NCBI RefSeq assembly: GCF_001427025.1
Contig: NZ_LMGA01000001.1
Coordinates: 1,564,042 to 1,628,041 of the forward strand
DNA: 64,000 nucleotides
From: Mesorhizobium sp. Root554
Lineage (GTDB): Bacteria > Pseudomonadota > Alphaproteobacteria > Rhizobiales > Rhizobiaceae
Direction: 5' to 3'
This document shows positions 1-64,000 of the stretch, one piece after another; positions within the stretch are counted from its first letter, which is position 1, and every line of letters begins with the position of its first letter. The translations under genes and the position numbers were made by a program. The notes under the pieces are model-generated. The model saw only the letters and a list, made by a program, of their open reading frames with translations. It was not told the DNA's origin and made no database searches.

Positions 1-473
1 GACATCCCTATGTTTTCGGGCGGGGCGGCGAGGAAACGCTTGCCCTCGCACAGAACGGCATCCCCCACCGGGTGCTGCCCGGCGTCACCTCGGCCTTCGG
101 CGGGCTGACCTCCGCCGGCATTCCGGCAACCATGCGCGGCGTTAACGGCGCGATCATCCTGGCCACCGGCTTCGCCGCCGTCTCCGACGACCGCCCGGAC
201 TGGACGGCGCTTGCCCGCACGGGCCAGCCCATCGTCATCTATATGGGCCTGACCCATATGCAGGCGACCGTCGCCGACCTGCTCGCCGGCGGCCTGCCGG
301 AAACGACGCCGGCGGCTATGGTCGAAAACGCCACCCTGCCGCAGGAACGCACCGTGGTGGCGACGCTGGGCACACTGGTCGAGGCCGCGCAACGAGAAGC
401 GGTCGTGTCCCCCGCCCTGATCGTCGTCGGCGGCATCGTCGCCATGCGCGACAGGCTGCGGGGCGGCGCATGA
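1..473 (+). CDS. cobA: Uroporphyrinogen-III C-methyltransferase, C-terminal part (start lies before the window)
   Basis: S-adenosylmethionine-dependent enzyme that methylates uroporphyrinogen III at C2 and C7 to give precorrin-2, the entry step to cobalamin. The reading frame is open from base 3 and about 156 residues are visible. They include PYVFGRGGEE near the left edge, a signature of the family, and PGVTSAFGG followed by AGIPATMRG. The N-terminal SAM-binding half is outside the window. The stop overlaps the start of the next gene by ATGA, so the two are probably translationally coupled. Location in a cob operon supports cobA rather than a siroheme cysG. Confidence 0.93.
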   Translation, partial: HPYVFGRGGEETLALAQNGIPHRVLPGVTSAFGGLTSAGIPATMRGVNGAIILATGFAAVSDDRPDWTALARTGQPIVIYMGLTHMQATVADLLAGGLPETTPAAMVENATLPQERTVVATLGTLVEAAQREAVVSPALIVVGGIVAMRDRLRGGA

Positions 474-1786
474 GCGCCCGCGGCATCATCGTCGGCGCGC
501 CGCGTTCCGGCTCCGGCAAGACCAGCGTCACCATCGGCCTGCTGCGCGCGCTGGCCCGACGCGGCATCCGCGTGCGCGGCGCGAAGTCAGGGCCGGACTA
601 TATCGATCCGGGCTTCCACGCCGCCGCCACCGGCCTGCCCGGCGTCAATCTCGACAGCTGGGCGATGCCGCCGGCGCTGCTCAATGCACTGGCTGCCAGG
701 ACGGCCGAAGACGCGGATTTCGTCGTTCTCGAAAGCGCCATGGGCCTGTTCGACGGCATTCCGGGGGCGCCGGGGCGCAGCGGCGCCGCCGCCGATCTCG
801 CGCGCCTTTACGGCCTGCCGACGCTGCTGGTGCTCGACGTTTCCGGTCAATCCACCACCGCCGCCGCCGTGGCCAAGGGTTTTGCCACCTACGATCCGCA
901 GGTCCGTATTGCCGGCGTCGTGCTGAACCGTGTGGGCAGCGACCGTCATCGCCGCCTCTGCGCCGACGCCATCGAGGCGCTCGGCTTGCCGGTCGTCGGC
1001 GCGATCATGCGGGATCCGACGCTGACGATGCCGGAACGGCATCTCGGTTTGGTCCAGGCCAGCGAGCACGCCGGCCTCACCGCCTTCATCGATAAGATGG
1101 CGGACATGGTCGAGGCCTCGCTGGACCTGGATGCAATCATGAAACTGGCCGCGCCGCTTGCACCGCAGTCCGGAGACTTCGGTTCGGCCCTGCCGCCACC
1201 GGGCCAGCGCATCGCGCTCGCGGAAGACGCCGCCTTCACCTTCCTCTATCCGCACGTCGCAACCCATTGGCGGGACGCCGGCGCGGAGATCGTGCCGTTC
1301 TCGCCGCTGGCAAATGAAGGTCCGCGCGCCGACTGCGACGTCTGCTGGCTACCCGGCGGCTATCCGGAACTGCACGCCGGACACTTGTCCGCCGCGAACC
1401 ATTTCCGTGCCGGAGTGCTGCGCTTCGCCTCGACCAAGCCGATTCATGGCGAGTGCGGCGGCTTCATGGTCCTCGGCGAATCCCTTGAGGATGCCGGGGG
1501 CGAAACGCACGCGATGCTCGGCCTGCTCGGCCATTCCACCAGTTTCGCCAAGCGCAAGATGAACCTCGGCTACCGTCAGGCGCAACTGAGGGCCGAGTGC
1601 GCCCTCGGCCGGGCGGGCGCGACCATACGCGGCCACGAATTCCACTATGCCCGAATGACGGAAACAGGCAATGACGAGCCGCTGGCCGATCTTGCCGACG
1701 GCCAAGGCAACCCGCTGGGCGCGTCAGGCTTCAGGCGCGGCCAAGTCAGCGGCACATTCTTCCACGCCATTGCGAGGGGTGAGTGA
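470..1786 (+). CDS. cobB: Cobyrinic acid a,c-diamide synthase
   Basis: ATP-dependent glutamine amidotransferase that amidates the a and c side chains of (hydrogeno)byrinic acid. The 438-residue length fits the family. A P-loop-like GSGKTSVTIGLL lies at residues 15-26, at the head of the CobQ/CbiA ATPase domain. The C-terminal class I glutaminase domain has the nucleophile in GECGGFMVLG (Cys near 328) and a later GHEFHYAR near 387 that supplies the histidine. The ATG overlaps the cobA stop (ATGA). The stop TGA overlaps a 23-codon reading frame leading to cobS. Confidence 0.95.
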   Translation: MSARGIIVGAPRSGSGKTSVTIGLLRALARRGIRVRGAKSGPDYIDPGFHAAATGLPGVNLDSWAMPPALLNALAARTAEDADFVVLESAMGLFDGIPGAPGRSGAAADLARLYGLPTLLVLDVSGQSTTAAAVAKGFATYDPQVRIAGVVLNRVGSDRHRRLCADAIEALGLPVVGAIMRDPTLTMPERHLGLVQASEHAGLTAFIDKMADMVEASLDLDAIMKLAAPLAPQSGDFGSALPPPGQRIALAEDAAFTFLYPHVATHWRDAGAEIVPFSPLANEGPRADCDVCWLPGGYPELHAGHLSAANHFRAGVLRFASTKPIHGECGGFMVLGESLEDAGGETHAMLGLLGHSTSFAKRKMNLGYRQAQLRAECALGRAGATIRGHEFHYARMTETGNDEPLADLADGQGNPLGASGFRRGQVSGTFFHAIARGE

Positions 1787-1857
1787 TGATACTTTCCCTC
1801 AGCGTTCCTTCGCGACCTAAAGTGCCGTCGCCTCAGATGGCGAGCGGCCGCAAATGA
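1786..1857 (+). CDS. 23-codon mini-ORF bridging cobB and cobS
   Basis: The ATG shares its first base with the last base of the cobB stop (TGATG), and its own TGA overlaps the cobS ATG (ATGA). A strong Shine-Dalgarno sequence, GAGGGG, lies six bases before the ATG, whereas cobS itself has only a weak GAGCGG-like site. The encoded peptide begins MILSLSVPSRPK and has no recognisable domain. I infer that its translation carries ribosomes from cobB to cobS. It could also be a chance frame. Confidence 0.4.
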   Translation: MILSLSVPSRPKVPSPQMASGRK

Positions 1858-2618
1858 GTATATTCCTGAAATCGTTCGCCCCGCGCGACATCCTGCTATG
1901 CCTCGTCTTCTTCACCCGGCTGCCGCTGCCGAGCCTCGATTTCCGCGGTCGCACGCTGGCGCAGGCCATATGGGCCGCGCCGATTACCGGCATTGCCATC
2001 GGCCTGATCGCCGCTCTGGTTTACGCCATCGCAAAGGCACTTGGCCTCGCCGCCGGCCCCGCAGCGGCGCTGGCCCTCGCTACCGACATGCTGGTCACCG
2101 GCTGCCTGCACGAAGACGGCCTGTCCGACGTGGCGGATGGCTTCGGCGGCGGCAGGACGCGCGAACGCAAGCTCGAAATCATGCGCGACAGCCGCATCGG
2201 CGCTTATGGAGCCTGCGCACTGGCCCTGTCGCTGCTGCTGCGCTGGACGGCGCTGGCCGAAATCGGCAGCGCCTGGTTTGCCGTTCTTGCGCTTGTCGGC
2301 GCGCATGGTGCATCGCGCGGCCTGCTCGGAGCCTTCATGCACAGACTGCCGCCGGCGCGAGAGGACGGCTTGTCTGCGAACGCTGGCATGGTCGGGCGGG
2401 AGACCGCCATGATTGGCCTGGCGATTGGCGTCGTCCTGCTCCTGCCGCTCGGCCTTGCCGGCGCGATCATCGCTGCAATCGTCCTCGCCCTCGTCTTCTT
2501 CGGCTTCCGCGCGCTGTGCCAACGCCAGATAGGCGGCCAGACCGGCGATGCGATCGGCGCCCTGCAGCAAGCCGCGGAGATATCCATCCTTCTTGTTGCT
2601 TCCGTGTGCCTGGCCTGA
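1854..2618 (+). CDS. cobS: Adenosylcobinamide-GDP ribazoletransferase (cobalamin synthase)
   Basis: Integral membrane enzyme that joins adenosylcobinamide-GDP to alpha-ribazole (phosphate) to complete the nucleotide loop of B12. It is 254 residues with several hydrophobic segments. The metal-binding family motif appears as HEDGLSDVADGFGGG around residue 86, followed by RDSRIGAYG. In Pseudomonas denitrificans nomenclature the gene is cobV. It lies between cobB and cobT and has a weak ribosome site, so coupling through the preceding mini-ORF is plausible. Confidence 0.93.
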   Translation: MSIFLKSFAPRDILLCLVFFTRLPLPSLDFRGRTLAQAIWAAPITGIAIGLIAALVYAIAKALGLAAGPAAALALATDMLVTGCLHEDGLSDVADGFGGGRTRERKLEIMRDSRIGAYGACALALSLLLRWTALAEIGSAWFAVLALVGAHGASRGLLGAFMHRLPPAREDGLSANAGMVGRETAMIGLAIGVVLLLPLGLAGAIIAAIVLALVFFGFRALCQRQIGGQTGDAIGALQQAAEISILLVASVCLA

Positions 2619-2642
2619 TTCAATCCCGGAGTATTCGTCCCT

Positions 2643-3653
2643 ATGCCCTTCAAGTCGCTCGATGAATTGCGTTCCGCCTGCCTCGATCTGCCGAACGGCG
2701 ACCAATCGGCGGCTGATGCCGCCCTGCGCCGTCAGGACGTGCTGACCAAGCCGCAGGGCAGCCTCGGTCGGCTGGAATCCATCGCCGCATGGCTGGCGCG
2801 CTGGCAGGGCCGCGAAATGCCAAAGCTAAACAAGGTCAAGGTCTTCGTCTTTGCCGGCAATCACGGCGTCACCGCGCAGGGCGTCTCGGCCTATCCTGCC
2901 GAAGTGACCGTCCAGATGGTGGCGAATTTTTCCAGCGGCGGCGCCGCCATCAACCAGCTTGCGCGCATCGCCGGAGCGGAACTTGAGGTGATCCCCCTCG
3001 GCCTCGACACGCCGACCGGCGATTTCACCCGCACCGCCGCCATGGACGACGAGGCCTTCCTGGCCGCCGTATCGGCCGGCTACGACGCGGTCGATGCCGA
3101 TCTCGATCTCGCCTGCTTCGGCGAAATGGGTATCGGCAACACGACGCCGGCAGCGGCGATCTCCGCTGCCCTGTTCGGCGGCGGCGGCCTCAAATGGGTG
3201 GGGCGCGGCACCGGCGTCGACGATGCCGGCCTCGACCGCAAGGTCACAGCCATTGAGGCAGGCCTCACGCTTCACGCCGCAAGCCTGACCGATCCTTTGA
3301 AGGTGGCGGCCGCGCTTGGCGGACGGGAGCTGGCCGCTATCCTTGGAGCGACCCTTGCGGCGCGGCACCGCAATGTGCCGGTCCTGCTTGACGGCTTCGT
3401 CTGCACAGCGGCGGCAGCGCCACTGGCGCGGCTGCACCCGAACGGCCTCGCCCATACGCTCGCGGCTCATGTTTCCGCCGAGGCCGGCCACCGCAGCCTT
3501 CTGGAAGCGCTCGGCCTGCCGCCGCTTCTCGACCTCGGCATGCGGCTGGGGGAAGGCTCCGGCGCGTGCCTGGCGGTGAACGTCGTCCGGTCGGCGCTGG
3601 AATGCCATGCGCGCATGGCCAGTTTCGCCGAGGCCGGCGTGTCCGAGAAATAG
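2643..3653 (+). CDS. cobT: Nicotinate-nucleotide--dimethylbenzimidazole phosphoribosyltransferase
   Basis: Transfers phosphoribose from nicotinate mononucleotide to 5,6-dimethylbenzimidazole to form alpha-ribazole phosphate, the lower-ligand precursor used by CobS. The 336 residues match the family length. Visible signatures are GNHGVTAQGVSAYP near residue 72, EMGIGNTTPAAA near 160, LDGFVCTAAAAPL near 249 and the C-terminal LGMRLGEGSGACLA, which carries the catalytic Glu region. It follows cobS by 24 bases in the same direction. In Pseudomonas denitrificans naming this is cobU. Confidence 0.94.
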   Translation: MPFKSLDELRSACLDLPNGDQSAADAALRRQDVLTKPQGSLGRLESIAAWLARWQGREMPKLNKVKVFVFAGNHGVTAQGVSAYPAEVTVQMVANFSSGGAAINQLARIAGAELEVIPLGLDTPTGDFTRTAAMDDEAFLAAVSAGYDAVDADLDLACFGEMGIGNTTPAAAISAALFGGGGLKWVGRGTGVDDAGLDRKVTAIEAGLTLHAASLTDPLKVAAALGGRELAAILGATLAARHRNVPVLLDGFVCTAAAAPLARLHPNGLAHTLAAHVSAEAGHRSLLEALGLPPLLDLGMRLGEGSGACLAVNVVRSALECHARMASFAEAGVSEK

Positions 3654-3686
3654 CACACTCGAAACCATGGCTCGGGCGCGCCGGTG

Positions 3687-3803
3687 CTAGCGCAGCGGCG
3701 GCACCGGCATCGGGTTCGGCTGCGGCGCGGGCGGCGGCTGCGGATCGGGGTCCGGATCGGGAAACGGATCCGGCATCGGCCGCGGGGCATTGTCGTGGTT
3801 CAT
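3687..3803 (-). CDS. Small proline/aspartate-rich peptide, 38 residues
   Basis: The peptide starts MNHDNAPRPMPDPFPDP and consists largely of Pro-Asp and Pro-X repeats ending VPPLR. It has no signal peptide or membrane segment and is probably unstructured. A strong Shine-Dalgarno GAGGAG lies about seven bases before the ATG. A promoter matching the alphaproteobacterial EcfG consensus sits 24 bases upstream (3827-3852). Together they argue that this is a real gene induced in the general stress response. Its function is unknown to me. Confidence 0.6.
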   Translation of the reverse strand: MNHDNAPRPMPDPFPDPDPDPQPPPAPQPNPMPVPPLR

Positions 3804-3826
3804 GACGCTTCTCCTCAAGATGGGAG

Positions 3827-3852
3827 AACGCTTGCTTTCGCCCTGACGTTCC
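3827..3852 (-). promoter_or_regulatory. Candidate EcfG (general stress sigma factor) promoter
   Basis: On the minus strand the sequence reads GGAAC, 17 bases, CGTT. This matches the published alphaproteobacterial EcfG/RpoE2-type consensus GGAAC-N16/17-CGTT. The CGTT box ends 23 bases before the ATG of the small proline-rich peptide, giving a plausibly short leader. No experimental support is available here. Confidence 0.55.
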
Positions 3853-4054
3853 GGTGGAGCCGGCAGGAAATTGTTCCCAACGATCCAGGTCGGAAAAATC
3901 GGCGACAGGCTGAAGGGAGTCCTGAGAAAATATTTCTCCCGAGCACTGCGTTTCAGAACATTACGGCTTGTTCTCTGCCTAAATTTCGAGCATTTCGGAC
4001 ATACAATGCGACTTTTTTGATCGTCGCGAAACCACGGTTCAAAGTCTCGCAAGC

Positions 4055-5128
4055 ATGGCCCTTCGTCTGTTCGTTCCGATTCTCGCCGGCGCCACCTTGC
4101 GGGAACGGCTTTTTGCATGCCTTGGCGCGGTGATCGGCATCGCCTTTACGGGCGCCGTCTGCAGCCTGATCATGAAGGGCAGCTATCACACGCCGCTGAT
4201 CGTCGCCCCGATGGGCGCTTCGGCCGTGCTGCTGTTTGCGGTGCCGGCCAGCCCGCTGGCGCAACCCTGGTCGATCATCGGCGGCAATACCATTTCGGCC
4301 TTTGTCGGCGTCGTCGTGGCCTATTTCGTCCGCGATCCTGTGCTCGCATCCGGCCTTGCCGTCGGCATCGCCATCGGAGCGATGTCCTTTACCCGCAGCC
4401 TGCACCCGCCCGGCGGCGCGGCGGCCCTGACAGCCGCCCTTGCCACACCCGCCGTCATCGATGCCGGCTTCCTGTTTCCGTTCGTCCCCGTGGCCATCAA
4501 CTCCGTTCTACTGGTCGGGGTGGGCCTTGTCTTCCACAAGCTTGGCAAACGCAATTATCCGCATGTCGTCCAGACCGTAGCCAGCACGCATGGGACCGCC
4601 GATCGTCCGGCGCAACTGCGCGTCGGCTTCCAGCCGGAAGACATCGATACCGCGCTGGCGGCGATCGACGAGACCTTCGACATCGACCGCAAGGACCTTG
4701 ACCGGCTGGTGCGCCAGGTCGAGCTTCAGGCGCTGGTGCGCTCCAGCGCCGCCCTGCTGTGCGAAGACATCGTCTCCCGCGACGTCATCCAGGTTGAGGA
4801 GAACGCACGTGTGGTCGATGCGAGAGATATGCTCATCGACCATAATATCCGCACCCTCCCGGTCGTCACCGGCGACGGACGGCTGCGGGGGATCGTCGGC
4901 CTGCGGGAGCTAGCAGATGCCGGCGGCACCGTCGGCGCGCATATGTCGCCGGCCGCGACCGCCTCCATGTCCACGCCTGCCCTCGCCCTGCTGCCGAAGC
5001 TGACGGACGGGCGAACGCACGCCGTCGTGGTGGTCGACGAAGAGGCCCATGTTCTCGGGATCATCACCCAGACGGACCTCCTGGCGGCGACCGCGCGGCT
5101 GCAGATCGGCGAAGCCGTCGCCGCCTGA
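4055..5128 (+). CDS. HPP family membrane protein with C-terminal CBS domain pair
   Basis: The first 165 or so residues contain about four to five hydrophobic helices of the HPP family, with SLHPPGGAAALTAAL near residue 110 containing the name-giving HPP motif. A linker is followed by two CBS repeats, roughly residues 240-355, containing IRTLPVV, GIVGLREL, HAVVVVDE and VLGIITQTDLLAA. HPP proteins have been linked to transport (nitrite in plastids), and CBS pairs usually sense adenine nucleotides. The substrate here is not inferable. The gene stands alone between two minus-strand genes. Confidence 0.85.
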   Translation: MALRLFVPILAGATLRERLFACLGAVIGIAFTGAVCSLIMKGSYHTPLIVAPMGASAVLLFAVPASPLAQPWSIIGGNTISAFVGVVVAYFVRDPVLASGLAVGIAIGAMSFTRSLHPPGGAAALTAALATPAVIDAGFLFPFVPVAINSVLLVGVGLVFHKLGKRNYPHVVQTVASTHGTADRPAQLRVGFQPEDIDTALAAIDETFDIDRKDLDRLVRQVELQALVRSSAALLCEDIVSRDVIQVEENARVVDARDMLIDHNIRTLPVVTGDGRLRGIVGLRELADAGGTVGAHMSPAATASMSTPALALLPKLTDGRTHAVVVVDEEAHVLGIITQTDLLAATARLQIGEAVAA

Positions 5129-5148
5129 TTGGACCGCGCGCCCGTCGC

Positions 5149-6015
5149 TCAGGCTATGTATTGCCTGTTGAGAAGCCAGACGAACATCCCGCCGACAATA
5201 TAGGCGATCAACCCGTAGGCAGCCGGCGGGATCGCCATTTCGGGATTGTTGAGCATGTATTCGCTCATCGCCAGCGCGATAACGAGCGCTGCATTGTGAA
5301 TGCCGATCGACATCGACAGCGCAACCGCCTGTGGCCGCGCTATTCTCAGCAGTTTCGGCACGAAATATCCGACAGTGACGCTTATCAGATTGTAGGCAAG
5401 CACGAAGAGCCCGATCGCCGGCGCCCAGACGGCCAGCAGATTCCATTGGCTGATCAGCGCGAATAGAACCACCATTCCCAGGAAAAGCGTGGCCAAAAGC
5501 TTTACCGGGCGGTCGAGACGTTTCGCCAGTGCGGGATAACGCCGGCTGATGAGAGCCCCGATAAGGGCGGGAATGATGGCGATGGCGAAGATTTGCGCCA
5601 CCTGATGTATCTGCAGCCTGACGGCCCCGCCTTCCCCGTAGAAGACCAGCAGGGACAGATTGACGATGATCGGCAGGCTGACCATCGCCACCAGCGTGCC
5701 GACCGCGGTGAGCGTGATGCTTACAGCGACATCGCCCCTCGCGAGATGTGTGTAAAGGGCCGCCGATGTTCCCCCGGGGCTTGCCGCGAGCAGCATCATC
5801 CCGACGGAGATGGCCGGCGGCAAATGCGAGAAGTACACCAGGCAAAAGCAGATTGCCGGCAGGACGAACACCTGACAGCACAGGCCGACGATCACCTGCC
5901 AAGGTCTCGACAGAACACGCGCGAAATCCTCGAGCTTGAGCGATAGGCCTAGCCCCAGCATGATGATGCACAGTGCGGCGGGCAGGCCGACGCTCAAAGC
6001 GAGACTTGAATGCAT
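5149..6015 (-). CDS. Bile acid:sodium symporter family (SBF/ASBT-like) transporter
   Basis: The 288-residue product has about nine or ten transmembrane helices. It carries SPGGTSAALYTHLARGDVAVSI near residue 85 and IGIHNAALVIALAM near 235, both typical of the SBF fold. Bacterial members carry diverse organic anions, and the substrate cannot be told from sequence. I chose the ATG at 6015, preceded by GGGTGG. Upstream in-frame starts exist as far as 6138, but the added segment is hydrophilic and not family-like. Confidence 0.85.
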   Translation of the reverse strand: MHSSLALSVGLPAALCIIMLGLGLSLKLEDFARVLSRPWQVIVGLCCQVFVLPAICFCLVYFSHLPPAISVGMMLLAASPGGTSAALYTHLARGDVAVSITLTAVGTLVAMVSLPIIVNLSLLVFYGEGGAVRLQIHQVAQIFAIAIIPALIGALISRRYPALAKRLDRPVKLLATLFLGMVVLFALISQWNLLAVWAPAIGLFVLAYNLISVTVGYFVPKLLRIARPQAVALSMSIGIHNAALVIALAMSEYMLNNPEMAIPPAAYGLIAYIVGGMFVWLLNRQYIA

Positions 6016-6185
6016 GCGCCACCCATTTGACCGGGTTGCATCTTGCCAAACATATGTCTCTGAAGTCTTACCGGATGAATTCGACATCCACCCGGATGCG
6101 ATTTGTCGGAAATGAACAGCGCGGGGCTGGACATGCACAGATGAGGCGGCTATATGCCCGCCGACGCTGGCTTTGCCAGTTGGTT

Positions 6186-6261
<76 letters not shown>

Positions 6262-6393
6262 ATCTTTCGTTAAATATCCCAGATAAATCATTTGTTTTAT
6301 TTACCTCTTCCGGTCGATAGTGGGGGCCGGCGCGAACTTCCGCCGCAATTGCACGGCTATTCGCAGCAAGAGGCTTTGACAGAGGACGGACCA

Positions 6394-6756
6394 ATGACAC
6401 TGACCAGGACCACCGCTGTCGCGGCGGCTATCGCCATTTCGTTTCTCGCCGGCTGTGCCCAGACGGAGCAGCAACAGCGCGCCACCGGTGGCGCCGCCCT
6501 CGGTGCCGTTGGCGGCGCTCTGGTTGGCCAAGCCATAGGACGCAATACGGAGAGCACGCTCATCGGCGCAGGCGCAGGCGCGCTTCTCGGCGCCGTGGTA
6601 GCCACTTCCTCCGGGCCGCAGCCGCGCGGCGAGGAAATGTGCCGCTATCGCGCCCGCGACGGACGCATCTTCGTCGCTCCCTGCGACGAGCGCTACTACA
6701 GCCGTCGAAACGACTACCGAGACGATTACCGGGACGACTACAGGCGTCGCTACTGA
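6394..6756 (+). CDS. Glycine-zipper outer-membrane lipoprotein (17 kDa antigen-like)
   Basis: A 120-residue lipoprotein. The signal peptide ends in the lipobox FLAGC (Cys near residue 20). It is followed by a glycine-zipper segment GGAALGAVGGALVGQAIG and a second GAGAGALLGAVV. The tail has Tyr/Arg/Asp-rich repeats (NDYRDDYRDDYRRRY). Proteins of this kind insert in or line the envelope, but no specific role can be assigned. The ATG is preceded by GAGGACGGA. It lies directly after tRNA-Lys. Confidence 0.82.
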   Translation: MTLTRTTAVAAAIAISFLAGCAQTEQQQRATGGAALGAVGGALVGQAIGRNTESTLIGAGAGALLGAVVATSSGPQPRGEEMCRYRARDGRIFVAPCDERYYSRRNDYRDDYRDDYRRRY

Positions 6757-6786
6757 TCCCGAGAGCCCGGCCGGGTCATGCGGCGA

Positions 6787-7692
6787 TCAGGCGAATAGTA
6801 TCCCTTCCGCTACCTTGATCGCATGGCCGCCGATGCGGCCGGCTTTAAGCCGGCCGTCTTCAACCTCCAGTTCCAGCCCAAGGCGCGAAGGCCGCCCCAT
6901 TTCCAGGCCCTGCTCGATCCAGAACCGCGACAGCCCGTCCCCCGGCTGATCGAAACGCATGATCGCTCCCGCGAAGGCGGCTGCCGCCGAGCCGGTTGCG
7001 GGGTCCTCGTAGGACGGAGTTCCGGGCACCAGCATGCGGGCATGGAAGGCGCTGTCATGGTGGACCGTCTCGCGGCAGTAGACATAGGCGCTGGCGACCG
7101 CGGTATCGCTTTTGCGCGGCGCCAGTTCCAACCAGGCCTGATTGTCGAGCCGTATTCGGGATGCGGCGTCGAGCCCGGCGACCGGAATGGTCACGTAAGG
7201 CACGCCGGCCGAGAAAAGCGAGACGCGGTGATTTTCGAAGCCGATCTCGTGCGGGCCGAGCCCGAGCGCCGCGCCGACAGCTTCGGCGCTGGCGTCGAGC
7301 TTCAACGCTTCCGGCAGCTTCGGCAGGTCGAACTCGGCATAGCTTACCGCGCCGTCGGTTTTGACGGCGCAGCGTACCGGGCCGATATTCTCCTCCAGCA
7401 CCAGGATGCTGTCGCCAGCGTCGGCCAGTTCCGTCAGCGCCACGGCGGAACCGACCGTCGGGTGTCCGGCGAAAGGCATTTCGTAGTCGGGCGTGAAGAT
7501 GCGGATGCGCGCCCGATGGTGCGGGTTTTCCGGCGGCAGCACGAACACCGATTCGGACAGGTTGAATTCGCGCGCAATGCGCTGCATCGCCTGTGTGTCC
7601 AGGCCCGCGCAATCCAGCACGATAGCCAGCGGATTACCGGCCAGTGCTTCCTCGGTAAAGACGTCGTAGATCAGGTATTTGCGGCCGTTCAT
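6787..7692 (-). CDS. PhzF family isomerase/epimerase-like protein
   Basis: The 301-residue length is typical of the PhzF/DAP-epimerase fold. The start MNGRKYLIYDVFTEEALAGNPLAIV is the family N-terminus. NLSESVFV near residue 45 carries the conserved catalytic Glu. MPFAGHPTVGSAVAL near 72 and DPATGSAAAAFAGAI near 230 are the two halves of the active site. The physiological substrate is unknown, and most genomic homologues have no phenazine context, as here. A start at 7722 is also open but lacks a ribosome site. Confidence 0.88.
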   Translation of the reverse strand: MNGRKYLIYDVFTEEALAGNPLAIVLDCAGLDTQAMQRIAREFNLSESVFVLPPENPHHRARIRIFTPDYEMPFAGHPTVGSAVALTELADAGDSILVLEENIGPVRCAVKTDGAVSYAEFDLPKLPEALKLDASAEAVGAALGLGPHEIGFENHRVSLFSAGVPYVTIPVAGLDAASRIRLDNQAWLELAPRKSDTAVASAYVYCRETVHHDSAFHARMLVPGTPSYEDPATGSAAAAFAGAIMRFDQPGDGLSRFWIEQGLEMGRPSRLGLELEVEDGRLKAGRIGGHAIKVAEGILFA

Positions 7693-7803
7693 TGATCGAT
7701 TCCATTGCGCCGTCGCCAACATGAGCGAAATTTAATTTGAAATTCGGGCCGTTAGGGCTGATTTGTGAATGGTAGGGATAACTTGCCACCATAGGGGCGT
7801 GCC

Positions 7804-9093
7804 GTGGACCAGTCTGTCAATCGGCCAGAGGCGCAAGAGGATTCCGCCATCGAGACAGCTCTTGGGCTTGACCGGGAAGGTGCTGGCAAGAGCCGGCGCA
7901 AGGGCTGGCTCTATGTGCTTGCCGCGATGGCGCTGATCGCAGCCGCCGTCGTCGCCTACCAGTGGTATGCAGCCGCCCCGGCCAAGGTCGAATACACCAC
8001 CACGCCCGCCGCCGTTGGCGACCTCACGGTCGAAGTCTCCGCCACCGGCACGCTGCAGCCGCTGACGCAGGTCGACATTTCGAGCGAGCTTTCGGGCGTC
8101 GTCCGTTCCGTCGCCGTCAACGAGAACCAGCAGGTCAAGCAGGGCGAGGTGCTGGCAGCCCTCGATACCTCAAAGCTCGAAGCCCAGAACGAGCGCGCCA
8201 AAGCCTCCGCCAAGGCGGCCCAGGCCAAGGTCGAGGACGCGCGCGTCACGCTCAAGGAAAACGAGCAGGCGCTGGCGCGCAGCACCCAGTTGGCGAAGCG
8301 CGGCATGACCGCCGATCAGGCGCTCGAAACGGCCACCGCGACGCGCGACCGCGCCAGGGCGGCGCTCGATAGCGCCGAAGCGAACCTCGCCATCGCCAAC
8401 GCCGATTTGAAGCTGCAGCAGGCCGACCTCGCCAAAAGCACCATCTATGCGCCCATCGACGGCATTGTGCTGACCCGCTCCGTCGATCCCGGCCAGACCG
8501 TCGCCTCCTCGCTGCAGGCGCCGGTGCTGTTCGTCATCGCCGCCGACCTGCGCAAGATGGAGCTGAAAGCGGCGATCGACGAGGCGGACATCGGCGCGGT
8601 CAAGCCTGGCCAGAACGCCCGCTTCACCGTCGATGCCTTTCCGGAACGCCCCTTCGATGCTGCGATCCGCGACATCTCCTTTGCTTCCGTCACCACCGAC
8701 GGCGTCGTCACCTATGACGCGCGGCTCGATGTCGACAATGGCGAACTGCTGCTGCGCCCCGGCATGACCGCCACCGTTTCGGTCGTCACCCAGCAGGCAA
8801 AAGCCGCGCTGACCGTGCCATCCGCTGCCGTCCGCTACCGTCCCACCGAAACCAGGGAGCGCAGCTTCAGCCTGCTCAGCATGTTCACCGGCAGGCCCGG
8901 CGGCCGTTTCGGCGGCGGCCGCAACCGCACGCAGCCGCCGGCGGACGGAACCCGCACCCTCTATGTGCTCAAGAACGGCGCGCCGCAGCCGGTCAGCGTC
9001 AAGCTCGGCGCCACCGACGGCGACATGACGCAGGTGCTCTCCGGCCTTTCCGAGGGCGATCTGGTCATCACCGCCCAGCAGCAGCGCGGCTGA
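7804..9093 (+). CDS. Periplasmic adaptor of a MacAB-type export system (HlyD/RND adaptor family)
   Basis: A 429-residue membrane-anchored adaptor. A cytoplasmic tail of about 35 residues precedes one transmembrane helix (WLYVLAAMALIAAAVVAYQW). Then come a split biotinyl-lipoyl domain (SSELSGVVRSVAVNENQQVKQGEVLAAL), a long Ala/Lys/Glu-rich alpha-hairpin at about 120-210, and a beta-barrel (FVIAADLRKMELKAAIDEADIG). The start is GTG with AGGGG upstream. Two bases separate it from the ATPase gene, so the three genes form one operon that would export a substrate through an outer-membrane channel encoded elsewhere. Confidence 0.9.
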   Translation: MDQSVNRPEAQEDSAIETALGLDREGAGKSRRKGWLYVLAAMALIAAAVVAYQWYAAAPAKVEYTTTPAAVGDLTVEVSATGTLQPLTQVDISSELSGVVRSVAVNENQQVKQGEVLAALDTSKLEAQNERAKASAKAAQAKVEDARVTLKENEQALARSTQLAKRGMTADQALETATATRDRARAALDSAEANLAIANADLKLQQADLAKSTIYAPIDGIVLTRSVDPGQTVASSLQAPVLFVIAADLRKMELKAAIDEADIGAVKPGQNARFTVDAFPERPFDAAIRDISFASVTTDGVVTYDARLDVDNGELLLRPGMTATVSVVTQQAKAALTVPSAAVRYRPTETRERSFSLLSMFTGRPGGRFGGGRNRTQPPADGTRTLYVLKNGAPQPVSVKLGATDGDMTQVLSGLSEGDLVITAQQQRG

Positions 9094-9095
9094 CC

Positions 9096-9793
9096 ATGGC
9101 CGCGCCCCTCATAAGCTTCGACCGGGTGTGGAAGACGTATGGCGAAGGCGAAGCCCGGGTTCACGCGCTCGCCGGCGTCGACCTTGCCATCCCGCGCGGC
9201 GAATTCGTCGCCATCATGGGGCCGTCCGGCTCCGGCAAGTCCACCTCGATGAACATCATCGGCTGCCTCGATACGCCCACCGCCGGCACCTATTCCTTCA
9301 TGGGGGTCGATGCCGGTCGGCTCGACCGCAACCGGCGGGCGCAATTGCGCAATCTCTATGTCGGCTTCGTCTTCCAGGGCTACAATCTGCTGCCGCGCAC
9401 CACCGCGGCGGAGAATGTCGAGCTGCCGCTGATCTATCGCGGCGCACCCGCCGCCGAGCGCCAGCGCCTCGCCATGCAGGCGCTGGCCGAGGTCGGGCTG
9501 CAGGGGCGTGAACATCACACGCCGGCCGAGCTCTCCGGGGGCCAGCAGCAGCGCGTGGCGATCGCTCGCGCCATCGTCACCCGACCCACCCTGGTGGTGG
9601 CCGACGAACCCACCGGCAACCTCGACACCGCCCGCAGCCACGAGATCATGGAGTTGCTGACGCGTCTGAATCAGGAACTGGGGCTGACCATCGTCATGGT
9701 CACCCATGAAGCCGACATCGCCGCCTACGCCCAGCGCACCATCCGCTTCCTCGACGGCCATGTGGCGTCGGATTCGAAGACGCTGGAGGCGGC

Positions 9794-9797
<4 letters not shown>
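9096..9797 (+). CDS. MacB/LolD-type ABC transporter ATP-binding subunit
   Basis: A 233-residue ATPase with Walker [10 protein letters not shown] near residue 44, a Q-loop [20 protein letters not shown], signature [15 protein letters not shown] near 147, Walker [13 protein letters not shown] near 168 and H-loop VMVTHEAD near 204. This is the type that powers mechanotransmission-class MacB permeases, not import. Its last codons overlap the permease start (GTGATGA). Confidence 0.93.
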
Positions 9798-11002
<1,205 letters not shown>

Positions 11003-11023
11003 AAGACGGCGGGAATTCGAACT

Positions 11024-11746
11024 TTAACGCAGCGGCTGGTGCGAAAAGTGCCACTCGATCAGCGGCCGCATATGCGGGGCGAGATCGTCCGGCAGGTCCT
11101 CGGCGCTCTGGATCACCACCGGCCCGGCGATTTCCGGCTCCGCCTGCGTGGCGACATAGTCATTGATCCTGTTGATGATGGCGTTCGCCGTCAGCGGCAT
11201 GGTGTAACGGCGGATGATCACCGTTCCGGCCTGCGTCGACAGGATATAATAGCGTCGTCCGACCTTCGCGTCGGCCAGATCGAGCCCGGTTTCCTCCCGC
11301 ACCTCGCGGTGCATGTTGAAGTCGACATCGACCTTGCCGTCACGGAAATCCTCGAGCTCGAATGAGCCGGCGGCGAAATAGATGCGGCCTGGATTGGCCG
11401 TATGCGTTCCCATGCGGATCGCCACCAGGGCGTTGTCGCTGGAGATCAGCATGGCATGCGCGAAGACATGGCCGGTTCCCGGCGTCTCCCGATTCCTGCG
11501 CCAGTACAGGAAGGTGGAATACTTCACGATATGGCAGCGGCCCGTCAGCGTTCCGTCGCGGTAGGACAGTTCGGAAAGCAGTGCCACCCGTCCGTCGAAA
11601 AGATGCGGATTGATGGTGATCTCGTGGCCCCAGTTGTCCTCGATTGCCCGACTGTTGCCGATTTCGAAGGGATGCGGCGCGGAATCGAGCCGTACATCGA
11701 CGATATCGACCGGAAGGATGGTGCCGCGGGGCAGATCGATGCTCAT
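11024..11746 (-). CDS. NUDIX hydrolase-like protein
   Basis: The 240-residue protein carries the core of a Nudix box, HREVREETGLDL, around residue 155. It is preceded by AAGSFE and a longer than usual acidic insertion, so the GX5E half of the motif is not canonical. The substrate, presumably a nucleoside diphosphate derivative, is unknown. It starts seven bases after the stop of the nuclease gene on the same strand, so the two are probably co-transcribed. Confidence 0.78.
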   Translation of the reverse strand: MSIDLPRGTILPVDIVDVRLDSAPHPFEIGNSRAIEDNWGHEITINPHLFDGRVALLSELSYRDGTLTGRCHIVKYSTFLYWRRNRETPGTGHVFAHAMLISSDNALVAIRMGTHTANPGRIYFAAGSFELEDFRDGKVDVDFNMHREVREETGLDLADAKVGRRYYILSTQAGTVIIRRYTMPLTANAIINRINDYVATQAEPEIAGPVVIQSAEDLPDDLAPHMRPLIEWHFSHQPLR

Positions 11747-11752
11747 GCTACC

Positions 11753-12865
11753 TCAAGCCAGATCGAGTGTGACGGCGACCGGGCAGTGGTCGGAAGCCTT
11801 GGGCCGATCCCAGCCGACACGCGGGAAACGTTCGACTTCCTGACCGGCGGGAAAGGGTGTGCGGAAGGGCTGCCCGTTGCGGATGATGTCGGGCACGGCG
11901 TTGGCGTTGCGCGCGGCGAGCCCTTTCGACAGCAGGATATAGTCGAGCTGGCACAGATGCCGCTCCTGCGGGCCGCGCGTATGAAAAAGCGTCCAGCGGT
12001 CCAGTTCCGGACGCCGCTCCACCAGATTCTCGCAGAAGCCGCCCGCCGTCAGCACGTTGAGGCAGGACTGCGCATCGTCCACCACGTCGAACTGGTAGCC
12101 CGAAAAGCTGTCGCCGCCGATGACGACGCGCTGGCGGTAGTCGTTCATATCGCCGCAGATCGCCCAGCTTTTGTCGGCGGCATGGTCCTTGCCGAACCGT
12201 TCCTCGATAATCCGCCGCACCGCCTGCGCCTCGGCGATGCGAACAGGCATCGAGGCCTGCCGCCCGTCCAGCCCGTTGCGCGGCGGCCCCATCGATTTGA
12301 AATGCACGAGATAGAGCGTCAGCGGCTTGCCGCCGACTTTCAAATCGATCTCGAGGCAATCGCGGCGGAATATCCTCTCATTGGGTTCGTTGCCGAGCGC
12401 CGCCAGCTCCGGCGTGTGCAGCCCGAACTGCTCATAGGTCACATAGGCGTGGCTGGTCATGCGCACGAATTCGATCGGCTCGCCATGTTCCGTCTCGGTG
12501 CGCATCATCACCGCCACGTCGATGCCGCGCGAATCATTGCCCGACGTCGTGTATTTCTGCCGGTAGCCCTGCCCCACCATCTTGAACAGATAGCCATATT
12601 CGAACGCCTTCAGCGCCTCGATATTGTCGACCTCCTGCAGGCAGATGATGTCGGCTCGTGTCGCCGCGATGGCGAGCGCCGAAAGCTGGCGCGTGTCGTC
12701 CGACTGCGCGATTGTGCGCGCCTGCTCCAGCAACCGGTATTCCGCCTCGTTCTGGATGTCGAACAAAGCGAGCGTCCGGTCCTCGTTGAGCTGATTGCGA
12801 TAGCCTGAAAAATCGAACCTGTTCATCAGGTTCTCGACATTGAAGGTGGCGAGGCGAAGCGACAT
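11753..12865 (-). CDS. Endonuclease/exonuclease/phosphatase (EEP) family protein
   Basis: The 370-residue product begins [16 protein letters not shown], the first metal-binding strand of the EEP fold. [12 protein letters not shown] near residue 70 gives the catalytic Glu, AICGDMNDY near 229 the Asp-Asn pair, and [10 protein letters not shown] near the C-terminus the Asp-His pair. No signal peptide is seen. The actual substrate (DNA, RNA or phospholipid) is not predictable. I chose ATG 12865 because the fold begins there. The frame continues upstream to 12955 with an Arg-rich, non-family segment. Confidence 0.87.
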
Positions 12866-13045
12866 GGGCACGAGCTTTGCCCGCAAGCGGCGCGGAAGAC
12901 AAGGGGCCGGTCTTTGGAACCGCTTCCAGGTTCGCTTCCATCGCCGGCGCCGCAACTTATCCGTTCATCGTCCGTTCATTCGCCAGGATGCATTTTCCGT
13001 GTCACCAGGGTGCGGCGCGGGGCTGGCAATGCTGGGAGTAGTGTC

Positions 13046-13594
13046 ATGACGTCTCTTTTAGTCTCATCACTGAGGTCGGGCCTGATCGCGCTCGGTCTGG
13101 TCGCAGGATTTGCAGCGCCTTCCTTCGCCGGTCCGGCCAATCTGGCCGTTTCGCCGGCCGAGCGGCTGGCAGGCGGTCCGGCGAGCCAGATAATCCCCAT
13201 CCAGGATGCCTGCGGCACCAGACGCTGCCTGCAGCCGCAGGGCAATTATCGTGGCGATGGCGGCCGCCGTCATTTCAACCGCCGGCACGATGGCGGTCCG
13301 GCTTTCGGCGGCCACAGCAATTACCGGCGCCATTGGAACGGCAACAATGACGGCAGATGGCGCCGTCACTATCGCCACCATCGTCCCCGCTATTATGACG
13401 GTTCCGGCGTCTATCTGGGCCTTGGCTTCGGCGTGCCGGCCTATCGCTATGTCCAGCCGCGCCGCGTCTATCGTGGCGGTTCAAGCGCGCATGTGCGGTG
13501 GTGCTACAACCGCTACCGCTCGTACCGCGCCTGGGACAACACGTTCCAGCCTTACAACGGCCCGCGCCAGCAGTGCTGGTCACCCTATAGCTGA
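13046..13594 (+). CDS. BA14K family secreted protein
   Basis: A 182-residue exported protein. A signal peptide ([20 protein letters not shown]) is cleaved after about residue 28. A His/Arg/Asn/Gly-rich middle follows, and the C-terminal BA14K domain has [21 protein letters not shown] and a final CWSPYS. The Brucella namesake is an immunoreactive lectin-like protein, but the function here is unproven. A Rho-independent terminator follows at once. The ATG has GGGAG ten bases upstream. Confidence 0.85.
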
Positions 13595-13614
13595 GCCGAG
13601 GCTGCGCAGACGTG

Positions 13615-13646
13615 AAAAAGCCGGCGGGTTGCCCCGCCGGCTTTTT
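13615..13646 (+). terminator. Rho-independent terminator of the BA14K gene
   Basis: A perfect 10-bp stem AGCCGGCGGG / CCCGCCGGCT with a 4-base loop. It is flanked by five A on the left and followed by TTTTT, so it could work on both strands. Confidence 0.85.
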
Positions 13647-13701
13647 GATTCACGCCTGATCGTCGTTCAGGGGCCGGAAGTTCGAAGGTAATTCGCCCTG
13701 C

Positions 13702-13850
13702 CCTTCTCCCCTTGTGGGAGAAGGTGGCCGAGCCAAGCGAAGCGAAGGAGGTCGGATGAGAGGTAATCCAGCCTGCTTTGCGGCGCGCCTGGCAACACCC
13801 CTCATCCGTCTCGGCCTCACCTCGACACCTTCTCCCACAAGGGGAGAAGG
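13702..13850. repeat. Rhizobial palindromic intergenic element (RIME/MITE-like), 149 bp
   Basis: Perfect 25-base terminal inverted repeats (CCTTCTCCCCTTGTGGGAG... and its complement ending at 13850) enclose about 100 bases. Each arm is itself a hairpin, CCTTCTCCC/GGGAGAAGG. Elements of this type are abundant between genes in Rhizobiales. It carries no coding sequence and lies between the BA14K terminator and the ilvC stop. Confidence 0.75.
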
Positions 13851-13865
13851 TAAGACAGAGGGGTC

Positions 13866-15030
<1,165 letters not shown>

Positions 15031-15685
15031 CCGAAAAGAGCGAGAAACTGCTGCGTCGCCTGCGCGGCATCCCGCGTGATATCCGCAGCAGTCAATTTCA
15101 GCCTGTCGCCGAGCAGCAGACGGATCTGCACATCGCGGCCGACAAGCCCGAAAAAGGTCCGGAACGCCGTTTCGGTGTCGTCGAAGGCCAGGAGGCCGGC
15201 GTCCCGCGCCGCCTCCAGAAGCGGTTTCAGCCGTTCGCCGATGGCGAAGCGGCCATTGGCGAGCACAATGGCGCCGAGGTCGTCCTTGGCCGACGCCGCG
15301 TGCGAAACCGCCACCCGGTTGAGCGCGACCGAGGTCGGGCTGGAGATGACCCTGAGCCAGGTTGCAGCAAAACTGTCCAGGCTTTCGCGCAATGTGGCCG
15401 CGTCCAGCTTGTGACGGTCGTAATTGCCGGCGCGCACCTTGGACGCCTGCCACTGGACGGTGGCTGTCAGCAGGCCGTCACGGTCGCCGAACCATTTGTA
15501 GAGCGTTTCCTTGGAACAGTTCGCGCGGCGGGCGACGGCGCTCATCGTCAGCGCGTCCCCCTCCTCGACCAGCAGGCGCAGAACGGCGTCAAGCACGTCC
15601 TGCTGGCGCGCCGTCAGCGCCTCGCCTGTTTCAATCTCCGTGCCCAACTGCCAAAACCTTGCGACTGATCGGCCAGCCTCTTTGC

Positions 15686-15710
15686 GCCGTACCGTACGTT
15701 ACGGTTCGGC
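15686..15710. promoter_or_regulatory. Probable operator of the adjacent TetR regulator
   Basis: The palindrome ACCGTA-CGT-TACGGT at 15691-15705 extends to GCCG ... CGGC at both ends with one mismatched pair, giving 25 bases of near-perfect symmetry. It lies 39 bases before the TetR start codon, where autoregulating TetR proteins usually bind. Confidence 0.6.
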
Positions 15711-15857
15711 ATCTAGCGCATTCGATAAAGGAGGTCAATTGGTATAAATTCCCAGGAGGTTTTGTATCGTGGCCGCGGGGCCGCGCGGTAAGTACGGGGG
15801 AACGCTGCGATGAAATCCGTATGATGGCGGACCGCCGGCCGGCTAAGCCGCGACAAG

Positions 15858-15886
15858 GCAAAAGCCGGGGACGCCCCGGCTTTTGC
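15858..15886 (-). terminator. Strong bidirectional terminator downstream of the small lipoprotein
   Basis: A 13-bp perfect stem (GCAAAAGCCGGGG and its complement) with the loop ACG. It has a U-rich 3' arm in either direction. It lies 65 bases beyond the stop of the minus-strand lipoprotein gene and closes the left side of the unfamiliar three-gene cassette. The remainder of 15648-15950 shows no gene. Confidence 0.8.
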
Positions 15887-15950
15887 TCCATACTTGTCCC
15901 GATACCTGCTGTGGACATCCACGCCAGTCAGGGCTCAGGCCTGAGGTCCA

Positions 15951-16286
15951 CTATTTGACGACGATTGCGACTGTGCCCGACTGATAGCGCTTTACTTCGG
16001 TTCCGCTGGCGATCCCTGTGCCGTTCACCGCGCGGGTCGGAACGCGTTTCTTGCAATCTTTGCTGACGCGGCTGGACAACCCGCCGTCCGAATATCGCAC
16101 CACCGCCGATTTCGGGATCCGGCCCTGGATCGCGGCAAAGCTCGGCGCCGGAGCATTGCAACCGTCACCGCGATAAGCGGTGATGTGCCTGGTCTCCCCG
16201 ACGCGAAGCTCGACGCTCTTGTCGGCGCTCCCTACGGACACGCACCCACCCAGCAGCAGTCCAGCAACTACAACCAGCTTCCTCAT
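15951..16286 (-). CDS. Small lipoprotein made of the shared SDGG/two-cysteine domain
   Basis: A 111-residue protein whose signal peptide ends in the lipobox LLLGGC (Cys near 15), so it is probably an envelope lipoprotein. The rest is one domain: LRVGETRHITAYRGDGC, YSDGGLSSRVSKDCKKRVPTRAV and a final GTVAIVV strand. The same order of motifs and the same two cysteines occur in the C-terminal, probably periplasmic, parts of the two genes divergently encoded next to it (16497 and 17303). No known family is recognised. A role as ligand, competitor or sensor partner is my inference. Confidence 0.75.
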   Translation of the reverse strand: MRKLVVVAGLLLGGCVSVGSADKSVELRVGETRHITAYRGDGCNAPAPSFAAIQGRIPKSAVVRYSDGGLSSRVSKDCKKRVPTRAVNGTGIASGTEVKRYQSGTVAIVVK

Positions 16287-16496
16287 AGGAACCCCCTTGA
16301 ATCAATCGGCAACCAACCCGACGGACCATCCGCGAGCGCAACGCCGAGATACGTGCAACCGAGCGGAGAAATGGGTTCGCAGATCAAATGAAAACTTGAG
16401 CAATTCTCGGAAACTCCAGAAAAATGCGTTTCATGAAGATTGCTATCCTTATGAATTATATCGTAATTTTCCGTGACGAGAACCGGGGGCCTCGTT

Positions 16497-17273
16497 TTGA
16501 AGGAAGATGACTGGGACGACTTTCAGACCTGGAGCCAGTTGTTCGACGTCCTGTGCAAGCGGGACGGTCACTACGACAACGCATCGCTGGCGAGCGAATA
16601 TTGCAACCATGTCGGCAAAAACGGTCGCGACAACTTCGACGCCATCCAGAAGAACTTGAGAAGCTGGCGGCTTGGTCGCCATCTGCCCTTGCGCCGCAAC
16701 ATGATGGTTCTGGCGAAACTGCTCGACGTCGAGCGGGACCCCTGCCTCAACAACCGGTGGATGCACCTCTATGCCGTGGCCCGGGGTGAACCCGCCATGG
16801 AGCCAGCGATGCAGCAGGAAGACGCAGGGCGACAGCCTGTCGCGGCCGCTGAACCGGCGAAGCGCCGGCGGCCGATTTGGCATTGGCTGGCAATCGGTGC
16901 CCTCGCCACCGGCACTGGTTTCACGTTCGATTTTGCGGTCGACCGCTGGGCTTTCAAGAAATTGCCGATGATCGGCTATGACGCGCGCGTGAGAATGGTG
17001 GTCGGTGAATCGCGGCTCATCCATGGCGATCGTGGCGACTGCGACGGCAGGCCCCCGGACTGGTACTATACCCTGCCGCGGGTGCCGGTCAGCGCGCTTG
17101 GCACGTTTTCGGATGGCGGCCTCGCCCGGAAAATGAGCAATTTCTGCAACCGTGTCGTTGAAGTGCGCGCCGTCCGCTTCACCGCGACCGACGCCGGCAT
17201 GGAGGAGATAAGGCTGCTCGACGATTTCATGAAAATCGAGGTCACGGGCGCCGGCCATCCCAGGCAGGAGTAG
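16497..17273 (+). CDS. Membrane-anchored HTH-like protein with C-terminal SDGG/two-cysteine domain (paralogue 1)
   Basis: A 258-residue protein in three parts. Residues 1-95 form a cytoplasmic domain with an XRE-like stretch NLRSWRLGRHLP..MMVLAKLLDV. A KRRR-preceded transmembrane helix follows at about 125-145 (IWHWLAIGALATGTGF). The rest is a predicted periplasmic domain with VVGESRLIHGDRGDC and FSDGGLARKMSNFC. I chose TTG 16497 because it aligns with the ATG of the downstream paralogue (LKEDDW versus MEEADW) and has GGGGG eight bases upstream; GTG 16473 is the alternative. The layout resembles ToxR/CadC-type one-component regulators, but DNA binding is inferred only. Confidence 0.75.
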   Translation: MKEDDWDDFQTWSQLFDVLCKRDGHYDNASLASEYCNHVGKNGRDNFDAIQKNLRSWRLGRHLPLRRNMMVLAKLLDVERDPCLNNRWMHLYAVARGEPAMEPAMQQEDAGRQPVAAAEPAKRRRPIWHWLAIGALATGTGFTFDFAVDRWAFKKLPMIGYDARVRMVVGESRLIHGDRGDCDGRPPDWYYTLPRVPVSALGTFSDGGLARKMSNFCNRVVEVRAVRFTATDAGMEEIRLLDDFMKIEVTGAGHPRQE

Positions 17274-17302
17274 CGCCTTCAGGACAGCAAGGAGGGAGCC
17301 AT

Positions 17303-18148
17303 ATGGAAGAAGCCGATTGGAGACAGTTCAGCCAGTGGCATCTGCTTTTCGACGAGCTGTGCAATCGGGCCGGCTTCTATGACGATGCGACGCTTGCTGG
17401 AGCTTACTGCACGCTCACTCAAAGCAAGGGGCAAAAGCAATTTGAAACGACGGTCCGCAACCTGAACAATTGGCGTTCGGGCCGTCATGTCCCCCGTGCG
17501 GGCAATTTGCGCATCCTGTGCAGGTTGCTGGATATCGCCGGCAATCCTGAACTTCAGGTCCAATGGAACGAACTCTACAAGCGCGCCAAGGACCTTGAAG
17601 TCGTTCGGCCGGCGGCATTCGGATCGCCTTTGCCCGTCGTGTCCCGATTTCCCGCCTCCGGCTATGTTGACTTACCCGCCACGACCTCGGCAACCCTTAT
17701 CCCGACTGCCTATTACGGCTTCGGTGCAAGACCGAAGCGCTGGTCGCATCTGCAGGCGCTTTTGGGCGGGCTCGTTCTCCTGTGCATCGGTGTGGCGGCA
17801 GGCGCAGTCCTCGGCGCTTCGGGCTGGCGTCCTTGGGCCGGACCGGCGGACAACGCACCGATCATCGCCTTCAATCCAAAGATTGACATGAAGGTCGGTG
17901 AATCGCGGCCCATTTACGCGGAACGCAGCGATTGCGGAAAACTTCCGCGCGATTGGGCCGAGGTTCGGGCCGAACTGCCCTTTGCACGGACCGGCGAATT
18001 TTCGGACGGCGGACTGGCCCGCCGTTTCTCGAAATTCTGCAAAGGCTTGACCCCTGCACGCGCCATTGTCTTCACCGCTACCAAAGCCGGCATCGAGGAA
18101 TTCGAAATCCAGGGCGATTTCTTCAAAATGACTGTAACGCCGCCCTAA
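17303..18148 (+). CDS. Membrane-anchored HTH-like protein with C-terminal SDGG/two-cysteine domain (paralogue 2)
   Basis: A 281-residue paralogue of the preceding gene, roughly 40% identical by eye over the N-terminal 95 residues (WRSGRHVP..LRILCRLLDI). The linker is longer, about 95-145. A transmembrane helix lies at about 153-175 (LQALLGGLVLLCIGVAAGAVLGA). The outer domain has MKVGESRPIYAERSDC and FSDGGLARRFSKFC, then IVFTATKAGIEEFEI. The start ATG has an excellent AGGAGGG. It follows paralogue 1 by 29 bases, so the two are probably one operon. The function is unknown; see the findings. Confidence 0.78.
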   Translation: MEEADWRQFSQWHLLFDELCNRAGFYDDATLAGAYCTLTQSKGQKQFETTVRNLNNWRSGRHVPRAGNLRILCRLLDIAGNPELQVQWNELYKRAKDLEVVRPAAFGSPLPVVSRFPASGYVDLPATTSATLIPTAYYGFGARPKRWSHLQALLGGLVLLCIGVAAGAVLGASGWRPWAGPADNAPIIAFNPKIDMKVGESRPIYAERSDCGKLPRDWAEVRAELPFARTGEFSDGGLARRFSKFCKGLTPARAIVFTATKAGIEEFEIQGDFFKMTVTPP

Positions 18149-18180
18149 TACCCGGCGCTATTGGCCACAGAGGTTTGGCT

Positions 18181-20094
18181 CTAAATCGCCACCTGCGTGC
18201 CGATTTCCACCACGCGCCCGGTTGGGATCTGGAAATACTCCGTCGCGTCGGCGGCGCTGCGGGCCAGTCCGATGAACAGCTTGTCCTGCCACACCGGCAT
18301 TCCGGAATTCGGCGACGATTTCAGCGAACGGCGCGACAGGAAGAACGACGTCGTCATGATGTCGAACTTCCAGCCCTGCTTGCGGCAGATCGCCAGGGCG
18401 CGCGGGATGTTGGGCTGTTCCATGTAGCCGAAGGTCAGGCTGACGCGCATGAACAGGTCGTTGATGGGTTCCATCTTGACGCGTTCACTATCGGGCACCA
18501 CCGGCTGCGGCGCCGTCACGACGGACAGGATGACGTTCTGCTCATGCAGCACCTTGTAGTGCTTGAGGCTGTGCATCAGCGCCGTCGGCGCGCTTAGCGG
18601 ATCGCTGGTCAGGAACACCGCCGTGCCCGAAACGAGCTGCGGCTTCTTTTTCAGCAGGTTGGCCGCGAGAAAATCGAGCGGCACCTCGTTGCGGCGCGTC
18701 TTGTCGAAGAGATAGCGGCTGCCCTTGATCCAGGTGACCATGATCAGTCCCATGACGCAGGCGACGCCGATGGAAACCCAGCCGCCCTCGAGGAATTTGA
18801 CGATGTTGGCCGAGAAGAAGCCGATGTCGATGACGCCGAACAGGATCGCCAGCGCCAGCGCGCCGGCAAGCTGCCACTTCCACATGAAGCGCATGACGAT
18901 GAACAGCAAAATGGTGGTCATCAGCATCTCGCCGGTAACCGAAATGCCGTAGGCGGACGCCAGCGAACTCGAATCGCCGAACCCGACGACCAGCAGCATC
19001 ACCATGATCGCAATGAGCAGGTTGACGCGCGGCAGGTAGATCTGGCCGGACTGCATTTCAGAGGTGTGGCGCACTTCGAAGCGCGGCAGAAGATTTAGCT
19101 GGACGGCCTGCCGCGTCAGTGAAAACGCTCCCGAGATGACCGCCTGGCTGGCGATGACGGTCGCCGCCGTCGCCAGGGCGACCATCGGCACCAGCGCCCA
19201 GTCCGGCAGCATCTCGAAGAACGGGCTTTGCGGCATGATCACCTGCGTCAGCACGAAGGCGCCCTGACCGAAGTAGTTCAGCAGAAGGCACGGAAAGACG
19301 ATGGCGAACCAGGCCATCACGATCGGCCGGCGGCCGAAGTGGCCGAGATCGACGTAAAGCGCCTCGGCGCCGGTAACGGCCAGGAAAACCGCCCCTACGG
19401 TCAGGAAGGCGACGTCCGACCGTTCCACCAGATAGGCGATGGCGTAGTAGGGATTGACGGCATAGAGCACGGTCGGATCGTCGGCGATGTGAATCAGCCC
19501 GGCCACGCCGAGCGCCAGGAACCACAGCGCCGTGATGGGTCCAAAGACGATCGCAACCCGGCCCGTGCCGAAACGCTGGACGGCGAACAGGCAGGCGAGG
19601 ATCACCAGTGTGATCGGCACCACATAAGGATCGAACGCCGGCGTGACGACGCCGAGGCCCTCAACGGCGGAGAGCACCGAGATTGCAGGCGTGATGACCG
19701 CGTCGCCGAAGAACAGCGATGCCCCGCACAGGCCGATGCCCAGGACCAGCTTCGATCCGGCCGGATAGGCGCTGCGCGCCAGCGCCATCAGCGAAAGCGT
19801 TCCGCCCTCGCCCTTGTTGTCGGCGCGAAGCACGAACGCCACGTATTTGATGGTGACGATGATGGTGAGCGCCCAGACGATGAGCGACAGCACGCCGAGC
19901 ACGTCGCTGCGCGATACGGCGCCCTCCGCCGTATGCAGCGCTTCGCGAAACGCATAGATCGGGCTGGTGCCGATGTCGCCGTAAACGACACCCAGAGCGC
20001 CCAGCATCAGCACGCGCGTGCTTTGTTGCTTGACCTCGGAATGGCTCGGCTGTTCGGCGGCTTCCGCCTCCCCAGCGCCATTGGCAAGGACCAT
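18181..20094 (-). CDS. kup: KUP-type potassium uptake protein
   Basis: A 637-residue proton-coupled K+ importer of the KUP/HAK family. The N-terminal membrane part has [23 protein letters not shown] near residue 35, the family signature, and about twelve helices. A C-terminal cytoplasmic domain of about 170 residues ends [15 protein letters not shown] 20094 has GGAG eight bases upstream; a GTG three codons earlier is also open. It stands alone facing the SDGG cassette. Confidence 0.95.
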
Positions 20095-20197
20095 CAGGTA
20101 CACTCCATTAAGCGGGCGGTGCTCTACGCTTGCTGCAATGCAATATCAAGTGCCTTAACGGCATGTCGGGGTTTGCGCCTTGCGCTTGCAGCCGTCA

Positions 20198-20938
20198 TCA
20201 CCAGCCGCAAGCGGCAAGATAGCGCTTCACCGTGCCGGCCATCCCATGCTCCAGCGCATCAGCCGTCAGGCCATGGCCGATGGACACTTCCGCGAGCGCC
20301 GGAACGCGCTTTATCAGCGGCGGCAGATTGGCCACCACCAGATCGTGGCCGGCATTGACCTGCATGCCTGCGGCGAAAGCGGCGTCAGCGGTTTTTCCCA
20401 GTCTTTCCAGTTCGTTCGCGGCTTTTTCGGAATCGGAATGGAAGCCACCATAAGGGCCTGTGTAGAGTTCGATGCGGTCGGCGCCGGTGTCTCGGGCAGC
20501 GGCAATGCCTTCAGGATCGGAATCGGAAAACAGCGACACGCGAAACCCACCCGTCTTCAGCCGTGCGACGATCGGAGTGAGGAACGCGGTCTTCTCGCGG
20601 AAGTTCCAGCCATGGTCGGAGGTCGCCTGCGCCGGATCGTCCGGCACCAGCGTCACCTGTTCGGGTTGGTTCTGCTCGACCAGCCGCAGAAACTCCTCGG
20701 CCGGATAGCCTTCCATATTGAATTCCGCCTGTGGGAATTCGTCGTCGATCAGCGCGCGAATCGCCGGCAGGTCCGAATAGCGGGTGTGGCGCTGGTCGGG
20801 ACGCGGGTGCACGGTCAAACCATGCGCACCGGAAGCCAGCGCAATCCTGCCGATCCCAATCATGTCCGGCCACGGCAGGTCGCGGCGGTTTCGAAGCATC
20901 GCGATGGCATTGAGATTCACGGAGAGCTTTGTCGGCAT
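20198..20938 (-). CDS. pdxJ: Pyridoxine 5'-phosphate synthase
   Basis: Condenses 1-deoxyxylulose 5-phosphate with 3-amino-1-hydroxyacetone phosphate to form pyridoxine phosphate in the DXP-dependent vitamin B6 route. Its 246 residues fit the TIM barrel. [13 protein letters not shown], the active-site HPRPDQRHT near 45, the Glu in FNMEGYP near 73 and the C-terminal [12 protein letters not shown] near 215 are all present. It is transcribed toward kup, 104 bases away. Confidence 0.96.
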
Positions 20939-21045
20939 GAAGGGCTCCGGTAATGCGGGACCGCATCTATACTGCCTTTGTCGGGAACAGACAGCCCATT
21001 TCTGTGTTGCAATAGGATGATCGTGAACCTGCCAGGGAAAACGCC

Positions 21046-21453
21046 GTGAATTTTCTCGAATCCGTACCGGCCGTACGCCGCATTGAAACCAATAGATCCG
21101 ACCTGTTTGCGATCGATATCGTCGGTCATGTCACCGCCGCGGACGCCGAAAACCTGTTTGGGCTCCTGGAGGCGGCTTACGCCCTTCATCCGCAAATCGA
21201 TGTGCTTGTCCGCCTTGTCGACCATGACGGCGTTGATTGGACCGATTTCGACCCGGAAACGATGACGCAGGGCAAGGAGCACGCAGTCAAGCATGTGGGC
21301 AGATGCGCGACGGTCGGCGACCCCGACTGGACCTCGCACGTCACCGGCTTTTTTGCCGCTCCGCTGCCAATCGAAATTCGTCATTTCGCCACTGAAGACG
21401 AAGCCGCCGCCTGGGCTTGGTTGGGTGCGCGTGAAAAACCGGCCGATGTTTAA
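21046..21453 (+). CDS. SpoIIAA-like (STAS/SEC14-fold) protein
   Basis: The 135-residue protein has the pattern of SpoIIAA-like small proteins: [22 protein letters not shown], a central [17 protein letters not shown] and a late [19 protein letters not shown], which closes this family. No membrane or signal segment is seen. Homologues are single-domain cytosolic proteins of unknown function. It stands alone between two minus-strand genes. Confidence 0.75.
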
Positions 21454-21470
21454 CGGTCTTCGGTACGTAT

Positions 21471-22598
21471 CTAGCGCACCACTGTCAGCCGTTCCGCCGC
21501 CCGCGTGATCGCCGTATAGAGCCAGCGCTGGCGGGTATCCTTGAACGCCCAGCTTTCGTCGAACAGCACGACGTCGTTCCATTGCGAACCCTGCGCCTTG
21601 TGGACGGTCAGCGCGTAGCCATAGTCGAAATCGTCGAATCGCTTCTTCTGCTGCCAGGAAATTTCTTCTTCAGGGCTCTCGAACGCCGCCTTGAGCAGCT
21701 TGATCTTGGCGACGCCGCGGTCGGGATCGTCCTCCTCAGGCGACACCAGAAGGTTGATGCCGGGCTTCACCGTTTCACGCGACGAGGTCATCACCTTCCA
21801 CAGCGAGCCGTTAAGCAGCCCCTTGGCGGGATCGTTGCGCAGGCACACCAGCTTGTCGCCGGCCTGCGGATAGTCCGCGTTGAAGCCTTTCAGCTCGCGT
21901 AGCCGCTGATTATAGCGGCGGCGCGTCCGGTTGGTGCCGACGAGCACCTGATCGGCCTTCAGCACCAGCTCCTGGTTGACCTCGTCCTTGCCGATGACCT
22001 TGGCGGCGCCGTAGTCGCCATGCATGAACTCCCGGCCTTCCCGCACATCCAGCGCCAGCCGGATAATGGGATTGTCCCGCGCCTGACGATGGATTTCGGT
22101 CAGCAGATAATCCGGTTCATGATCGGTGAAAAAGCCACCGCCGGAAATCGGCGGCAACTGCCCCGGATCGCCCAGGACGAGGATCGGCGTGCCGAAACTC
22201 ATCAAGTCGCGGCCCAGCTGCTCGTCGACCATGGAGCATTCATCGATGATGACCAGCTTGGCGCCGGAAATGGGGCTTTGCCGATTGAGCGAGAAGGTCG
22301 GCGACATCGAGGTCTTGCCGGTCGTTTCGTCCTCGACCGCCTCCTCGCCCTTGGGCCGGTAAATCAGCGAATGGATGGTGCGGGCGTTGACCGCGCCCTT
22401 CGAACGCAGCACCTGCGCGGCCTTGCCGGTGAAGGCAGCGAACTGGACCTGGCCATCGACATGCTCGGCGAAATAGCGCGCCAGCGTCGTTTTGCCGGTA
22501 CCGGCATAACCGAACAGCCGGAAAAGCTGCGGGCTTCCGGCCTTCAGCCATTGCGCGACGGCTTTCAGCGCGGCGTCCTGTTGGGGAGAAAAATCCAT
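21471..22598 (-). CDS. RecD-like ATP-dependent DNA helicase
   Basis: A 375-residue superfamily 1B helicase. Motif I FGYAGTGKTTLARYF lies near residue 30, motif II VIIDECSMVD near 115, motif III VLGDPGQLPPI near 140. The C-terminal motifs are GYALTVHKAQGSQW near 325 and YTAITRA near 357. It is shorter than RecD2 and lacks an extended N-terminal region. Such lone proteins are common in Rhizobiales and their role is not established. I chose ATG 22598 (MDFSPQQDAALKA), since the frame upstream adds only eight residues. Confidence 0.88.
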   Translation of the reverse strand: MDFSPQQDAALKAVAQWLKAGSPQLFRLFGYAGTGKTTLARYFAEHVDGQVQFAAFTGKAAQVLRSKGAVNARTIHSLIYRPKGEEAVEDETTGKTSMSPTFSLNRQSPISGAKLVIIDECSMVDEQLGRDLMSFGTPILVLGDPGQLPPISGGGFFTDHEPDYLLTEIHRQARDNPIIRLALDVREGREFMHGDYGAAKVIGKDEVNQELVLKADQVLVGTNRTRRRYNQRLRELKGFNADYPQAGDKLVCLRNDPAKGLLNGSLWKVMTSSRETVKPGINLLVSPEEDDPDRGVAKIKLLKAAFESPEEEISWQQKKRFDDFDYGYALTVHKAQGSQWNDVVLFDESWAFKDTRQRWLYTAITRAAERLTVVR

Positions 22599-22652
22599 CG
22601 TCCTGACTGACAGGATTCGCAATGGAAAGACAAGTTCGAAGCCGTTCCACCC

Positions 22653-23249
22653 TCACCGCAGCATTGGCCATAGCGTCGCTGCCAGAAGCACGCCCATGGC
22701 AATGTTGAACCATTTCAGCCGCACGGGGTCGGAGAGGAAGCCGCGCAGGCCCGTGCCGAAGCCGGCCCAGACCGAGACCGAGGGGAAATTGACCAGCGCG
22801 AAGACGACGCCGACCAGCAGCACTGACAGGAAAGGCCGTTCTGGATTGGTGTAGACGGCCATCGCCGTCACCGCCATTACCCAGGCCTTCGGATTGACCC
22901 ACTGGAACGCGGCCGCCTCGATGAAGCGCATCGGCCTTGCTGCATCGTCTCCTGCGCTGGCCATCGAGCGTGACGTGGCGATCTTCCAGGCCAGATAAAG
23001 CAGATAGGCGCCACCGGCGACCTTCAGCGCCGTATGCAGCACCGGAAACGCCGTCAGAACCGCACCCAGGCCCGCGCCTACCGCCAGCAGCAGAATGAGG
23101 AAGCCGATGCCGATGCCGAGCATATGCGGAATGGTGCGGACAAAGCCGAAATTCACCCCGGATGCCAGAAGCATGAGGTTGTTCGGCCCCGGCGTGACCG
23201 AGGTGACAAAGGCATAGACCAGCAGGGCGAGGAAGACGTCGGGAGACAT
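22653..23249 (-). CDS. LysE/RhtB family amino-acid exporter
   Basis: The 198-residue protein has six hydrophobic helices. The family motif SVTPGPNNLMLLASGVNFG lies at about residues 17-35, and HMLGIGIGF follows. It probably exports an amino acid or related metabolite. The substrate is unknown, although its position downstream of ilvH on the same strand makes a branched-chain substrate conceivable. Confidence 0.88.
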   Translation of the reverse strand: MSPDVFLALLVYAFVTSVTPGPNNLMLLASGVNFGFVRTIPHMLGIGIGFLILLLAVGAGLGAVLTAFPVLHTALKVAGGAYLLYLAWKIATSRSMASAGDDAARPMRFIEAAAFQWVNPKAWVMAVTAMAVYTNPERPFLSVLLVGVVFALVNFPSVSVWAGFGTGLRGFLSDPVRLKWFNIAMGVLLAATLWPMLR

Positions 23250-23303
23250 GGAATGTTTGCTCGCTCAGTCGGACGGAGCTTTGTCGTTCTATTCAAGGAA
23301 CGG

Positions 23304-23876
23304 CTACATCCCCTGCGCGCCCCGGTTCATCGCCGCCACGCCGGTGCGGCAGATTTCCGCCAGCCCCAGCGGTCGCATGATGGCGATGAACTGATCGATC
23401 TTCGAGGTCTTGCCGGTGATCTCGAAGATGAAATGTTCTGTGTTGGCGTCGATCACGCTGGCGCGGAACGCATCGGCCAGCCGCAGCGCCTCCACGCGTG
23501 CGTCCCCCGTACCGGCCACCTTGACCAGCGCCAGCTCGCGCTCCATCGGGCGCTCCTGCCCCAGTTCCCTCGCACGGACGGTCAGGTCGACCACGCGGTG
23601 CACCGGCACGATGCGCTCGAGCTGGTGCTTGATCTGCTCCAGCACGTGCGGCGTGCCCCGCGTCACGATGGTGATGCGCGACTGGTGCTTCTCGTGTTCC
23701 GTCTCCGAGACGGTCAGGCTCTCGATGTTGTAGCCGCGGCCCGAAAACAGGCCGATGACTCGCGCCAGCACGCCGGGCTCGTTGTCGACCAGCACGGACA
23801 GCGTGTGGTTTTCCGGCTTCTCGGTCTCCTTGGCGATGAAGTAGGCGGAGCCGGTCGGTTGAAGATGGGGGTTCAT
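23304..23876 (-). CDS. ilvH: Acetolactate synthase small (regulatory) subunit
   Basis: The 190-residue subunit binds valine and activates IlvB. An N-terminal ACT domain reads HTLSVLVDNEPGVLARVIGLFSGRGYNIESLTV at about 24-56, and a second ferredoxin-like domain follows. It is separated from ilvB by a toxin-antitoxin pair. It starts 23 bases after the toxin stop, so its transcription probably depends on the ilvB or antitoxin promoter. Confidence 0.95.
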   Translation of the reverse strand: MNPHLQPTGSAYFIAKETEKPENHTLSVLVDNEPGVLARVIGLFSGRGYNIESLTVSETEHEKHQSRITIVTRGTPHVLEQIKHQLERIVPVHRVVDLTVRARELGQERPMERELALVKVAGTGDARVEALRLADAFRASVIDANTEHFIFEITGKTSKIDQFIAIMRPLGLAEICRTGVAAMNRGAQGM

Positions 23877-23899
23877 GAAGGAAGCTTTCTGCGCTGCTG

Positions 23900-24295
23900 T
23901 TAAGGCGTAACGATTGGAACCGAACCGGCGATCTTCCTGGCGCGGCGTTTTAAACCTCTGTCGAAACTTGCGAGGCCTTCGCAGCCATCGGAAGCTCGAA
24001 GATGCATGGCGTCGGCGAAATCGAGACCCGCCCGGTGCGAGGAAATCACATCTGCAATATTACGACGGTTCGAAAACCCGATGTTGGCGCTGGCTACCAG
24101 GGTCGCGAAGGTTCGGTTGATATGCCCCTTGTCCAGCTTCATGACGCTGCGAAGCAACCATTCCGTCTCCAGAAGCACGGTGTCGGGAATAAAGACTTCC
24201 TTTTCACTCAAAAGCATGCGGGATCGTCGCGCCTGATCGGAACCGTCATCGATCAAAGCCCTCGCGAGGACATTCGTGTCAACGGCGAGTGGCAT
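23900..24295 (-). CDS. PIN-domain toxin of a vapBC-type pair (1)
   Basis: The 131-residue protein has the PIN ribonuclease pattern: AVDTNVLARAL (Asp near 6), LETEWLLRS (Glu near 43), LDFADAMHL (Asp near 93) and ASFDRGL near 110. VapC-like toxins cut specific RNAs, commonly initiator tRNA or rRNA. Its start overlaps the antitoxin end by 17 bases, so the two are coupled. The pair sits inside the ilvB-ilvH unit. Confidence 0.85.
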   Translation of the reverse strand: MPLAVDTNVLARALIDDGSDQARRSRMLLSEKEVFIPDTVLLETEWLLRSVMKLDKGHINRTFATLVASANIGFSNRRNIADVISSHRAGLDFADAMHLRASDGCEGLASFDRGLKRRARKIAGSVPIVTP

Positions 24296-24566
24296 CGAAC
24301 CTCCGAGCCGCCTCGGCAAGCATTGCCCGATCAATCTCTTCGTCGGTCGGGAAAGGTCTGTCGATCCGCACGACATGCTTCAGGAATTCGCCCGCAGGCA
24401 CCTTGGGATACCTGGTGTCGAAATCCTCTATCGGCTGAACGAAAAAACCGCGCCCTTGCGGAACGAACTCGACCTCGGTGCCGTCGGCAATGCCCAGTCC
24501 GTCTCGAATCTGCTTCGGGATGACGACCTGCCCTTTGCTCGACACTCTTGCCCGCACATTCATCAC
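24279..24566 (-). CDS. AbrB/MazE-family antitoxin of the vapBC-type pair (1)
   Basis: The 95-residue protein begins MMNVRARVSSKGQVVIPKQIRDGLGI, the swapped-hairpin AbrB DNA-binding domain. The tail (FLKHVVRIDRPFPTDEEIDRAMLAEAARRF) probably wraps the toxin. The start may be either of the two adjacent ATG codons. A 7-base inverted repeat in its promoter (24587-24617) would suit autorepression by the antitoxin-toxin complex. Confidence 0.85.
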   Translation of the reverse strand: MMNVRARVSSKGQVVIPKQIRDGLGIADGTEVEFVPQGRGFFVQPIEDFDTRYPKVPAGEFLKHVVRIDRPFPTDEEIDRAMLAEAARRFDATRR

Positions 24567-24586
24567 GCACTCTCCCGGTAAAACTT

Positions 24587-24617
24587 AGTAAGAATATACG
24601 CCTTACCGTGTCTTACT
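24587..24617. promoter_or_regulatory. Candidate operator of toxin-antitoxin pair 1
   Basis: AGTAAGA (24587-24593) and TCTTACT (24611-24617) are perfect inverted repeats separated by 17 bases, and a further CTTAC half-site lies between them at 24602. The site starts 20 bases upstream of the antitoxin start and lies between it and the ilvB stop. Confidence 0.45.
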
Positions 24618-24622
24618 TCAAC

Positions 24623-26404
24623 TCAAACCAGTTCCCTGCCCTTGGCGTCGATGGCGTTGGCGACGGCTTCGTCCGTGGCCTCGTCCGGCAGCAGCATCTC
24701 GTTGTGCGCCTTGCCTGACGGGATCATGGGGAAGCAGTTCGCCAGCGACGCCACCCGGCAGTCGAACAGCACCGGCTTCCTGACGTCGATCATCTCGCGG
24801 ATCGCGTCGTCCAGTTCGTCCGGTTTGTCGCAGCGAATGCCGTGTCCGCCATAGGCTTCCGCCAGCTTGACGAAATCAGGCATCGCTTCGGTGTAGGAAT
24901 GCGACAGCCGGTTGCCATGCAGCAATTGCTGCCACTGGCGCACCATGCCCATATACTGGTTGTTGAGGATGAAGATCTTGATCGGCGCCTCGTACTGCAC
25001 CGCCGTCGACATCTCCTGCATCGTCATCTGCACCGACGCATCGCCGGCAATGTCGATGACCAGCGCGTCCCGGTGCGCGATCTGCACGCCGAGAGCCGCA
25101 GGCAGACCGTAGCCCATCGTGCCGAGGCCGCCGGAGGTCATCCAGCGGTTCGGCTTTTCGAAGTGGAAATGCTGCGCCGCCCACATCTGGTGCTGGCCGA
25201 CCTCGGTGGTGATGTAGGTGTCGCGGTCCTTCGTCAGCTCATAGAGCCGATGGATGGCGTATTGCGGCATGATGACGTCAGGGTTCGTCTTGTAGGCCAG
25301 CGAATCCCGCGCCTGCCACTTGGCGATCTGCTCCCACCACGGGTAGAGCGCTTTCTTGTCCGCCTTCGCCGTGGCGCGCCACAGCCGCACCAGATCCTCA
25401 AGCACCCGCCCGACATCGCCGATGATGCCGATCTCCGTCGGCACGTTCTTGTTGATCGAGGACGGGTCGACGTCGATGTGGATGATCTTGGAGTTCGGCG
25501 AAAACGCATTCAGGCGGCCGGTGATGCGGTCGTCGAAGCGGGCGCCGACGCACAGCATCACGTCGCAGTCGTGCATCGCCATGTTGGCTTCGTATGTGCC
25601 ATGCATCCCGAGCATGCCCAGCCAGTTCTTGCCGCTGGCCGGATAGGCGCCAAGCCCCATCAGCGTCGAGGTGATCGGAAAGCCGGTCAGATCGACCAGT
25701 TCACGCAGCAGATGGCTGGCTTCCGGACCGGAATTGATGACGCCGCCGCCCGAATAGATGATCGGCTTCTTTGCCGTCGCCATCAGCGCGACCGCGGCCT
25801 TTATCTTCTCGAGGTCGCCCTGCAGCTTCGGCTGATAGCTGGTGCGCGGCGCGGTCTGTGGCGGCACGTAGGTGCCCTTGGCAAACTGGACATCCTTGGG
25901 AATGTCGACGACCACCGGCCCCGGCCGCCCGGTCGTGGCGACATGAAAGGCCTCGTGGATCGTCGCCGCCAGTTGGTTGACGTCCTTGACCAGCCAGTTG
26001 TGCTTGGTGCAGGGCCGCGTGATGCCGACCGTATCGCATTCCTGGAAGGCATCCGTGCCGATCAGCATCGTCGGCGCCTGACCGGTGATGCAGACCAGCG
26101 GAATCGAATCCGACAGCGCGTCCTGCAGTGGCGTCACCATGTTCGTCGCGCCGGGACCGGACGTGACGAGAACGACGCCCGCCTTGCCGGTGGACCGCGC
26201 ATAGCCTTCGGCCGCATGGCCGGCGCCCTGTTCGTGCCGCACCAGGATGTGTTCGATCTTGTCCTGCTGGAAAAGCTCGTCATAGATCGGCAGCACCGCG
26301 CCGCCCGGATAGCCGAAGAGGTGTTGGACGCCATTGTCGATCAGCGCCTGCACCACCATCTCGGCGCCGCTCATCTCACGCCGCTCGTTCTTCTCACTGC
26401 TCAT
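24623..26404 (-). CDS. ilvB: Acetolactate synthase large subunit
   Basis: The thiamine-diphosphate- and FAD-dependent catalytic subunit that makes acetolactate and acetohydroxybutyrate. Its 593 residues are typical. FGYPGGAVLPIYD carries the loop around residue 40 and RHEQGAGHAAEGYARSTG has the catalytic Glu near 60. The thiamine motif GDASVQMTMQEMSTA lies near 453 with NNQYMGMVRQWQ after it. The transcript leader carries an attenuator (26489-26599). ilvI is the name used in some rhizobia. Confidence 0.96.
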   Translation of the reverse strand: MSSEKNERREMSGAEMVVQALIDNGVQHLFGYPGGAVLPIYDELFQQDKIEHILVRHEQGAGHAAEGYARSTGKAGVVLVTSGPGATNMVTPLQDALSDSIPLVCITGQAPTMLIGTDAFQECDTVGITRPCTKHNWLVKDVNQLAATIHEAFHVATTGRPGPVVVDIPKDVQFAKGTYVPPQTAPRTSYQPKLQGDLEKIKAAVALMATAKKPIIYSGGGVINSGPEASHLLRELVDLTGFPITSTLMGLGAYPASGKNWLGMLGMHGTYEANMAMHDCDVMLCVGARFDDRITGRLNAFSPNSKIIHIDVDPSSINKNVPTEIGIIGDVGRVLEDLVRLWRATAKADKKALYPWWEQIAKWQARDSLAYKTNPDVIMPQYAIHRLYELTKDRDTYITTEVGQHQMWAAQHFHFEKPNRWMTSGGLGTMGYGLPAALGVQIAHRDALVIDIAGDASVQMTMQEMSTAVQYEAPIKIFILNNQYMGMVRQWQQLLHGNRLSHSYTEAMPDFVKLAEAYGGHGIRCDKPDELDDAIREMIDVRKPVLFDCRVASLANCFPMIPSGKAHNEMLLPDEATDEAVANAIDAKGRELV

Positions 26405-26488
26405 CGGTCTGCCCCGTATATCCTTGCCCGTTCCGGGCTTTTTGCTCGCCCCTTGGGCTTTTTGGTCGCATTGTCTGTTTCAGGCAAT

Positions 26489-26511
26489 AAAAAAGGCCCC
26501 CGGAGGGAGCC
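26489..26511 (-). terminator. Attenuator terminator upstream of ilvB
   Basis: On the minus strand GGCTCCC-TCC-GGGGGCC forms a 7-bp stem (one G-U pair) followed at once by TTTTTT. It lies between the leader peptide and ilvB, 85 bases before the ilvB start, as expected for transcription attenuation. Confidence 0.75.
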
Positions 26512-26545
26512 TGTGTGTCGCGCATGGGGGGATTTCGCCCGGCGG

Positions 26546-26599
26546 TTACACCGCCTTGCCCACGCGCGTTCCTACTACGAGAATGGATGCCGTTTTCAT
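26546..26599 (-). CDS. ilv leader peptide, MKTASILVVGTRVGKAV
   Basis: A 17-residue peptide with an Ile-Leu-Val-Val run plus two further Val codons, located ahead of an intrinsic terminator and the ilvB gene. A hairpin (26541-26555, GGCGGT/ACCGCC) overlaps its stop codon and could be the pause or protector stem. Ribosome stalling at the branched-chain codons would favour readthrough into ilvB. No strong ribosome site is visible. Confidence 0.7.
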   Translation of the reverse strand: MKTASILVVGTRVGKAV

Positions 26600-26825
26600 G
26601 GGTGCGGACAATAAGTGCGAAACGAACCGTCCGTCAATGGCTCCCAAAGATTTCATCCAGCCAAGACCTGATGGACAGCCCCAAACGTCGATTCACCTCG
26701 CCATGGACCAGCAGATGCGTGCAATTTGCGGTCGTATCTTAAGGATGGCTACACCATGCGGCCTCACGGGAGTTTAACCGCGCTCGCGTAGGGTGCGATC
26801 CTAGGGAATCGGGACAGAAGCAGAA

Positions 26826-28652
26826 ATGTTTGTCGAACGCGAAGCTTCCGCCGGCGAAGCAACATCGCAGGAACGCCGCGACGCCGCCCAGAATGACAAG
26901 CGCATTCTGGGCAATGTCGTGCAGTGCGATGGCGCGCGCGCCACGATAAGCGCTTTCGCCGACGATGCCGAGGGCACCGTCACCGCCCACTGGACCGTCG
27001 GCAAGATGATCTCGATCAATCTCGGGGCCACCCGCACCGTCGGCCTCGTCTATGCCATCGGCAAATCGCAGCGCATGTGGAACACCGACAGCCAGAACCC
27101 GATCGAAGTCGAGGTGGAACTGATCGGCGAAGTCCGTGACGGCGAAGAGCCGGGCTCCAAGCCTGTGTTCGACCGCGGCATCACCAACTATCCGCATATC
27201 GGCGCCATCGCTCACCGCATCCGCAGCCGCGACTTGCGGGCCGTCTACGATCTGGCCGGACGCCGCTCCATCAAGATCGGCTCCCTGTCACAGGATGAGG
27301 AAATCGAGGCGAATATCGCCATCGACGACACGCTCGCCCGCCACTTCGCCGTTGTCGGCACCACGGGCGTCGGCAAATCCACTGCCGTCTCGCTGCTCTT
27401 GCGCAAGGCCATCGCCGCGCGGCCCGACCTGCGCGTTCTGATCCTCGACCCGCACAACGAATTCGCCGGCTCGCTGCCGGAATATTGCGTCAGGATCGAT
27501 AGCGCCTCGCTCGACCTGCCGTTCTGGATGTTCAAGCTGGAAGAATTCGCGGAAGTGCTTTTTCGCGGGCGTGAGACCGTCCCGGAAGAAGTCGACCTGC
27601 TGCGCGAACTCATTCCCCTGGCCAAGAACCTCTACAAGAACCCGGCCAGCGGAGCCTATCTGCGCCGCGGCGTCGATAACACGACCTCCGATACCCCCGT
27701 TCCCTACCGCATCGCCGACCTCATCAAGCAGGTGGACGAGCGCATGGGCCTGCTGGAAAGCAAGAACGACCGGCCGGCGCTGAAATCGCTTCGCGCGCGC
27801 ATCGAATCCGCCGCCGCCGACCCGCGCTACCGCTTCATGTTCAATTCCCGGCTGATCGAGGACACCCTCCACCAGACGATTGGCAATATTTTCCGCGTGC
27901 CGCATCACGGTCGTCCGGTCACCTGCTTCGAAATGGCGGGCATGCCTTCCGAAGTGGTGAATTCGGTCTGTTCGGTATTGGCCCGGCTGGCGTTCGACCT
28001 GGCGCTCTGGAGTGAGGGCAAGCTGCAGCTTCTGCTGCTTTGCGAGGAAGCCCATCGCTATATGCCTGCCGATTCCCGGCTCGGCTTCGCGCCTACCCGT
28101 CACGCTCTGTCCCGCATCGCCAAGGAAGGCCGCAAATACGGCTGCTATCTCGGCGTTGTTACGCAGCGTCCCGGCGAGCTTGATCCGACCATCCTGTCGC
28201 AGTGCTCGACCTTCTTCGCCATGCGCCTTTCCAACGAGCAGGACCAGGCGATCATCCGCTCTGCGATTGCCGATTCCTCAGCCTCGACCCTGTCGTTCCT
28301 GTCGTCGATGGGCCAGCGCGAGGCAATTGCCTTCGGCGAAGGCGTCGCCACCACCATGCGGCTGAAATTCGAGAAGCTGGATCAGAAATTCATTCCCGGC
28401 ACGGCAAAGCGAGCCGAAACCGTGGCGGATGACAGCCAGGAACTCGACCTCCCCGGCATTGTCGACCGGCTGCGCAACGTGCAGAAGCCGCAGTCCATTG
28501 CGGCACTGGCCGAGAGCATCGATCCCGGCCGCCAGGCAGGCGATCCCGACTATCGCAAGCCGGCGGCGCCCCGGCTTCATAGCGACGACGATTTCGATAT
28601 GCGCTACGGCCTCAAGCCCGCGACCTTCGGCCTGCGCTCGCAGAACGATTGA
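26826..28652 (+). CDS. HerA-like (DUF87) hexameric ATPase
   Basis: A 608-residue FtsK/HerA-superfamily ATPase. An N-terminal HAS-barrel-like beta domain (about 25-125) precedes Walker A VVGTTGVGKSTAVSLLL near residue 182. Walker B-like LLLLCEEAHRYM lies near 402, and YLGVVTQRPGELDPTILSQC near 440 supplies the arginine-finger/sensor region. HerA ATPases thread DNA and usually pair with NurA nuclease or, in defence islands, SIR2 or other effectors. No such partner is adjacent here. The gene is divergent from ilvB. Confidence 0.87.
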   Translation: MFVEREASAGEATSQERRDAAQNDKRILGNVVQCDGARATISAFADDAEGTVTAHWTVGKMISINLGATRTVGLVYAIGKSQRMWNTDSQNPIEVEVELIGEVRDGEEPGSKPVFDRGITNYPHIGAIAHRIRSRDLRAVYDLAGRRSIKIGSLSQDEEIEANIAIDDTLARHFAVVGTTGVGKSTAVSLLLRKAIAARPDLRVLILDPHNEFAGSLPEYCVRIDSASLDLPFWMFKLEEFAEVLFRGRETVPEEVDLLRELIPLAKNLYKNPASGAYLRRGVDNTTSDTPVPYRIADLIKQVDERMGLLESKNDRPALKSLRARIESAAADPRYRFMFNSRLIEDTLHQTIGNIFRVPHHGRPVTCFEMAGMPSEVVNSVCSVLARLAFDLALWSEGKLQLLLLCEEAHRYMPADSRLGFAPTRHALSRIAKEGRKYGCYLGVVTQRPGELDPTILSQCSTFFAMRLSNEQDQAIIRSAIADSSASTLSFLSSMGQREAIAFGEGVATTMRLKFEKLDQKFIPGTAKRAETVADDSQELDLPGIVDRLRNVQKPQSIAALAESIDPGRQAGDPDYRKPAAPRLHSDDDFDMRYGLKPATFGLRSQND

Positions 28653-28654
28653 TG

Positions 28655-28792
28655 TGAGTCCTTCGAGGCTCGCCTCGCGGACGCCATTCCTTCAATTCAA
28701 AAGACTCGTGCGGAATAGCACTTCCGGACAAGGACCATCGACGCAACCTTCCTCATCCTGAGGTGCGAACGCAGCGAGCCTCGAAGGACGCA
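28655..28792. repeat. Palindromic repeat element, copy 2
   Basis: The ends read TGAGTCCTTCGAGGCTCGC and, inverted, GCGAGCCTCGAAGGACGCA. An internal CCTCATCCTGAGGTGCGAA matches the inner arm of the copy at 14924-15030, but the other inner arm is missing. It starts three bases after the HerA stop and fills the gap to the diguanylate cyclase stop. No gene is seen inside. Confidence 0.7.
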
Positions 28793-28798
28793 TTAACC

Positions 28799-29608
28799 TC
28801 AGGCGCACACGCGGTTGCGGCCCTGCCGCTTGGCCTCGTAGAGCTGCCGGTCGGCGCGCCGATAGAAATCCTCGGCCGTTTCCGCGCTGTCCCACACGGC
28901 AAGACCAACGCTGGTGGTGATCTTCAGCCGCACATTGCCGGAAAGCACCGACATATTGGCGATGGCCTTGCGGATGCGTTCGGCGAACTTGGCCAGAAGG
29001 TCGGCGTCCATGTTGGGCGTGACCACCGCGAACTCCTCGCCGCCCAGCCGCGCCACCACGTCATGGTAACGGGTCATGTCCTTGAGGCAGTTCGCGACAG
29101 CCTTGAGAACCTGGTCGCCCACGTCGTGTCCATGGGTATCGTTGACCTGCTTGAAATGGTCGAGGTCGAGGATCATCAGGCCGACCGGTTTGCCGATGCG
29201 CCGGAATTCCTCGATATATTCCTTCAGGGCGTCGTCGAAATAGCGCCTGTTCTGCATGCCCGTGAGGCTGTCGGTCAGCGCCGCCTGCTCCATCGTTTCG
29301 GAGCGTGCGCTGAGCGTTTCGGTCATGGCGCGCAACTTGCCTTCCTCCTTCGCCTGCCTGCGGATCAGCGGATAGATGAAGAACATGCCGAAAAACAGCG
29401 CTGTCGCCAGAAGCACGCCGGTCGCCAGCACCAGCTTGGTCAGATGCTCGACATTGTCCGGCGTGAAAAAGCCCTGATCTTCGCCTGCGGCGGTGTGCAG
29501 ATAGTCGTAAGCATGCAGCATCACCAGGCCCGCGGCCAGGATCACGAAGATGAAGACGAAGAAGGCCGACTCGGCCTGATGGAAGCGCATCGGTTGCCTG
29601 CTGCTCAT
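28799..29608 (-). CDS. Membrane-bound diguanylate cyclase (GGDEF)
   Basis: A 269-residue protein with two N-terminal transmembrane helices (ESAFFVFIFVILAAGLVMLHAY and KLVLATGVLLATALFFGMFFIY) flanking a short periplasmic loop. A linker leads to a GGDEF domain from about residue 100. The active site reads RLGGEEFAVV, an accepted GGEEF variant. The inhibitory I-site RxxD (RYHD) lies five residues before it, so the enzyme is probably active and product-inhibited. It makes cyclic di-GMP from two GTP. Confidence 0.93.
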   Translation of the reverse strand: MSSRQPMRFHQAESAFFVFIFVILAAGLVMLHAYDYLHTAAGEDQGFFTPDNVEHLTKLVLATGVLLATALFFGMFFIYPLIRRQAKEEGKLRAMTETLSARSETMEQAALTDSLTGMQNRRYFDDALKEYIEEFRRIGKPVGLMILDLDHFKQVNDTHGHDVGDQVLKAVANCLKDMTRYHDVVARLGGEEFAVVTPNMDADLLAKFAERIRKAIANMSVLSGNVRLKITTSVGLAVWDSAETAEDFYRRADRQLYEAKRQGRNRVCA

Positions 29609-29716
29609 ACCGCTCTCTATATGCCAGCAAGGAGCTTACGTGCAGTTAATTCCAACAACCTGAGCGAGCAAATAACCGAAGGGTAAACGGTGTATTGGCG
29701 TTGCCGGAGCTTTGCA

Positions 29717-30649
29717 TCAAAGTTTCGGCATCCGCGGATCGTTTGAACAATTTTGCCATTCCGCTCCGAACTGGTTTCGGAACCAAGTCGTCTGCCGTTT
29801 GGAATATTGCCGCGTTGCGATCTTGGCCCTTTCCACGGCCTCCTCGAGGGTGATTTCACCGGCCATGGCGGCTTGCAGTTCCGGAACGCCGATGGCCTTC
29901 ATCGCCGGAAGCGCCGGGTCGAGATCGAGTGCCGCCAACTGCTTCACCTCTTCCATTGCCCCGAGATCGATCATGCGGTCGAAACGCCTGTCGATACGCG
30001 CAATCAGCTCGCTCCGTTCCGTGTCGACCAGCAGGAAACGCGCGCTGTCACGGTCTATCAAGGGCTTGCCACGCGCCGCCTGCCAGTCGAGCATGGAACG
30101 GCCCGAAGCGTCGAGAACCTCGAGCGCCCGCACGATCCGCTGCCCGTCGCTTCGCTTGAGCCGCGCCGCCATGGCGGCGTCCCGCGACGCCAGCCGCTCA
30201 TGCAATTCGGGCGCGCCACGCTCCTTCAATTCGCGCCGCCAGCGCTCGCGCACAGCAACGGGTATCTCCGGCATTTCGGAAATCCCTTCCGCCAGGGCGC
30301 GGAAGTATAGCCCGGTCCCGCCCACGAAAATCGGCCGCGCGCCGGCGAAAATCCCGTCTTCGAGCAGCCGCACGACATCGCGCAGCCAGGCTCCGGTCGA
30401 ATAAAGCGACGAGGGATGGACATGCCCGTAAAGATAGTGTGGCGCGCGCGCCAGCTCGGCTTGTGTTGGCCGGGCGGTGAGGACGTTGAGGATCGAGTAG
30501 CCCTGCATGGAATCGGTGTTGACGATGATACCGCCGAGCCGCTCGGCGAGACCGAGCGCCAATGCCGACTTGCCGCTGGCGGTCGGCCCGGCTATCAGGA
30601 TCGCGTCCTTCACGCGGCCTTCGGTCGCCTCTTGTGCGGAAGTCTCCAT
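29717..30649 (-). CDS. miaA: tRNA dimethylallyltransferase
   Basis: Adds dimethylallyl to A37 of tRNAs that read codons beginning with U. The product is 310 residues from ATG 30649. The P-loop ILIAGPTASGKSALALGLAERLGG lies near residue 16, VNTDSMQGY near 45 contains the catalytic Asp, and GGTGLYFRAL near 108 is a family motif. GTG 30613 (VKDAILIAGP) with GAAGG upstream is a shorter alternative. If ATG 30649 is used, it overlaps the divergent serB start codon within CATG. Confidence 0.95.
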   Translation of the reverse strand: METSAQEATEGRVKDAILIAGPTASGKSALALGLAERLGGIIVNTDSMQGYSILNVLTARPTQAELARAPHYLYGHVHPSSLYSTGAWLRDVVRLLEDGIFAGARPIFVGGTGLYFRALAEGISEMPEIPVAVRERWRRELKERGAPELHERLASRDAAMAARLKRSDGQRIVRALEVLDASGRSMLDWQAARGKPLIDRDSARFLLVDTERSELIARIDRRFDRMIDLGAMEEVKQLAALDLDPALPAMKAIGVPELQAAMAGEITLEEAVERAKIATRQYSKRQTTWFRNQFGAEWQNCSNDPRMPKL

Positions 30650-31535
30650 GCCTCTCATCGCCACGCTTGTCTGCCATCCAGCCGCCGGCATTCTTTCGCC
30701 CGCCCTTGCGAATACGGCGTCGAGGTCGGTGAAGGCAAGCGCGCTCCGCTGGCTGGCCGATGACATCGCCTGTGACCTGCATCTTCAGGAAGACGCGGAA
30801 GCAGAAAAGGCGACCGCGGACCTGCGCGCCGCGCTTGCCGGCCAGCCGGTCGACGTCATCGTCCAGGAAGCGGAAAACCGCCGCAAGAAAATCCTCATTG
30901 CCGACATGGATTCCACCATGATCGACCAGGAATGCATCGACGAACTGGCGGACGAAGTCGGCCTCAAGGATCACGTCGCCGCCATCACCGCGCGCGCCAT
31001 GAACGGCGAAATCGCTTTCGAGCCCGCGCTCCGGGAGCGCGTCGCGCTGCTGAAGAATCTGGATCTCGCGGTCATCGACAAGATCATCGCCAATCGCCTT
31101 ACGCTCGCGTCCGGCGCCCGGACGCTGGTGCAGACGATGCGCGCCGACGGCGCCTGGGCCATTCTGGTTTCCGGCGGCTTCGACATCTTCACCAACCGCA
31201 TCGCCGCCATGCTGGGCTTCCATGAGAACCGCGCCAATCGTCTGATCGAGGCCGATGGCCGGCTGGACGGCACGGTGGCCGAGCCGATCCTCGGCCGCGC
31301 CGCCAAGGCCGAGGCGCTGCTGGAGATATCCGCCCGGCTGGGACTGACGCCGGCCGACGCCATCGCTGTCGGCGACGGGGCCAACGATCTCGACATGATC
31401 CGGCTTGCCGGTACCGGCGTCGCACTTCACGCCAAACCGTCCGTCGCCGCGCAGGCCCGCGTCCGCATCGATCATTCAGACCTGACCGCCCTGCTCTACC
31501 TGCAAGGCTATTCCCGTAAGGATTTCGTCCGTTGA
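30648..31535 (+). CDS. serB: Phosphoserine phosphatase
   Basis: A HAD-family enzyme for the last step of serine synthesis; 295 residues. An ACT-like N-terminal part of about 75 residues precedes the nucleophile motif IADMDSTMIDQEC near 85. VSGGFDIF near 175 is motif II and VGDGANDLDM near 243 is motif III. The start codon shares bases with the miaA start on the other strand. Its stop overlaps the TTG start of the next gene (TTGA). Confidence 0.94.
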   Translation: MPLIATLVCHPAAGILSPALANTASRSVKASALRWLADDIACDLHLQEDAEAEKATADLRAALAGQPVDVIVQEAENRRKKILIADMDSTMIDQECIDELADEVGLKDHVAAITARAMNGEIAFEPALRERVALLKNLDLAVIDKIIANRLTLASGARTLVQTMRADGAWAILVSGGFDIFTNRIAAMLGFHENRANRLIEADGRLDGTVAEPILGRAAKAEALLEISARLGLTPADAIAVGDGANDLDMIRLAGTGVALHAKPSVAAQARVRIDHSDLTALLYLQGYSRKDFVR

Positions 31536-32104
31536 CGCCGATCAACACGCAAAGGTTGATCTTGCGCAATTGGCGCGAAGCCGACCGCGACCTCTTCCAT
31601 CGCATCAATTCCGACGACCGGGTGATGGCGTTCTTTCCGTTCCGCCGCAGCCGCGCCGAGGCCGACGCGAAGCTGGACGAACTCCGCGCCGCCATCGAGC
31701 GCGACGGCTTCGGCTGGACAGCCGTGGAAATCGCCACGACCGGCCAATGCATCGGCTTTGTCGGCTTGAACCGCGCCGGCCACCTGCCGAACCTGTCGGA
31801 CGATGCCGTCGAGATCGGCTGGCGCCTGGCGCCGGAATTCTGGGGCCACAGCTACGTCACCGAGGCGGCATCGGCCTGGTTGGACTTCGGCTTCGAAACC
31901 TTGAAACTCGATGAGATCGTGTCTTTCGCGGTGGCGGACAATCACCGCTCGACCGCTGTCATGCAGCGCCTCGGCATGAAGCGCGACCCCGCCGCCGACT
32001 TCGATCATCCCGACGTGCCCGGGAGCCATTCGCATCTGCGCCGGCATGTCTTCTACCGGCTGTCGCGAAAGGATTGGCTGCAAGCAAAAAGGGCGGCACT
32101 CTAG
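31532..32104 (+). CDS. GNAT family N-acetyltransferase (RimJ/RimL type)
   Basis: The 190-residue protein begins TPINTQRLILRNWREADRDLFHRI, the usual opening of RimJ/RimL-like acetyltransferases. EIGWRLAPEFWGHSYVTEA near residue 90 is the acetyl-CoA-binding region and NHRSTAVMQRLGMKRD near 137 is motif B. TTG is the start; it overlaps the serB stop (TTGA) and implies coupling. The acceptor substrate is unknown. A terminator follows the stop. Confidence 0.87.
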   Translation: MTPINTQRLILRNWREADRDLFHRINSDDRVMAFFPFRRSRAEADAKLDELRAAIERDGFGWTAVEIATTGQCIGFVGLNRAGHLPNLSDDAVEIGWRLAPEFWGHSYVTEAASAWLDFGFETLKLDEIVSFAVADNHRSTAVMQRLGMKRDPAADFDHPDVPGSHSHLRRHVFYRLSRKDWLQAKRAAL

Positions 32105-32117
32105 CCGCCCTTTTTTA
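32086..32117 (+). terminator. Rho-independent terminator after the GNAT gene
   Basis: Stem AAGGGCGGC / GCCGCCCTT, with a 6-base loop that contains the stop codon, followed by TTTT. It would end the serB-GNAT transcript. Confidence 0.85.
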
Positions 32118-32143
32118 TTCTAAATCAAAAACCTGAGAGCATT

Positions 32144-32164
32144 TCCAGATTCAGTTTATCTGGA
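32144..32164. repeat. Short hairpin remnant of a rhizobial repeat
   Basis: TCCAGAT (32144-32150) and ATCTGGA (32158-32164) pair, within a wider GAGCATTTCC ... GCGCTC context resembling palindromes common between rhizobial genes. It lies between the GNAT terminator and the degP stop. Confidence 0.35.
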
Positions 32165-32184
32165 TCAGCGCGCTCTCGACCGGC

Positions 32185-33762
32185 CTAGTCCATACGGATC
32201 GTCACGAACCGCAGCTCGCCCGTCTTCGACGCCAGCATCAGCAGCGCATTCTTGCGGCCCTGCTCTTTCAGCGCGCCGATGCGATCCATCACGTCCTTCG
32301 GGCTGGCGACTGATTCCTGCGCGATCTCGGTGATGACCTCGCCTGCCTGGATGCCACGCTCGGCGGCGGCGGAGTCCTTGGCGACCTCGGTGACGACCAC
32401 GCCCGACACGTCGGCCGCGATGCCGAACTTCGAGCGCGTCTCGTCGTTGAGTTCGCCGATGCTCATGCCGAGGACGGAAGCCGTCGCGACTTCGCCGCCA
32501 TTGCCTTCGTCATCGCCCTGCTCATCGCCACTGCCTTCCTCGTTGCCGGCAAGCTTTTCGCCATCTTCGAGCCGCCCGAGCGTCACCTTGACGGTCTGCT
32601 CGACGCCCTTGCGCACGATCACCACGTCAACGGCCTTGCCCACCGGGCTCTCGGCGACGGCGCGCGGCAGGTCGCGCATCTCTTCGACGTCCTTGCCATC
32701 GAACTTGATGATGACGTCGCCAGGCTGGACCGTCCCGTTATCGACAGGGCCGCCCTTGATGATGCCGGCCACGAGCGCGCCTTTCGACGTCTTCATGCCG
32801 AGGCTTTCGGCGATGTCGTCGGTCACCGGCTGGATACGCACGCCGAGCCAGCCACGGCGGGTCTCGCCGAACTCGCGCAACTGGTCAACCACACCGGCCG
32901 CAAGCTGGGCGGGGATGGAGAAGCCGATGCCGATCGAGCCGCCCGACGGCGAAATGATCGCCGTGTTGATGCCGATCACCTCGCCATACATGTTGAACAG
33001 CGGGCCGCCGGAATTGCCGCGGTTGATGGCGGCGTCGGTCTGGATGAAATCGTCGTAGGGGCCGGAATTGATATCGCGGTTGCGGGCCGAGATGATGCCG
33101 ACGGTCACAGTGCCGCCGAGACCGAACGGATTGCCGATCGCCATCACCCAGTCGCCGATGCGCATCTTGTTGGAATCGCCGAACTTGACCGCGGTCAGCT
33201 TGTGCTTCTTGGCATCGACCTTGAGCACGGCGATGTCGGTCTTGGTGTCGGTACCGACCAGCTCCGCCTTCAGCGTCACCCCGTCGGAGAAATTCACTTC
33301 GATGTCGTCGGCGTCGGCGATGACGTGGTTGTTGGTCACGACGATGCCCTGCTCGGCATCGACGACGAAGCCGGAGCCGAGCGACTGCACCTTCTGCGAG
33401 CCGCCGCCGCCATCCTTGTCGCCGCCGCGGTCCTTGAAGAAATCGTCGAAGAAATCCTGGAAGGGCGAGCCTTCCGGCAGCTGCGGCATCGGCACCGCGC
33501 CGGGGCCTTCCGTGCCCTTGACCGTCTGCGAGGTGGAAATGTTGACCACGGCGCCGAGCAGCCCGTCGGCGAGATCGGCCACCGAAGCCGGGCCGGCGGC
33601 AAGGGGCTGGGCCGAATTGGCGCGCGGCGTCGCCACCGGGGCAGACGGGGCCGGCGCGGTCTGGGCGAACGACTGGCTGGCGAAAGCGCCCGCCAGAAGC
33701 GCCGCCGCCGCGACGGTGACCGTCTTGCGCGTCGCACGCAGGAATATTTGGGGTGTCATCAA
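32185..33762 (-). CDS. degP: Periplasmic serine protease/chaperone of the Do (DegP/HtrA) family
   Basis: A 525-residue protein with a signal peptide ending about residue 33 (LLAGAFASQSFAQ). The trypsin-like domain has His in VVTNNHVI near 146, Asp in DTKTDIAVLKV near 176 and Ser in NRGNSGGPLF near 251. Two PDZ domains follow: GPVDNGTVQPGDVIIKFDG near 340, and AAERGIQAGEVITEI near 470. An acidic Gly/Glu/Asp-rich linker (EEGSGDEQGDDEGNGGE) separates the PDZs. It lies downstream of hflK-hflC-DUF2065 on the same strand, forming an envelope quality-control group. Confidence 0.95.
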   Translation of the reverse strand: MMTPQIFLRATRKTVTVAAAALLAGAFASQSFAQTAPAPSAPVATPRANSAQPLAAGPASVADLADGLLGAVVNISTSQTVKGTEGPGAVPMPQLPEGSPFQDFFDDFFKDRGGDKDGGGGSQKVQSLGSGFVVDAEQGIVVTNNHVIADADDIEVNFSDGVTLKAELVGTDTKTDIAVLKVDAKKHKLTAVKFGDSNKMRIGDWVMAIGNPFGLGGTVTVGIISARNRDINSGPYDDFIQTDAAINRGNSGGPLFNMYGEVIGINTAIISPSGGSIGIGFSIPAQLAAGVVDQLREFGETRRGWLGVRIQPVTDDIAESLGMKTSKGALVAGIIKGGPVDNGTVQPGDVIIKFDGKDVEEMRDLPRAVAESPVGKAVDVVIVRKGVEQTVKVTLGRLEDGEKLAGNEEGSGDEQGDDEGNGGEVATASVLGMSIGELNDETRSKFGIAADVSGVVVTEVAKDSAAAERGIQAGEVITEIAQESVASPKDVMDRIGALKEQGRKNALLMLASKTGELRFVTIRMD

Positions 33763-33911
33763 CAGGCCTCCCGGCTTTTCAGGAAAAGGGCGTCGCGGTC
33801 TGGGTCGTGGACCAGATGACGCGTCGGGTCATGTTGGCAAGAAATACGGCACGTTTGCGGCTGTGCCTACAGGCTGCGGGATAAATCATCCGTTATCCGG
33901 GCAGGAAGATT

Positions 33912-34097
33912 TTATCCGCGAACCAGCCACACGATAAAGACACCGGCGGCAACTGCTACCAGCCCGGCGATGCGAAGCGCGTTTTCGGGCAAGGTCAGCA
34001 CTTCCGTCGCCATCTTTTTGGCAAGTGCGGGAAAGCCGCCATAGACGACGCCCTCGATGACGAGGACGAGGCCGATGGCGGCCAGAAAGTCGTGCAC
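33912..34097 (-). CDS. DUF2065 family small membrane protein
   Basis: A 61-residue protein with two hydrophobic segments (FLAAIGLVLVIEGVVYG and IAGLVAVAAGVFIVWLV). The central PALAKKMATEVLTLPENALR is typical of DUF2065. It starts five bases after the hflC stop. In many proteobacteria this gene accompanies hflKC, so a link to FtsH regulation is suggested but unproven. Confidence 0.87.
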   Translation of the reverse strand: MHDFLAAIGLVLVIEGVVYGGFPALAKKMATEVLTLPENALRIAGLVAVAAGVFIVWLVRG

Positions 34098-34102
34098 CGG
34101 GC

Positions 34103-35059
34103 CTATTGCCCGGCGCCAGGCTGCGGCGCGGTTGATGCGGGCGCGGATGCTCTCGGGCCTGATGCGGCGGGAGCGTCCGAACCAGCCGGATCGCGGAAGA
34201 ACCGGAAGAATTCCGAGTTCGGCGAAAGCAGCATGGTGGTGCCGGTGTTGTCCAGCGCAGTGCCATAGGCATTCATCGAACGATAGAAATCGAAGAATGC
34301 CGGATCGCGCTGGTAGGCGTTGGCGAAGGTGGAGCTTCGCTGGGCGTCGCCCTCGCCGCGAAGGATTTCCGATTCCTTCTGCGCTTCGGCGACGATTTCG
34401 ACCACCTCGCGGTCGGCCCGCGCCTTGATGCGCTGCGCCGCCTCGCGGCCGCGCGCCCGCAACCGTTCGGCTTCCGCCAGACGTTCGGCCTTCATGCGGT
34501 CGAATGTCTGCTGCGACACTTCCTGGGTGAGGTCGGTACGGCGGATACGCACGTCGTCGATCTCCAGGCCAAGCGATGTCGCGTCCGGGCGCAACTGGTC
34601 TCGCACTTCGCGCATCATGTCGGCGCGCTCTTCCGAAAGCGCCGCCTCGAAGCCGCGAAGACCGTAGACCCGGCGCAGCGCCGCATCGAGACGTGTCCGC
34701 AACCGCTGCTCGGCGAGGTCGATGCTGCCGGAGACGGCAGCGCGGAACACGCGCGGATCGGAAATGCGATAGGCGAGGAAGGCATCGACTTCATAGAACT
34801 TGCCGCCCGAAACCTGGACGCGGATGTTGTCCAGTTCGAAACGCAGCAGCCGCTTTTCGATCAGCTGCACATTGTCGGCCTCGAACAGCGAGAACGGCGC
34901 CTTGAAGTAGATGCCGGGCTCGGTCTTCACTTCGACGATTTCACCGAAGCGCAGGATGATCGCCTGCTGGCGGGCGTTGACCACGAACACCGACGAGTAG
35001 ATCAGGAACAGGATCACCGCGATGGCGACCACGATGAGGGGAAGACGGTTCGCCATCAC
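34103..35059 (-). CDS. hflC: Protease modulator HflC
   Basis: A 318-residue SPFH/prohibitin-family protein. One N-terminal transmembrane helix (LPLIVVAIAVILFLIYSSVFVV) precedes the SPFH domain. A coiled-coil region rich in Arg/Glu/Ala follows at about 180-240 (RAEAERLRARGREAAQRIKARADREVVEI), then a Ser/Ala/Pro tail. With HflK it forms the cage around the membrane protease FtsH. Its start overlaps the hflK stop by ATGA. Confidence 0.94.
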   Translation of the reverse strand: MMANRLPLIVVAIAVILFLIYSSVFVVNARQQAIILRFGEIVEVKTEPGIYFKAPFSLFEADNVQLIEKRLLRFELDNIRVQVSGGKFYEVDAFLAYRISDPRVFRAAVSGSIDLAEQRLRTRLDAALRRVYGLRGFEAALSEERADMMREVRDQLRPDATSLGLEIDDVRIRRTDLTQEVSQQTFDRMKAERLAEAERLRARGREAAQRIKARADREVVEIVAEAQKESEILRGEGDAQRSSTFANAYQRDPAFFDFYRSMNAYGTALDNTGTTMLLSPNSEFFRFFRDPAGSDAPAASGPRASAPASTAPQPGAGQ

Positions 35060-36168
35060 TGGTTTCCTCCCGTGGCCGCGGGGGCCTTTGGCTGCAGGGC
35101 GGGCAACGGCAGGTAGGGCAGTACGCCCTGGCCGCTGCTTTCGTCCATGATGATCTTGTTGGAATCCTTCAGCAGTCGCTCCATCGTTTCCAGATAAAGA
35201 CGCTTGCGCGTGACCTCGGGAGCCTTGGCGTATTCGTCATAGACCGAGATGAAGCGTTGCGCCTCGCCTTCGGCCTCCTGCATGACGCGGTTCTTGTAGG
35301 CTGCCGCCTCTTCGCGGACCTGCGCCGCCTGGCCGCGCGCGGCGCCGAGCTTCTGGTTCGAGTACTGGTTGGATTCCTCCACGAACCGGTCCTCGTCCTG
35401 TTCGGCGCGCTGTACCTCGTCGAAGGCGTCCGCCACTTCGCGCGGCGGCGCGGCGTCTTCGATGGAAATGGCGTTGACCGTCAGGCCCGACTTGTAGCCG
35501 TCGAGCGTCGACTGGATGATCTGCCGCACGGATTCGGCAATCCCTTGCCGGTCATCGCGGAAGATGTCCTGCGCCGGACGCCGGCCCACCGCCTCGCGCA
35601 TGGCGCTTTCCGCCACCTTGCTCAGCATTCCGTCGGGATCGGAAACGTCGAAGAGATAGGCGCGCGGGTCGGCAACCTGATAGGCGACCGAAAACTGCAC
35701 ATTGACGATATTCTGATCGCCCGACAGCATCAGGCCCGACTGTCCGCCCGCGTTGGAGCCGTCGCCGATGCGGACAAGCTGCTCCGAAATCTTCGCGGTC
35801 TCGACCGTTTCGATCGGCCACCAATGGAAATGCAGGCCGGGCTCTGAAAGCTCCGGCTTCGGCTTGCCGAACCGCAGTTCGACGGCCACTTCGTCAGGCT
35901 GCACGGTATAGACGGCCTTGAATGCCCAAAGGCCGAGCAGCACCAGCACGATCAGGCCAATCATGGCGGGGCTGATGCCGCCACCGCCCGGCAAAGCCTG
36001 GCGCAACCTGTCCTGGCCGCGCCTGATGATGTCCTCAAGATCGGGAGGCGAACCTTGCGGGCCGCTCGGGCCTCGCGGTCCCTGCCCCCACGGGCCTTGA
36101 TTGTTGCCGCCGCCACCGCCGCCGCCCCACGGGCCGCCGCCTCCGCCGCTTTTATCGTTCCAGGGCAT
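35056..36168 (-). CDS. hflK: FtsH protease activity modulator HflK
   Basis: A 370-residue partner of HflC. The Gly/Pro-rich N-terminus (repeats of WGGGGGGGNNQGPWG) is typical of HflK. It is followed by PDLEDIIRRGQDRLRQ, a transmembrane helix at about 67-87 (MIGLIVLVLLGLWAFKAVY) and the SPFH domain with the VQPDEVAVELRFGKP opening. A coiled coil follows from about 250. It is the first gene of the hflKC-DUF2065-degP series. Confidence 0.95.
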   Translation of the reverse strand: MPWNDKSGGGGGPWGGGGGGGNNQGPWGQGPRGPSGPQGSPPDLEDIIRRGQDRLRQALPGGGGISPAMIGLIVLVLLGLWAFKAVYTVQPDEVAVELRFGKPKPELSEPGLHFHWWPIETVETAKISEQLVRIGDGSNAGGQSGLMLSGDQNIVNVQFSVAYQVADPRAYLFDVSDPDGMLSKVAESAMREAVGRRPAQDIFRDDRQGIAESVRQIIQSTLDGYKSGLTVNAISIEDAAPPREVADAFDEVQRAEQDEDRFVEESNQYSNQKLGAARGQAAQVREEAAAYKNRVMQEAEGEAQRFISVYDEYAKAPEVTRKRLYLETMERLLKDSNKIIMDESSGQGVLPYLPLPALQPKAPAATGGNQ

Positions 36169-36374
36169 GAATGTCCTTTCGCTTGCGTTCCCTCATACGC
36201 CGCGATGCAGCGCAATTGCCTAGGTTCTTCTATAGGGACGAGCCGGCGCGCTTTCAACGCGTCGCAGCCTCGAGTGGACCGTTTGCAGGCAATGAACCGC
36301 CGGATTCGGCGCGACCCTTTGTCTTGGCGGCCCATTTTACCGTTTCGGACGGACGATCCGTCCCTCGCAGCGTT

Positions 36375-36881
36375 CTACCGGCGGCGCTCATAAACCATGT
36401 AGCGGGTAGCGTGACTGTCCTTCTCGCCGGCTGGAATATCGGCGGCCGAGACAATCTGCCATTCATCGGGGTCGATGCGCGGGAAGAACGCATCGCCTTC
36501 GACCGAGGCCAGCACATGGGTGACATGAAGCCGGTCGGTCAGCGGCAAGGCCTGCGCATAGATTTCGGCCCCACCGATCACGCAGACCTCGTCGGCCTCG
36601 GCCATCGGACCGGTCCGCGCCACCTTGATCGCCTCGTCGAGCGAATGCGCGATGTCCGCCCCCTCGGCGGCGAAATCCTTCTGCCGGGTGATCACGATGT
36701 TCTGCCTTCCGGGCAGCGGCCGACGCGGAAAGCTCTCCCACGTCTTGCGGCCCATGACGATCGGCTTGCCCATCGTCTGTTCCTTGAACCGCTTCATGTC
36801 GGTCGACAGCCGCCACGGCAGCCCGTTGTCGCGTCCTATCACCCCGTTTTCGGCAATGGCGACGTAGATGGCGATCTTCAT
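36375..36881 (-). CDS. folA: Dihydrofolate reductase
   Basis: The 168-residue enzyme regenerates tetrahydrofolate with NADPH. VAIAENGVIGRDNGLPWRLSTDMKRFKEQTMG carries the substrate loop and active-site acid. VMGRKTWESFPRRPLPGRQNIVITR is the NADPH site, and VCVIGGAEIYAQAL near 100 is the second dinucleotide motif. It starts overlapping the stop of the DUF4424 gene (ATGA). thyA, its usual partner, lies 8 kb away. Confidence 0.96.
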   Translation of the reverse strand: MKIAIYVAIAENGVIGRDNGLPWRLSTDMKRFKEQTMGKPIVMGRKTWESFPRRPLPGRQNIVITRQKDFAAEGADIAHSLDEAIKVARTGPMAEADEVCVIGGAEIYAQALPLTDRLHVTHVLASVEGDAFFPRIDPDEWQIVSAADIPAGEKDSHATRYMVYERRR

Positions 36882-37915
36882 TGACCGCCGCTCCCGTTAT
36901 CCGCATCGATCGGATTGAGGATCAATATGTCGATGTCGCGGTCGGGATAAAATTCGTCCGCCGTCATCTCGAACGTCGTCGGCCCGACCTTGCGCACATT
37001 GGTGCCGCAGAAGGACACCAGGTTCTTCGGATTGCCCTTGTCGATGGTCAGCTTGAACTTGCCGATATTGCCGAGCGCCCAGTTGCCGCCGCTGGTCAGC
37101 ACATATTCGATCCGGCTTTCCCACATGTTGGCATAGCCGCCCTCGTTCATCCTGGCGGTCTTGCGCACCGCCGCCTCGAACGTCTTGTCGATGCAGTAGC
37201 GGCTCTTGTAGGCGTCATAGGAGCCCTGGAACTTGCCATCGTAGAAGAAACTCAGGCTGGAAGTCGCGCCGACACTCGGCTTGTAGCGGTGCGAAACCCG
37301 AACCGGCTTCTTCGCCGGGAACGTCGCCCGCCACCAATAGGCGGATTGCAGCCGCCAATACGGCACGCGCACCTTCTTCATGCCGCTGCCGTCATCGGAT
37401 TCGTCGATGACGATGATGCCGCGCCCGATCCACTCGTCGGCGACGGTGTCGGGGAGCTTTGCCAAAGCCTCTCTGGCCTTGTCGCCGAATGGAAAGAGCG
37501 GAACGTTCTGCGTCGCGAGGTCCGCCGTCACATCGATGCCGGCGGCATAAGCCTTCTGCTCGAGTTCCGGCTTCACCGCGGCGCCGTCGATGCTCACCTC
37601 GAAACCGAGGAAATTGTCGTCCTGGGCGGCAGGCATGTCCGGCATCTCATACGGGCTGCCCTCGATATCCGGCATCGGAAACGCGACGATCGATTGCACA
37701 TCCTGGTCGGAATTGTTGCGGAAGACATAGTCGACCGTCACTTTTTCCGGCGAGATGAACAGATCCTCGCTTTCCATCGCCACCGCGTCGGTGCGCGACA
37801 GCACCAGCCCGCCGGTGCCGAGCTCGGCGACGGAATCGTTGGCCAGCGCCGGCGTGGCGGCGACAGCCAAAACGGCCAACATCGGACGAGCGGCGAGCAT
37901 GGCGCGAAACATCAT
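36878..37915 (-). CDS. DUF4424 family secreted protein
   Basis: A 345-residue exported protein. The signal peptide ends about residue 26 (AVLAVAATPALA). The mature part starts NDSVAELGTGGLVLSRTDAVAMESEDLFISPEKVTVDYVF, the recognised opening of DUF4424. An FPMPDIEGSPYEMPDMP segment and KPVRVSHRYKPSVG follow. The function of the family is unknown. It overlaps folA and is divergent from cobF. Confidence 0.85.
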   Translation of the reverse strand: MMFRAMLAARPMLAVLAVAATPALANDSVAELGTGGLVLSRTDAVAMESEDLFISPEKVTVDYVFRNNSDQDVQSIVAFPMPDIEGSPYEMPDMPAAQDDNFLGFEVSIDGAAVKPELEQKAYAAGIDVTADLATQNVPLFPFGDKAREALAKLPDTVADEWIGRGIIVIDESDDGSGMKKVRVPYWRLQSAYWWRATFPAKKPVRVSHRYKPSVGATSSLSFFYDGKFQGSYDAYKSRYCIDKTFEAAVRKTARMNEGGYANMWESRIEYVLTSGGNWALGNIGKFKLTIDKGNPKNLVSFCGTNVRKVGPTTFEMTADEFYPDRDIDILILNPIDADNGSGGQ

Positions 37916-38034
37916 ACGATTCCCTCTGGCGAATATGCCGCCCGAGCGTACTTCTTTCGATCAAGGCAGGAAAGCGTTTGCCCGCTCTGATCGCGGCTCT
38001 GGACAGCACCACCGCCTTGGGGCAGGACTTCGCC

Positions 38035-38805
38035 ATGCGAAATATCCTCGTCATCGGCATCGGCGCCGGCAATCCCGACCACATGACGGTCCAGGCCATC
38101 AACGGCCTGAACCGCGCCGACGTGCTGTTCATTCCCGACAAGGGCGCCAGGAAGAACGATCTGGCCGAACTGCGCCGCGAGATCTGCGACCGCTTCGTCA
38201 CCAATCCGGATTCGCGCCGCGTCGAGTTCGACGTACCGGTGCGCGCCGAGCCTGCCCCCTCCTACGAAGCGACCGTGGACGACTGGCATGAGGCCATCGC
38301 CGGCATCTACGAAGCCTTGATCCGCGACGAGCTTGGCGAGGACGGCTGCGGCGCGTTCCTGATCTGGGGCGACCCATCGCTTTACGACAGCGCCCTGCGC
38401 ATCCTTGAGCGGGTGCGGCAGCGCGGAAATGTCGCCTTTGAGCTGGAGGTGATGCCGGGCATCACCGCCATCCAGGCGCTGGCCGCAAGCCATGCCATTG
38501 CGCTCAACCGCATCGGCGATCCCATCCACATCACAACCGGCCGCCGGCTGACCGAGCAGGGCTTGCCCGACAATGCCGGCAGCACCATCGTCATGCTCGA
38601 CGGCAAATGCGCGTTCCAGACCGTCGCCGACAAGGAAACGACCATATACTGGGGCGCGTATCTCGGTACCCCGGATGAGATCGTCGTTTCAGGAACGCTG
38701 GCGGAGGTCGGTGACGTCATCGCGAAAACCCGCGAGGACGCCCGCCGCCGCAAGGGCTGGATCATGGATACGTATTTGTTGAGGAAGGCTGCGGAAGAAG
38801 GATAA
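38035..38805 (+). CDS. cobF: Precorrin-6A synthase (deacetylating)
   Basis: The aerobic-pathway methyltransferase that methylates C1 of precorrin-5 with loss of acetate; 256 residues. It belongs to the tetrapyrrole methylase fold: MRNILVIGIGAGNPDHMTVQAINGLNRADVLFI at the start, FLIWGDPSLYDSALRI near 105 and VMPGITAIQALAASH near 140. AGGA precedes ATG 38035. It is isolated from the cob operon at the left edge, a known rhizobial arrangement. No cobalamin riboswitch is seen upstream. Confidence 0.93.
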   Translation: MRNILVIGIGAGNPDHMTVQAINGLNRADVLFIPDKGARKNDLAELRREICDRFVTNPDSRRVEFDVPVRAEPAPSYEATVDDWHEAIAGIYEALIRDELGEDGCGAFLIWGDPSLYDSALRILERVRQRGNVAFELEVMPGITAIQALAASHAIALNRIGDPIHITTGRRLTEQGLPDNAGSTIVMLDGKCAFQTVADKETTIYWGAYLGTPDEIVVSGTLAEVGDVIAKTREDARRRKGWIMDTYLLRKAAEEG

Positions 38806-38859
38806 ACGCTGCTGACCCCAAATCCGGAGAACGCCGTCAGGGAAGCCGAGCTGCGCCGT

Positions 38860-39273
38860 TCAAAACTCCCACGGAGAGATGAGCTCTAGGCCGCTCTCGC
38901 CGAAATCACGCAAATTGCGCGTCGCCAACCGGCCGCCGTTGACCCGGGCAATCGCGGCAATCATGCCATCGGGCGCCGACATGCCTCGGCCCTTGCGAAC
39001 TGCGGCTCCCATGATCTCGCCATAGGCTAGGGCAGCTTCTTCGGTCAGGCCGAATATCCGGTCGGCAAACCGGCGACGCCAATCTGAAAGTCCCTGCTCC
39101 AGCCGCTCGGCGCGCTGATCGGGCCTTATCTTGTGGATGCCGAATGCGATCTCCGCGATCGTCACGGTAGACAGCGCAAGCTCTGCATCATGGCGCACCA
39201 GCCAGGCAATAACCGCCTCGTCTGGCGCTTTCTTCAAACTTTCAGAAACGACGTTGGTGTCCAGGAAAATCAA
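38860..39273 (-). CDS. PIN-domain toxin (FitB/VapC type) of pair 2
   Basis: A 137-residue PIN ribonuclease. MIFLDTNVVSE gives the first Asp (5) and VTIAEIAFGI the Glu near 40. MSAPDGMIAAIARVNGG gives the Asp near 102, followed by TRNLRDFGESGLELISPW. This late TRN-x-DF motif is typical of FitB-like toxins. The start overlaps the antitoxin stop (ATGA). Confidence 0.9.
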   Translation of the reverse strand: MIFLDTNVVSESLKKAPDEAVIAWLVRHDAELALSTVTIAEIAFGIHKIRPDQRAERLEQGLSDWRRRFADRIFGLTEEAALAYGEIMGAAVRKGRGMSAPDGMIAAIARVNGGRLATRNLRDFGESGLELISPWEF

Positions 39274-39515
39274 AGGTCGGGTCCACTGTGGGCCTGACGG
39301 CTTTCCTGAATGATCGTCTCGAGATCAATATCGCTGCCGTTGTTCGTCAGGCGCGCATAGAAGGTTGAGGCCGGTTCGCGGCCTGCTTCACGAATTTCGT
39401 AAGATTCAAGCGCTCGTTCGACCACGTCCGCGATCGAACGGTTTTCACGTCGCGCCAATCGATGCGCAAGATCGCGCGCCTTGGCGCTACGGACTGATAG
39501 TTGCGGTTCGGCCAT
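39270..39515 (-). CDS. VapB/Rv0623-like antitoxin of pair 2
   Basis: The 81-residue protein begins MAEPQLSVRSAKARDLAHRLA, with RRENRSIADVVERALESYE, resembling the transcription-factor type VapB proteins. The C-terminal STFYARLTNNGSDIDLETII would contact the toxin. I chose ATG 39515 (AAAGGAATTGG upstream). A 14-base perfect palindrome lies 41 bases further up. Confidence 0.85.
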   Translation of the reverse strand: MAEPQLSVRSAKARDLAHRLARRENRSIADVVERALESYEIREAGREPASTFYARLTNNGSDIDLETIIQESRQAHSGPDL

Positions 39516-39555
39516 GATCCAATTCCTTTCGAGAAATATAGCCGCTCGTCTATCT

Positions 39556-39569
39556 GCCATCAAGATGGC
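39556..39569. promoter_or_regulatory. Candidate operator of toxin-antitoxin pair 2
   Basis: GCCATC-AA-GATGGC is a perfect 14-base palindrome located 41 bases upstream of the antitoxin ATG and downstream of the ModE-like stop. This is the expected place for an autoregulatory VapBC operator. Confidence 0.4.
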
Positions 39570-39611
39570 TATGGACGGCTAAGCATCAGAAAGGATAAAC
39601 GTCGCCAAGCC

Positions 39612-39953
39612 TCACCCCGCGTCGATCTCCGCCTGCAGCGCCTGCATATGCGCCGTTGCGGCCGAGGCCGCCGCACGCTCGATGGCGCGGAAACGGCTGA
39701 CAACCGCCAGACCCACCGCTGTGAGTTGCGCGCCGCCGCCCTTGCGGCCGCCTGTCTGCGCCGCAACCAGCGGCTTGCCGAAAACCCGGTTCATGTCTTC
39801 CACCAGGTCCCAGGCGTGCTTGTAGGACATGTCCATGCCGCGGGCCGCAGCGGAGATCGAGCCGAAGGCGGCGATGTTTTCCAGCAGTTCGATCTTGCCG
39901 GGTCCGATACGTCCCTCGGGATCGAGATTGATGCGCAGACTGAGCGAAGGCAT
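39612..39953 (-). CDS. ModE-like winged-helix regulator lacking the molybdate-binding domain
   Basis: A 113-residue protein that matches only the N-terminal LysR-type HTH of ModE: IELLENIAAFGSISAAARGMDMSYKHAWDLVEDMN, then GGRKGGGAQLTAVG. The di-Mop ligand domain of full-length ModE (about 260 residues) is absent. Molybdate sensing would therefore need another component, or the protein acts differently. GGGAG precedes the start. It lies 82 bases downstream of modC on the same strand. Confidence 0.82.
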   Translation of the reverse strand: MPSLSLRINLDPEGRIGPGKIELLENIAAFGSISAAARGMDMSYKHAWDLVEDMNRVFGKPLVAAQTGGRKGGGAQLTAVGLAVVSRFRAIERAAASAATAHMQALQAEIDAG

Positions 39954-40035
39954 GTCGTTCTCCCACTCTGCGCATTCATGTCACGCAGGCTTCGCCTTGA
40001 AAAGCGCTATTCCCGAATGACATAACGAAATGCAC

Positions 40036-41151
40036 CTAGGCGTGCGCTTCCGGCAGGGGCAAACCGACCGCCATGTTTGCGCGGTCGAAGCTCACCGTCT
40101 TCACCACCGCGAATACCGCCATCCCCTTTTCAAGCGCCAGCGCCTGGCGCGACTGCTCGGTGATGCGGGCAAGCACCGCCACGCCGTTGCAATCGATGCG
40201 CACATCGACGCCCGACCCGCCGTCCGGAACCAGCGAAGCAACGCGCCCCGGCAGGATGTTCAGGGCGCTTAGGCCGCGCGGCCGCTCGGTCGCGATCATT
40301 ACATCACGCGCGCGGATGCGCAGACGCACCGGCGCGCCGGCGGGCATGTCGAGCCGCGGAACGCGGATCTCGCCTGCGGGAGAGCCCAGCACGGTCATGC
40401 CGAAGGTCTCGTCATGGCCGGCCACGACCGTTTCGAGCACAGCCCCGCCCTCGCCGCGCTCCCCTGCCGGCAACAGGTCGAGCCGCTGCATGATCTCCGA
40501 TGTCGGCCCAGCCGCGACGACCTTGCCCTCCGACAGCATCACCACGTCGCTGGCCAGCCGCGCCACCTCGGCCAGCGCATGGCTGACATAGACGATCGGA
40601 ATGCCGGCCTCGTCGCGCAGCCGCTCGATGTAGGGCAGGATCTCGGCCTTGCGGCTATCATCGAGCGAGGCGAGCGGCTCGTCCATCAAAAGCAGTCGCG
40701 GACTGGCCAGCAGCGCTCGCCCGATCGCCACGCGCTGTTTCTCGCCGCCCGAAAGTCCGGCCGGACGCCGCTCCAGCAGGGGCCTGATGCCGAGCAGGTC
40801 GACGACCGTGTCGAAATCGGCGTAGCGCTGCGCGGCCGGCGTGAACCAGCGTCCATAGCGCAGATTGCCGGCCACGCTCATATGCGGGAACAGCCGCGCG
40901 TCCTGGAAAACCATGCCGATTCGCCGCTCGTGCCGCGGCACGAAAATGCCCTTGTCCGTGTCGACCAGCACGCGCCCGTCCACCGCCACGCGCCCGCGCT
41001 GTGGCCGCATCAACCCCGCAACCACATTGATGAGCGAGGACTTGCCAGATCCCGACGGGCCGAACAGCGCCGTCAGCCGCCCGGCGCTGTTGAAACGGGC
41101 TTCGAGTGCGAAGCCACCAAGCCTGTGGCCGATATCGATCTCGACGCTCAT
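40036..41151 (-). CDS. modC: Molybdate ABC transporter ATP-binding protein
   Basis: A 371-residue ATPase with Walker [16 protein letters not shown] near residue 30, signature LSGGEKQRVAIGRAL near 133 and Walker B LLLMDEPLASLD near 155. A C-terminal TOBE/Mop domain (about 295-365) starts ALNILPGRVASLV, which binds molybdate in this subfamily. The start overlaps the modB stop (ATGA). It powers the ModAB importer. Confidence 0.94.
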   Translation of the reverse strand: MSVEIDIGHRLGGFALEARFNSAGRLTALFGPSGSGKSSLINVVAGLMRPQRGRVAVDGRVLVDTDKGIFVPRHERRIGMVFQDARLFPHMSVAGNLRYGRWFTPAAQRYADFDTVVDLLGIRPLLERRPAGLSGGEKQRVAIGRALLASPRLLLMDEPLASLDDSRKAEILPYIERLRDEAGIPIVYVSHALAEVARLASDVVMLSEGKVVAAGPTSEIMQRLDLLPAGERGEGGAVLETVVAGHDETFGMTVLGSPAGEIRVPRLDMPAGAPVRLRIRARDVMIATERPRGLSALNILPGRVASLVPDGGSGVDVRIDCNGVAVLARITEQSRQALALEKGMAVFAVVKTVSFDRANMAVGLPLPEAHA

Positions 41152-41852
41152 GCCGTTTCCAGCCGCCGTCCGACACGCCGCGCCAGCACCTCTGAAGCGA
41201 TGAGCGCCGCCATCGAGATGATAACGCTGATCAGCGTCAGCCGAAGCGCGCCCGCGTCGCCGCCCGGCACCTGGGTGAAAGTGTAGATCGCCGAAGGCAG
41301 CGTCTGCGTCTCGCCCGGAATGTTGGATACGAAGGTGATCGTCGCGCCGAACTCACCCATTGCCTTGGCGAAGGACAGGATGGCGCCGGCGATGATGCCG
41401 GGGAGCATCAGCGGCAATGTCACCGAGCCGAACACCCAGAGCGGGCTCGCTCCCAGCGTGCCGGCGGTCGCCTCCAGCTTGCGGTCGACGCTTTCAATGG
41501 AAAGCCGGATAGCGCGCACCATCAACGGAAAGCCCATGATGGCGCAGGCGAGCGCAGCGCCCGTCCAGCGAAAGGAAAAGACGATGCCGAAATGCTCGGC
41601 CAGGAAGGCGCCCGCCGGCCCTCGCTTGCCGAAGCTCAACAGCAACAGATAGCCGGTTACGACCGGCGGCAGGATCAGCGGCAGATGCACGAGGCCGTTG
41701 AGCAGCGTCTTGCCCCAAAAGCGCCCCCGCGCCAGCAGCATCGCAATCAGGATGCCCGGCGGCAGGCTGAACAGCATCGCCACCGTTGCCACCTTGATCG
41801 ACAGGCGGACCGCATTCCATTCGTCCGGAGTGAGGTCCGTAAGCCAGTTCAT
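41148..41852 (-). CDS. modB: Molybdate ABC transporter permease
   Basis: A 234-residue permease with about five transmembrane helices. Typical ModB signatures are NGLVHLPLILPPVVTGYLLLL near residue 50 and the EAA loop SVDRKLEATAGTLGASPLWVFGSVTLPLMLPGI near 115. FAKAMGEFGATITFVSNIPGETQTLP near 170 is another. It lies between modA and modC in one operon. Confidence 0.95.
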   Translation of the reverse strand: MNWLTDLTPDEWNAVRLSIKVATVAMLFSLPPGILIAMLLARGRFWGKTLLNGLVHLPLILPPVVTGYLLLLSFGKRGPAGAFLAEHFGIVFSFRWTGAALACAIMGFPLMVRAIRLSIESVDRKLEATAGTLGASPLWVFGSVTLPLMLPGIIAGAILSFAKAMGEFGATITFVSNIPGETQTLPSAIYTFTQVPGGDAGALRLTLISVIISMAALIASEVLARRVGRRLETA

Positions 41853-41884
41853 GTGCGCCGTAATGCCCCTCTTGCAGGCGGACC

Positions 41885-42694
41885 TTACTGCGCCCCCGGC
41901 AGCACCGTGAAGCCCTGTTCTTCATAAAGCGGCTTCGCGGTGTCGGACTCGGCGCATTTCAGCCAGGCCGACGTTTCCGCGTCCCTGGCATCGGCCGTCT
42001 CGGCAACCGGATAGACGATGGGAGGATGCGATCCTTCCGGGAACGTGCCGATGACCCGGACGCCGGGTTCGGCGTGCGCGTCGGTCTGGTAGACGATGCC
42101 GAGCGCCGCCTCGCCGGTCGAAACCAGCTTGAGCGCGGCCCGCACATTCTCGGCCTGCGCCACCTTGCCCTCGACGGATGACCAGACGCCAAGCGATTCG
42201 AGGGCCGCCTTGCCGTATTTGCCGGCGGGCACGGCTTTCACGTCGCCCATGGCAAGCTTGCCGTCGCCGAGCAGGCCGGCAAGGTCGAAACCCTTTTCCA
42301 GCTTGGCTTCGGTCGTCGAATCCCTGGCCGTCGATGCCGGGGCGATCAGCACGATGGCGTTGCCGAGCAGCAGCCTCTCGGTGTCTGGCTTGGTCAACTT
42401 CTTGTCGGAGAGATATTTCATCCAGTCGAGGTCCGCCGACATGAACACATCGGCCGGCGCGCCGCTCTCGATCTGCTTGGCCAGCGCCGATGACGCCGCG
42501 TAGGAAATGGTGGCCGCTTCGCCGACTTCCGCCGCGCAGGCCTTGTTCACCGCATCGAGCGCGTCCTTGAGGCTGGCGGCGGCAAACACCGTGACCTTGC
42601 TGTCGTCGGCCTTCGCCGCCGATGACAGCGCCAGCGCTGCAGCCAATAGTCCCGCACCCGCAAGTGCCTGGATCCCGAAACCTCTGCAATCCAT
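41885..42694 (-). CDS. modA: Molybdate-binding periplasmic protein
   Basis: A 269-residue protein. A signal peptide ends about residue 30 (LLAAALALSSAAKA). The mature protein starts DDSKVTVFAAASLKDALDAV, the ModA opening, and contains ISYAASSALAKQIESGAPADVFMSADLDWMKYL. AAGGGGAG precedes ATG 42694. A candidate ModE operator lies upstream at 42741-42762. Confidence 0.95.
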   Translation of the reverse strand: MDCRGFGIQALAGAGLLAAALALSSAAKADDSKVTVFAAASLKDALDAVNKACAAEVGEAATISYAASSALAKQIESGAPADVFMSADLDWMKYLSDKKLTKPDTERLLLGNAIVLIAPASTARDSTTEAKLEKGFDLAGLLGDGKLAMGDVKAVPAGKYGKAALESLGVWSSVEGKVAQAENVRAALKLVSTGEAALGIVYQTDAHAEPGVRVIGTFPEGSHPPIVYPVAETADARDAETSAWLKCAESDTAKPLYEEQGFTVLPGAQ

Positions 42695-42740
42695 GAAAAT
42701 TCTCCCCTTGCGAGACCCGCTCACAGCCGAGCCGAAATCC

Positions 42741-42762
42741 GATATATCCAGATGAATATAAC
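42741..42762. promoter_or_regulatory. Candidate ModE-type operator upstream of modA
   Basis: GATATAT (42741-42747) and ATATAAC (42756-42762) form an imperfect inverted repeat (6 of 7) with an 8-base spacer. This resembles the TATATA/TATATAAC arrangement bound by ModE in E. coli. It lies about 45 bases upstream of the modA start. The rest of 42695-42902 shows no convincing gene. Confidence 0.45.
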
Positions 42763-42902
42763 AATGGAAGGGGATTCTGGACAAAATAGCCGCCATGGCC
42801 ATTCAGCATGGTCGCACCACGTCTCCTCGATAGCGTTTATGAAATATAGCGAACCGAACTTGATCCGGGAGAACCAGCATGAACAGCCGGCCTATGCCGT
42901 CA

Positions 42903-43634
42903 TCAAGGCGTCCGACGTGATGATCGGGGTGGATTGATCGCAGCGGCGCCCTCTCCGACAGGCGCCTCAGCTGCGATTGCATCTGACGTTAACAGGTTGG
43001 CCGCGGCCATGGCGAGCAGCGCACCTGCAAATTGCGCGGCCACGAACGCCGGAATGTCCAGGGGGCGAATGCCCGCGAATGTGTCGGAAAGCGCACGCGC
43101 CAGCGTCACGGCGGGATTGGCGAAGGATGTGGAGGCCGTGAACCAGTAGGCGGCGACGATATAAAGTCCCACCAGCCAGGCAATCACATCGATGCGGTAG
43201 CGCTGCGCGGCGAGGATGGTGAAAACCAGACCGAAACTGGCGACAGCTTCGGATATCCATTGGCTCATGCCCGTGCGCGCGGTGGCGGAATACTGCAGCA
43301 CCGGCAGTTCGAACATCAGATGGACGACAAGTGTTCCGGCAATTGCGCCGGCGATCTGGCATACGCCGTAGACAAGCGCGACGCCGCCCGGCATCCGCCG
43401 GTGCAACGCCGTCACCAACGTAACCGCGGGATTGAAATGGGCGCCTGATATCGGACCGAGGACCGTTATCAGCACGACCAGGATAGCGCCTGTCGGCAGC
43501 GTGTTGCACAGCAGCGCCAGCGCCCTGTCGTCGGTCAGGCGGTCGGCCATGATGCCGGAGCCGACGACCGCGGCGACGAGCATGGCCGTACCGAGCGCTT
43601 CGGCCGCGAGACGCCGATGCAACTCCGGGGCCAC
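42903..43634 (-). CDS. aqpS: Aquaglyceroporin (MIP family) of an arsenic operon
   Basis: A 243-residue channel with six helices and two NPA boxes: GAHFNPAVTLVTAL near residue 67 and SFANPAVTLARALSD near 180. In Sinorhizobium meliloti AqpS lets arsenite made by ArsC leave the cell down its gradient, replacing an ArsB/Acr3 pump. The position just after arsR-arsC supports the same role here. It begins five bases after the arsC stop. Confidence 0.88.
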   Translation of the reverse strand: MAPELHRRLAAEALGTAMLVAAVVGSGIMADRLTDDRALALLCNTLPTGAILVVLITVLGPISGAHFNPAVTLVTALHRRMPGGVALVYGVCQIAGAIAGTLVVHLMFELPVLQYSATARTGMSQWISEAVASFGLVFTILAAQRYRIDVIAWLVGLYIVAAYWFTASTSFANPAVTLARALSDTFAGIRPLDIPAFVAAQFAGALLAMAAANLLTSDAIAAEAPVGEGAAAINPPRSSRRTP

Positions 43635-43639
43635 GGTCC

Positions 43640-44149
43640 TCAGCCGGCCTTGGGCAGGTCTTGACCGATCTCGTCCAACCGGCGTTTCAGACCGAGCTTG
43701 TCGATCGTCTGCATCGGCAGGCTGGCGAAGACCGAGATGCGGTTGTTCAGCATTCGATACGCCTCGGCGAAGGCCAGATGCCTTTCGGCATCGGTTCCTT
43801 CGGCCGCTGCCGGATCAGGCACGCCCCAATGCGCGGTCATCGGCTGACCGGGCCAGACCGGGCAGGATTCACCGGCTGCGTCGTCGCAGACGGTGAAGAC
43901 GAAATCCATTTCCGGGGCGCCGGGGACGGCGAACTCGTCCCAGGCTTTCGAGCGCGCGAAGGCCGTGTCGTAGCCAAGGCTTTCCAGTAGACGGAGGGAG
44001 AACGGATGAACCGTTCCTTTCGGATGCGATCCGGCCGAGAAGGCGCGGAACCGCCCGTCGCCGACCTTGTTCAGGATAGCCTCGGCAAGGATCGACCGCG
44101 CCGAATTGCCGGTGCAAAGGAACAGGACATTGTAGATTTTCTGGTTCAT
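43640..44149 (-). CDS. arsC: Arsenate reductase (low-molecular-weight phosphatase type)
   Basis: A 169-residue reductase with the P-loop nucleophile motif VLFLCTGNSARSILAEA at residues 8-24. FVFTVCDDAAGESCPVWPGQP near 80-100 carries the redox cysteines. VPDPAAAEGT includes the general-acid Asp. It reduces arsenate to arsenite. AGAGG precedes ATG 44149, eight bases after the arsR stop. Confidence 0.92.
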   Translation of the reverse strand: MNQKIYNVLFLCTGNSARSILAEAILNKVGDGRFRAFSAGSHPKGTVHPFSLRLLESLGYDTAFARSKAWDEFAVPGAPEMDFVFTVCDDAAGESCPVWPGQPMTAHWGVPDPAAAEGTDAERHLAFAEAYRMLNNRISVFASLPMQTIDKLGLKRRLDEIGQDLPKAG

Positions 44150-44157
44150 CGAAACCT

Positions 44158-44490
44158 CTAGCAATCACAGGCGACGGCGTTGATGACAGGCCGGCAGAGT
44201 TCAGGCGATCCGTTGCAACAATCTTCCATCAGGAAGGCGAGCAGGTCACGGAAGCCCGTCATGTCCGCCCTGTATCGTATGGTTCTGCCATCGCGTTCGG
44301 AGCGGATCAGGCCGGCATGGACAAGGATCTTCAAATGGGCTGAGGTCGTGTTCTGGACAGCGCCGAGACGGTCGGCGATTTCGCCGGCGGCAACGCCGGA
44401 AGGCCCGGCCTTCACCAGCAGGCGAAAGACATCCAGCCTCGTCTCCTGGCCAAGCGCGGCCAAAGCTCCGGTAGCGGTCTTTCTATCCAT
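44158..44490 (-). CDS. arsR: ArsR-family repressor
   Basis: A 110-residue winged-helix protein: ALAALGQETRLDVFRLLVKAGPSGVAAGEIADRLGAVQNTTSAHLKILVHAGLI. The canonical metal-binding ELCVCDL box in helix 3 is absent. A Cys pair lies at the C-terminus instead (EDCCNGSPELC and ACDC), as in some other rhizobial and acidithiobacillar ArsR types. It is the first gene of the arsR-arsC-aqpS unit. Confidence 0.9.
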   Translation of the reverse strand: MDRKTATGALAALGQETRLDVFRLLVKAGPSGVAAGEIADRLGAVQNTTSAHLKILVHAGLIRSERDGRTIRYRADMTGFRDLLAFLMEDCCNGSPELCRPVINAVACDC

Positions 44491-44491
44491 A

Positions 44492-44525
44492 TATCCAAAA
44501 TCCTAGATACAACGATCCTTGGATA
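44492..44525. promoter_or_regulatory. Candidate ArsR operator
   Basis: TATCCAA (44492-44498) and TTGGATA (44519-44525) are perfect inverted repeats 20 bases apart, immediately upstream of the arsR start. Additional ATCC half-sites lie nearby. Confidence 0.45.
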
Positions 44526-44604
44526 GCGCGAGCCAGGCGAATTGTAAATCCGCGGCGCGATAAATTTCGGGAACGGGAAGCCTGAAACCGAAGGCCAGGC
44601 GCGG

Positions 44605-45399
44605 TCAGACCGCGATCGGTGCCTTGATCGTGGCGTCGGCGACATAGTTGTCGAGGCGGAAATCCTCGAAGCGGAAGGCGAACAGGTCCTTCACCTCGGG
44701 GTTGATCCACATCGTCGGCAGCGTCTTCGGCGTGCGCTTCAATTGTTCGCGCGCCTGCTCGAAATGGTTCGAATAGAGATGCGCATCGCCCAGCGTATGG
44801 ACGAAATCGCCGGGCTTCAAACCTGTCACCTGCGCCACCATCATGGTCAGCAGCGCATAGGACGCGATATTGAACGGAACGCCGAGGAAGATATCGGCGG
44901 AGCGCTGGTAGAGCTGGCACGAAAGCCGCCCGTCGGCCACATAGAACTGGAACAGGCAGTGACAGGGCGGCAGCGCCATCGCCTCCACTTCCGCCGGATT
45001 CCACGCCGAGACGATCAGCCGGCGCGATTGAGGATTCCGCTTTATCTCTTTGAGAAGATTCGCGATCTGGTCGATCGTACCGCCATTGCCATCGGGCCAT
45101 GAGCGCCACTGCTTGCCGTAGACCGGGCCGAGGTCGCCATTCTCGTCGGCCCATTCGTCCCAGATGGTGACGCCATTGTCGCGCAGATATTTGACGTTGG
45201 TGTCCCCGGCCAGGAACCACAGCAGTTCGTGGATGATCGACTTCAGATGCAGCTTCTTGGTCGTCGTGACCGGAAAACCGCGCGAGAGGTCGAACCGCAT
45301 CTGATAGCCGAACACCGAGCGCGTGCCCGTGCCGGTGCGGTCGCCACGGTCCGCGCCATAGTCGAGCACATGCTGGAGAAGATCGAGATATTGGCGCAT
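44605..45399 (-). CDS. thyA: Thymidylate synthase
   Basis: The 264 residues equal E. coli ThyA. It methylates dUMP using methylene-tetrahydrofolate. [19 protein letters not shown] lies near residue 21, the catalytic Cys in [13 protein letters not shown] near 146 and [19 protein letters not shown] near 166. The frame is open further upstream, but MRQYLDLL is the family start. dTMP synthesis is thus ThyA-dependent and coupled to FolA. Confidence 0.97.
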
Positions 45400-45533
45400 C
45401 GCATTCGCCCTGATTCGCTGCTGCCCCATCATAGCGGAGGCGCAGCCGGCCCGACACCGGAAAGCAAGGCCGCCGAGGGTTGCGCCCGCTATCCCCAGCA
45501 GCGTGACAAGCGGGGACAGCGGAACAACGGCAA

Positions 45534-45559
45534 AAGCCGGCGCGGGTTGCGCCGGCTTG
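45534..45559 (-). terminator. Rho-independent terminator after the DUF2853 gene
   Basis: AAGCCGGCGC / GCGCCGGCTT, a 10-bp stem with a 5-base loop followed on the minus strand by TTTTG. It lies 22 bases past the DUF2853 stop. Confidence 0.7.
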
Positions 45560-45581
45560 ATCCGACGAGCGGCAATAACTC

Positions 45582-45890
45582 CTAGAGCGAGCCGAGTTTG
45601 CCGAGTTCCTTGGCGACGAGATAGTAGAAGGTCACGCGGCCCTTCGAGCTGTCGGCTGCCATCGCCTTCGCGACCTTGGCCACGGCGGCTTCCGCCTTGG
45701 CTGCATCGACGCCCAGCTTCTTTACGCCCCAATTGTCGCGGACGCGGTCGAGTTCCTTCTGGTCGGTTGCCGAAACCAGCGAGGAGTCGCGGTTGCGGAG
45801 CGCGATACCGAGATGCTTCACGATCTTGTCGACGGTCGCGGCATCGGCGGCGGCATCGTACTTCTTCACGTCTGCGAGATAATCGGCCAT
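45582..45890 (-). CDS. DUF2853 family protein
   Basis: A 102-residue, mostly helical protein starting [40 protein letters not shown]. It contains [15 protein letters not shown] and ends [14 protein letters not shown], matching DUF2853. The function is unknown. It has no signal peptide. It stands alone with its own terminator. Confidence 0.8.
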
Positions 45891-46095
45891 TTCATTCCCC
45901 TCTCGGAGTCATCGTTCAGTCGGCGCAATCCGGCCCTGGGGCCGCGCGCTGGATCGGAATCTCCTCACCAAGTGGACATTCCAAGCATCGCAAATGCAAG
46001 TCAACCCTGCGTGGCACATGCGCCGGGAGGCCCCACGGTTTTGAAGAGATTTTTACAGCCTTTTATTTTCCCGCGCCGGCCCCTATATTCGGCGG

Positions 46096-46412
46096 GTCGG
46101 CTTGACCGACTATGGCGATAAATGGGCGATGTAATAAGCCGTTCGGACCCGGGGGCGGTACCCGGCGCCTCCACCAAAAACCGCTGCTGGTGTCAGCGGC
46201 TTTTGCTGGGGGCGAAATAGGATCGACGAAGGTGTAAAGATCGTACTTTTGCCCGGCATTGTACCACCGTTATCGGGCTAAACTTGTAGTTGCAAACGAC
46301 AACTATGCTGAGGCACGTCTCGCTGCTTAATGCGGCGCGATAGTCTCGAATCAAGTCCTAGGGGTTAGCACTTCTAGGCGGGGTCCGGAGGCACCTGGCA
46401 ACAGAAGCCTCC
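46096..46412 (+). ncRNA. ssrA: Two-piece (circularly permuted) tmRNA
   Basis: The acceptor piece comes first and ends GGCGCCTCCACCA at 46176. About 30 bases later the coding piece begins GGGGGCGAAATAGGATCGACG at 46208; its first seven bases pair with CGCCTCC. The tag frame at 46292-46330 encodes ANDNYAEARLAA and a TAA stop, the alphaproteobacterial proteolysis tag. The 3' limit is approximate: GGAGGC/GCCTCC (46387-46412) followed by a T-rich run is the likely end or terminator. Confidence 0.93.
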
Positions 46413-46509
46413 ACTTCCTTTTCCGGCCTTCACGGGCTTGTTCTGGCGTCATTTCCGCGTTTCGGTTTTACTGCTTTGGCCCGTGTCCGCGCCGACAGGG
46501 TCATTGGCG

Positions 46510-48312
46510 TCATCGCTCCAGCGCCAGGCCGTGTCCGTCGCGGTAGAGCGCGGCGAATTCGCCGGTGCCCTGAGCCAGCATTTCAGCCGGCGTTCCGTCA
46601 TCAACGATACGCCCGTCCGCGACGACAAGCACGCGATCGGCGATCTCCACGGTCGACAGACGATGGGCGATGACCAGCGCCGTGCGGCCAGCCAGTAGCG
46701 CCCGCAGCGCCTTCTGCATCGTCCGTTCGGTTGGAATATCGAGCGCGGACGTAGCTTCATCGAGGATGAGCACCGCGGGATTGGCGAGGAACGCCCGCGC
46801 AAAGGCGACCATCTGGCGCTGCCCTGCGGACAGCCTTGTGCCGCGCTTGCGCACATCGGTCTGGTAGCCGCCGGGCAAAGCACGGATGAACGCATCAGCG
46901 CCAACCGCTGTCGCCGCGGCCTCGATCTCGGCCATCGTCGCCCCCGGTTTGGCGATACGGATATTGTCAGCCACGGAGCCCGCGAACAGAAAGCCATCCT
47001 GGGTCAGCATGACAACCGCGCCGCGCAGGTCGCGGTCTCTCAGATGACGCAGATCGACGCCGTCGAGCAGGATGCGTCCAGCCGTCGGGTCGTAGAACCG
47101 GGCGATTAGCTTGGCTATAGTCGACTTGCCGGCCCCGGTGGCGCCGAGCATGGCAACCAGTTGGCCAGGTTCGAGGCGAAGGTTCATGTCGCGAATGGCA
47201 GGCGCGCTTTCGGACAATCCGGATGTGGCGGCATGATAGCCGAACCGCACGCGTTCGAATACCACCTCGCCACGAACCGGGCTCGGCAGGGCGACTGGAT
47301 GCCGTGGTTCGGCAACGCTGGACTCCTGTTCTAGTACTTCGGCCAACTTTGCCAGAGCCGTGAGTGCTGACTGCAGGGCATCCAGAATGAATGTGAGTGA
47401 AGTGAGCGGCGAAACAAGCTGGCTGATATAGAGTGTAAATGCAGCAAGAACGCCAATTTCGAGGACGCCATTGGCAACCGCCGAGCCGCCGACCATGATG
47501 ACGGCGAGCGTTACAAAACTGAAGGTCAGTTCGAGAGTCGTCCAGAATGCGCCACGCACAGCCTGTATCTGGCGTCCAGATGTTCTTGCCCGCTCAATCA
47601 GGGGAGCAAACATCTCGTCGTGGCGTTTTTGCCGTCGAAATGCATGCGCTGTGCGCGCGCCATTGAGCGACTCGACCACTTGCACCGTCGCTTCGGCGAT
47701 AGCTGCGCGATTGTTGACAAAGGCTTCGCTAAGCCGCCGCGCCATCCAAACCAGGAAAAAGGCGAGCGGCGCCAGCACCGCAAGGGTGATTGCCGCCAGC
47801 CACGCATCGAGCAACAGCATTGCACTAACCGTCATCAATACGCCGAGCCCAGCTTGCACCAGGGCGGCAAGGGTAACCCCGAACAAGGTATTGACGGACT
47901 CAACGTCGGTGGTCAGGCGGACAATGACCCGGCCAGAACTGAAGCGGTCGTGAAAGTCGATGGGCAGCCGTTGAATTTTCGCAAACAGCTCCGTCCTGAG
48001 GTCGAACACGACCAATTGGCCAAACGCCCCCGTGAGTTGCCGCCAGAGCAAACTGAGAGGCGCTATTGCGACCGCGCAAACCATGATGGCGGCGGTTATG
48101 CCAGCCAGCGGCCAGTAGTCGGAGGCCTGCGCGGCCGGGATCCCTGTGTCGATCGCCAGACTGACCAACCACGGCGTCGCCGCGACCAGGACCGTCTGCA
48201 CAATGGCAAGAACGAAAAGAACGATGATCCGATACAGCCTGGGCCTTGCAAGCCGCCACAGAAGGCGGCGTGCAAGCCGGGGCGAACCGCCTGTCCTCTC
48301 GTCAGTCAGCAT
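46510..48312 (-). CDS. ABC exporter half-transporter, catalytically intact subunit
   Basis: A 600-residue fused membrane-ATPase half-transporter. Six helices lie in the first 310 residues. The ATPase has Walker A LGATGAGKSTIAKL near 377, a non-canonical signature LSAGQRQM near 475, Walker B VLILDEATSALD near 500 and an intact H-loop VIAHRLST. Its start overlaps the stop of the next upstream half-transporter by 11 bases. The two, each exactly 600 residues, should form a heterodimer. The substrate is unknown (drug, lipid or peptide). Confidence 0.9.
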   Translation of the reverse strand: MLTDERTGGSPRLARRLLWRLARPRLYRIIVLFVLAIVQTVLVAATPWLVSLAIDTGIPAAQASDYWPLAGITAAIMVCAVAIAPLSLLWRQLTGAFGQLVVFDLRTELFAKIQRLPIDFHDRFSSGRVIVRLTTDVESVNTLFGVTLAALVQAGLGVLMTVSAMLLLDAWLAAITLAVLAPLAFFLVWMARRLSEAFVNNRAAIAEATVQVVESLNGARTAHAFRRQKRHDEMFAPLIERARTSGRQIQAVRGAFWTTLELTFSFVTLAVIMVGGSAVANGVLEIGVLAAFTLYISQLVSPLTSLTFILDALQSALTALAKLAEVLEQESSVAEPRHPVALPSPVRGEVVFERVRFGYHAATSGLSESAPAIRDMNLRLEPGQLVAMLGATGAGKSTIAKLIARFYDPTAGRILLDGVDLRHLRDRDLRGAVVMLTQDGFLFAGSVADNIRIAKPGATMAEIEAAATAVGADAFIRALPGGYQTDVRKRGTRLSAGQRQMVAFARAFLANPAVLILDEATSALDIPTERTMQKALRALLAGRTALVIAHRLSTVEIADRVLVVADGRIVDDGTPAEMLAQGTGEFAALYRDGHGLALER

Positions 48313-50104
48313 CAGCGATCTCCGCCGCTGGCCGGGCGTCCGTAGCGGCGATGAGAACCCGCCGATAGGCGGCCGAATTTGCCAGCAGTTCGTCATGCGT
48401 GCCGACGGCAACGATCCGGCCCTCCTCGAGCAGCGCCACGCGATCGGCGAGCATGGCCGTCGATGGACGACGGGCAACGAAAAGGGTGGTGACGCCCTTG
48501 AAGGCCTGGCGAAAAGCCCGCTCCAGCGCTTCTTCGGTGCGCACGTCCAGAGCGGACATCGGATCGTCGAGCACCAGCACACGAGGCCGGCCGAGCAAGG
48601 CCCTGGCCAGCGCGAGGCGCTGGCGTTGGCCGCCCGACAGCGTCAAGCCACGCTCGCCAACCACCGTGTCGAGGCCGTTCGGCAGGTCGGCGACAAATCC
48701 CGACTGCGTGACGGCAAGCACCGTCGCGATGTCATCGTCTTTGATCCCTTCGCGACCCAACGTCAGATTCTCGCGCACGCTGACGGAAAACAACAATGCA
48801 TCCTCGAAGGCCATGCCGACAGCCCGGCGCAACGCGTCGATTTCGACATCGCGGACATCGACGCCACCGACGAGTACCCTTCCGCCAGTAACGTCAGCCA
48901 GGCGCCCGACGAGATTGGCGAGAGCGCTTTTGCCCGAACCTGTCGACCCGACAATTGCAATCGTCTCTCCAGCGCGGATAGTGAGATCGACCCCGGCGAG
49001 TACCTCAGCTCCTGTGCCGGGATAGCTGAAAGACACGTTTTCGAAGCGGACATCCAATGCTCCCGACGCCGGCAGCATCCGGGGCACTGCCGGATCGGCG
49101 ATGTCCGATTGGGTATCGAGCAAATCAGCGACCCGCGTCATCGCATTCATCGACAACTGAAATTGGAAGAGCGTATTGCCCATCAAGTTTACGGGGCCGA
49201 GAACGCGAAAATAGAAGGTCGTGAAAGCGACGAATGCACCGACGGACACGGTTCCCTGGGCCACGGAAATGCTGCCGCCTCCGATAACCACCGCCAATAG
49301 CGCGATGGGATATCCGGCAAGAATGGCCGACACTATCGAGTTCAGCCGGATTTTTTCGATTTCGGCATTGCGCGATCGGCGCGCGGCAAGATCGAAACGA
49401 TCGGTCATGAACGAACCGCCGCCAAGCGCCTTCAGCACCCGTATGGCTAACGCCGATTCTTCAACGGACGTCGCCAATGCCGCGTCGCTCTCTCTTGCCT
49501 CGTCGGCCGCTCTATAGAAAAGCTTTTGAAAAATAACGGTGGCAAAGCCAAGTGGCACCAGTCCGATCACAACCACCAAGCCAAGCACCGGATGGATAAG
49601 GATCAGCATTGCGGCTGTGAGAACAAGCGCTGTCGCGGCGGATGCCAGTTGCGGCAGAATTTGATGCAATCCGACAGCGATTTGACCTACATCGCCGATC
49701 AGATGTGACAGGGCTACCCCGCTGCCATGGCGATCATGGTACAAGGGAGAAAGCCGTTGCACGTGATGATATAAATCGCGGCGGAGGGCCATCTCCAGAT
49801 TGATGATGGCCGGCGGCGGAAAAAACCTCAGCACGAAAAACAACGTTTGCGCCACAGCCAGCAAGAGCAGGATGCCGCCATATGACCAAAGGCCAGCATG
49901 GTCGCCTTTGGCGATGGGACCATCGATCATGCCGGCAACAACGAAAGGGATTATCGTTCGAATGACCAAAGCCATGACGTCCGCCGTGGGCATCAGCGCC
50001 AACGCCCACCAATAGGGGCGCCACCACGGCCAAAGCCGTAAGAATACGCGCGCCCGGGACGGCTGGTTGGACGGATTGTCAGGAGGCACGGTCAGCGAGC
50101 TCAT
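48302..50104 (-). CDS. ABC exporter half-transporter, degenerate-site subunit
   Basis: A 600-residue partner of the preceding gene. The membrane domain starts FLRLWPWWRPYWWALALMPTADVM. Walker A is VGSTGSGKSALANL near 372 and the signature LSGGQRQRLALARALL is canonical. The Walker B reads VLVLDDPMSALD, with Asp where the catalytic Glu should be. The H-loop reads VARRPST, with Arg replacing His. This asymmetry is typical of heterodimeric exporters such as TM287/288 and BmrCD. Confidence 0.9.
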   Translation of the reverse strand: MSSLTVPPDNPSNQPSRARVFLRLWPWWRPYWWALALMPTADVMALVIRTIIPFVVAGMIDGPIAKGDHAGLWSYGGILLLLAVAQTLFFVLRFFPPPAIINLEMALRRDLYHHVQRLSPLYHDRHGSGVALSHLIGDVGQIAVGLHQILPQLASAATALVLTAAMLILIHPVLGLVVVIGLVPLGFATVIFQKLFYRAADEARESDAALATSVEESALAIRVLKALGGGSFMTDRFDLAARRSRNAEIEKIRLNSIVSAILAGYPIALLAVVIGGGSISVAQGTVSVGAFVAFTTFYFRVLGPVNLMGNTLFQFQLSMNAMTRVADLLDTQSDIADPAVPRMLPASGALDVRFENVSFSYPGTGAEVLAGVDLTIRAGETIAIVGSTGSGKSALANLVGRLADVTGGRVLVGGVDVRDVEIDALRRAVGMAFEDALLFSVSVRENLTLGREGIKDDDIATVLAVTQSGFVADLPNGLDTVVGERGLTLSGGQRQRLALARALLGRPRVLVLDDPMSALDVRTEEALERAFRQAFKGVTTLFVARRPSTAMLADRVALLEEGRIVAVGTHDELLANSAAYRRVLIAATDARPAAEIADAD

Positions 50105-50130
50105 GGAGAGTCTTTTACAAAGTCGTCGAC

Positions 50131-50403
50131 TTAGGCTGGTTCAATCATGGCAACCTCACCGAGTTCCCGGAAAACGGCGTGATCCTCTTGAAGGCCACAA
50201 GAGGGACAAATTGCTGCGATTAGTCGCTTGAGAAGGTAAGTAGCGTGTTGCGGATCATTTGTCGTGTCCTCAAGAGCACACTCTTGCTCCAGTGAGCCGG
50301 CCCGGGGTTTCAGCAGGCCATTTGTTTTGAGTTCGAACGCAATTCACGCGCCGCATGGCCGCAAGCAACCCGCGTAGGCTGCCTCGACAATCCTGCGTGG
50401 CAT
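50131..50403 (-). pseudogene. Possible decayed 90-codon reading frame with one internal TGA
   Basis: From ATG 50403 (MPRRIVEAAYAGC) the frame runs to a TGA at 50344-50346. It then continues open for 69 codons (ending ATYLLKRLIAAICPSCGL and FRELGEVAMIEPA) to a TAA 26 bases before the exporter gene. The second part has no ATG, GTG or TTG until its last codons. No ribosome site and no known family are recognised. It may be a broken small gene of the exporter operon, or chance. The remainder of 50105-50507 shows only a short palindrome. Confidence 0.25.
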
Positions 50404-50459
50404 GACTATGGACGAACAAGGCGCTAAACCCGGGAAACTGGATTTTTGATCCCGCGCAC

Positions 50460-50475
50460 GACCGACACGTCGGTC
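50460..50475. promoter_or_regulatory. Palindrome upstream of the nucleotidyltransferase-like gene
   Basis: GACCGAC-AC-GTCGGTC is a perfect inverted repeat of 7-base arms, 32 bases before the ATG at 50508. It could be an operator or a short hairpin in the leader. Confidence 0.35.
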
Positions 50476-50507
50476 CCATTTCAACTTCCCGACAACAAGA
50501 GAGATTC

Positions 50508-51659
50508 ATGAACCAATCACTAAGCCCCGCCTTGCGTGACGTTCTCATTGGTCTGGCGCGCTTCGACAAGTCGCGTGACACGGAGGTGCGTTCCGCTCTG
50601 CACGGCCTGGAACCGGCCGACTGGGGACGATTGTTCGAACTGGCCGGCACCCATCGGGTGCTCGCAAACTTGAGTCGGATCGTAGCCGACATGGCCGACG
50701 CTCCTGCGCCCTCGAAGTACCTGGCTCGCCTGCTTCTCATGATGCTTAAGCAGCATGCGGCCATGCGGCGGTGGGAGTCGCAAACGACGGTCGCGGCACT
50801 ACGGGCCGAAGGAATTAATCCTGTTGTGCTCAAGGGCTATGTGCTCGGCACGGAGTGCTATCCCGAGTTCTACTTGCGCGAGACGGTCGATCTTGACCTT
50901 TTGATTGAACGGGATCTCCTCGATCGGGCCGGGGCGGCCCTGGAATCGCAAGGCTTCACTCGTTCGCAGTTTGTGCCGGCCACCGGCGAGCTTGAGTCGC
51001 TTTCCGACGCCCGGATTGAGGGGTATCGGAACGAGCTGCAACACCTGGGAGAGTTCACGCGGCTCTCTGAGACAGGGGCGGCGCTCACGATTGACTTGCA
51101 CTTCCGTCTCTCTACCGTTTTCGACCACCAGGAACCCGACACCCAATTGTTCCTCGTGAACACCGTAGACTATCCCGACGGCGGCTACCGGAAGCTCATG
51201 CCGGAATTGTTCGTCGCGCACCTCGCCTATCACGCCTGGTGGGACACGCAGGCGCTGACCAATGTGCGTAAGGGATTCGACCTGAGGCTCTTTCAGTACT
51301 CCGATATCCTGCTTGCCTTCCAGACTTGGGGCCTCAAGTGCGAGCCCGTTCTGGAGTGGGCACGCCGGGCAAACGTGTTCGAAGCCACGAATTGGGCGCT
51401 GTGGATGACGAGCGAGCTCTTTGGAGGTCTCGAAGGGGACGGCGCGCTGGACCGCGAACTCGCATCTCAGGTCGACAGCAGATTTACGGATCGTTGGCTT
51501 CAGCGCGGCACCGACACTCCGATTGGCCAGTGGGACAGACCCGGTCCGAGTCGGATCTTTGATATGCATCGGGGCGCACAGGCAACGGCGATGATCGTTG
51601 AGTGGCTCGACCGGCACACCAAACGCGGGGACGTGCTCACCTGGGTTGAACGCAACTAG
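50508..51659 (+). CDS. Uncharacterised nucleotidyltransferase-family protein (NTP_transf_5-like)
   Basis: A 383-residue protein. VVLKGYVLGTECYPEFYLRETVDLDLLIERD at about 107-138 has the order seen in this family: LKG strand, Arg, then a DxD metal site in DLDLL. AALTIDLHFRLS near 196 and PELFVAHLAYHAWWD near 235 are further family-like strands. Members are often encoded in lasso-peptide and other modified-peptide clusters, but the reaction is not established here. No precursor peptide or cyclase is adjacent. Base composition seems lower in GC than its surroundings. Confidence 0.65.
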   Translation: MNQSLSPALRDVLIGLARFDKSRDTEVRSALHGLEPADWGRLFELAGTHRVLANLSRIVADMADAPAPSKYLARLLLMMLKQHAAMRRWESQTTVAALRAEGINPVVLKGYVLGTECYPEFYLRETVDLDLLIERDLLDRAGAALESQGFTRSQFVPATGELESLSDARIEGYRNELQHLGEFTRLSETGAALTIDLHFRLSTVFDHQEPDTQLFLVNTVDYPDGGYRKLMPELFVAHLAYHAWWDTQALTNVRKGFDLRLFQYSDILLAFQTWGLKCEPVLEWARRANVFEATNWALWMTSELFGGLEGDGALDRELASQVDSRFTDRWLQRGTDTPIGQWDRPGPSRIFDMHRGAQATAMIVEWLDRHTKRGDVLTWVERN

Positions 51660-52050
51660 CAATGAGAATCCCGTTCTCAGTCCTGGAGCACGAAGCTGGT
51701 CGGGTTGCAGCCTGATCTGGTGCGTATTGATTGGCTTTTCGGGTAGCCTTGAGAGCGGTTCCCGAGCATCAGGATTCGTTGCGGGTCTCGACGGTCCCGC
51801 AGTGATGCGTCAGCCGGGCGGGCAGTGCCATCGTCATCTCGGCGTCACCGAAGAGGTCAGGCCGCTGGCCGACGACAAGCAACGCAGGACCGATACCGCA
51901 CCCGCAACGGGCGTCCCGCGGACCAGGCAAGGACATGTCACGTCCGGCGGCAGAAGGTGCGGCTTATCTGCAAGCCTCCCCTTCTCCCTCCCACCGAATC
52001 GCTGTTCCCGATCACTTTTGACGATCGATTTCCGGTCGTCTTTCCTATAA
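51660..52050. other. Non-coding stretch between the nucleotidyltransferase-like gene and the GMC oxidoreductase region
   Basis: No convincing gene, RNA or repeat is visible. Short frames exist on both strands without family-like content or ribosome sites. A TATAAT at 52046 lies just within its right end but has no properly spaced -35 box. It may be the right margin of the inserted segment that begins at ssrA. Confidence 0.4.
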
Positions 52051-52095
52051 TTCCTGGTTACGTGGCAATATCGGCCGACCGGCGAAGCGAGGGCT

Positions 52096-52182
52096 TTGCA
52101 GACGGCCCGGTATGAACTCTATTCCAGGCTGGCGAACGATCTGCCATCCTACTGGAAAGCGTACAGGGCAGGATTAGAGTGA
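52096..52182 (+). CDS. 28-codon frame overlapping the GMC oxidoreductase start (possible gene remnant)
   Basis: The frame is open from 52051. From TTG 52096 it encodes QTARYELYSRLANDLPSY, then WKAYRAGLE, and a TGA that overlaps the GTG start of the next gene (GTGA). Its amphipathic composition looks like the C-terminus of a real protein. It may be what remains of an upstream operon partner of the oxidoreductase. No family is recognised. Confidence 0.3.
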   Translation: MQTARYELYSRLANDLPSYWKAYRAGLE

Positions 52183-53780
52183 GCGACCGGCGCAATATCG
52201 GAAGGTTCGACTACGTCATCGTCGGCGCGGGATCGGCCGGCTGCGTGCTGGCGAACCGCCTGAGCGCCGATCCGGCCAAGCGCGTCCTCCTGCTGGAGGC
52301 GGGCGGATCGGACAATTATCACTGGATCCACATTCCAGTCGGCTATCTCTACTGCATGGGCAACCCCCGCACCGACTGGGGTTATTCCACAGTCAGCGAG
52401 CCGGGCCTCAATGGCAGGTCCCTCGCCTATCCGCGTGGCAAGGTGATCGGCGGCTGCTCGTCCATCAATGGCATGATCTACATGCGCGGCCAGGCCGCCG
52501 ACTACGACCAATGGCGCCAGCTCGGCAACCCCGGCTGGGGTTGGGACGATGTCCTGCCCCTCTTCGTCAAATCGGAGAACCACCATAGCCTCGACGGCCC
52601 CTTTCACGGCCAGGGCGGCGAGCTGCGCGTCGAAAAGCAGCGCCTGTCGTGGCCGATACTCGACGCCGTGCGCGAGGCCGCCGAAGAGCTTGGCGTGCCG
52701 CGGGTCGATGACTTCAACGCCGGCGACAATTTCGGCTCTTCCTATTTCGAGGTGAACCAGAAATCCGGCTTCCGCTTCAATGCCGCGCGGGCTTTCCTCA
52801 AACCAGTCCGCCACCGCAAAAACCTGACCGTCCTGACTTTCGCCCAGGCCGAACGCATCGTTCTGGATGGCCGGAAAGTCACGGGTCTCGATCTGCGCGT
52901 AAAGGGGCAGCCTGCTTATATCGACGTCGCCGGTGAACTGATCCTGTCGGCCGGGGCGATCGGCACGCCGCAATTGCTGCAGTTGTCGGGCATCGGTCCG
53001 GGCGCCCTGTTGCAGGCGCACGATATTCCGGTCCTGCACGACCTGCCCGGCGTCGGCGAAAACCTGCAGGATCATTTGCAGATCCGCACCGCCTTCAGGA
53101 TATCGGGCGCGACGACGCTCAACGAGCGCCAGGCCAGGTTTTCAGGCAAGGCGCGCATCGCCCTCGAATATGCCTTGCGCCGCACCGGGCCGATGGCGAT
53201 GGCACCGAGCCAGCTCGGCATCTTCATGCGATCCGACCAGCGTTTCGCCACGCCCAACATCGAATTCCACGTCCAGCCGCTGTCGCTGGAGCGCTTCGGC
53301 GAGCCGCTGCACAGTTTTCCGGCGATCACCGTCTCTGTCTGCAATTTGCGGCCGCAATCGCGCGGGCATGTGCGCATCGACTCTCCGGATTTCCTGCGAC
53401 ATCCGGAGATCGCGCCAAACTATCTGTCCACCGACGCCGACCGCGACATCGCCGCAACGTCCATCACCATTGCCCGCAACCTGATGCGGACGCGGCGGAT
53501 GCAGGCCTTCAAACCCGAGGAATTCAAACCCGGCATCGAAATCCAGAAACCCGAGGACCTCGCCAAAGCCGCCGGCGACATCGCCACGACCATCTTTCAC
53601 CCGGTCGGCACGGCGAAGATGGGCACCGACGATATGGCTGTCGTTGATCCGCAACTCAGGGTTTATGGCATCGATGGCCTGCGCGTCGCCGATTGCTCGA
53701 TCATGCCGACCATCGTGTCGGGCAACACCCACGCGCCTGCGGTGATGATCGGCGAAAAAGCGGCGCAGATGCTCGCCTGA
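52179..53780 (+). CDS. GMC family FAD-dependent oxidoreductase (choline dehydrogenase-like)
   Basis: A 533-residue flavoenzyme. The ADP-binding motif DYVIVGAGSAGCVLANRLSADPAKRVLLLEAGG lies at about 9-41. GMC signature 1 is YPRGKVIGGCSSINGMIYMRG near 87, signature 2 GAIGTPQLLQLSGIGP near 260, and the catalytic His region FHPVGTAKMG near 472. The substrate is a primary or secondary alcohol; choline (BetA) cannot be concluded without betB or betI. The start is GTG with AGGA upstream. Confidence 0.9.
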   Translation: MSDRRNIGRFDYVIVGAGSAGCVLANRLSADPAKRVLLLEAGGSDNYHWIHIPVGYLYCMGNPRTDWGYSTVSEPGLNGRSLAYPRGKVIGGCSSINGMIYMRGQAADYDQWRQLGNPGWGWDDVLPLFVKSENHHSLDGPFHGQGGELRVEKQRLSWPILDAVREAAEELGVPRVDDFNAGDNFGSSYFEVNQKSGFRFNAARAFLKPVRHRKNLTVLTFAQAERIVLDGRKVTGLDLRVKGQPAYIDVAGELILSAGAIGTPQLLQLSGIGPGALLQAHDIPVLHDLPGVGENLQDHLQIRTAFRISGATTLNERQARFSGKARIALEYALRRTGPMAMAPSQLGIFMRSDQRFATPNIEFHVQPLSLERFGEPLHSFPAITVSVCNLRPQSRGHVRIDSPDFLRHPEIAPNYLSTDADRDIAATSITIARNLMRTRRMQAFKPEEFKPGIEIQKPEDLAKAAGDIATTIFHPVGTAKMGTDDMAVVDPQLRVYGIDGLRVADCSIMPTIVSGNTHAPAVMIGEKAAQMLA

Positions 53781-53847
53781 CAGCTGGCCGCGAACGGCTG
53801 CCGCAATTCCTCCCCGTCGCCTCCCCTGTCATCCCCAAGGAACAGCC

Positions 53848-54399
53848 ATGCCCAGCCATAGCGATGCTTTTTTCGTTCTCACCGGCGGACCGGGCTCCGG
53901 CAAGACAAGCCTGATCGAAGCGCTGCACGCCCGCGGCTTTCGCACCGCGCCGGAGGCCGGACGCGGCATCATCCGCGACCAGATGGAGATCGGCGGCAGC
54001 GCGCTGCCCTGGCAGGATCCGGCTCTGTTCGCCGAACTGATGCTGGCGTGGGAACTGCGCTCCTGGCGGGAGGCTCACGCCGCAGCCGGGCCGGTGGTCT
54101 TCGACCGAGGCGTGCCGGACACGCTGGGCTATCTGCGCCTGACCGCCCTGCCCGTGCCGGTGCATATGCGCGAGGCGGCAAAGCGTTTCCGTTACAATCG
54201 CCGCGTCTTCATCGCGCCGCCTTGGCCGGAAATCTTCACGCAGGACAGCGAGCGGCGCCAGACATTGGACGAAGCCTGGCGCACCCATGACGCCATGGTC
54301 GAAATCTATGCCGAACTGGATTACGAACTCGTCGCTCTGCCGCTGGCCTCAGTGGAAGAGCGCGCCGACTTCGTCACGGAACAAATCAGACAGGATTAA
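53848..54399 (+). CDS. Small AAA-type ATP-binding protein (AAA_28/Ttd14-like)
   Basis: A 183-residue single-domain P-loop protein with VLTGGPGSGKTSLIEALHARGFRTAPEAGRGII at about 9-42. A Walker B-like VVFDRGVPDTLGYL lies near 87 and a lid FRYNRRVFIAPPWPEIFTQDSERRQTLDEA near 113-142 resembles NadR-type kinases. It may phosphorylate a small molecule, which is unidentified. It follows the GMC gene by 67 bases. Confidence 0.8.
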   Translation: MPSHSDAFFVLTGGPGSGKTSLIEALHARGFRTAPEAGRGIIRDQMEIGGSALPWQDPALFAELMLAWELRSWREAHAAAGPVVFDRGVPDTLGYLRLTALPVPVHMREAAKRFRYNRRVFIAPPWPEIFTQDSERRQTLDEAWRTHDAMVEIYAELDYELVALPLASVEERADFVTEQIRQD

Positions 54400-54438
54400 A
54401 GAGAGGCGAGAAGTCGGCATTGCACGCAAGCGGCGGCG

Positions 54439-55104
54439 TCAACGCCACCAGGAGCCATGCGGCAGCTCGACATCGCGCTGCGCCCGGCCCAGCGCATCGA
54501 TGAGCCGCGCCCTGCCCAGCGGAATGCAGTAGGCCGGCTTCGCCCGCTCGAACCGCCAGCTTTCCTGAAGTCCGCCGGTATCGACCGTGTCGAAGCCGAA
54601 CTGTTCGTGAAGATCGGCGACGACGCGCTTCGAGGCGACATCGTTGCCGGCTATGGGGAGCGCCCGGCGGCCCGAACCCGCCGTCAGCGGAACATTTCCC
54701 GGATTGGCGAGGTCGGCGGCGAGGATGGCGTTAAAGGCCTTCACCACCCGGGCGCCGGAAAAATGTTCGGCGACCATCTGGCTCGTCGTCTTCTTTCGCT
54801 CGTCCAGCGCGGCAATTCGCCCGTCGCGGTCTGGATAATAGTTGTTGGTGTCGATAAGGACCTTGCCGGCCATGGGTTCCGGCTCGACCGAGAACACCTT
54901 GGCGAAGGGAATGGTGACCACCACAACATCGCCGAAGCCGATGGCGTCATGGCTCGCACCCGCCTCGCAGCCTATCGAAGCCGCCGTCTCGGCCAGCGTT
55001 TCGGGCCCGCGCGAATTGCTGAGCATCACCGCGTGGCCTTTGGTGCTGGCCAGCCTGGCAAGCGCCTGCCCGATATTGCCCGCCCCGACGATGCCGATTT
55101 TCAT
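54439..55104 (-). CDS. F420-dependent-reductase-like NAD(P)-binding oxidoreductase
   Basis: A 221-residue Rossmann protein that opens MKIGIVGAGNIGQALARLASTKGHAVMLSNSRGPETL. VVVTIPFAKV and GKVLIDTNNYYPDRDG near 85 and GARVVKAFNAI near 115 match the NADPH:F420 oxidoreductase-like family common in bacteria that lack F420. The cofactor pair and substrate are unknown. I chose ATG 55104 over one five codons upstream. Confidence 0.82.
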   Translation of the reverse strand: MKIGIVGAGNIGQALARLASTKGHAVMLSNSRGPETLAETAASIGCEAGASHDAIGFGDVVVVTIPFAKVFSVEPEPMAGKVLIDTNNYYPDRDGRIAALDERKKTTSQMVAEHFSGARVVKAFNAILAADLANPGNVPLTAGSGRRALPIAGNDVASKRVVADLHEQFGFDTVDTGGLQESWRFERAKPAYCIPLGRARLIDALGRAQRDVELPHGSWWR

Positions 55105-55184
55105 GGGATCATTCCGCATTATTGTCTTCCGCCCACGCGCAACGCAGGCGGAAGGGAGTCAAGACCAGCACCGGAAGACGGCGT

Positions 55185-56390
55185 TCACTCGGCCGGCGCT
55201 TCAATCACCTGCCGGGCACGGCCAAGCGTGAACTGCGCCACGGTGAACGATATGATTGCGCAGATCGCGATGCCGGCCACCATTGGCACCGGCGTGCCAT
55301 CGAAGAAGGCTCCCGACACGCCCATGGCCAGCGCGCCGATGGCGAACTGCAGCGTGCCGAGCAGCGCCGAGGCGGTGCCGGCGATGGCGCCGTGGTCATC
55401 CATGGCCAGCACCGAAGTCGAGGGGATGACCAGGCCGACGAAGCCGTAGCCGACGAACAGCAGTGCCGCCAGCACAGCCAGGCTGTCGATGCCCGACGCC
55501 ATCAGCGCGAACAGCACGATCATCGTGGCGGCGTAGCCGGACACTGCGACGCGCACCACCCGGGCCAGCCCATACTTCTCGGCGAACTTGCCGGTGAGCT
55601 GCGACATGGCGAAGAACGACACCGCGTTGATCGAGAAGAACACGCTGTAGGCCTGCGGCGACAGCCCGTAATGATCGATCAGGATGAAGGACGAACTCGA
55701 CAGATAGACGAAGAAGCTCGAGATCGCGAAGCCGCTGATCGCTGCGAGGCCGAGGAACTTGCGATCACGCAACAGGAAGGCGTAGGCCGAAAGCGCGATG
55801 CCCAGCGAACTGCCGACACGGTCTTTCGGCAGCCGCGTTTCCTTGATCGAGGTCGAGAGCAGCACCACCGCCAGCAGCGCCGCAATCGTCACCGCCCAGA
55901 ACACGCCGCGCCAGCCGAACGCCTCGATGATGAAGGAACCGGTCAGCGGCGCCAGGATCGGTGAGATCGAGAACACCAGCATCAAGAGCGACATCAGCTT
56001 CGCCGCTTCCGTGCCGGTATGCAGGTCGCGCACCACGGCGCGCGGGATCGCCATGCCGGCGCAGGCGCCAAGGCCCTGGAAGAACCGGAACGCGACCAGC
56101 CATTCGATCGACGGCGCCAGCGCCGCGCCGATGCCGCCTGCCATGAACAGCGCCAGCCCGAAATAAAGCGGCGGCTTGCGGCCGACCATGTCGGAGATCG
56201 GACCAACAACGATCTGGCCGAGACCCATCGACAGGAAGAAGATAAGCAGGCTCCACTGTACGGCCGAAGTCGACGCATCGAGATCCTGGCCGATGGACGG
56301 CAGCGCCGGCAGGTACATATCGATGGCAAAGGGGCCGATGGCCGACAAAAGGCCGAGCACAACCGCGAGGCGGAGATAATTGGTAGGCAT
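55185..56390 (-). CDS. Bcr/CflA-type multidrug efflux MFS transporter
   Basis: A 401-residue protein with twelve transmembrane helices. GPFAIDMYLPALPSIGQDL near residue 19 is the Bcr/CflA opening, and GPISDMVGRKPPLYFGLALF near 63 is the MFS loop 2-3 motif. GACAGMAIPRAVVRDL near 112 is a further family feature. It is divergent from a TetR regulator whose operator-like repeat lies in the shared spacer. Confidence 0.93.
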   Translation of the reverse strand: MPTNYLRLAVVLGLLSAIGPFAIDMYLPALPSIGQDLDASTSAVQWSLLIFFLSMGLGQIVVGPISDMVGRKPPLYFGLALFMAGGIGAALAPSIEWLVAFRFFQGLGACAGMAIPRAVVRDLHTGTEAAKLMSLLMLVFSISPILAPLTGSFIIEAFGWRGVFWAVTIAALLAVVLLSTSIKETRLPKDRVGSSLGIALSAYAFLLRDRKFLGLAAISGFAISSFFVYLSSSSFILIDHYGLSPQAYSVFFSINAVSFFAMSQLTGKFAEKYGLARVVRVAVSGYAATMIVLFALMASGIDSLAVLAALLFVGYGFVGLVIPSTSVLAMDDHGAIAGTASALLGTLQFAIGALAMGVSGAFFDGTPVPMVAGIAICAIISFTVAQFTLGRARQVIEAPAE

Positions 56391-56490
56391 GACAATGGCT
56401 TCTTTCAGTCTGGTTCAGCCGGCGGGCGGCATAACCCAAGGACGTTCCATCCCTGACGATTCCGACTCGTGCGAGCCGCAATCCATATTT

Positions 56491-56534
56491 TGATTGACCA
56501 ATTTTTTAGACACACTTGTCCAATTCGTCAATCA
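56491..56534. promoter_or_regulatory. Candidate TetR operator in the spacer next to the efflux gene
   Basis: TGATTGAC (56491-56498) and GTCAATCA (56527-56534) are perfect 8-base inverted repeats, with CCAATT repeated inside. The pair ends 17 bases before the TetR start and 101 bases from the divergent efflux start. Confidence 0.5.
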
Positions 56535-56551
56535 CCTGTATATATTTTTTC

Positions 56552-57232
56552 ATGAAAGCACACGCCTCTCCTGACACTTTCCCGCCACGCGGCCATACAG
56601 CCAAGCGCGTCTCCATCATTGATGCAGCCGGCGCGGTGTTCTGCCGGGAGGGCTTCGCAGGAGCCAATATCGACCTGATCGCGGTCGAAGCCGGCGTATC
56701 GCGGCAGACCGTATATAATCATCACGGCGACAAGGAAAACCTCTTCGTGGCGGTGGTGCGCGACCTGTCGGAACAGTCCAACGCCGGCGTGTTTGCCACG
56801 CTCGCCACCTTCCCCGATCACCCGAAGGACCTCGAGGCCGACCTCGCCGCCTTCGCGGTGCGGCTCAATTGCAACTGCCTCTGCAACCGCGAGGGCAAAT
56901 TCCTGCGCAAGCTCATCCAGGCTGAGGGCGAGCGCTACCCTGAATTGTTCGCCGAGTGGCGCGACGAGGGCTCGACGAAAATCTGGTCCGCTCTTGCTGC
57001 CCGCTTCGCCCGTCTCGCCTATGCAGGGTTCCTCGACATCGACGACCCGGACCTGACGGCGCGGCAGTTCCTGGCCCTCGTCAATGCCGAATTGCAGACC
57101 AAGTTCATGTTCGGCCAGACACCGACGGAAGCCGAAATTCGCAAGGCCGCGGCCAATGCCGTGCGTACCTTCCTCCGCGCTTTCGGCAAGCAGCCGGCAA
57201 AAGCCAGACGGCGTGAAACCATCGAAGCATAG
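56552..57232 (+). CDS. TetR/AcrR family regulator of the efflux pump
   Basis: A 226-residue protein. The N-terminal HTH is IIDAAGAVFCREGFAGANIDLIAVEAGVSRQTVYNHHGDKENLFVAVV at about 18-65. The helical ligand domain has an unusual Cys cluster, NCNCLCNREGKFLRKL, near 111. Placement opposite a Bcr/CflA pump and next to an 8-base inverted repeat implies local repression relieved by an efflux substrate. ATG 56552 is preferred over an upstream TTG at 56516 that would overlap the operator. Confidence 0.9.
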   Translation: MKAHASPDTFPPRGHTAKRVSIIDAAGAVFCREGFAGANIDLIAVEAGVSRQTVYNHHGDKENLFVAVVRDLSEQSNAGVFATLATFPDHPKDLEADLAAFAVRLNCNCLCNREGKFLRKLIQAEGERYPELFAEWRDEGSTKIWSALAARFARLAYAGFLDIDDPDLTARQFLALVNAELQTKFMFGQTPTEAEIRKAAANAVRTFLRAFGKQPAKARRRETIEA

Positions 57233-57401
57233 GGTCAGGACCTGTTAGTCCTGTCGCGGACGACTGTTTGTCCGACCGAATTTTCCGATCAATTTCTGTA
57301 TCGGCCCCTGCCTATCGTCCGGCGGGGCCTTATATCCAGTTTACGAGGCCGCGAAGCTTGATTACAGCTATGCGGGCGATTCAAAGGACCCAGACCGCCG
57401 C

Positions 57402-57941
57402 ATGGCCGACGACCACATCCGATACGACATCCTTACCCAGGAAGCCCTGCGCGGCGTCATGCGCAAGGTCCTGGCCGAGGTTGCGCGCACCGGTCTGCCC
57501 GGCAATCACCACTTCTTCATCACCTTCCTGACCAACGCGCCCGGCGTGCGGATATCCACCCGGCTGCGCGAGCGCTACCCGGAACAGATGACGATTGTCA
57601 TCCAGTTCCAGTATTGGGACCTGAAGGTGTCGGACACCGGTTTCGAGATCGGCCTGTCCTTCTCGGACGTGCCCGAGAAGCTTGAAATCCCGTTCTCCGC
57701 CGTGCGCGGCTTCTACGATCCCTCGGTCAATTTCGAGGTCGAGTTCGACGTCCGGACCGAAGCCCCCATTGCGGCGACGGCGGAAAATGTCGAAACCGGC
57801 CCCGTCGCAATCCCGACGGAGAAAAAGCCGGAAAGCAAGAAGGCCGCCGATGCGGCCAAGACGGCCGCGGCCGCGGCGGCAGCCGATCCGTCCGGCAAAG
57901 GCGCCGACGTCGTGTCGCTCGACGCCTTCCGCAAGAAATAA
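57402..57941 (+). CDS. sspB: SspB-type ClpXP adaptor (alphaproteobacterial)
   Basis: A 179-residue adaptor. The N-terminal 115 residues form the tag-binding SspB fold (DILTQEALRGVMRKVLAEVARTGLPGNHHFFITFLT, then PEQMTIVIQFQYWDL). A flexible Ala/Lys/Glu linker and the conserved ClpX-docking tail ADVVSLDAFRKK follow. It binds ssrA-tagged proteins and hands them to ClpXP. The cognate tmRNA is at 46096. The next two small genes follow at 14 and 4 bases. Confidence 0.95.
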   Translation: MADDHIRYDILTQEALRGVMRKVLAEVARTGLPGNHHFFITFLTNAPGVRISTRLRERYPEQMTIVIQFQYWDLKVSDTGFEIGLSFSDVPEKLEIPFSAVRGFYDPSVNFEVEFDVRTEAPIAATAENVETGPVAIPTEKKPESKKAADAAKTAAAAAAADPSGKGADVVSLDAFRKK

Positions 57942-57955
57942 GCTTCAGCACGGCC

Positions 57956-58153
57956 ATGGCCGAAATCGTCAACCTCCGCCAGGCCCGCAAACGCAAGGCG
58001 CGCGCCGACAAGGAGCGCACGGCCGAGCAGAACCGCCTCCAGCACGGGCGCACGACGTCCGATCAGGTGCAGCGACGGCTGGCCAGCGAAAAGGCCAACC
58101 GCTTGCTCGACGGCCACCGGTTGGAGCCCCATCCTCCTTCGGAGGACGAGTGA
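57956..58153 (+). CDS. DUF4169 family small protein
   Basis: A 65-residue, very hydrophilic protein that opens MAEIVNLRQARKRKARADKERTAEQNR, the DUF4169 signature. It is probably helical and basic. The function is unknown. It is regularly found between sspB and a ribbon-helix-helix gene in Rhizobiales, as here. Confidence 0.85.
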   Translation: MAEIVNLRQARKRKARADKERTAEQNRLQHGRTTSDQVQRRLASEKANRLLDGHRLEPHPPSEDE

Positions 58154-58157
58154 AACC

Positions 58158-58379
58158 GTGAGCGCGGTCGAGAAGCGATCCGTCAGCATACGCGGGCACC
58201 GCACCAGCTACTCGCTGGAAAAGCCGTTCAACGACGAACTCATTGCTCTCGCCGCCGCACGGAACGTGACGCTGGCGGCATTGATTGCCGAGATCGACGA
58301 AGGCAGACCCCGCGAAAGCAATTTGTCGTCAGCGCTGCGGATTTATGTCCTCGAGCAGGTCAAGTCCGCCCGCCGCTGA
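58158..58379 (+). CDS. Ribbon-helix-helix domain protein
   Basis: A 73-residue protein with KRSVSIRGHRTSYSLEKPFNDELIALAAARNVTLAALIAEID, a single RHH DNA-binding-like domain. It begins with GTG, four bases after the DUF4169 stop. No toxin or other partner is adjacent, so a toxin-antitoxin role is not supported. It may be a small regulator. Confidence 0.8.
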   Translation: MSAVEKRSVSIRGHRTSYSLEKPFNDELIALAAARNVTLAALIAEIDEGRPRESNLSSALRIYVLEQVKSARR

Positions 58380-58462
58380 TATAGCCTGCGTCCGCAAAGG
58401 CTCGCGAACAACACCCGATCATCAGGCATCCTGGCTATCCGCATACGAATGACAGCCCAAAA

Positions 58463-61400
58463 TCATTGAGTGTCGAACACGTCTCCCAGCGGCGACGCGT
58501 CCGGCTGGCGCAGCGGTGTTGGCTGTGGCGCCGGGGATGGCACCGGTGTCCGTTCCGCAGGAGGCGCGGGCTGGGGAGCCGGCTGAGACGCCGGGCTGCT
58601 GGCCTTGCGTTCCGCCTCCTGCCTGGCCTTTTCCTCCGACGCGATGCGCTGCGCTTCCTCGGCCTTGCGCTCGATTTCCTCGGCGACGGCTTTTTCAGCC
58701 GCCTTGCGTCCGGCTTCCTCGGCCGCAGCTTTTTCAGCGGCTTTCACCTTCTCTGCGTCCGCCGCCGCCTTCGCTTCGGCATCGGCCTTCGCCCTGGCGG
58801 CTTCTTCCGCGGCCTTTCTGTCTTCCTCGGCCTTGCGGGCCGCTTCCTCCTGCTGGCGGCGCAGTTCCGCGGCCGCACGCGTGCGTTCATCCTGCAGCGC
58901 AGCGTAATAGCGGACCTCGCGGCGCAGCCGTTGCTTTTCCAGCAATGAGGCCTGCATCGCCTCGACGCGTCGCTGCTCCTTCTCCAGCGCGCGCTGCGTC
59001 AGGAATTGCGCCAGCGGCGCACTGTCGAATGTCCGCACCGTCGCGCCAGGCGCACCGTCGAGACTGAAGTTCACGATCGGCTCCGAACCGACCAGCGCCT
59101 CGTCGCCCGGCCGGTAGGCGATCGCGCCGCGCGCCGCGACGGTGCCGGCGTTCAGGTCGGCGCTCAGATCGGCGCTCAGCGTCGCCGCCGGGTTTTCGAA
59201 GGTGACGGGCGGCGCCCGCAGCGTCCCGTTGGCAAGCGTGAAGGCGATGTCGGTATCGGCGGCGCCGAAACTGCCGGCTGCCGCCAGCGGCGGCGCAAAA
59301 GCGGCGGTTTTCCCGGCATCGATGTCGCGCCCGATGGCGTCGGCCTGCGTGATGAAAGCCGGAAACGCCTGCGGATTGACGTTGGCGATCGTCAGCCCCT
59401 TCAGCGAGACCGTCCCCGAGCCGGAAAGCGATGCGATCATCGCATCCACCGACTTGCCGCTGGTGGAAACCGTCGTCGTGAGCCCCGCCGCTCCGGTTAG
59501 GCCGGCATCGGGCAGCATCATCGTCAGGTCCGTGCCGGAAAGCGTCGCCTGGCCGGTGAAAAGGCCGGTGCCGCCATTGTTCTTCAGCTCGAACAGTCCG
59601 GCCAACTCGCCACCGAACAGTTTGCCCTTGATGTTCGAGACCGAAAGCGCCTCGTCGCCCAGTTTGAAAGCCATTGTCGCATCGTAGACCGTGGCGAAGG
59701 CGCCGGCCGCCAGCGCGCCGGTGCGGATGTCCAGGTCGGCGGTAAAGGGGGCGTTCGACTTTCCGGAGAAAGGAGCAACCGGCCAGCCCTCGGCGACGCT
59801 TTCCAAGGCGGTGCTGCCGAAAAGCATGGTCGCCACCGGTTCAAGATCCAGTTCGTCCAGTTCCAGCGCACCGGCCAGATGCGGCCGCCCGTCCTTGATC
59901 TCGGCATTGATGTCGCCCGCGACCGCCGCCTCGTTGATCGTTCCGTTGAGCCCGCTCAGCACCAGCAGGCCGCTGCCATAATCGGCGTCGGCGGCCAAGG
60001 TCGTGCCCATGCCAGCGCCCATGCCGGGCAGCGCGATGCCGGTCGTCATCAGCCACGGTTCGAGGTCGGCGGCGTCGAGGCTGGCCCTGCCCCTCGCAAC
60101 GGCGCCCTGCTGACCATTCGCCACTGTTCCATTGAAGGTGAAGCTGAAATCATTGCCGGAAAGCCCGAACTGGGTGGAAAGACCGTCGCGCAACGTTCCC
60201 TTGGCGGACAGGTCGGTGCTGCCCTCGCCCGCCACCCCGAGCGGCAGAACCGGGACGCCGTAAAGCGCCAGCAGCGCGGTCGCGTCGTCATTCTTGGCGT
60301 TGAACGTCACGGTGAGTGGCGCATTCGCCAGATCGTCCGGCCTGCCCTGTCCCGAGAGCGAGGCGGAAAAGGCCGAGCCGCCGGCGCTGCCATGCGACGA
60401 CAGCGCCACGCCGATGCTGCCATCGCCAGTGCCGGCCATGCTGGCGACCAGATCGACCTGCGCTTCATTGAACAGGCCCGGATAAGCCCTTGCGCGCGCC
60501 GCGAGCCCCTTCACGACCGCATTGCCCGGATAATGCCGCGCCGCCGCATCGATCAGCGGCGCAAGATCCAGCGACACGACCGATGCATCGATATTGCCGG
60601 TCGGATTGGCTGGGAAATCCTCGATGCGTCCGGTGGCGCTTATGGCCGCGCCTGCGAGCCCGTCGACCGAAAGCCGATCGATTTCCAGCGTGCCGGCGCG
60701 CAGCCGCAGCGCCGTGTCGATCCTGTCGGCGGTCAGGCCGGCGGCGGTGACGGGCCCGGCCTTGATCTGGAAATCGAGATCGCGGTCGGCAAAGCGGTTG
60801 GCGCCCTTGTCGGAAACGAAAAGCGAGACGAACGCCGTCAGCCCCTCGACGTCCAGTTCATCGCCGTCCAGCTTCATCTGCACCGAAGGCCGAGCGTTTT
60901 CCGGTTGGGCGGAATCGATCGAGCCGTGGAATCTGGCTTTGCCAAGGATCAGTTCGAGATCGCTGAAGGTCTGGCGCGCGTCGGTCATGTCGACGTTCGC
61001 CTTGAAGCCGGCGGCCGGAAGACGGCGGATCGCCTCATCGATATCCTTTGAAAGCCAGGCTGCGAAACCGGAAGGCTGCGCCACGGCAAGCAGCAGCGAA
61101 CCCTTGAAGCCCAGCCGGCCGGCGACGCTCACCGCCCCGCTTGCCTCGAGTTTCGTGCGGCCGGGCAAGGTCGCAGCCAGCGATTTGACGGTCCACCCGG
61201 TTGGCGCGGGCTCTGCCGAAAGCCTGACATCGCGGATTGTCGTGTCGCCCGCCACCACCGCCGGCAGCTTCACTTCGACCGTGCCTGGAATCGTCGGCTT
61301 AGGCAGGTCGAGCAGCGCGGTTTCAAGCCCCGACACGCGTTGCGCCAGCGTCAGCGCGGCCTTGGTATCGGCGCCGACCGCCTCATCGAACTGCACCTGG

Positions 61401-62371
61401 GCGCCGCTGGCCTCGACGGCGAAGCGCGGAGCCGGCCCGAGATCGACCGACGCCTTTCCGTCCGCCGTGTAGGGATTGTTCAGCGGACCGGTTTCGAAAC
61501 GGAAAGCGTCGACCGTCAGCTTGCGATGATCGAGTTGGAACTTGCCGTTCAACCTGTATCCGGGTTCCGCCTTGCCCGCGCTGACCTTGACCGGCTCGCC
61601 GTCGCTGCCGCGCAGTTGCGCAGTGTTCTTGTCGTCGCCGGCGATCCTGAACTGTCCTGAATAATCCGCCCCGCCCTTGTCGATGCGGGCGGTGCCGTCA
61701 GTCTCGACGGTCAGCGGATAGGCGTCGGGGTCGGCCCTGACACGGACCCTGAGCGCGCCGGTCTCATCCACTCTTCCCGTCGCCACGGCAATTTTCGTCC
61801 GCATGCCGTCGATGCGCAGCGACCCGTCCAGCCGCCAGGGACCGGCCAGCGATTTGGCCGAGATCGTGCTGTTGATCTCCGACAGCAGGTGTTTGCGCGC
61901 TCCGGACTCATGCAGAATCGTCACCTGTCCTTCGGTGACGGTGAGCTTTTCAATGGCGACGTGGCCGGCATCGAAGGGCGAGGAGGGGCGGATCGCCCAG
62001 TCGACGCCACCGTCCGCGGCGATATCCACCGTCGCCCTCGGCCGCACCAGCCGCATGTCGTAGATCAGCACTTCGCCGCGCAGGAAAGGCGCCAGCTCGG
62101 CGTCCATTGAAAAGGTTTCCACGGTCATGGCCGGCTGCCCGTCAGGGCCGCCCGCGACCGACACGTCGCTGAACGTCACCGATGGAAACGGCAGCAGCCT
62201 CGCCGTTGCGTCGCCCTTCACCGTTACCTTGCGGCCGAGTATGGCGCTCGCCTCGCGCTCGAAATCGGCCCGGTAGCCAGTCCAGTCGATAAAGGGAGGC
62301 GCCACCAGCGCCGCAAGCAGCACCAGCACGAAAAGACCGCCGAATATAACAAACAGGCGAGCGAGCATCAC
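58463..62371 (-). CDS. Giant AsmA family protein with TolA-like C-terminal tail
   Basis: A 1302-residue protein. One N-terminal transmembrane helix (LFVIFGGLFVLVLLAALVAPPFIDW) is followed by AsmA-type beta-groove repeats through most of its length, for example TVKGDATARLLPFPSVTFSDVSVAG near 50. The last 200 or so residues change to an Ala/Glu/Lys-rich helix (about 1150-1265) and a Pro-rich end (PAPQPAPPAERTPVPSP). AsmA proteins are implicated in moving phospholipids between inner and outer membranes. The tail is not part of the usual domain and may reach across the envelope. Confidence 0.9.
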   Translation of the reverse strand: MMLARLFVIFGGLFVLVLLAALVAPPFIDWTGYRADFEREASAILGRKVTVKGDATARLLPFPSVTFSDVSVAGGPDGQPAMTVETFSMDAELAPFLRGEVLIYDMRLVRPRATVDIAADGGVDWAIRPSSPFDAGHVAIEKLTVTEGQVTILHESGARKHLLSEINSTISAKSLAGPWRLDGSLRIDGMRTKIAVATGRVDETGALRVRVRADPDAYPLTVETDGTARIDKGGADYSGQFRIAGDDKNTAQLRGSDGEPVKVSAGKAEPGYRLNGKFQLDHRKLTVDAFRFETGPLNNPYTADGKASVDLGPAPRFAVEASGAQVQFDEAVGADTKAALTLAQRVSGLETALLDLPKPTIPGTVEVKLPAVVAGDTTIRDVRLSAEPAPTGWTVKSLAATLPGRTKLEASGAVSVAGRLGFKGSLLLAVAQPSGFAAWLSKDIDEAIRRLPAAGFKANVDMTDARQTFSDLELILGKARFHGSIDSAQPENARPSVQMKLDGDELDVEGLTAFVSLFVSDKGANRFADRDLDFQIKAGPVTAAGLTADRIDTALRLRAGTLEIDRLSVDGLAGAAISATGRIEDFPANPTGNIDASVVSLDLAPLIDAAARHYPGNAVVKGLAARARAYPGLFNEAQVDLVASMAGTGDGSIGVALSSHGSAGGSAFSASLSGQGRPDDLANAPLTVTFNAKNDDATALLALYGVPVLPLGVAGEGSTDLSAKGTLRDGLSTQFGLSGNDFSFTFNGTVANGQQGAVARGRASLDAADLEPWLMTTGIALPGMGAGMGTTLAADADYGSGLLVLSGLNGTINEAAVAGDINAEIKDGRPHLAGALELDELDLEPVATMLFGSTALESVAEGWPVAPFSGKSNAPFTADLDIRTGALAAGAFATVYDATMAFKLGDEALSVSNIKGKLFGGELAGLFELKNNGGTGLFTGQATLSGTDLTMMLPDAGLTGAAGLTTTVSTSGKSVDAMIASLSGSGTVSLKGLTIANVNPQAFPAFITQADAIGRDIDAGKTAAFAPPLAAAGSFGAADTDIAFTLANGTLRAPPVTFENPAATLSADLSADLNAGTVAARGAIAYRPGDEALVGSEPIVNFSLDGAPGATVRTFDSAPLAQFLTQRALEKEQRRVEAMQASLLEKQRLRREVRYYAALQDERTRAAAELRRQQEEAARKAEEDRKAAEEAARAKADAEAKAAADAEKVKAAEKAAAEEAGRKAAEKAVAEEIERKAEEAQRIASEEKARQEAERKASSPASQPAPQPAPPAERTPVPSPAPQPTPLRQPDASPLGDVFDTQ

Positions 62372-62536
62372 CCCGACATATTTTTAGGAACCCAACGCAC
62401 TCTAGCCGCATTGGCGTGTCGATAAAGTGGCAATTCGTTAAGCCTGCCCTTTTCCAGGCTGCGGAGCGAAACACTGGGTGTCTTGCGCGCGTTATCGACT
62501 TTGCATAGGATTTTCCTGCGGGAGAAAGGTGAAGAC

Positions 62537-62947
62537 ATGCTGAGGTTTATTGCTGTTTTCTTCGTTGCATTCGCAGGCTGGGGATTGTCGCCTGCCGCGG
62601 CTCAGGGGCGAGCCATCGCCTGCGAATCGCAGGGCAATCAGTACACCGAGTGCCGGTCCTATTTCCGCGCCCCTGTGATCGTCCAGCAGAGGTCGAAGCG
62701 CAGTTGCGTGCGTAACCGCACATGGGGCTATGAGCGCGGCATCATCTGGGTGGACAATGGCTGCCGCGCCGTGTTCGCCGAAGGCGCCCGCCCGCGCTAC
62801 CGCTCTGACTACGGCCGGAGATATGACAACCGCCGCTACGACGACGAGGACGACAGCGGCATCATGATCATGCCCGGTGACGACTTGTATGGCCGGCGTC
62901 GCGGAGAAGGCCCGCCTCCCTGCCCGTTCGGCGGGTGCCGGGACTGA
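62537..62947 (+). CDS. DUF3011 family secreted protein
   Basis: The 136-residue protein has a signal peptide to about residue 22 (VAFAGWGLSPAAAQ). It then has IACESQGNQYTECRSYFRAPVIVQQRSKRSCVRNRTWGYERGIIWVDNGCRAVF, the DUF3011 pattern with four conserved Cys. A Tyr/Arg/Asp-rich tail follows. AAAGGTGA precedes the chosen ATG. The function is unknown; it is probably an envelope protein. Confidence 0.85.
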   Translation: MLRFIAVFFVAFAGWGLSPAAAQGRAIACESQGNQYTECRSYFRAPVIVQQRSKRSCVRNRTWGYERGIIWVDNGCRAVFAEGARPRYRSDYGRRYDNRRYDDEDDSGIMIMPGDDLYGRRRGEGPPPCPFGGCRD

Positions 62948-63009
62948 CGGACACCCTGCCGGACTTCAAGACCCGGCGACCCTGATTTCCCGTAAGCGCG
63001 GCAGGCCGG

Positions 63010-64000
63010 TCAGGTCTGCGCCGGCAGGATTTTTCCCGGGTTCATGATGTCGAGCGGGTCGAGCGCCTGCTTGATTGTGCGCATCACGTCGACGCCATGC
63101 CCGAGTTCCTTCCGCAGGAACCCGGCCTTGCCCTGGCCGATGCCGTGTTCACCCGTACAGGTGCCGTCCATGCGGATTGCGCGTTCGTTGAGCCGCGCGA
63201 CGAATTTTTCCACCAGCGCGATCTCCTTCGGATCTTCCGGGTCCATCAGCGCCAGAACGTGGAAGTTGCCGTCGCCGGCATGGCCGACAATCGGCGCGAT
63301 CAACCCCATTTCGGCGATGTCGGCTTCCGTTTCCGTCACGCATTCGGCCAGCCGCGATATCGGCACGCAGACATCGGTCGACAGGCCCTTGGCGCCGGGC
63401 CGCAGCGTCAGCGACGCCCAGTAGGCTTCATGCCGCGCCTTCCATAATTTGGCCCGCTCTTCCGCCACGCTGGTCCACAGAAACGGTCCGCCGCCCTGCT
63501 CCTCGGCGATCATGCCAAACGTCTCGGCCTGCTCGGCCACGCTCGCCTCGCTGCCGTGGAACTCGACGAACAGGCAAGGGCTTTCCGGATAGTCCAGCCT
63601 GGAATAGGTCTTCATCGCCCGCATCTGCAGGGCGTTCACCAATTCGATCCGCGCCACCGGGATGCCCATCTGGATCGTCGCGATCACCGCCTGGCAGGCG
63701 GCGTCGAGGCTCGGAAACGGGCAGACGCCGCCGGAAATCGCCTGCGGAATGCCCTGCAATTTCAACGTCAGCGCGGTGATGACGCCAAGCGTGCCTTCCG
63801 AGCCGATCAGTAGCCGGGTCAAATCATAGCCGGCGGCGCTCTTCTTGGCCCGCTTGCCGGTCGTGACAACTTCGCCGCTCGCCATCACCGCCGTCAGCGA
63901 CAGCACATTCTCGCGCATCGTGCCGTAGCGCACCGCATTGGTGCCGGAAGCGCGCGTCGCCGCCATGCCGCCAAGCGTGGCATTGGCGCCGGGATCGATG
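63010..64000 (-). CDS. FAD-linked oxidase (D-lactate/glycolate dehydrogenase type), N-terminus outside the window
   Basis: About 330 residues are visible. The frame is open to the window end and begins within the FAD-binding motif DPGANATLGGMAATRASGTNAVRYGTM. DLTRLLIGSEGTLGVITALTLKL follows, and the C-terminal cap ends GTCTGEHGIGQGKAGFL and ALDPLDIMNPGKIL, typical of the VAO-type FAD-linked oxidases. Candidates are D-lactate dehydrogenase (cytochrome) or GlcD. The visible part does not decide. Confidence 0.9.
   Translation of the reverse strand, partial: IDPGANATLGGMAATRASGTNAVRYGTMRENVLSLTAVMASGEVVTTGKRAKKSAAGYDLTRLLIGSEGTLGVITALTLKLQGIPQAISGGVCPFPSLDAACQAVIATIQMGIPVARIELVNALQMRAMKTYSRLDYPESPCLFVEFHGSEASVAEQAETFGMIAEEQGGGPFLWTSVAEERAKLWKARHEAYWASLTLRPGAKGLSTDVCVPISRLAECVTETEADIAEMGLIAPIVGHAGDGNFHVLALMDPEDPKEIALVEKFVARLNERAIRMDGTCTGEHGIGQGKAGFLRKELGHGVDVMRTIKQALDPLDIMNPGKILPAQT

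Follow-up and report, generated by a model that had tools for sequence, protein, structure and literature searches.

Introduction

Several described systems resemble parts of the locus studied here. ToxR and CadC use an OmpR-type winged helix-turn-helix (HTH), while RodZ combines an HTH with a membrane helix and a small periplasmic beta domain. The XRE/cI-type controller proteins and DdrO are soluble proteins whose sites are mostly inverted repeats, and in envelope sensing of the RcsF/NlpE type a lipoprotein contacts an inner-membrane protein to pass on the signal. Transmembrane transcription regulators (TTRs: ToxR, TcpP, CadC) join a DNA-binding domain, a single membrane helix and an extracytoplasmic sensor, and their census was built on Pfam models, according to the accessible part of that source (PMC10269533). 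HigX of Caulobacter, a membrane-associated alphaproteobacterial regulator, binds envelope-gene promoters and is described in the accessible text of its report as having a DNA-binding domain of LytTR type, four membrane helices and an inverted-repeat site, and as lacking a periplasmic domain (PMC13384398).

Here we analysed a three-gene cassette within a window of 64,000 nucleotides (the whole stretch of Mesorhizobium sp. Root554 DNA under study), in which a lipoprotein gene is divergent from two genes of the same orientation, P2 and P3. A DNA-binding domain and a membrane helix within one protein, the features that define TTRs, are predicted for the P3 model and for 32 aligned members, together with an extracytoplasmic sensor. 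In contrast to ToxR and CadC, the HTH of P2/P3 is of predicted XRE/cI type and has no significant Pfam match, so that the TTR census, as far as its accessible text describes it, would probably have missed this family (PMC10269533). P2 and P3 share with HigX, as described in the accessible part of its report, an alphaproteobacterial origin and, by prediction, association with the membrane, but differ in having an HTH, one helix, an Ig-like periplasmic domain and a candidate direct-repeat site (PMC13384398). They differ from RodZ in matching neither HTH_25 nor DUF4115 and in an upstream repeat that suggests transcriptional control, and from the XRE/cI controllers and DdrO, whose predicted fold they share (Z 6.7–7.8), in their predicted membrane anchoring and their association with candidate direct repeats. 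By analogy with RcsF/NlpE, the cassette lipoprotein may signal by contact with an inner-membrane protein, but here the contact is putative and the lipoprotein is related by paralogy to the sensor domain that the regulators themselves carry.

Results

The three cassette proteins share a two-cysteine domain

The open reading frames of the lipoprotein, P2 and P3 lie where a first-pass annotation, made from the letters alone, had placed them (Table 1), and kup (18181–20103, minus strand) is convergent with P3 on the right, as it had described.

Table 1 Features of the cassette (positions in the window).
Feature	Position	Strand	Description
Hairpin, possible bidirectional terminator	15858–15886	none	GCAAAAGCCGGGG-ACG-CCCCGGCTTTTGC; 3' of lipoprotein gene
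Lipoprotein gene (P0001)	15951–16286	minus	111 aa; signal peptide, lipobox LGGC, one two-cysteine Ig-like domain (predicted)
Two-cysteine Ig-like domain of lipoprotein (predicted fold)	15954–16214	minus	profile match E 4.7e-38
Intergenic region common to divergent P2 and lipoprotein genes	16287–16496		210 bp; conserved block (alignment of 9 loci)
Candidate operator	16408–16424	plus	CGGAAACTCCAGAAAAA; two GGAA-type half-sites, 9-bp period; second half-site AGAA
Putative P2 promoter	16440–16468	plus	TTGCTA, 17 bp, GTAATT
P2 (P0002)	16497–17273	plus	TTG start, 258 aa; N-terminal HTH, one likely membrane helix, two-cysteine Ig-like domain (by alignment with P3)
N-terminal XRE/cI-type HTH of P2 (predicted)	16497–16787	plus	profile match E 1.4e-43
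Two-cysteine C-domain of P2	16989–17246	plus	profile match E 5.3e-39
P3 (P0003)	17303–18148	plus	281 aa; N-terminal HTH, linker, membrane helix, two-cysteine Ig-like domain (predicted)
N-terminal XRE/cI-type HTH of P3 (predicted)	17303–17605	plus	helices 12–22, 28–38, 44–58, 66–75, 82–101 (model)
Predicted membrane helix of P3	17741–17818	plus	residues 147–172; model and sequence; basic residues before helix
Two-cysteine Ig-like C-domain of P3 (predicted fold)	17882–18139	plus	profile match E 2.0e-40; P3 model

The C-terminal domains of P2 and P3 are homologous to the lipoprotein and to each other, with a similarity beyond chance: searched against its own genome, P3 matched the P2 N-terminus (40%, E 3.9e-23), the P2 C-terminus (45%, E 1.8e-22) and the lipoprotein (35%, E 7.1e-9). 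Consistently with the similarity first noticed by eye, the three proteins line up at the motifs VGE, R..C, SDGG, C and RA and at a final V strand, and exactly two cysteines, which may form a disulfide, were present in 53/53 copies counted; the basic residues reported ahead of the membrane helix were likewise seen in P3. The P3 C-domain and the lipoprotein were predicted alike, with a common element order E-E-H-E-E-E-E (mean pLDDT 84.8 for the P3 model and 87.2 for the lipoprotein model), and P2 joins them by alignment, so that one Ig-like fold is predicted for all three. Structure comparison of the C-domain gave Z up to 6.8, with several Ig-like chains among the matches and none outstanding, and Pfam gave no convincing match. 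Weak C-domain matches in four genomes were set aside as chance (G096, G131, G383, and G844, where the open reading frame looks spurious).

All nine linked lipoproteins carry a lipobox (LGGC in P0001 and LSGC, LAGC or ATGC elsewhere, judged by eye) in which the lipid cysteine is followed by V or T, which by the rule that holds in E. coli would be consistent with sorting to the outer membrane. In a tree of C-domains, built on only 88 columns and with a lipoprotein join to L069 that may be a long-branch effect, the lipoprotein stood on its own long branch outside the P2+P3 clade. On this sequence comparison, its domain and the sensor domain are deep paralogues, and a recent split-off from P2 or P3 was rejected. 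The earlier proposal that the sensor domain is also made as a free lipoprotein thus stands as regards a homologous domain, but the lipoprotein is not simply the same sensor released.

The element annotated as a strong terminator at 15858 is indeed a strong hairpin (-35.4 kcal/mol, z -4.76, folding of the surrounding 61-nt stretch); however, its T-run lies inside the stem and it is absent from the list of a terminator scan of the window, so that the designation is only partly upheld.

P2 and P3 have a predicted XRE/cI-type HTH

The N-domain of P2/P3 is confidently predicted as a five-helix XRE/cI-type HTH (pLDDT 93–97 for blocks of residues 11–100 in the P3 model), in agreement with the HTH resemblance first noted in the letters. 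The P3 N-domain matched DdrO (6jq1, Z 7.8, rmsd 2.6 over 70 residues; 6rnx, Z 7.6), C.BclI (2b5a, Z 7.0), C.AhdI (1y7y, Z 6.7) and C.Csp231I (4jqd, Z 6.7); these structural matches come from a VIA-align second look and are not an independent search, Foldseek alone giving no match at E ≤ 0.001 for the P3 or lipoprotein model. Z values of 7–8 alone could mean merely a common helical arrangement, and the telling point is that the N-domain rows were all XRE/cI-type or other HTH proteins, none of them winged (50 structural matches listed). The layout of HTH, membrane helix and C-domain was predicted to be the same in the 32 aligned members; this regulator alignment leaves out P2 of L049, L058 and L060, and both alignment and tree leave out P3 of L060 because it is spread over two frames.

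No characterised family was matched, in line with the annotator's failure to recognise one for either domain. For the three proteins, Pfam and NCBIfam gave no convincing match, PHROGs only weak matches (best E 0.013, a family of unknown function), the PDB searched by sequence nothing of weight, and PADLOC one marginal match (E 0.069, 10 bits). Pfam searches of 32 regulators and 17 lipoprotein or secreted members gave nothing convincing, with families matched by single members only; HTH_3 and related models had no significant match (one of the 32 members at E 0.2). Membership of the ToxR/CadC group was rejected, since no regulator matched Trans_reg_C (OmpR-type winged HTH) at E ≤ 1 and none of the 50 structural matches listed was winged. 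The HigX/LytTR group was likewise rejected (no LytTR match at E ≤ 1 in the 32 regulators, one membrane helix in the P3 model), as was RodZ (HTH_25 and DUF4115 unmatched at E ≤ 1 in the regulators and in the 17 other members). We found no description of this HTH/two-cysteine regulator family in the open-access literature. Weak P3 matches at L008, L012 and L014 were set aside as similarity of linker, membrane helix or unrelated frames; those at L009, L010, L011 and L013 cover the same query region.

The initial reading of P2 and P3 as membrane regulators largely holds: neither unrelated C-terminal folds, nor a characterised family with another role, nor an N-terminal domain lacking an HTH was found.

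The gene unit recurs next to exported neighbours

Relatives of the regulators are spread over several families of Alphaproteobacteria, either alone or as a P2+P3 pair, and simpler one-regulator versions are found in other genera; one relative comes from a contig in a viral collection. By profile search, the HTH is present in at least 7 of 397 genomes of the order, that of the window included, a lower bound because only the best-looking first-look candidates were scored in each genome (about 13–18), as was also the case for the C-domain profile counts. The suggestion that the genes might occur together elsewhere was borne out: the unit of lipoprotein, P2 and P3 was present in 9 loci, four in an ilvC-TetR/kup context and five elsewhere, and in L051, L052 and L054 the P2 frame runs into that of P3. 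Among 13 genomes with P2+P3, the lipoprotein was linked in 9 and unlinked in 2 related genomes, and was not found in the remaining two, both MAGs (the co-occurrence search covered 16 of 18 named loci, all but L048 and L049). The divergent neighbour is apparently exported in 16/22 loci, six having none such (count without L049, signal peptides judged by eye). At L070, in a distant family (G789), the sensor domain likewise recurs in a secreted copy as the exported neighbour.

A tandem GGAA repeat lies upstream of most regulator genes

Tandem GGAA repeats with a 9-bp period are found ~70–110 bp upstream of most regulator genes, which is a new observation. GGAA-9-GGAA was present in 18/25 regulator upstream regions (near-copies included) vs 0.5% of 8302 background windows (0.9% of 862 windows at GC < 0.58); the loci are mutually related, and operator and unit counts are therefore not independent. 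In an unbiased 4-mer direct-repeat scan (spacings 5–24, 200 bp upstream, 23 regulator genes minus the near-copies L049, L060 and L065), GAAA at 9 bp recurred in 16/20 and GGAA at 9 bp in 14/20 genes, while in 200 shuffles the best combination of 4-mer and spacing reached 5/20. When both strands of the 22 loci (227,824 bases in total) were searched, the strict form GGAA-N5-GGAAA matched 17 times; 16 of these matches, from 14 loci, lie upstream of regulator genes. GGAA-9-GGAA was absent from 7/25 upstream regions (the window, L053, L057, L061, L031, L070 and L078) and a relaxed pattern, picked after the upstream sequences had been viewed, from four (L057, L061, L031 and L070).

The 9-bp repeat was found upstream of 0/8 stand-alone secreted-domain genes, and a search of their genomes found no such HTH. 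Upstream of the two unlinked lipoprotein genes, which are closely similar to each other, TTTTCC and TTTCC are kept at a 10-bp period, and the 9-bp pattern was not found there. A -35-like hexamer (TTGC or TTCCGA) starts 31–32 bp after the first GGAA in 12/13 P2+P3 loci, the TTCCGA alternative (L051, L052) having been added after the alignment was viewed; this fixed distance was not seen in single-regulator loci. The putative P2 promoter is weak by consensus and absent from the list of a promoter scan.

In the window's genome, the intergenic copy alone came within 1 mismatch of the pattern. The operator pattern showed no excess over the reversed control (6 vs 8 matches), and a wider regulon in this genome was set aside on that count. 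In ten other genomes, GGAAN5GGAAAA gave 240 matches vs 155 for the reversed control, among the matches listed, which makes most of them chance; the excess was greatest in G042 (31 vs 13), G273 (46 vs 19) and G553 (40 vs 23), again among the matches listed.

Discussion

Taken as a whole, the probable explanation of these data is that P2 and P3 are membrane one-component regulators under tandem-GGAA control, with feedback from a paralogous lipoprotein; as part of it, they would form an undescribed family within a known kind, the transmembrane transcription regulators. In each, an XRE/cI-type HTH on the cytoplasmic side would be joined through a single membrane helix to a two-cysteine Ig-like domain in the periplasm, and the two probably work jointly, as products of one operon that assemble into a hetero-oligomer. 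The tandem GGAA repeat in the shared intergenic region is the probable binding site of the HTH, which may activate transcription from this upstream position. Since the candidate operator lies in the region common to the pair and the divergent lipoprotein gene, the switch would mainly control itself and its exported neighbour, and we infer a local, autoregulated membrane one-component circuit as the best reading. The lipoprotein, in turn, probably feeds back on the sensors through domain-domain contact in the periplasm.

That last step has the strongest competitor. The lipoprotein could quite possibly, though on balance we lean the other way, be a mere regulated output or a stand-alone effector, P2 and P3 sensing by other means and the shared domain reflecting ancestry rather than contact. 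Its long branch outside P2+P3 and the exported divergent neighbours without such a domain at other loci fit this, while a regulator and its exported neighbour share the domain in two distant settings (the cassette and L070) and the lipoprotein co-occurs with P2+P3 even if unlinked. As for the GGAA block, we think it unlikely that it acts as a core promoter or belongs to a different regulator of wider reach, despite its fixed distance to the -35-like hexamer in P2+P3 loci, the related element upstream of the unlinked lipoprotein genes and the listed excess in ten other genomes: the block tracks the regulator genes across families, where no other common upstream sequence was seen by eye, it is missing at the eight stand-alone domain genes, and its pattern does not exceed the control in the window's genome.

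RodZ-like structural proteins, in which the HTH would be a protein-protein module of an envelope scaffold with no role in transcription, would have the same layout of HTH, membrane helix and small beta domain, and the HTH of RodZ does act in protein contact. We nevertheless consider this improbable, given the missing HTH_25 and DUF4115 matches, the conserved repeat upstream of the regulator genes and a sporadic distribution unlike that of a housekeeping shape protein. A toxin-immunity, toxin-antitoxin or phage-defence cassette might also be small, patchy and at different sites, with one relative in a viral collection, but the marginal PADLOC match, the weak PHROG matches and a conserved layout that is a regulator's make it very improbable, and it was rejected.

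Judged from its sequence, the cassette appears to represent a mode of envelope sensing that has not been described. Transcription factors that act from the membrane and lipoproteins that report envelope state are open questions in which few systems have been studied, and this family offers a compact, testable case, with a regulator pair, a candidate operator and a sensor-paralogue lipoprotein within 2.3 kb. Neither domain matched a Pfam model, which suggests that Pfam-based counts of membrane regulators miss members. More tentatively, and with some doubt, the relatives may make up a new regulator family, each member controlling a divergent exported protein through tandem GGAA, in which an exported free copy of the sensor, present in at least two lineages, is read back. 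If this is true, an output lipoprotein would be read across the envelope by the sensors as a feedback or surveillance signal.

Shared domains and predicted folds

Searching the window's own genome with P3 returned only P3 itself, P2 and the lipoprotein, and profile searches found three copies of the C-terminal two-cysteine domain (C-domain) and two of the N-terminal helix-turn-helix (HTH) domain (N-domain). The alignment bore out the shared motifs named in the first-pass annotation. All 53 C-domains counted had exactly two cysteines, a pattern that fits a disulfide. In the tree, P2 copies formed one clade, as did P3 copies except that of Shinella, placed with P2; the lipoproteins formed a clade outside both.

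Models were built for P3 (32 aligned members) and the lipoprotein (17 aligned members). P3 (mean pLDDT 84.8) showed a five-helix domain (residues 12-101), a low-confidence linker, a helix (147-172) and a beta domain (193-279), whose order of elements was the same in the lipoprotein (mean pLDDT 87.2). Of the best 50 structural matches to P3, every one that covered the N-domain was an XRE/cI-type protein, another HTH DNA-binding protein or a protein related to these; DdrO (Z 7.8, rmsd 2.6 over 70 residues) and the controller proteins of restriction-modification systems headed the group. The C-domain weakly resembled Ig-like domains (Z up to 6.8).

Two cysteines of the cytoplasmic HTH domain of P3 were nearly invariant (Cys36 in 32/32 aligned members, Cys20 in at least 90%), and 34 of 35 N-domains had at least two; the pair possibly has a structural, redox or metal-related role.

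Coordinates of cassette genes and related features (L, relative locus)
Feature	Position	Strand	Remarks
Lipoprotein gene	window 15951-16286	-	within interval bounded by TetR gene and kup
P2	window 16497-17273	+	divergent from lipoprotein gene; between TetR gene and kup
P3	window 17303-18148	+	divergent from lipoprotein gene; between TetR gene and kup
P3 HTH domain	window 17303-17605		contains Cys20 and Cys36
P3, Mesorhizobium sediminum	L060:5983-6785		split over two overlapping frames
DUF995-like	L062:7846-8244		just below Pfam cut-off
DUF995-like	L064:5038-5409		just below Pfam cut-off
DUF995-like	L065:5079-5450		alike by eye
DUF995-like	L066:360-728		apparently exported divergent neighbour; just above Pfam cut-off
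DUF995-like	L079:5846-6244		annotated as DUF995

The cassette as a unit and its distribution

The three genes adjoin in nine loci (the window, L048-L052, L054, L056 and L057). The window and L048-L050 share the neighbours ilvC, TetR, kup and pdxJ, none of which lies within 6 kb on either side in the other five. In four further loci (L055, L058-L060), no lipoprotein gene is linked to P2 and P3; the gene lies elsewhere in the genome in L059 and L060 and was not found in the two MAGs (L055, L058). With nine linked and two unlinked copies, the lipoprotein therefore accompanies P2 and P3 in 11/13 genomes. The genomes of single-regulator loci L053, L061, L062, L064 and L065 held no further C-domain. 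The frame split in the M. sediminum P3 may reflect a broken gene or a sequencing error.

All distribution counts include the window's own genome; those for the order, class and phylum samples are lower bounds, because only the best-looking candidates per genome were scored. Some match to P3 occurred in 11 of 101 relatives, with the full cassette only in the window and two genomes of its genus (G013, G042), a stand-alone C-domain in G070, and weak matches in the remainder. Across the order, at least 14/397 genomes had the C-domain (11 strong) and at least 7/397 the N-domain; at least 5/385 matched in the class sample and at least 2/299, the second weakly, in the phylum sample. Scanning named species yielded 18 loci, spread over Aquamicrobium, Mesorhizobium, Nitratireductor, Shinella, Pelagibacterium, Rhizobium, Pannonibacter, Chelatococcus and a Hyphomicrobiales MAG; these samples overlap (L049 = G013, L050 = G042, L061 = G185, L064 = G174). 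The copy on a Rhizobium sp. WL3 plasmid is annotated as a hypothetical protein.

Stand-alone two-cysteine domains were also seen in other alphaproteobacteria: eight with an apparent signal peptide (L023, L028, L029, L032-L034, L067, L069), and L080, a Pseudosulfitobacter plasmid gene of unannotated function. The HTH of the P2/P3 family was not found in the genomes of these eight by the profile that recovers it in 7/397 genomes of the order. Two HTH ORFs, L045 (G367) and L046 (G252), had no evident membrane helix or C-domain and adjoined a gene resembling an Rrf2-type regulator; they may be decayed or soluble versions of the regulator. A full-length single-regulator relative (L078) lies on an IMG/VR contig that may be virus, prophage or bacterial carry-over.

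Apparently exported divergent neighbours

With signal peptides and lipoboxes assessed by eye, 16/22 regulator loci had an apparently exported divergent neighbour. Eight of these loci had the cassette lipoprotein in this position, and L070 (G789) had a secreted copy of the C-domain. In L053 it was a secreted protein with a weak Big_9 match below cut-off, which the neighbour in L055 resembled, and further small exported proteins occupied the position in L063, L064, L065, L030 and L066. None was apparent in the other six (L031, L058-L062). DUF995-like exported proteins recurred next to single-regulator relatives.

A candidate operator upstream of the regulator genes

In the divergent intergenic alignment (nine loci), one conserved block stood out, CGGAAAnTnCGGAAAAA, and a similar tandem GGAA preceded most other regulators, not that of L061. 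An unbiased 4-mer repeat scan of upstream regions recovered GAAA (16/20) and GGAA (14/20) at a 9-bp period, against at most 5/20 for any 4-mer at any spacing in 200 shuffles; the eight stand-alone genes with an apparent signal peptide had neither repeat (0/8). GGAA-9-GGAA was present in 18/25 upstream regions, versus 0.5% of 8302 background windows drawn from these loci, or 0.9% when only windows with GC below 0.58 are counted. It was missing from the window, whose second half-site is AGAA, and from L053, L057, L061, L031, L070 and L078. Of 17 strict matches in 227,824 bases, 16 were upstream of a regulator gene. Neither of the two unlinked copies of the lipoprotein gene, which closely resemble each other, has the 9-bp form; both retain TTTTCC and TTTCC spaced at 10 bp, along with the conserved bases adjoining the repeat.

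Within the window's genome, the intergenic copy was the sole match at up to one mismatch, and at two mismatches there were 6 matches versus 8 for the reversed control. Among the matches listed for ten other genomes, GGAAN5GGAAAA gave 240 versus 155. In three of these the listed matches were about twice the control (G042, 31 vs 13; G273, 46 vs 19; G553, 40 vs 23), where a wider regulon is possible.

A -35-like hexamer starts 31-32 bp past the first GGAA in 12/13 P2+P3 loci; given a 17-bp spacer, the block would lie near -60, a usual activator position. The promoter scan did not list this putative promoter. Upstream of P2 in L054, L056 and L057, another pair of GGAA motifs, spaced by about 10 bp, falls within the putative -35/-10 spacer, where it could mediate autorepression.

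Proposed mechanism and relation to known regulators

Sequence comparison supports the scheme as far as the candidate operator, whose tandem half-sites would most likely be bound by the HTHs of P2 and P3 on the cytoplasmic side. For the subsequent steps, we infer that binding drives or tunes the P2+P3 operon and the divergent lipoprotein gene, and that the periplasmic domains sense an envelope condition, with the lipoprotein, a paralogue of the sensor domain, as their natural candidate ligand. Linked lipoproteins have V or T at position +2 after the lipid cysteine, residues that would direct them to the outer membrane under the E. coli sorting rule, so contact between lipoprotein and sensor could report trafficking or envelope spacing.

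One-component membrane regulators are a known, widespread kind (PMC10269533), surveyed in that paper with DNA-binding domains called by Pfam models. P2/P3 family proteins had no significant match to Pfam models. HigX, another alphaproteobacterial membrane regulator (PMC13384398), differs from them in domain, topology and site. Membership of ToxR/CadC or of RodZ was ruled out by the defining domains of those families. P2 and P3 would therefore represent a new form within a known kind, the membrane one-component regulators.
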